From positions 1 to 32,286 of the forward strand of contig NW_003105469.1 of NCBI RefSeq assembly GCF_000003605.2: 32,286 nt of DNA. The letters are read 5' to 3'. This stretch comes from Saccoglossus kowalevskii (Eukaryota > Hemichordata > Enteropneusta > Harrimaniidae). How positions within the stretch are numbered: position 1 is the first letter of the stretch; every line of letters starts with the position of its first letter. Of this stretch, positions 1 to 32,286 are shown in pieces. The position numbers and the translations under genes are program-made. The notes beneath the pieces were generated by a model, which had not been told where the DNA came from, did no database searches, and was given only the letters and a program-made list of their open reading frames with translations.

Positions 1-3000
1 TCATCAGACGACAGCTATGTCAGTGGTGTAGTAATGACAACAGCTATGCCACGTAGTGTAGTAATGACGACAGCTGTGTCAGTAGTGTAGTAATGACGAC
101 AGCTACGTCAGTAGTTTAGTAATGACGACAGCTATGTCAGTAGTGTAGTAATGACGACAGCTATGCCAGTAGTGTAGTAATGACAACAGCTATTTCAGTA
201 GTGTAGTAATGACAACAGCTATGTCAGTAGTGTAGTAATGACGACAGCTATGTCAGTAGTGTAGTAATGACGACAGCTATGTCAGTAGAGTAGTTATGAC
301 GACAGCTATGTCAGTGGAGTAGTAATGACGACAGCTATGCCAATGGTGTAGTAATGACGACAGCTATGTCAGTGGTGTAGTAATGACAACAGCTATGCTA
401 GTAGTGTAGTAATGACGACAGCTATGCCAGTAGTGTAATAATGACAACAGCTATGCCAATAGTGTAGTAATGACAACAGCTATTTCAGTGGTGTACTAAT
501 GACAACAGCTATTCCAGTAGTGTAGTAATGACGACAGCTATGTCAGTAGTGTAGTAATGACGACAGCTATGTCAGTAGTGTAGTAATGACGACAGCTATG
601 TCAGTAGTGTAGTAATGACAACAGCTATGTCAGTAGTGTAGTAATGACGACAGCTATGTCAGTAGTGTAGTAATGACGACAGCTATGTCAGTAGAGTAGT
701 AATGACGACAGCTATGTCAGTAGTGTAGTAATGACGACAGCTATGACAATGGTGTAGTATACGACAGCTATGTCAGTGGTGTAGTAATGACCACAGTTAT
801 GCTAGTAGTGTAGTAATGACAAAAGCTATGCTAATAGTGTAGTAATGACAACACCTATTCAGTAGTGTACTAATGACAACAGCTATGCGAGTAGTGTAGT
901 AATGACGACCGCTATGCCAGTAGTGTAGTAATGACGACAGTTATGTCAGTGGTGTAGTAATGACGACAGCTATGCCAGTGGTGTAGTAATGACGACAGCT
1001 ACGTCAGTAGTGTAGTAATGACGACAGCTATGTCAGTAGTGTAGTAATGATGACAGCTATGTCAGTAGTGTAGTAGTGACGACAGCTATGTCAGTAGTGT
1101 AGTAATGACGACAGCTATGTCAGTAGAGTAGTAATGACGACAGCTATGTCAGTAGTGTAGTAATGACAACAGCTATTTCAGTAGTGTAGTAATGACAACA
1201 GCTATGTCAGTAGTGTAGTAATGACGACAGCTATGTCAGTAGTGTAGTAATGACGAGAGCTATGTCAGTAGAGTAGTTATGACGACAGCTATGTCAGTGG
1301 AGGAGTAACGACGACAGCTATGACAATGGTGTAGTAATAACGACAGCTATGTCAGTGGTGTAGTAATGACAACAGTTATGCTAGTAGTGTAGTAATGACA
1401 AAAGCTATGCTAATAGTGTAGTAATGACAACACCTATTCAGTAGTGTACTAATGACAACAGCTATGCGAGTAGTGTAGTAATGACGACCGCTATGCCAGT
1501 AGTGTAGTAATGACGACAGTTATGTCAGTGGTGTAGTAATGACGACAGCTATGCCAGTGGTGTAGTAATGACGACAGCCATGTCAGTAGTGTAGTAATTA
1601 CAAAAGCTATTTCAGTAGTGTAGTAATGACAACAGCTATGTCAGTAGTGTAGTAATGACGACAGCTATGTCAGTAGTGTAGTAATGACGAGAGCTATGTC
1701 AGTAGAGTAGTTATGACGACAGCTATGTCAGTGGAGGAGTAACGACGACAGCTATGACAATGGTGTAGTAATAACGACAGCTATGTCAGTGGTGTAGTAA
1801 TGACAACAGTTATGCTAGTAGTGTAGTAATGACAAAAGCTATGCTAATAGTGTAGTAATGACAACACCTATTCAGTAGTGTACTAATGACAACAGCTATG
1901 CGAGTAGTGTAGTAATGACGACCGCTATGCCAGTAGTGTAGTAATGACGACAGTTATGTCAGTGGTGTAGTAATGACGACAGCTATGCCAGTGGTGTAGT
2001 AATGACGACAGCCATGTCAGTAGTGTAGTAATTACAAAAGCTATGCTAGTAGTGTAGTAATGACAAAAGCTATGCTAATAGTGTAGTAATGACAACAGCT
2101 ATTTCAGTAGTGTACTAATGACAACAGCTATGCGAGTAGTGTAGTAATGACGACAGCTATGTCAGTAGTGTAGTAATGACAACAGCTATGTCAGTAGTGT
2201 AGTAATGACGACAGCCATGCCAGTAGTGTAGTAATGACGACAGCTATGTCAGTAGTGTGGTAATGACGACAGCTATGTCAGTAATGTAGTAAAGACGACA
2301 GCTATGTCAGTAGTGAAGTAATGACGACAGCTACGTCAGTAGTGTAGTAATGACGACAGCTATGTCAGTAGTGTAGTAATGACGACAGATATGCCAGTAG
2401 TGTAGTAGTGACGACAGCTATGTCAGTGGTGTAGTAGTGACGAAAGCTATGTCAGTGGTGTAGTAATGACGACAGCTATGACAATGGTGTAGTAATAACG
2501 ACAGCTATGTCAGTGGTGTAGTAATGACAACAGTTATGCTAGTAGTGTAGTAATGACAAAAGCTATGCTAATAATGTAGTAATGACAACACCTATTCAGT
2601 AGTGTACTAATGACAACAGCTATGCGAGTAGTGTAGTAATGACGACCGCTATGCCAGTAGTGTAGTAATGACGACAGTTATGTCAGTGGTGTAGTATTGA
2701 CGACAGCTATGCCAGTGGTGTAGTAATGACGACAGCTACGTCAGTAGTGTAGTAATGACGACAGCTATGTCAGTAGTGTAGTAATGACGACAGCTATGTC
2801 AGTAGTGTAGTAGTGACGACAGCTATGTCAGTGGTGTAGTAATGACGACAGCTATGTCAGTAGTGTAGTAATGACGACAGCTATGTCAATAGAGTAGTAA
2901 TGACGACAGCTATGTCAGTAGTGTAGTAATGACAACAGCTATTTCAGTAGTGTAGTAATGACAACAGCTATGTCAGTAGTGTAGTAATGACGACAGCTAT

Positions 3001-3950
3001 GTCAGTAGTGTAGTAATGACGAGAGCTATGTCAGTAGAGTAGTTATGACGACAGCTATGTCAGTGGATGAGTAATGACGACAGCTATGACAATGGTGTAG
3101 TAATAACGACAGCTATGTCAGTGGTGTAGTAATGACAACAGTTATGCTAGTAGTGTAGTAATGACAAAAGCTATGCTAATAGTGTAGTAATGACAACACC
3201 TATTCAGTAGTGTAGTAATGACAACAGCTATGCGAGTAGTGTAGTAATGACGACCGCTATGCCAGTAGTGTAGTAATGACGACAGCTATGTCAGTAGTGT
3301 GGTAATGACGACAGCTATGTCAGTAATGTAGTAAAGACGACAGCTATGTCAGTAGTGAAGTAATGACGACAGCTACGTCAGTAGTGTAGTAATGACGACA
3401 GCTATGTCAGTAGTGTAGTAATGACGACAGATATGCCAGTAGTGTAGTAGTGACGACAGCTATGTCAGTGGTGTAGTAGTGACGACAGCTATGTCAGTGG
3501 TGTAGTAATGACGACAGCTATGACAATGGTGTAGTAATAACGACAGCTATGTCAGTGGTGTAGTAATGACAACAGTTATGCTAGTAGTGTAGTAATGACA
3601 AAAGCTATGCTAATAGTGTAGTAATGACAACACCTATTCAGTAGTGTACTAATGACAACAGCTATGCGAGTAGTGTAGTAATGACGACCGCTATGCCAGT
3701 AGTGTAGTAATGACGACATTTATGTCAGTGGTGTAGTAATGACGACAGCTATGCCAGTGGTGTAGTAATGACGACAGCTACGTCAGTAGTGTAGTAATGA
3801 CGACAGCTATGTCAGTAGTGTAGTAATGACGACAGCTATGTCAGTAGTGTAGTAGTGACGACAGTTATGTCAGTGGTGTAGTAATGACGACAGCTATGTC
3901 AGTAGTGTAGTAATGACGACAGCCATGTCAGTAGTGTAGTAATGACGACA
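1..3950. repeat. Satellite sub-domain A1 (family A units)
   Basis: Family A units dominate: CACCTATTCAG (28 bp) at 852, 1431, 1865, 2589, 3197 and 3631, each followed by GTGTACTAATG or GTGTAGTAATG and then CTATGCGAG and CGACCGCTATGCC. The intervals between these markers are 579, 434, 724, 608 and 434 bp. Each is a whole number of 29-bp units minus one, the missing base being the deletion in the 28-bp unit itself. The domain is therefore an irregular higher-order repeat with blocks of 15, 20, 21 and 25 units rather than one fixed period. From about 2281 it also carries the GTAATGTAGTAAAGACG variant. The right boundary is approximate. Confidence 0.8.
1607..3140. repeat. Long duplicated block, left copy (partner 12736 to about 14300)
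   Basis: Markers align with a constant offset of 11129 bp: CTATTTCAG 1607/12736, GTGGAGGAG 1731/12860, CACCTATTC 1865/12994, AATTACAAAAG 2030/13159, GTAATGTAGTAAAG 2281/13410 and CACCTATTC 2589/13718. By 3197/14355 the offset has grown by exactly one unit (29 bp). At least one substitution separates the copies (GACGAAAGC near 2443 against GACGACAGC). On the left the similarity stops at about 1600-1607, where a chimeric unit joins the AATTACAAAAG variant directly to CTATTTCAG. This is a segmental duplication of about 1.5 kb inside the array. Confidence 0.85.
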
Positions 3951-5400
3951 GCTGTCAGTGGTGTAGTAATGACGACAGCTATGTCAGTGGTGTAGTAGTG
4001 ACGACAGCTATGCCAGTAGTGTAGTAGTGATGACAGCTATGTCAGTAGTGAAGTAATGACGACAGCTATGTCAGTAGTGTAGTAATGACGACAGCTATGT
4101 CAGTAGTGTAGTATCGACGACAGCTATGTCAGTAGTGTAGTAATGACGATAGCTATGTCAGTAAGTGTAGTTATGACGACAGCTATGTCAGAAGTGTAGT
4201 AATGACGACAGCTATGTCAGTAGTGTAGTATCGACGACAGCTATGTCAATAGTGTAGTAATGACGACAGCTATGCCAGTAGTGTAGTAATGACGACTGCT
4301 ATGCCAGTAGTGTAGTAATAACGACAGCTATGTCAGTAGTGTAGTAATGACGACAGCTATGTCAGTAAGTATAGTAATGACGACAGCTATGGCAGTAGTG
4401 TAGTAATGACGACAGCTCGTCCAGTAGTGTAGTAATGACACCAGCTATGTCAGTAAGTATAGTAATGACGACAGCTATGTCAGTAAAGTAGTATCGACGA
4501 CAGCTATATCAGTAGTGTAGTAATGACGATAGCTATGTCAGTAAGTGTAGAAATGACGACAGCTATGTCAGTAGTGTAGTAATGACGTCAGGTATGTCAG
4601 TAGTGTAGTATCGACGACAGCTATGTCAGTAGTGTAGTAATGACGACAGCTATCTCAGTAGTGTAGTAATGACGACAGCTATGCCAGTAGTGTAGTAATA
4701 ACGACAGCTACGTCAGTAGTGTGGTAATGACAACAGCTTCGTCAGTAAGTATAGTAATGACGACAGCTATGTCAGTAGAGTAGTATCGACGACAGCTATA
4801 TCAGTAGTGTAGTAACGACGACAGCTATGTCAGTGGTGTAGTAGTGACGACAGCTATGCCAGTAGTGTAGTAGTGATGACAGCTATGTCAGTAGTGAAGT
4901 AATGACGACAGCTATGTCAGTAGTGTAGTAATGACGACAGCTATGTCAGTAGTGTAGTATCGACGACAGCTATGTCAGTAGTGTAGTAATGACGATAGCT
5001 ATGTCAGTAAGTGTAGTTATGACGACAGCTATGTCAGTAAGTATAGTAATGACGACAGCTATGTCAGTAGTGTATTATCGACGACAGCTATGTCAGTAGT
5101 GTAGCATCGACGACAGCTATGTCAGTAGGATAGTAATGACGACAGCTATGTCAGTAGTGTATTATCGACGACAGCTATGTCAGTAGTGTAGTATCGACGA
5201 CAGCTATGTCAGTAGGGTAGTAATGACGATAGCGATGTCAGTGGTGTAGTAATGACGACAGCTATGTCAGTAGTGTAGTAGTGACGACAGCTATGCCAGT
5301 GGTGTAGTAATGACGAGAGGTATGTCAGTGGTGTAGTAGTGACAACAGCTATGCCAGTAGTGTAGTATTGACAACAGCTATGTCAGTAGTGTAGTAGTGA
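3950..5400. repeat. Satellite sub-domain B1 (family B units)
   Basis: The unit type changes here. Family B markers appear: GTATCGACG (first at 4111), GTCAGTAAGTGTAG/GTATAG 30-bp units and GTAGTAGTGATGACAGC. An internal duplication with an offset of 846 bp joins about 3983-4190 to about 4829-5036, shown by the GATGAC variant at 4021/4867, GTATCG at 4111/4957 and GTAAG at 4161/5007. The segment about 4370-4620 is related to about 28680-28940 (offset about 24310), including the rare CAGCTCG unit (4411/28721) and the only TGACGTCA palindromes I noticed (4583/28894). Confidence 0.75.
4583..4590. promoter_or_regulatory. Palindromic CRE-type octamer TGACGTCA in a variant unit
   Basis: A G-to-T change turns the usual TGACGACA into the full palindrome TGACGTCA, the consensus site for CREB/ATF bZIP factors. 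The same unit occurs at 28894-28901 within a duplicated block. Factor binding is not shown; the match is to a known consensus only and may be chance drift. Confidence 0.3.
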
Positions 5401-5640
5401 GACAGCTTTTTTTATAGTGTAGTAATGAGGACAGCTATGTCAGTAGTGTAGTAATGACGACAGCCATGCCAGTTGTGTAGTAATGACGACAGCTATTTCA
5501 GTAGTGTGGTAATGATGACAATATGTCAGTAGTGTAGTAATGACGGCAGTTATGTCAGTAGTGAAGTAATGAAGACAGGTAAGTCTGTAGGGTAGTAATG
5601 AAGACAGATATGTCAGTAGTGTAGTAATGACGACAGATAT
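5390..5640. repeat. Degenerate patch of satellite units
   Basis: Units in this patch depart from the consensus much more than their neighbours. One has a T7 run (5407-5413) replacing the ATGTCAG part, another is shortened (GATGACAATATG near 5514), and others have CAGGTAAGTCTGTAGGG near 5576 and GAAGACAG. It separates a B-type stretch from a long A-type stretch. A plausible reading is an old domain boundary that has escaped homogenisation; damaged sequence or assembly error is the alternative. Confidence 0.6.
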
Positions 5641-5835
5641 GCCAGTAGTGTAGTAGTGAAGACAGCTATGTCAGTGGAGTAGTAATGATGACAGCTATGC
5701 CAATGGTGTAGTAATAACGACAGCTATGTCAGTGGTGTAGTAATGACAACAGTTATGGTAGTAGTGTAGTAATGACAAAAGCTATGGTAATAGTGTAGTA
5801 ATGACAACACTTATTTCAGTAGTGTAGTAATGACA

Positions 5836-6701
5836 ACAGCTATGTCAGTAGTGTAGTAATGACGACATCTATGTCAGTAGTATAGTAATGACGACAGCTA
5901 TGTCAGTAGTGTAGTAATGACGACAGCTATGCCAGTGGTGTAGTAATGACGACAGCCATGTCAGTAGTGTAGTAATTACAAAAGCTATGCTAGTAGTGTA
6001 GTAATGACAAAAGCTATGCTAATAGTGTAGTAATGACAACAGCTATTTCAGTAGTGTACTAATGACAACAGCTATGCGAGTAGTGTAGTAATGACGACAG
6101 CTATGTCAGTAGTGTAGTAATGACAACAGCTATGTCAGTAGTGTAATAATGACGACAGCCATGCCAGTAGTGAAGTAATGACGACAGCTATGTCAGTAGT
6201 GTGGTAATGACGACAGCTATGTCAGTAGTGTAGTAATGACGACAGCTATGTCAGTAGTGAAGTAATGACGACAGCTACGTCAGTAGTGTAGTAATGAAGA
6301 CAGCTATGTCAGTAGTGTAGTAATGACGACAGCTATGCCAGTAGTGTAGTAGTGACGACAGCTATGTCAGTGGTGTAGTAGTGACGACAGCTATGTCAGT
6401 GGTGTAGTAATGACGACAGCTATGCCAGTGGTATAGTAATGACGACAGCTATGTCAGTGGTGTAGTAATGACAACAGCTATGCCAGTAGTGTAGTAATGA
6501 CGACAGCTGTGTCAGTAGTGTAGTAATGACGACAGCTACGTCAGTAGTGTAGTAATGACGACAGCTATGTCAGTAGTGTAGTAATGACGACAGATATGCC
6601 AGTAGTGTAGTAGTGACGACAGCTATGTCAGTAGTGTAGTAGTGACGACAGCTATGTCAGTGGTGTAGTAATGACGACAGCTATGCCAGTGGTATAGTAA
6701 T
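5836..6701. repeat. 866-bp block identical to 30580-31445
   Basis: Aligned at a constant offset of 24744 bp, I read these 866 bases as identical to 30580-31445, through a mixture of some 30 distinguishable unit variants: GACATCT 5864/30608, AATTACAAAAG 5974/30718, GTGTAATAATG 6141/30885, GTGTGGTAATG, GAAGACAG and GCCAGTGGTATAGTAAT 6685/31429. The left edge is a G/A difference at 5835/30579. On the right this copy continues as satellite (GACGAGAGC), while the distal copy breaks into the mobile element. A third relative lies at about 15010-15870 (offset 9039; AATTAC 5974/15013, CTGTGTCAG 6507/15546), with a few differences. Confidence 0.9.
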
Positions 6702-8517
6702 GACGAGAGCTATGTCAGTAGAGTAGTTATGACGACAGCTATGTCAGTGGAGTAGTAATGACGACAGCTATGCCAATGGTGTAGTAATAACGACAGCTAT
6801 GTCAGTGGTGTAGTAATGACAAAAGCTATGCTAATAGTGTAGTAATGACAACACCTATTTCAGTAGTGTACTAATGACAACAGCTATGCGAGTAGTGTAG
6901 TAATGACGACAGCTATGCCAGTAGTGTAGTAATGACGACAGTTATGTCAGTGGTGTAGTAATGACGACAGCTATGCCAATGGTGTAGTAATGACGACAGC
7001 CATGTCAGTAGTGTAGTAATTACAAAAGCTATGCTAGTAGTGTAGTAATGACAAAAGCTATGCTAATAGTGTAGTAATGACGACAGTTATGTCAGTGGTG
7101 TAGTAATGACGACAGCTATGCCAGTGGTGTAGTAATGACGACAGCCATGTCAGTAGTGTAGTAATTACAAAAGCTATGCTAGTAGTGTAGTAATGACAAA
7201 AGCTATGCTAATAGTGTAGTAATGACAACAGCTATTTCAGTAGTGTACTAATGACAACAGCTATGCGAGTAGTGTAGTAATGACGACAGCTATGTCAGTG
7301 GTGTAGTAGTGACGACAGCTATGTCAGTAGTGTAGTAATGACGACAGCTATGCCAGTGGTATAGTAATGACGACAGCTATGTCAGTGGTGTAGTAATGAC
7401 AACAGCTATGCCAGTAGTGTAGTAATGACGACAGCTGTGTCAGTAGTGTAGTAATGACGAGAGCTACGTCAGTAGTGTAGTAATGACGACAGCTATGTCA
7501 GTAGTGTAGTAATGACGACAGATATGCCAGTAGTGTAGTAGTGACGACAGCTATGTCAGTGGTGTAGTAGTGACGACAGCTATGTCAGTGGTGTAGTAAT
7601 GACGACAGCAATGCCAGTGGTATAGTAATGACGACAGCAATGCCAGTAGTGTAGTAATGATAAAAGCTATGCTAGTTGTGTAGTAATGATAAAAGCTATG
7701 CTAGTAGTGTAGTAATGACAAAAGCTATGCTAGTAGTGTAGTAATGACAACAGCTATTTCAGTAGTGTAGTAATGACAACAGCTATGCGAGTAGTGTAGT
7801 AATGACGACAGTTATGTCAGTAGTGTAGTGATGACGATAGCTATGTCAGTGGTGTAGTAATGACGACAGCTATGTCAGTAGTGTAGTAATGACGACAGTT
7901 ATGTCAGTGGTGTAGTAATGACGACAGCTATGCCAGTGGTGTAGTAATGACGACAGCCATGTCAGTAGAGTAGTAATGACGACAGCTATGTCAGTAGTGT
8001 AGTGATGACGACAGCTATGTCAGTAGTGTAGTAATGACGACATCTATGTCAGTAGTGTAGTAATGACGACATCTATGTCAGTAGTGTAGTAATGACGACA
8101 GCTATGCCAGTGGTGTAGTAATGACGACAGCCATGTCAGTAGTGTAGTAATTACAAAAGCTATGTCAGTGGTGTAGTAATGACGACAGCTATGTCATTAG
8201 TGTAGTAATGACGACAGCTTATGTCAGTAGTGTAGTAATGACGACAGCTATGTCAGTGGTGTAGTAATGACGACAGCTATGTCAGTAGTGTAGTGATGAC
8301 GACAGCTATGTCAGTAGTGTCGTAATGACGACATCTATGTCAGTAGTGTAGTAATGACGACAGCTATGTCAGTAGTGTAGTAATGACGACAGCTATGTCA
8401 GTAGTGTAGTAATGACGACAGCTATGTAAGTAGTGTAGTAGTGAGACAGCTATGTCAGTACTGTAGTAATGACGACAGCCATGCCAGTAGTGTAGTAATG
8501 ACGACAGCTATGTCAGT

Positions 8518-8935
8518 AGTGTGGTAATGACGACAGCTATGTCAGTAGTGTAGTAATGACGACAGCTATGTCAGTAGTGTAGTAATGACGACAGCTATGC
8601 CAGTAGTGTAGTAGTGAGACAGCTATGTCAGTAGTGTAGTAATGACGACAGCTATGTCAGTAGTGTAGTAGTGACAACAGCTACGTCAGTAGTGTAGTAA
8701 TGACGACAGCTATGTCAGTAGTGTAGTAATGACGACAGCTATGCCAGTAGTGTAGTAGTGACGACAGCTATGTCAGTGGTGTAGTAATGACGACAGCTAT
8801 GTCAGTAGTGTAGTAATGACGACAGCCATGTCAGTAGTGTAGTAATGACGACAGCTATATCAGTAGAGTAGTAATGACGACAGCTATGTCAGTAGTGTAG
8901 TAATGACAACAGCTATGTCAGTAGTGTAGTAATGA
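8518..8935. repeat. Duplicated block, partner about 29377-29794
   Basis: The unusual unit pair GTGACAACAGCTACG (8671/29530) and CTATATCAGTAGAG (8855/29714) align at the same offset, 20859 bp. The run between them, starting at the GTGTGGTAATG unit, matches unit by unit. The offset is not a multiple of 29, which reflects intervening 28-, 30- and 34-bp units. It shows that the terminal A4 domain was assembled from more than one part of the A2 domain. Confidence 0.8.
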
Positions 8936-9539
8936 CGACAGCTATGTCAGTAGTGTAGTAATGACACATTCTATGTCTGTATTGTATTAATGACGACAGC
9001 TATGTCAGTAGTGTATTAATGACGACAGCCATGCCAGTAATGTATTAATGACGACAGCTATGTCAGTAGTGTGGTAATGACGACAGCTATGTCAGTAGTG
9101 TAGTAATGACGACAGCTATGTCAGTAGTGAAGTAATGACGACAGCTACGTCAGTAGTGTAGTAATGACAACAGCTATGTCAGTAGAGTAGTAATGACGAC
9201 AGATATGCCAGTAGTGTACTAGTGACCACAGCTATGTCAGTGGTGTAATAATGACGACAGCTATGCCAGTGGTATAGTAATGACAACAGCTATGTCAGTG
9301 GTGTAATAATGACAACAGCTATGCCAGTAGTGTAGTAATGACAACAGCTATGCTAGAAGTGTAGTAATGACAAAAGTTATGCTAATAGTGTAGTAATGAC
9401 AACAGCTATTTCAGTAGTGTACTAATGACAACAGCTATGCGAGTAGTGTAGTAATGACGACAGCTATGTCAGTAGTGTAGTAATGACAACAGCTATGCCA
9501 GTGGTGTAGTAATGACGACAGTTATGCCAGTAGTGTAGT

Positions 9540-11280
9540 AGTGACGACAGCTATGTCAGTGGTGTAGTAATGACGACAGCTATGTCAGTAGTGTAGTAAT
9601 GACGACAGCCATGTCAGTAGTGTAGTAATGACGACAGCTATGTCAGTAGAGTAGTAATGACGACAGCTATGTCAGTAGTGTAGTAATGACAACAGCTATT
9701 TCAGTAGTGTAGTAATGACAACAGCTATGTCAGTAGTGTAGTAATGACGACAGCTATGTCAGTAGTGTAGTAATGACGAGAGCTATGTCAGTAGAGTAGT
9801 TATGACGACAGCTATGTCAGTAGAGTAGTAATGACGACAGCTATGTCAGTAGTGTAGTAATGACAACAGCTATTTCAGTAGTGTAGTAATGACAACAGCT
9901 ATGTCAGTAGTGTAGTAATGACGACAGCTATGTCAGTAGTGTAGTAATGACGAGAGCTATGTCAGTAGAGTAGTTATGACGACAGCTATGTCAGTGGAGT
10001 AGTAATGACGACAGCTATGCCAATGGTGTAGTAATAACGACAGCTATGTCAGTGGTGTAGTAATGACAACAGTTATGCTAGTAGTGTAGTAATGACAAAA
10101 GCTATGCTAGTAGTGTAATAATGAGAAAAGCTATGCTAATAGTGTAGTAATGACAACAGCTATTTCAGTGGTGTACTAATGACAACAGCTATTCGAGTAG
10201 TGTAGTAATGACGACAGCTATGTCAGTAGTGTAGTAATGACAACAGCTATGTCAGTAGTGTAGTAATGACGACAGCCATGCCAGTAGTGTAGTAATGACG
10301 ACAGCTATGTCAGTAGTGTGGTAATGACGACAGCTATGTCAGTAGTGTAGTAATGACGACAGCTATGTCAGTAGTGTAGTGATGACGATAGCTATGTCAG
10401 TGGTGTAGTAATGACGACAGCTAAGTCAGTAGTGTAGTAATGACGACAGCTATGTCAGTAGTGTAGTAATGACGACAGCTATGTCAGTAGTGTAGTAATG
10501 ACGACAGCTATGTCAGTAGTGTAGTGATGACGACAGCTATGTCAGTGGTGTAGTAATGACGACAGCTATGTCAGTGGTGTAGTAATGACGACAGCTATGT
10601 CAGTAGTGTAGTAATGACGACAGCTATGCCAGTAGTGTAGTAATGACGACAGCTATGTCAATAGTGTAGTAATGACGACATCTATGTCAGTAGTGTAGTA
10701 ATGACGACAGCTATGTCAGTAGTGTAGTAATGACGACAGCTATGTCAGTAGTGTAGTAATGACGACAGCTATGTCAGTGGTGTAGTAGTGAGACAGCTAT
10801 GTCAGTACTGTAGTAATGACGACAGCTATGTCAGTAGTGTAGTAATGACGACAGCTATGTCAGTAGTGTAGTAATGACGACAGCTATGTCAGTAGTGTAG
10901 TAGTGAGACAGCTATGTCAGTACTGTAGTAATGACCACAGCTATGTCAGTAGTGTAGTAATGACGACAGCCATGCCAGTAGTGTAGTAATGACGATAGCT
11001 ATGTCAGTAGTGTGGTAATGACGACAGCTATGTCAGTAGTGTAGTAATGACAACAGCTATGTCAGTATTGTAGTAATGACGACAGCTATGCCAGTAGTGT
11101 AGTAATGACGACAGCTATGTCAGTAGTGTAGTAGTGAGACAGCTATGTCAGTAGTGTAGTAATGACGACAGCTATGTCAGTAGTGTAGTAGTGACGACAG
11201 CTACGTCAGTAGTGTAGTAATGACGACAGTTATGTCAGTAGTGTAGTAATGACGACAGCTATGCCAGTAGTGTAGTAGTG
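9540..11280. repeat. First copy of a tandem 1.7-kb higher-order duplication
   Basis: A block starting with GTGACGACAGCTATGTCAG, followed two units later by CAGCCATGTCAG (GACAGCC at 9604), is repeated from about 11280 (GACAGCC at 11341). Rare markers then align at an offset of 1708 bp: GTAATAATGAG 10115/11823, CTAAGTCAG 10421/12129 and GTCAATAG 10657/12365. Between the first marker and these the offset changes from 1737 to 1708, so the second copy lacks exactly one unit. This is a direct tandem duplication of about 59 units, larger than the ordinary unit-level amplification. Confidence 0.88.
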
Positions 11281-12580
11281 ACGACAGCTATGTCAGTGGT
11301 GTAGTAATGACGACAGCTATGTCAGTAGTGTAGTAATGACGACAGCCATGTCAGTAGTGTAGTAATGACGACAGCTATGTCAGTAGAGTAGTAATGACGA
11401 CAGCTATGTCAGTAGTGTAGTAATGACAACAGCTATTTCAGTAGTGTAGTAATGACAACAGCTATGTCAGTAGTGTAGTAATGACGACAGCTATGTCAGT
11501 AGTGTAGTAATGACGAGAGCTATGTCAGTAGAGTAGTTATGACGACAGCTATGTCAGTAGAGTAGTAATGACGACAGCTATGTCAGTAGTGTAGTAATGA
11601 CAACAGCTATTTCAGTAGTGTAGTAATGACAACAGCTATGTCAGTAGTGTAGTAATGACGACAGCTATGTCAGTAGAGTAGTTATGACGACAGCTATGTC
11701 AGTGGAGTAGTAATGACGACAGCTATGCCAATGGTGTAGTAATAACGACAGCTATGTCAGTGGTGTAGTAATGACAACAGTTATGCTAGTAGTGTAGTAA
11801 TGACAAAAGCTATGCTAGTAGTGTAATAATGAGAAAAGCTATGCTAATAGTGTAGTAATGACAACAGCTATTTCAGTGGTGTACTAATGACAACAGCTAT
11901 TCGAGTAGTGTAGTAATGACGACAGCTATGTCAGTAGTGTAGTAATGACAACAGCTATGTCAGTAGTGTAGTAATGACGACAGCCATGCCAGTAGTGTAG
12001 TAATGACGACAGCTATGTCAGTAGTGTGGTAATGACGACAGCTATGTCAGTAGTGTAGTAATGACGACAGCTATGTCAGTAGTGTAGTGATGACGATAGC
12101 TATGTCAGTGGTGTAGTAATGACGACAGCTAAGTCAGTAGTGTAGTAATGACGACAGCTATGTCAGTAGTGTAGTAATGACGACAGCTATGTCAGTAGTG
12201 TAGTAATGACGACAGCTATGTCAGTAGTGTAGTGATGACGACAGCTATGTCAGTGGTGTAGTAATGACGACAGCTATGTCAGTGGTGTAGTAATGACGAC
12301 AGCTATGTCAGTAGTGTAGTAATGACGACAGCTATGCCAGTAGTGTAGTAATGACGACAGCTATGTCAATAGTGTAGTAATGACGACATCTATGTCAGTA
12401 GTGTAGTAATGACGACAGCTATGTCAGTAGTATAGTAGTGAGACAGCTATGTCAGTACTGTAGTAATGACGACAGCTATGTCAGTAGTGTAGTAATGACG
12501 ACAGCTATGTCAGTAGTGTGGTAGTGAGACAGCTATGTCAGTAGTGTAGTAATGACGACAGCTATGTCAGTAGTGTAGTA
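11280..12580. repeat. Second copy of the 1.7-kb higher-order duplication, with an internal loss
   Basis: This matches 9540 to about 10690 as described for the first copy. After the GACATCT unit near 12386 several units present in the first copy (about 10700-10800) are missing, and a GTAGTATAGTAGTGAGACAG unit (12427) follows. The array then restarts with the same block head at about 12581 (GTGACGACAG ... GACAGCC near 12644). So the head occurs three times, but the third copy switches to the CACCTATTCAG type. The GTAGTATAGTAGTGAG unit recurs at 29145 (offset 16718), where domain A4 begins. Confidence 0.8.
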
Positions 12581-12735
12581 GTGACGACAGCTATGTCAGT
12601 GGTGTAGTAATGACGACAGCTATGTCAGTAGTGTAGAAATGACGACAGCCATGTCAGTAGTGTAGTAATGACGACAGCTATGTCAGTAGAGTAGTAATGA
12701 CGACAGCTATGTCAGTAGTGTAGTAATGACAACAG

Positions 12736-14300
12736 CTATTTCAGTAGTGTAGTAATGACAACAGCTATGTCAGTAGTGTAGTAATGACGACAGCTATGTC
12801 AGTAGTGTAGTAATGACGAGAGCTATGTCAGTAGAGTAGTTATGACGACAGCTATGTCAGTGGAGGAGTAACGACGACAGCTATGACAATGGTGTAGTAA
12901 TAACGACAGCTATGTCAGTGGTGTAGTAATGACAACAGTTATGCTAGTAGTGTAGTAATGACAAAAGCTATGCTAATAGTGTAGTAATGACAACACCTAT
13001 TCAGTAGTGTACTAATGACAACAGCTATGCGAGTAGTGTAGTAATGACGACCGCTATGCCAGTAGTGTAGTAATGACGACAGTTATGTCAGTGGTGTAGT
13101 AATGACGACAGCTATGCCAGTGGTGTAGTAATGACGACAGCCATGTCAGTAGTGTAGTAATTACAAAAGCTATGCTAGTAGTGTAGTAATGACAAAAGCT
13201 ATGCTAATAGTGTAGTAATGACAACAGCTATTTCAGTAGTGTACTAATGACAACAGCTATGCGAGTAGTGTAGTAATGACGACAGCTATGTCAGTAGTGT
13301 AGTAATGACAACAGCTATGTCAGTAGTGTAGTAATGACGACAGCCATGCCAGTAGTGTAGTAATGACGACAGCTATGTCAGTAGTGTGGTAATGACGACA
13401 GCTATGTCAGTAATGTAGTAAAGACGACAGCTATGTCAGTAGTGAAGTAATGACGACAGCTACGTCAGTAGTGTAGTAATGACGACAGCTATGTCAGTAG
13501 TGTAGTAATGACGACAGATATGCCAGTAGTGTAGTAGTGACGACAGCTATGTCAGTGGTGTAGTAGTGACGACAGCTATGTCAGTGGTGTAGTAATGACG
13601 ACAGCTATGACAATGGTGTAGTAATAACGACAGCTATGTCAGTGGTGTAGTAATGACAACAGTTATGCTAGTAGTGTAGTAATGACAAAAGCTATGCTAA
13701 TAGTGTAGTAATGACAACACCTATTCAGTAGTGTACTAATGACAACAGCTATGCGAGTAGTGTAGTAATGACGACCGCTATGCCAGTAGTGTAGTAATGA
13801 CGACAGTTATGTCAGTGGTGTAGTAATGACGACAGCTATGCCAGTGGTGTAGTAATGACGACAGCTACGTCAGTAGTGTAGTAATGACGACAGCTATGTC
13901 AGTAGTGTAGTAATGACGACAGCTATGTCAGTAGTGTAGTAGTGACGACAGCTATGTCAGTGGTGTAGTAATGACGACAGCTATGTCAGTAGTGTAGTAA
14001 TGACGACAGCCATGTCAGTAGTGTAGTAATGACGACAGCTATGTCAGTAGAGTAGTAATGACGACAGCTATGTCAGTAGTGTAGTAATGACAACAGCTAT
14101 TTCAGTAGTGTAGTAATGACGACAGCTATGTCAGTAGTGTAGTAATGACGACAGCTATGTCAGTAGTGTAGTAATGACGAGAGCTATGTCAGTAGAGTAG
14201 TTATGACGACAGCTATGTCAGTGGATGAGTAATGACGACAGCTATGACAATGGTGTAGTAATAACGACAGCTATGTCAGTGGTGTAGTAATGACAACAGT
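12736..14300. repeat. Long duplicated block, right copy (partner 1607 to about 3140)
   Basis: Markers align at an offset of 11129 bp with the left copy, and the right copy has gained one unit before 14355. It carries the same succession of CACCTATTCAG, CGACCGCTATGCC, AATTACAAAAG, CTATGCGAG and GTAATGTAGTAAAG units. Past the block, the GTAATGTAGTAAAG marker recurs at 14771 and 15264 (493 bp apart, exactly 17 units), a further local amplification. Confidence 0.85.
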
Positions 14301-15009
14301 TATGCTAGTAGTGTAGTAATGACAAAAGCTATGCTAATAGTGTAGTAATGACAACACCTATTCAGTAGTGTAGTAATGACAACAGCTATGCGAGTAGTGT
14401 AGTAATGACGACCGCTATGCCAGTAGTGTAGTAATGACGACAGTTATGTCAGTGGTGTAGTAATGACGACAGCTATGCCAGTGGTGTAGTAATGACGACA
14501 GCCATGTCAGTAGTGTAGTAATTACAAAAGCTATGCTAGTAGTGTAGTAATGACAAAAGCTATGCTAATAGTGTAGTAATGACAACAGCTATTTCAGTAG
14601 TGTACTAATGACAACAGCTATGCGAGTAGTGTAGTAATGACGACAGCTATGTCAGTAGTGTAGTAATGACTACAGCTATGTCAGTAGTGTAGTAATGACG
14701 ACAGCCATGCCAGTAGTGTAGTAATGACGACAGCTATGTCAATAGTGTGGTAATGACGACAGCTATGTCAGTAATGTAGTAAAGACGACAGCTATGTCAG
14801 TAGTGAAGTAATGACGACAGCTACGTCAGTAGTGTAGTAATGACGACAGCTATGTCAGTAGTGTAGTAATGACGACAGATATGCCAGTAGTGTAGTAGTG
14901 ACGACAGCTATGTCAGTGGTGTAGTAGTGACGACAGCTATGTCAGTGGTGTAGTAATGACGACAGTTATGACAATGGTGTAGTAATAACGACAGCTATGT
15001 CAGTAGTGT

Positions 15010-15870
15010 AGTAATTACAAAAGCTATGCTAGTAGTGTAGTAATGACAAAAGCTATGCTAATAGTGTAGTAATGACAACAGCTATTTCAGTAGTGTACTA
15101 ATGACAACAGCTAAGCGAGTAGTGTAGTAATGACGACAGCTATGTCAGTAGTGTAGTAATGACAACAGCTATGTCAGTAGTGTAGTAATGACGACAGCCA
15201 TGCCAGTAGTGTAGTAATGACGACAGCTATTTCAGTAGTGTGGTAATGACGACAGCTATGTCAGTAATGTAGTAAAGACGACAGCTATGTCAGTAGTGAA
15301 GTAATGACGACAGCTACGTCAGTAGTGTAGTAATGACGACAGCTATGTCAGTAGTGTAGTAATGACGACAGATATGCCAGTAGTGTAGTAGTGACGACAG
15401 CTATGTCAGTGGTGTAGTAGTGACGACAGCTATGTCAGTGGTGTAGTAATGACGACAGCTATGCCAGTGGTATAGTAATGACGACAGTTATGTCAGTGGT
15501 GTAGTAATGACAACAGCTATGCCAGTAGTGTAGTAATGACGACAGCTGTGTCAGTAGTGTAGTAATGACGACAGCTACGTCAGTAGTGTAGTAATGACGA
15601 CAGCTATGTCAGTAGTGTAGTAATGACGACAGATATGCCAGTAGTGTAGTAGTGACGACAGCTATGTCAGTAGTGTAGTAGTGACGACAGCTATGTCAGT
15701 GGTGTAGTAATGACGACAGCTATGCCAGTGGTATAGTAATGACGGGAGCTATGTCAGTAGAGTAGTTATGACGACAGCTATGTCAGTGGAGTAGTAATGA
15801 CGACAGCTATGCCAATGGTGTAGTAATAACGACAGCTATGTCAGTGGTGTAGTAATGACAACAGCTATGC
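15010..15870. repeat. Third relative of the 5836-6701 / 30580-31445 block
   Basis: The offset to the first copy is 9039 bp at AATTAC (15013), CTGTGTCAG (15546) and GCCAGTGGTATAGTAAT (15724-15740). It differs by a few substitutions, for example the GTAATGTAGTAAAG unit at 15264 and GACGGGAGC after 15740. It starts abruptly: a unit of the TATGACAATGG type near 14968 is followed within two units by AATTACAAAAG, a chimeric junction. Like the copy at 6685, it continues past GTATAGTAAT as ordinary satellite, so it is an uninterrupted counterpart of the element insertion site. Confidence 0.8.
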
Positions 15871-18800
15871 TAGTAGTGTAGTAATGACAAAAGCTATGCT
15901 AATAGTGTAGTAATGACAACACCTATTTCAGTAGTGTACTAATGACAACAGCTATGCGAGTAGTGTAGTAATGACGACAGCTATGCCAGTAGTGTAGTAA
16001 TGACGACAGTTATGTCAGTGGTGTAGTAATGACGACAGCTATGCCAGTGGTGTAGTAATGACGACAGCCATGTCAGTAGTGTAGTAATTACAAAAGCTAT
16101 GCAAGTAGTGTAGTAATGACAAAAGCTATGCTAATAGTGTAGTAATGACAACAGCTATTTCAGTAGTGTACTAATGACAACAGCTATGCGAGTAGTGTAG
16201 TAATGACGACAGCTATGTCAGTAGTGTAGTAATGACAACAGCTATGTCAGTAGTGTAGTAATGACGACAGCCATGCCAGTAGTGTAGTAATGACGACAGC
16301 TATGTCAGTAGTGTGGTAATGACGACAGCTATGTCAGTAGTGTAGTAATGACGACAGCTATGTCAGTAGTGAAGTAATGACGACAGCTACGTCAGTAGTG
16401 CAGTAATGACGACAGTTATGTCAGTAGTGTAGTAATGACGACAGATATGCCAGTAGTGTAGTAGTGACGACAGCTATGTCAGCAGTGTAGTAGTGACGAC
16501 AGCTATTTCAGTAGTGTAGTAATGACGACAGCTATGTCAGTAGTGTAGTAATTACGACAGCTATGTCAGTAGTGTAGTAGTGAAGTAGTGAGACAGCTAT
16601 GTCAGTACTGTAGTAATGACGACAGCTATGTTAGTAGTGTAGTAATGACGACAGCTATGTCAGTAGTGTAGTAGTGAGACAGCTATGTCAGTACTGTAGT
16701 AATGACCACAGCTATGTCAGTAGTGTAGTAATGACGACAGCCATGCCAGTAGTGTAGTAATGACGACAGCTATGTCAGTAGTGTGGTAATGACGACAGCT
16801 ATGTCAGTAGTGTAGTAATGACGACAGCTATGTCAGTAGTGTAGTAATGACGACAGTTATGCCAGTAGTGTAGTAATGACGAAAGCTATGCCAGTAGTGT
16901 AGTAATGACGACAGCTATGTCAGTAGTGTAGTAGTGAGACAGCTATGTCAGTAGTGTAGTAATGACGACAGCTATGTCAGTAGTGTAGTAGTGACGACAG
17001 CTACGTCAGTAGTGTAGTAATGACGACAGCTATGTCAGTAGTGTAGTAATGACGACAGCTATGCCAGTAGTGTAGTAGTGACGACAGCTATGTCAGTGGT
17101 GTAGTAATGACGACAGCTATGTCAGTAGTGTAGTAATGACGACAGCCATGTCAGTAGTGTAGTAATGACGACAGCTATGTCAGTAGAGTAGTAATGACGA
17201 CAGCTATGTCAGTAGTGTAGCAATGACAACAGCTATTTCAGTAGTGTAGTAATGACAACAGCTATGTCAGTAGTGTAGTAATGACGACAGCTATGTCAGT
17301 AGTGTAGTAATGACGAGAGCTATGTCAGTAGAGTAGTTATGACGACAGCTATGTCAGTGGAGTAGTAATGACGACAGCTATGACAATGGTGTAGTAATAA
17401 CGACAGCTATGTCAGTGGTGTAGTAATGACAACAGTTATGCTAGTAGTGTAGTAATGACAAAAGCTATGCTAATAGTGTAGTAATGACAACACCTATTCA
17501 GTAGTGTACTAATGACAACAGCTATGCGAGTAGTGTAGTAATGAGGACAGCTATGCCAGTAGTGTAGTAATGACGACAGTTATGTCAGTGGTGTAGTAAT
17601 GACGACAGCTATGCCAGTGGTGTAGTAATGACGACAGCCATGTCAGTAGTGTAGTAATTACAAAAGATATGCTAGTCGTGTAGTAATGACAAAAGCTATG
17701 CTAATAGTGTAGTAATGACAACACCTATTCAGTAGTGTACTAATGACAACAGCTATGCGAGTAGTGTAGTAATGACGACCGCTATGCCAGTAGTGTAATA
17801 ATGACGACAGTTATGTCAGTGGTGTAATAATGACGACAGCTATGCCAGTGGTGTAATAATGACGACAGCTACGTCAGTAGTGTAATAATGACGACAGCTA
17901 TGTCAGTAGTGTAGTAATGACGACAGCTATGTCAGTAGTGTAGTAGTGACGACAGCTATGTCAGTGGTGTAGTAATGACGACAGCTATGTCAGTAGTGTA
18001 GTAATGACGACAGCCATGTCAGTAGTGTAGTAATGACGACAGCTATGTCAGTAGAGTAGTAATGACGACAGCTATGTCAGTAGTGTAGTAATGACAACAG
18101 CTATTTCAGTAGTGTAGTAATGACGACAGCTATGTCAGTAGTGTAGTAATGACGAGAGCTATGTCAGTAGAGTAGTTATGACGACAGCTATGTCAGTGGA
18201 GTAGTAATGACGACAGCTATGACAATGGTGTAGTAATAACGACAGCTATGTCAGTGGTGTAGTAATGACAACAGTTATGCTAGTAGTGTAGTAATGACAA
18301 AAGCTATGCTAATAGTGTAGTAATGACAACACCTATTCAGTAGTGTACTAATGACAACAGCTATGCGAGTAGTGTAGTAATGAGGACAGCTATGCCAGTA
18401 GTGTAGTAATGACGACAGTTATGTCAGTGGTGTAGTAATGACGACAGCTATGCCAGTGGTGTAGTAATGACGACAGCCATGTCAGTAGTGTAGTAATTAC
18501 AAAAGCTATGCTAGTAGTGTAGTAATGACAAAAGCTATGCTAATAGTGTAGTAATGACAACAGCTATTTCAGTAGTGTACTAATGACAACAGCTATGCGA
18601 GTAGTGTAGTAATGACGACAGCTATGTCAGTAGTGTAGTAATGACAACAGCTATGTCAGTAGTGTAGTAATGACGACAGCCATGTCAGTAGTGTAGTAAT
18701 GACGACAGCTATGTCAGTAGTGTGGTAATGACGACAGCTATGTCAGTAGTGTAGTAATGACGACAGCTATGTCAGTAGTGAAGTAATAACGACAGCTACG

Positions 18801-19439
18801 TCAGTAGTGTAGTAATGACGACAGCTATGTCAGTAGTGTAGTAATGACGACAGATATGCCAGTAGTGTAGTAGTGACGACAGCTATGTCAGTGGTGTAGT
18901 AGTGACGACAGCTATGTCAGTAGTGTAGTAATGACGACAGATATGCCAGTAGTGTAGTAGTGACGACAGCTATGTCAGTGGTGTAGTAGTGACGACAGCT
19001 ATGTCAGTAGTGTAGTAATGACGACAGCTATGTCAGTGGTATAGTAATGACGACAGCTATGTCAGTGGTGTAGTAATGACAACAGCTATGCCAGTAGTGT
19101 AGTAATGACGACAGCTGTGTCAGTAGTGTAGTAACGACGGCAGCTATGTCAGTAGTGTAGTAATGACGACAGTTATGTCAGTAGTGTAGTATCGACGACA
19201 GCTATGTCAGTAGTGTAGTAATGACGATAGCTATGACAGTAAGTGTAGTAATGACGACAGCTATGTCAGTAGTGTAGTAATGACGACAGCTATGTCAGTA
19301 GTATTGTAATGACAACAGCTATGTTAGTAAGTGTTGTAATGACGACATCTATGTCAGTAGTGTAGCAATGACGACAGCTATGTCAGTAGTGTAGTAATGA
19401 CGACAGCTATGTCAGTGGTGTAGTAATGACGGCAGCTAT

Positions 19440-19870
19440 GTCAGTGGTGTAGTAGTGACGACAGCTATGCCAGTAGTGTAGTAATGATGACAGCTATGTC
19501 AGTAGTGAAGTAATGACGGCAGCTATGTCAGTAGTGTAGTAATGACGACAGCTATGCCAGTAGTGTAGTTTCGACGACAGCTATGACAGTAGTGTAGTAA
19601 TGGCGATAGTTATGTCAGTAAGTGTAGTAATGACGACAGCTATGTCAGTAGTGTAGTAATGACGACAGCTATGTCAGTAGTGTAGTATCGACGACAGCTA
19701 TGTCAGTAGTGTAGTAATGACGACAGCTATGTCAGTAGTGTAGTAATGACGACAGCTATGCCATTAGTGTAGTAATAACGACAGCTATGTCAGTAGTGTA
19801 GTAATGACAACAGCAATGTCAGTAAGTATAGTAATGACGACAGCTATGTCAGTAGTGTAGTATCGACGAC
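19440..19870. repeat. Family B block repeated at about 21425-21855 and partly at about 26160-26500
   Basis: Offset 1985 bp to the second copy: GAAGTAATGACGGCAGC 19507/21492, GATAGTTATG 19605/21590 and CAGCAATG 19811/21796. Offset 4735 bp from the second to the third copy: 21492/26227 and 21590/26325. The copies carry the same succession of diagnostic units with scattered substitutions (for example GTTTCGACG near 19568 against GTATCGACG). Confidence 0.8.
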
Positions 19871-20819
19871 AGCTATATCAGTAGTGTAGTATCGACGACA
19901 GCTATGTCAGTAGTGTAGTAATGACGACAGCTATGTCAGTAGTGCAGTAATGACGACAGCTATGTCAGTAGTGTAGTATCGACGACAGCTATGTCAGTAG
20001 TGTAGTAATGACGACAGCTATGTCAGCAGTGTAGTAATGACGACAGCTATGCTAGTAGTGTAGTAATAACGATCGCTATGTCAGTAGTGTAGTAATGACA
20101 ACAGCTATGTCAGTAAGTATAGTAATGACGACAGCTATGTCAGTAGTGTAGTATCGACGACAGCTATATCAGTAGTGTAGTAATGACGACAGCTATGTCA
20201 GTAGTGTAGTAATGACGACAGCTATGTCAGTAGTGTAGTAATGACAACAGCTATGTCAGTAAGTGTAGTAATGACGACTTCTATATCAGTAGTGTAGTAA
20301 TTACGACAGCTATGTCAGTAGTGTAGTAATGACGACAGCTATGCTAGTAGTGTAGTAATGACGACAGCTATGTCAGTAGTGTAGTATCGACGACAGCTAT
20401 GTCAGTAGTGTAGTGTAGTGATGACAACATCTATGTCAGTAGTGTAGTAATAACGACAGCTATGACTGCAGTGTAGTAATGACAACAGCTATGTCAGTAC
20501 GTGTAGTAATGACGACATCTATGTCAGTAGTGTAGTAATGACGACAGCTATGTCAGTAGTGTAGTATCGACGACAGCTAGGTCAGTAGTGTAGTAATGAC
20601 AACAGTTATGTCAGTAAGTATAGTAATGACGACAGCTATGTCAGTAGTGTAGTATCGACGACAGCTATATCAGTGGTGTAGTAATGACGACAGCTATGTC
20701 AGTGGTGTAGTAATGACGACAGCTATGTCAGTGGTGTAGTAATGACGACAGCTATGTCAGTAGTGTAGTAATGACGACAGCTATGTCAGTAGTGTAGTAT
20801 CGACGACAGCTATGTCAGT

Positions 20820-21365
20820 AGTGTAGTAATGACGACAGCTATGTCAGTGGTGTAGTAATGACGACAGCTATGTCAGTAGTGTAGTAGTGACGACAGCTAT
20901 GCCAGTAGTGTAGTAATGACGACAGCTATGTCAGTAGTGTAGTATCGACGACAGCTATGTCAGTAGCGTAGTAATGACGACAGCTATGTCAGTAGTGTAG
21001 TAATGACGACAGCTATGTCAGTAGTGTAGTAATAACGACAGCTATGTCAGTGGTGTAGTAGTGACGACAGCTATGCCAGTAGTGTAGTAATAACGACAGC
21101 AATGTCAGTACTGTAGTAATGACAACAGCTATGTCAGTAAGTGTAGTAATGACGACAGCTATGTCAGTAGTGTAGTAATGACGACAGCTATGTCAGTAGT
21201 GTAGTATCGACGACAGCTATGTCAGTAGTGTAGTGATGACAACATCTATGTCAGTAGTGTAGTAATAACGACAGCTATGTCAGTAGTGTAGTAATGACAA
21301 CAGCTATGTCAGTAAGTGTAGTAATGACGACATCTATGTCAGTAGTGTAGTAATGACGACAGCTA
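20820..21365. repeat. Family B block repeated at about 24040-24757
   Basis: GTAGCGTAG aligns 20963/24181 (offset 3218), while AATGTCAGTACTG aligns 21101/24493 (offset 3392). The difference is 174 bp, exactly six units, so six units were gained or lost inside one copy. From 21101/24493 the two run identically by my reading for about 265 bp until a CTACG/CTATG difference near 21365. A third, more diverged relative starts near 25835 (AATGTCACTAG). Confidence 0.8.
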
Positions 21366-24300
21366 CGTCAGTAGTGTAGTAATGACGACAGCTATGTCAG
21401 TGGTGTAGTAATGACGACAGCTATGTCAGTGGTGTAGTAGTGACGACAGCTATGCCAGTAGTGTAGTAATGATGACAGCTATGTCAGTAGTGAAGTAATG
21501 ACGGCAGCTATGTCAGTAGTGTAGTAATGACGACAGCTATGTCAGTAGTGTAGTATCGACGACAGCTATGACAGTAGTGTAGTAATGACGATAGTTATGT
21601 CAGTAAGTGTAGTAATGACGACAGCTATGTCAGTAGTGTAGTAATGACGACAGCTATGTCAGTAGTGTAGTATCGACGACAGCTATGTCAGTAGTGTAGT
21701 AATGACGACAGCTATGTCAGTAGTGTAGTAATGACGACAGCTATGCCAGTAGTGTAGTAATAACGACAGCTATGTCAGTAGTGTAGTAATGACAACAGCA
21801 ATGTCAGTAAGTATAGTAATGACGACAGCTATGTCAGTAGTGTAGTATCGACGACAGCTTCGTCAGTAGTGTAGTAATGACGACAGCTATGTCAGTAGTG
21901 TAGTAATGACGACAGCTATGCTAGTAGTGTAGTATCGACGACAGCTATGTCAGTAGTGTAGTGTAGTGATGACAAAATCTATGTCAGTAGTGTAGTAATA
22001 ACGACAGCTATGACTGCAGTGTAGTAATGACAACAGCTATGTCAGTACGTGTAGTAATGACGACATCTATGTCAGTAGTGTAGTAATGACGACAGCTATG
22101 TCAGTAGTGTAGTATCGACGACAGCTATGTCAGTAGTGTAGTAACGACGACAGCTATGTCAGTGGTGTAGTAGTGACGACAGCTATGCCAGTAGTGTAGT
22201 AATGATGACAGCTATGTCAGAAGTGAAGTAATGACGACAGGTATGTCAGTAGTGTTGTAATGACGACAGGTATGTCAGTAGTGTAGTATCGACGACAGCT
22301 ATGTCAGTAGTGTAGTAATGACGATAGCTATGTCAGTAAGTGTAGTTATGACGACCGCTATGTCAGTAGTGTAGTATCGACGACAGCTATGTCAGTAGTG
22401 TAGTAATGACGACAGCTATGTCAGTAGTGTAGTAATGACGACAGCTATGTCAGTAAGTGTAGTAATGACGACAGCTATGTCAGTAGTGTAGTAATGACGA
22501 CAGCTATGTCAGTAGTGTAGTATCGACGACAGCTATGTCAGTAGTGTAGTGTAGTGATGACAACATCTATGTCAGTAGTGTAGTAATAACGACAGCTATG
22601 ACTGCAGTGTAGTAATGACAACAGCTATGTCAGTACGTGTAGTAATGACGACAGCTATGTCAGTAGTGTAGTATGGACGACAGCTATGTCAGTAGTGTAG
22701 TGATGACAACATCTATGTCAGTAGTGTAGTAATAACGACAGCTATGTCAGTAGTGTAGTAATGACAACAGCTATGTCAGTAAGTGTAGTAATGACGACAT
22801 CTATGTCAGTAGTTTAGTAATGACGACAGCTATGTCAGTAGTGTAGTAATGACGACAGCTATGTCAGTGGTGTAGTAATGACGACAGCTATGTCAGTGGT
22901 GTAGTAGTGACGACAGCTATGCCAGTAGTGTAGTAATGATGACAGCTATGTCAGTAGTGAAGTAATTACGACAGCTATGTCAGTAGTGTAGTAATGACGA
23001 CAGCTATGTCAGTAGTGTAGTAATGACGACAGCTATGTCAGTAGTGTAGTATCGACGACAGCTTCGTCAGTAGTGTAGTAATGACGACAGCTATGTCAGT
23101 AGTGTAGTAATGACGACAGCTATGCTAGTAGTGTAGTAATGACAACAGCTATGTCAGTAAGTGTAGTAATGACGACAGCTATGTCAGTAGTGTAGTAATG
23201 ACGACAGCTATGTCAGTAGTGTAGTATCGACGACAGCTATGTCAGTAGTGTAGTGTAGTGATGACAACATCTATGTCAGTAGTGTAGTAATAACGACAGC
23301 TATGACTGCAGTGTAGTAGTGACAACAGCTATGTCAGTACGTGTAGTAATGACGACATCTATGTCAGTAGTGTAGTAATGACGACAGCTATGTCAGTAGT
23401 GTAGTATCGACGACAGCTATGTCAGTAGTGTAGTAACGACGACAGCTATGTCAGTGGTGTAGTAATGACGACAGCTATGTCAGTGGTGTAGTAGTGACGA
23501 CAGCTATGCCAGTAGTGTAGTAATGATGACAGCTATGTCAGTGGTGTAGTAGTGACGACAGCTATGTCAGTAGTGTAGTAGTGACGACAGCTATGTCAGT
23601 AATGTAGTAATAACGACAGCTATGTCAGTAGTGTAGTAATGACAACAGCTATGTCAGTAAGTGTAGTAATGACGACATCTATGTCAGTAGTGTAGTAATG
23701 ACGACAGCTACGTCAGTAGTGTAGTATCGACGACAGCTATGTCAGTGGTGTAGTAATGACGACATCTATGTCAGTGGTGTAGTAGTGACGACAGCTATGA
23801 CTGCAGTGTAGTAATGACAACAGCTATGTCAGTAGTGAAGTAATGACGGCAGCTATGTCAGTAGTGTAGTAATGACGACAGCTATGTCAGTAGTGTAGTA
23901 TCGACGACAGCTAGGTCAGTAGTGTAGTAATGACAACAGCTATGTCAGTAAGTGTAGTAATGACGACAGCTATGTCAGTAGTGTAGTATCGACGACAGCT
24001 ATATCAGTAGTGTAGTATCGACGACAGCTATGTCAGTAGTGTAGTAATGACGACAGCTATGTCAGTGGTGTAGTAATGACGACAGCTATGTCAGTAGTGT
24101 AGTAGTGACGACAGCTATGCCAGTAGTGTAGTAATGACGACAGCTATGTCAGTAGTGTAGTATCGACGACAGCTATGTCAGTAGCGTAGTAATGACGACA
24201 GCTATGTCAGTAGTGTAGTAATGACGACAGCTATGTCAGTAGTGTAGTAATGACGACAGCTATGTCAGTAGTGTAGTATCGACGACAGCTATGTTAGTAG

Positions 24301-26879
24301 TGTAGTAATTACGACAGCTATGTCAGTAGTGTAGTAATGACGACAGCTATGTCAGTAGTGTAGTGATGACGACAGCTATGTCAGTAGTGTAGTAATGACG
24401 ACAGCTATGTCAGTAGTGTAGTAATAACGACAGCTATGTCAGTGGTGTAGTAGTGACGACAGCTATGCCAGTAGTGTAGTAATAACGACAGCAATGTCAG
24501 TACTGTAGTAATGACAACAGCTATGTCAGTAAGTGTAGTAATGACGACAGCTATGTCAGTAGTGTAGTAATGACGACAGCTATGTCAGTAGTGTAGTATC
24601 GACGACAGCTATGTCAGTAGTGTAGTGATGACAACATCTATGTCAGTAGTGTAGTAATAACGACAGCTATGTCAGTAGTGTAGTAATGACAACAGCTATG
24701 TCAGTAAGTGTAGTAATGACGACATCTATGTCAGTAGTGTAGTAATGACGACAGCTATGTCAGTAGTGTAGTAATGACGACAGCTATGTCAGTGGTGTAG
24801 TAATGACGACAGCTATGTCAGTGGTGTAGTAGTGACGACAGCTATGCCAGTAGTGTAGTAATGATGACAGCTATGTCAGTAGTGAAGTAATGACGGCAGC
24901 TATGTCAGTAGTGTAGTAATGACGACAGCTATGCCAGTAGTGTAGTATCGACGACAGCTATGTCAGTAGTGTAGTATCGACGACAGCTATGTCAGTAGTG
25001 TAGTAATGACGACAGCTATGTCAGTAGTGTAGTAATGACGACAGCTATGTCAGTGGTGTAGTAGTGACGACAGCTATGTCAGTAGTGTAGTAATGACGAC
25101 AGCTATGTCAGTAGTGTAGTAATGACGACAGCTATGTCAGTGGTGTAGTAATGACGGCAGCTATGTCAGTAGCGTAGTGATGACGACAGCTATGTCAGTA
25201 GTGTAGTAATGACGACAGCTATGTCAGTAGTGTAGTAATGACGACAGCTATGTCAGTAGTGTAGTATCGACGACAGCTTCGCCAGTAGTGTAGTAATGAC
25301 GACAGCTATGTCAGTAGTGTAGTAATGACGACAGCTATGCTAGTAGTGTAGTAATGACAACAGCTATGTCAGTAAGTGTAGTAATGACGACAGCTATGTC
25401 AGTAGTGTAGTATCGACGACAGCTATGTCAGTAGTGTAGTGTAGTGATGACGACAGCTATGTCAGTAGTGTAGTAATAACGACAGCTATGACTGCAGTGT
25501 AGTAATAACGACAGCTAGGTCAGTAGTGTAGTAATGACAACAGCTATGTCAGTAAGTATAGTAATGACGACAGCTATGTCAGTAGTGTAGTATCGACGAC
25601 AGCTATGTCAGTAGTGTAGTATCGACGACAGCTATGTCAGTAGTGTAGTAATTACGACAGCTATGTCAGTAGTGTAGTAATGACGACAGCTATGTCAGTA
25701 GTGTAGTGATGACGACAGCTATGTCAGTAGTGTAGTAATGACGACAGCTATGTCAGTAGTGTAGTAATAACGACAGCTATGTCAGTGGTGTAGTAGTGAC
25801 GACAGCTATGCCAGTAGTGTAGTAATAACGACAGCAATGTCACTAGTGTAGTAATGACAACAGCTATGTCAGTAAGTGTAGTAATGACGACAGCTATGTC
25901 AGTAGTGTAGTAATGACGACAGCTATGTCAGTAGTGTAGTATCGACGACAGCTATGTCAGTAGTGTAGTGATGACAACATCTATGTCAGTAGTGTAGTAA
26001 TAACGACAGCTATGTCAGTAGTGTAGTAATGACAACAGCTATGTCAGTAAGTGTAGTAATGACGACATCTATGTCAGTAGTGTAGTAATGACGACAGCTA
26101 TGTCAGTAGTGTAGTAATGACGACAGCTATGTCAGTGGTGTAGTAATGACGACAGCTATGTCAGTGGTGTAGTAATGACGACAGCTATGCCAGTAGTGTA
26201 GTAATGATGACAGCTATGTCAGTAGTGAAGTAATGACGGCAGCTATGTCAGTAGTGTAGTAATGACGACAGCTATGTCAGTAGTGTAGTATCGACGACAG
26301 CTATGACAGTAGTGTAGTAATGACGATAGTTATGTCAGTAAGTGTAGTAATGACGACAGCTATGTCAGTAGTGTAGTAATGACGACAGCTATATCAGTAG
26401 TGTAGTATCGACGACAGCTATGTCAGTAGTGTAGTAATGACGACAGCTATGTCAGTAGTGTAGTAATGACGACAGCTATGCCAGTAGTGTAGTAATAACG
26501 ACAGCTATGTCAGTAGTGTAGTAATGACAACAGCTATGTCAGTAGTGTAGTAATGACGACAGCTATGCTAGTAGTGTAGTAATGACAACAGCTATGTCAG
26601 TAAGTGTAGTAATGACGACAGCTATGTCAGTAGTGTAGTAATGACGACAGCTATGTCAGTAGTGTAGTATCGACGACAGCTATGTCAGTAGTGTAGTGTA
26701 GTGATGACAACAGCTATGTCAGTAGTGTAGTAATAATGACAGCTATGACTGCAGTGTAGTAATGACAACAGCTATGTCAGTACGTGTAGTAATGACGACA
26801 GCTATGTCAGTAGTGTAGTATCGACGACAGCTATGTCAGTAGTGTAGTAATGACGACAGCTATGTCAGTAAGTTTAGTA

Positions 26880-27610
26880 ATGACGACAGATATGCCAGTA
26901 GTGTAGTAGTGACGACAGCTATGTCAGTGGTGTAGTAGTGACGACAGCTATGTCAGTGGTGTAGTAATGACGACAGCTATGCCAGTGGTATAGTAATGAC
27001 GACAGCTATGCCAGTAGTGTAGTAATGATAAAAGCTATGCTAGTAGTGTAGTAATAACGACAGCTATGTCAGTGGTGTAGTAATGACAACAGTTATGCTA
27101 GTAGTGTATTAATGACAAAAGCTATGCTAATAGTGTAGTAATGACAACACCTATTCAGTAGTGTACTAATGACAACAGCTATGCGAGTAGTGTAGTAATG
27201 ACGACCGCTATGCCAGTAGTGTAGTAATGACGACAGTTATGTCAGTGGTGTAGTAATGACGACAGCTATGCCAGTGGTGTAGTAATGACGACAGCTACGT
27301 CAGTAGTGTAGTAATGACGACAGCTATGTCAGTAGTGTAGTAATGACGACAGCTATGTCAGTAGTGTAGTAGTGACGACAGCTATGTCAGTGGTGTAGTA
27401 ATGACGACAGCTATGTCAGTAGTGTAGTAATGACGACAGCCATGTCAGTAGTGTAGTAATGACGACAGCTATGTCAGTAGAGTAGTAATGACGACAGCTA
27501 TGTCAGTAGTGTAGTAATGACGACAGCTATGTCAGTAGTGTAGTAATGACGACAGCTATGTCAGTAGTGTAGTAATGACGACAGCTATGTCAGTAGTGTA
27601 GTAATGACGA
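26880..27610. repeat. Satellite sub-domain A3, family A island
   Basis: A 0.7-kb island of family A units inside family B. It opens with CAGATATGCC, then GCCAGTGGTATAG and a CACCTATTCAG marker at 27148, followed by GTGTACTAATG, CTATGCGAG and CGACCGCTATGCC, and closes with plain consensus units before the GTAATAACG/CAGCAATG family B units return near 27630. Both ends are abrupt within a single unit, as expected for gene conversion or an inserted block. Confidence 0.75.
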
Positions 27611-29145
27611 CAGCTATGTCAGTAGTGTAGTAATAACGACAGCTATGTCAGTAGTGTAGTAATGACAACAGCAATGTCAGTAAGTATAGTAATGACGACA
27701 GCTATGTCAGTAGTGTAGTAATGACGACAGCTATATCAGTAGTGTAGTAATGACGACAGCTATGCTCAGTAGTGTAGTAATGACAACAGCTATGTCAGTG
27801 GTGTAGTAGTGACGACAGCTATGTCAGTAGTGTAGTAGTGACGACAGCTATGCCAGTAGTGTAGTAATGACGACAGCTATGTCAGTAGTGTAGTATCGAC
27901 GACAGCTATGTCAGTAGCGTAGTGATGACGACAGCTATGTCAGTAGTGTAGTAATGACGACAGCTATGTCAGTAGTGTAGTAATGACGACAGCTTCGTCA
28001 GTAGTATAGTAATGACGACAGCTATGTCAGTAGTGTAGTAATGACGACAGCTATGCTAGTAGTGTAGTAATGACGACAGCTATGTCAGTAGTGTAGTATC
28101 GACGACAGCTATGTCAGTAGTGTAGTGTAGTGATGACAACATCTATGTCAGTAGTGTAGTAATAACGACAGCTATGACTGCAGTGTAGTAATGACAACAG
28201 CTATGTCAGTACGTGTAGTAATGACGACATCTATGTCAGTAGTGTAGTAATGACGACAGCTATGTCAGTAGTGTAGTATCGACGACAGCTATGTCAGTAG
28301 TGTAGTAACGACGACAGCTATGTCAGTGGTGTAGTAATGACGACAGCTATGTCAGTGGTGTAGTAGTGACGACAGCTATGCCAGTAGTGTAGTAATGATG
28401 ACAGCTATGTCAGAAGTGAAGTAATGACGACAGCTATGTCAGTAGTGTTGTAATGACGACAGCTATGTCAGTAGTGTAGTATCGACGACAGCTATGACAG
28501 TAGTGTAGTAATGACGATAGCTATGTCAGTAAGTGTAGTTATGACGACCGCTATGTCAGTAGTGTAGTATCGACGACAGCTATGTCAGTAGTGTAGTAAT
28601 GACGACAGCTATGTCAGTAGTGTAGTAATGACGACAGCTATGCCAGTAGTGTAGTAATGACAACAGCTATGTCAGTAAGTATAGTAATGACGACAACTAT
28701 GTCAGTAGTGTAGTAATGACGACAGCTCGGCCAGTAGTGTAGTAATGACACCAGCTATGTCAGTAAGTATAGTAATAACGACAGCTATGACTGTAAAGTA
28801 GTAATGACGACAGCTATGTCAGTAAGTGTAGTAATGACGACATCTATGTCAGTAAGTGTAGAAATGACGACAGCTATGTTAGTAGTGTAGTAATGACGTC
28901 AGGTATGTCAGTAGTGTAGTATCGACGACAGCTATGTCAGTAAGTGTAGTTATGACGACCGCTATGTCAGTTGTGTAGTAATGACGACAGCTATGTCAGT
29001 AGTGTAGTAATAACGACAGCTATGTCAGTAGTGTAGTAATGACAACAGCTTTGTCAGTAAGTATAGTAATGACGACAGCTATGTCAGTAGAGTAGTATCG
29101 ACGACAGCTATATCAGTAGTGTAGTAACGACGACAGCTATGTCAG
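27610..29145. repeat. Satellite sub-domain B3 (family B units)
   Basis: Family B markers return: GTAAGTATAG, GTATCGACG, the 34-bp unit near 28110-28135, GACTGCAGTG at 28176 and GTACGTGTAG. The stretch about 28680-28940 repeats material from about 4370-4620 (CAGCTCG and TGACGTCA units). The right boundary is at 29145, where the GTAGTATAGTAGTGAG unit shared with 12427 begins. Confidence 0.75.
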
Positions 29146-31445
29146 TAGTATAGTAGTGAGACAGCTATGTCAGTACTGTAGTAATGACGACAGCTATGTC
29201 AGTAGTGTAGTAATGACGACAGCTATGTCAGTAGTGTGGTAGTGAGACAGCTATGTCAGTAGTGTAGTAATGACGACAGCTATGTCAGTAGTGTAGTAGT
29301 GACGACAGCTATGTCAGTGGTGTAGTAATGACGACAGCTATGCCAGTAGTGTAGAAATGACGACAGCTATGTCAGTAGTGTGGTAATGACGACAGCTATG
29401 TCAGTAGTGTAGTAATGACGACAGCTATGTCAGTAGTGTAGTAATGACGACAGCTATGCCAGTAGTGTAGTAGTGAGACAGCTATGTCAGTAGTGTAGTA
29501 ATGACGACAGCTATGTCAGTAGTGTAGTAGTGACAACAGCTACGTCAGTAGTGTAGTAATGACGACAGCTATGTCAGTAGTGTAGTAATGACGACAGCTA
29601 TGCCAGTAGTGTAGTAGTGACGACAGCTATGTCAGTGGTGTAGTAATGACGACAGCTATGTCAGTAGTGTAGTAATGACGACAGCCATGTCAGTAGTGTA
29701 GTAATGACGACAGCTATATCAGTAGAGTAGTAATGACGACAGCTATGTCAGTAGTGTAGTAATGACAACAGCTATGTCAGTAGTGTAGTAATGACGACAG
29801 CTATGTCAGTAGTGTAGTAATGACGAGAGCTATGTCAGTAGAGTAGTTATGACGACAGCTATGTCAGTGGAGTAGTAATGACGACAGCTATGCCAATGGT
29901 GTAGTAATAACGACAGCTATGTCAGTGGTGTAGTAATGACAAAATCTATGCTAGTAGTGTAGTAATGACAAAAGCTATGCTAATAGTGTAGTAATGACAA
30001 CACCTATTTCAGTAGTGTACTAATGACAACAGCTATGCGAGTAGTGTAGTAATGACGACAGCTATGCCAGTAGTGTAGTAATGACGACAGTTATGTCAGT
30101 GGTGTAGTAATGACGACAGCTATGCCAGTGGTGTAGTAATGACGACAGCCATGTCAGTAGAGTAGTAATGACGACAGCTATGTCAGTAGTGTAGTGATGA
30201 CGACAGCTATGTCAGTAGTGTAGTAATGACGACATCTATGTCAGTAGTATAGTAATGACGACAGCTATGTCAGTAGTGTAGTAATGACGACAGCCATGTC
30301 AGTAGTGTAGTAATTACAAAAGCTATGCTAGTAGTGTAGTAATGACAAAAGCTATGCTAATAGTGTAGTAATGACAACAGCTATTTCAGTAGTGTACTAA
30401 TGACAACAGCTATGCGAGTAGTGTAGTAATGACGACAGCTATGCCAGTAGTGTAGTAATGACGACAGTTATGTCAGTGGTGTAGTAATGACGACAGCTAT
30501 GCCAGTGGTGTAGTAATGACGACAGCCATGTCAGTAGAGTAGTAATGACGACAGCTATGTCAGTAGTGTAGTGATGACGACAGCTATGTCAGTAGTGTAG
30601 TAATGACGACATCTATGTCAGTAGTATAGTAATGACGACAGCTATGTCAGTAGTGTAGTAATGACGACAGCTATGCCAGTGGTGTAGTAATGACGACAGC
30701 CATGTCAGTAGTGTAGTAATTACAAAAGCTATGCTAGTAGTGTAGTAATGACAAAAGCTATGCTAATAGTGTAGTAATGACAACAGCTATTTCAGTAGTG
30801 TACTAATGACAACAGCTATGCGAGTAGTGTAGTAATGACGACAGCTATGTCAGTAGTGTAGTAATGACAACAGCTATGTCAGTAGTGTAATAATGACGAC
30901 AGCCATGCCAGTAGTGAAGTAATGACGACAGCTATGTCAGTAGTGTGGTAATGACGACAGCTATGTCAGTAGTGTAGTAATGACGACAGCTATGTCAGTA
31001 GTGAAGTAATGACGACAGCTACGTCAGTAGTGTAGTAATGAAGACAGCTATGTCAGTAGTGTAGTAATGACGACAGCTATGCCAGTAGTGTAGTAGTGAC
31101 GACAGCTATGTCAGTGGTGTAGTAGTGACGACAGCTATGTCAGTGGTGTAGTAATGACGACAGCTATGCCAGTGGTATAGTAATGACGACAGCTATGTCA
31201 GTGGTGTAGTAATGACAACAGCTATGCCAGTAGTGTAGTAATGACGACAGCTGTGTCAGTAGTGTAGTAATGACGACAGCTACGTCAGTAGTGTAGTAAT
31301 GACGACAGCTATGTCAGTAGTGTAGTAATGACGACAGATATGCCAGTAGTGTAGTAGTGACGACAGCTATGTCAGTAGTGTAGTAGTGACGACAGCTATG
31401 TCAGTGGTGTAGTAATGACGACAGCTATGCCAGTGGTATAGTAAT
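29145..31445. repeat. Satellite sub-domain A4, abutting the mobile element
   Basis: The terminal family A stretch is a patchwork: 29145 onward matches 12427 onward (offset 16718), about 29377-29794 matches 8518-8935 (offset 20859), and 30580-31445 is identical to 5836-6701 (offset 24744). Units show no increased degeneration towards the array end. This differs from the usual decay at satellite edges, and suggests the edge is recent and was created by an insertion into the interior of the array. Confidence 0.8.
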
Positions 31446-31566
31446 TATTCTCTCAGTTCAAACAAAAACACAACAACAGTTTTGGCGGATAATTAATTTC
31501 GTTTTATTCACTAACGAAACAATGAGTTTTGCTGATCATGTTCGCCAGCCAACAAGACAAAAAGGC
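31443..31566 (-). repeat. Direct repeat, outer copy (B2), at the satellite junction
   Basis: This is identical by eye to 31963-32086. Its left base is the first base of non-satellite sequence; AAT at 31443-31445 could belong to either side (satellite GTAGTAAT or repeat AATTATTC). With the extra shared island at 31574-31586, B2 would span about 144 bp. In the split-direct-repeat model it is the terminal repeat at the element's 3' end. Confidence 0.92.
31503..31508 (-). terminator. Poly(A) signal AATAAA in B2, near the element's end
   Basis: This is the same hexamer as at 32023-32028, located about 60 bp from the satellite junction on the minus strand. Use of this copy would give a transcript containing B1, A2 and part of B2. 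The call rests on the hexamer alone. Confidence 0.35.
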
Positions 31567-31766
31567 AGAATCACAAAACTGAAAATAACATCAAGATGCA
31601 ATAATAACTAACAAAACTAGCAAGTAAATCATCAATCGATGCACGCGAAAAAAAACTAATAAAGAAAAGCAAAATAACGATTCGAGAAAAAGCAAATAAA
31701 ATTTAAAAAAATAAAATAAAACATTCACTTGCGAAAAAGCCCACCTCGGACAACAAGCAATGAAAA

Positions 31767-31782
31767 GGGTGGGTGGGTGGGG
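31767..31782 (+). other. Four-run G-quadruplex motif GGGTGGGTGGGTGGGG
   Basis: Four G runs are separated by single T loops, the class known to form very stable parallel quadruplexes. It is on the plus strand, which is the template strand for the element's minus-strand transcript, so the RNA would carry the C-rich complement. It stands out in otherwise A/T-rich sequence. Folding is inferred from the motif. Confidence 0.8.
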
Positions 31783-31844
31783 AAATAGAAAAGTTCACAG
31801 TTGACTTGAAAGCAACAAAGGACGCAACTAACTAACAATACAAA

Positions 31845-31856
31845 ATTGCGCATGCG
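31845..31856. promoter_or_regulatory. NRF-1-like element, copy 1 (imperfect)
   Basis: ATTGCGCATGCG followed by TG contains the palindrome CGCATGCG and matches the NRF-1 consensus YGCGCAYGCGCR at all but one position. It is one of two copies 46 bp apart in putative A2. Its regulatory role is inferred. Confidence 0.4.
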
Positions 31857-31890
31857 TGAAACAAACAATTTGCATAAATACAACAAGACA

Positions 31891-31904
31891 ATTGCGCATG
31901 CGCG
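31891..31904. promoter_or_regulatory. NRF-1-like element, copy 2 (perfect consensus)
   Basis: TGCGCATGCGCG at 31893-31904 matches the NRF-1 consensus YGCGCAYGCGCR fully and includes the 10-bp palindrome GCGCATGCGC. It shares ATTGCGCATGCG with copy 1. If A2 duplicates the element's promoter region A1, these sites are candidates for promoter activation; no start site can be seen. Confidence 0.45.
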
Positions 31905-31962
31905 CAGTGCAAATAATAAAATTCACGGGAATAATTAACCATTTTGAAATACAAAATTACAC

Positions 31963-32086
31963 AATTATTCTCTCAGTTCAAACAAAAACACAACAACAGT
32001 TTTGGCGGATAATTAATTTCGTTTTATTCACTAACGAAACAATGAGTTTTGCTGATCATGTTCGCCAGCCAACAAGACAAAAAGGC
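31963..32086 (-). repeat. Direct repeat, inner copy (B1)
   Basis: These 124 bp match 31443-31566 without a difference that I can see (offset 520), from AATTATTCTCTCAG to CAAGACAAAAAGGC. After an indel of unequal sequence, a further shared stretch CAAAACTGAAAAT lies at 32107-32119 and 31574-31586 (offset 533). B1 may therefore begin right at the recombinase stop codon and measure about 157 bp. It lies 32 bp or less downstream of the recombinase gene in the minus-strand direction. Confidence 0.92.
32023..32028 (-). terminator. Poly(A) signal AATAAA in B1, downstream of the recombinase
   Basis: The plus strand reads TTTATT, so the minus strand carries AATAAA about 90 nt after the recombinase stop codon. 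The repeat structure places a second copy at 31503-31508 in B2. Either could define the 3' end of the element's transcript; in split-repeat elements the transcript must reach beyond B1, so the distal copy is as plausible. Confidence 0.4.
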
Positions 32087-32118
32087 CAAAATAATAAAAA
32101 AACCGCCAAAACTGAAAA

Positions 32119-32286
32119 TCAAAGAGTCAGTGAGAGATTCCCTTCCTCAATTGCAGTGCGTATGCAGGCAGCAGTACGGAGACGATGGCCGAACGACGAT
32201 TCCATATACAATAAGTACGCTTGAGAAGACCAATCTCCTTGAGCTTTGACTGCATCCGGCTCAGCCCCTGATTGGAAGGCAAATGA
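32119..32286 (-). CDS. Tyrosine recombinase, C-terminal fragment (partial, enters from right edge)
   Basis: The minus strand is open from the window edge (32286) to a TGA at 32121-32119, giving 55 visible residues. The visible part starts with SFAFQSG, the segment that in this family follows the HxxRRGG catalytic motif, which must lie just outside the window. It continues with an IK-like helix segment (AVKAQ), then GDW at residues 17-19 (the position of the second catalytic H/W) and two tyrosines, 24 and 27. By spacing from GDW, Tyr27 in AYLLYM is the likely nucleophile that forms the 3'-phosphotyrosine bond with DNA. The tail SSFGHRLRTA resembles the C-terminal helix of DIRS/Ngaro/Crypton recombinases. 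The product would integrate the element's circular DNA. The catalytic end appears intact. The domain call is strong; the exact element class rests on the repeats beside it. Confidence 0.85.
   Translation of the reverse strand, partial: SFAFQSGAEPDAVKAQGDWSSQAYLLYMESSFGHRLRTAACIRTAIEEGNLSLTL

Follow-up and report, generated by a model that had tools for sequence, protein, structure and literature searches.

A probable RT-less derivative of a Ngaro-type retrotransposon, inserted without a scar in a 29-bp satellite of Saccoglossus kowalevskii

What interrupts the satellite at the right-hand end of this contig, and how did it arrive there? The window, 32,286 nucleotides, is the whole of contig C42 (NW_003105469.1) of a 572-Mb assembly in 4830 contigs, and from position 7 to 31445 it consists of a 29-bp satellite (31.4 kb; TRF, 1082 copies, 89% matches), the target DNA of the insertion described here. 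The earlier note had read the remainder as a tyrosine recombinase (YR) retrotransposon that had inserted in the satellite and carries split direct repeats; the repeats, the array edge and the YR end were all found. On the minus strand, which is the sense of the element, the order from the right contig edge is the 3' end of the YR gene (32286-32119), an inner repeat B1, a segment A2, a spacer C, an outer repeat B2 and then satellite, with the array end and B2 overlapping by three bases (AAT in both).

B2 (31443-31566, minus strand), the outer, 3' copy, and B1 (31963-32086, minus strand) form a direct repeat of 124 nt that is 100% identical, with a spacing of 520 and 396 bp enclosed. When the assembly was searched with this repeat, at least seven matches were obtained on at least five contigs, and all seven of the matches listed adjoin the element's own A or C. 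A chance repeat was ruled out by the perfect 124 nt together with the position of every listed match, in agreement with the earlier argument that the outer repeat does not meet the array edge by accident; the repeat occurring independently of the element, which had been named as contrary evidence, was found in none of the seven. Within 31380-32286, no inverted pairs were found beyond 22 nt at 82%. The enclosed 396 bp, previously described as unique, are indeed flanked by the repeats, but they are composite: A2 (31782-31962, minus strand, 181 bp) recurs as A1 at the other end of the element, whereas the C spacer between A2 and B2 (31567-31781, minus strand, 215 bp) is missing from A1. A1 copies match 31567-31962 only from position 216, 217 or 218 through 396, so that the forecast of an A1 copy of that entire interval holds for 181 of its 396 bp. 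Spacer C is also present in L025 (~136 bp) and L026 (~101 bp), copies of a sister lineage in the same genome whose YR is ~65% identical to that of the window lineage. At the A2/C edge lies a G tract with four runs, GGGTGGGTGGGTGGGG (31767-31782, plus strand, antisense to the element), the like of which appeared on neither strand in 2000 dinucleotide shuffles of 31443-32286.

The YR gene reaches the right contig edge with its last 55 amino acids (32119-32286, minus strand; stop at 32119-32121), 32 bp from B1, and its remainder lies on contig C2252, past an unseen gap of ~115 bp. On its own, the 55-aa piece had no match in Pfam or among solved structures. Another copy, L017, encodes a longer YR with the same 55-aa end, and this protein matched a PHROG integrase (E = 1.2e-5), the single match among six proteins in the PHROGs scan; the NCBIfam scan matched none of six. 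The piece on C2252 was assigned to no Pfam, PHROG or NCBIfam family, and against solved structures it retrieved Cre at E = 0.011, plus related entries, while a YR alignment profile gave one unrelated match there (E = 0.14). Catalysis by tyrosine recombinases depends on an HxxR motif and a tyrosine. The L017 protein contains GHSFRRGG, and AYLLYM is found in both the L017 and the window YR; the HxxR stretch of the window copy falls inside the unseen 115 bp. Both HxxR and the tyrosine are named for the tyrosine recombinase in excerpts of PMC8547959. The frame is open in the C42 and C2252 pieces alike, and comparison with sister copies gave a pS of 0.78-0.81, with synonymous sites near saturation and amino-acid-changing sites not (pN 0.24 and 0.18 against L025, in two pieces, 0.27 against L022 and 0.23 against L026). 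A phage origin was ruled out, with 0 matches in 50,697 phage records.

The second edge of the insertion very probably lies on C2252, which apart from the element is 29-bp satellite throughout. There the satellite is followed by A1, present as had been foreseen and 100% identical to A2 over its 181 bp (184/184 counting three junction bases), and A1 by the YR gene, with no gap between the two. The junctions read ..GTAAT|TATTCTC in the window and ACACAAT|GACGAG on C2252, the satellite resuming past A1 in one of the two forms that the earlier note had anticipated. Joining the final 232 bp of C42 satellite to the first 232 bp of satellite on C2252 gave a product identical, 464/464, to positions 6470-6933 of the window (plus strand; right part from 6702), an uninterrupted, or "empty", copy of the insertion site within the array itself; with 406+406 bp flanks the best match, 99.3%, was again at the 6470 site. 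Among controls that combined the real left flank with a random in-phase right flank, 0/300 reached 99%, and among those that combined two random flanks, 2/300 reached 99% and 0/300 reached 100%. Over 4.9 kb the likeness to the 6702 region drops to 91% for the right flank and 89% for the left, and we therefore take the empty site to be a local paralogue. Since the joined flanks equal uninterrupted satellite, target bases were neither duplicated nor removed, and AAT (31443-31445), common to the satellite, the B2 end and the A1 end in both flank sequences, marks the putative crossover region. Ngaro elements are not known to duplicate their target site on integration, and the window insertion resembles them in this. 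The satellite thus supplies its own control: with an exact, unbroken counterpart of the site elsewhere in the array, a YR retrotransposon can be seen, at single-base resolution, to have landed without a scar.

A sequence variant ties the two contigs together as well: ATAGAAAAG (versus ATCGAAAAG) occurs only in the A2 of C42 and the A1 of C2252 among eight loci, seven of which were matched by script and the eighth (C2176) by eye. Within the window copy, B1 and B2 both carry an additional A (AAAAACACA), which the compared copies on C3976, C2176 and C4612 lack. The shared A variant and the extra A suggest that the arms of the window copy were copied together, as is implied by the reverse-transcription model for split repeats (as cited in the portion of PMC6681497 that deals with it). 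The gap between C42 and C2252 was put at ~115 bp by comparison with one other copy (L011, on C4612), which leaves the YR in frame by hand count; both sides of the insertion are thus visible save for these 115 bp, and the total window copy would measure ~1.85 kb.

Gag, RT and RNase H (RH), predicted upstream of the YR, are absent from this site: between A1 and the YR on C2252 none was found, the YR alone matching among gag, RT, RH and YR queries. A copy of ~4.9 kb on C3976 carries a gag-like ORF behind A1 and a 3405-bp run of N over its middle, and the window-lineage copies on C3976, C4612 and C370 all read N where the RT would lie, for which reason coding content was taken from the sister lineage. 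There, L025 and L026 are organized on one strand as A1-gag-RT-RNaseH-YR-B1-A2-C-B2. Their frames show some breaks, and the L026 YR has 50 N at its end; the YR of this lineage overlaps RH or comes directly after it. RVT_1 was matched at E = 1.7e-5 and 4.3e-5 (L025/L026) and RVT_3 at E = 0.0016, all under Pfam's own score cut-offs, as were the Pfam YR matches; an RT alignment profile yielded 0 matches to solved structures. Of the 35 ORFs listed for L025/L026, 9 were scanned, and none of these matched a methyltransferase family at E ≤ 0.1, a result for the sister lineage only. Between the two lineages, the gag-like ORFs match at 57% over 136 aa, and the N-terminus of the gag-like protein appears Cys/His-rich by eye. 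Split direct repeats in the arrangement A1 ... B1-A2-B2, with spacer C between A2 and B2, are present in the window copy with C2252, in C3976, L025 and L026, whereas no A1/A2 pair of at least 60 nt was found in parts of the sister copies L020, L022 and L023. The missing RT refutes the idea of a complete element at this site and not that of the family, because the sister copies carry gag-RT-RH-YR and C3976 a gag-like ORF.

As laid out in parts of PMC8547959 and PMC9210276, and again in part of PMC4157794, Ngaro elements (DIRS order) have the organization A1-[ORFs]-B1A2B2. The present family is like them in the order of gag-like, RT/RH and YR segments in the sister lineage, in having A and B direct repeats in the split arrangement A1 ... 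B1-A2-B2 and in the lack of a detected methyltransferase (sister lineage), and differs in the spacer C (~101-215 bp) between A2 and B2 and, for the window copy, in being without gag, RT and RH; the window copy has no SGNH hydrolase ORF after the YR either, since the interval from YR to B1 is just 32 bp. PAT, a DIRS-group element that carries a methyltransferase domain according to a section of PMC4157794, shares the split direct repeats and a gag-like protein with a Cys/His-rich N-terminus (by eye in our case), but the absence of a detected methyltransferase from the 9 sister-lineage ORFs scanned differs from PAT and DIRS1 alike, and the structure therefore favours Ngaro over PAT. The terminal repeats of DIRS1, moreover, are inverted, with an internal complementary region, whereas those found here are direct. 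The Ngaro/PAT-type end proposed before stands as regards the split repeats and requires amendment for the additional spacer C. SIRE of Trypanosoma cruzi, described in a part of PMC6681497 as a short derivative of VIPER consisting of two VIPER ends plus ~30 bp of its own, parallels the window copy as a short derivative that retains both terminal regions and has dropped the interior, although the window copy retains an open YR frame.

We consider it highly probable that the window copy is an RT-less Ngaro-type derivative (A1-YR-B1-A2-C-B2, ~1.85 kb) inserted in the 29-bp satellite, the Ngaro assignment being one of layout rather than of a tree against named Ngaro, PAT and DIRS references. The cDNA of such a family would form a circle, its ends meeting at a B|A junction (core GAATAATTGTG); the YR would then cross this junction with a target that has a few bases in common with it (here AAT), the element would thereby land without target duplication or deletion, and the internal B1-A2 copy would restore the terminal A1 and B2 in every cycle. 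For the window copy, RT would have been either provided in trans or lost after insertion. It is very unlikely, by comparison, that C42 and C2252 represent separate insertions in similar arrays and that the window copy is full-length, its gag and RT hidden in an assembly gap. Both contigs do end within the YR with the intervening sequence missing, and a gag-bearing copy exists on C3976, but the joined flanks of C42 and C2252 reproduce 464 bp of satellite exactly, these two contigs alone carry the private A variant among the eight loci, and their ends fit with a 115-bp gap that is in frame by hand count; in addition, the element lies beside the 29-bp satellite on no other contig among the matches listed. 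One might also see in a copy whose visible parts hold the YR as sole gene a Crypton-like DNA transposon that was never a retrotransposon. Cryptons, as far as they are covered in a portion of PMC3212892, have terminal direct repeats of 4-6 bp and no long ones, and are thought to integrate via a circle; the 124-bp and 181-bp split direct repeats of the present element, the gag-like ORF in its close copies and the RT and RNase H of the sister lineage oppose this reading, which we regard as extremely unlikely. The earlier interpretation is partly supported, being correct in kind and not in full: the insertion is recent and belongs, as a member without RT, to a Ngaro-type family, a known kind of element with variant details.

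Arm divergence bears on age. The window copy shows no difference in A (0/184) or in B (0/124), compared with 4/185 and 4/123, respectively, in the C3976 copy, while the arms are 95% (A) and 96% (B) identical in L025 and 98% (A) and 92% (B) in L026; judged by these comparisons, the window insertion looks to be the youngest of the four.

How the RT-less form arose is a separate matter. The sequence after the 3' edge of A differs among copies, being a gag leader, C, another sequence (C2662) or, in the window copy, the YR. Three different A1-YR joints exist in the genome, two of them at the 3' edge of A: besides the joint on C2252, L032 (contig C2264) has the A edge joined to mid-YR, and L028 (contig C4518) has a joint ~21 nt short of the A edge, leading to the YR start. 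Such joints account for 3 of the 14 YR-bearing loci with visible upstream sequence (C2252 and L020-L032); in nine others the YR is preceded by an RT or RNase H match, in L021 by an RT stretch recognized by eye and in L030 by neither. A second copy with the joint of the window copy was not found in the visible sequence of the genome. Among nine A2/C edges read, five from two lineages (C42, C3976, the C2176 end, L021 and L026) have four or more G runs, while L022 has three, C4409 an imperfect tract, and L024 and L025 none.

These joints may have been made by splicing, strand transfer or plain deletion. That DNA synthesis stops at the G-rich A2/C tract, the end of A then transferring elsewhere on the template and leaving joints at its 3' edge, is possible if on the unlikely side: the full tract at five of nine edges in two lineages, the A-edge joints on C2252 and C2264 and the YR-B-A-gag order seen on C4612, which would follow from the same transfer to A1, are consistent with it, but four A2/C edges (L022, C4409, L024 and L025) are without the full tract and the C4518 joint stops ~21 nt short. 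Retrotransposition of a spliced YR messenger, composed of a leader ending at the 3' edge of A and a YR exon, would place the window-copy joint exactly where it sits, and agrees with the GT right after the A edge in three gag-bearing copies (C3976, C370 and C4612) and with the pyrimidine tract and CAG before the YR in 4/4 aligned sister copies (L020, L022, L023 and L024). The donor, C|GTTTTC, is weak against the splice consensus, however, 13 nt separate the sister CAG from the aligned joint downstream of it, and the C2264 joint, where the two matches overlap by 3-4 nt, falls within the YR coding region, which splicing does not predict; this origin we rate as unlikely. A broader proposal, distinctly unlikely in our estimation, is that gag and RT are lost time and again from a YR retrotransposon through programmed joining at the A 3' edge, marked by the G tract, which leaves mini-elements with attachment ends and a recombinase; these could then move as DNA circles on their own recombinase, a step back to a Crypton-like DNA transposon, of which the window copy would be a recent example. 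How Ngaro elements are reverse-transcribed is poorly understood, and two features seen here, the repeated occurrence of A1-YR joints and a spacer C that is G-rich at its edge, offer concrete points for testing it.

Both lineages share the core of the putative attachment site. At the B1|A2 junction the window lineage has GAATAATTGTG and the sister lineage GAATAATTGTT, A and B being otherwise hardly alignable between them. The B2 end retains AATAA in 5/5 copies read, as GAATAA in four (C42, the C2176 end, L025 and L026) and TAATAA in C3976, and the start of A1 lies at GTG or GTTG or immediately beside it. ATT stands just before the A1 start in 7/11 copies (C2252, C3976, C2662, L020, L025, L027 and L032) and not in the other four (C370, L021, L026 and L028), a twelfth (L023) being incomplete. 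Conserved ends of this kind fit recombinase-mediated crossover in a short common core, a chemistry that we infer from the sequences, and the arrangement on C4612 is as expected of a circle junction or a tandem integration.

On contig C1646 (L021:1530-5430), masked sequence comes after an incomplete A1 and leads into a reverse transcriptase (RT) stretch to which a truncated tyrosine recombinase (YR) is fused, as judged by eye, and approximately 30 bp resembling the end of B lie between the truncated YR and an A2 that carries five CCCA units. On contig C2662, AT-rich repeats (GATTTTAATTTC) were found beside an A module, in place of gag or C (L016:4210-4475), and this module may represent a solo end or one that has been rearranged.

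In the interval that separates RNase H from YR, four copies of a sister lineage of the element in this genome retain the arrangement GGTAA(C/T)TT, a pyrimidine tract and CAG|GTAGTC (L022, ~4472-4510, and the matching places in L020, L023 and L024); this stretch resembles a 3' splice site or else an intron of very small size.

On C4612, which holds a close copy from the window lineage, a minisatellite follows the gag-like stretch, with a unit of ~102-108 bp present in 3-5 copies (L017:2476-3006); a search within L017 found no RT match downstream of it.

The 29-bp satellite of the window (1-31442) exhibited order at a scale longer than its unit. The 406-bp stretch at 31040-31445 is an exact copy of 6296-6701, and 19.5% of the 464-bp stretches sampled from the array (n=200) were matched elsewhere within it at ≥99%.
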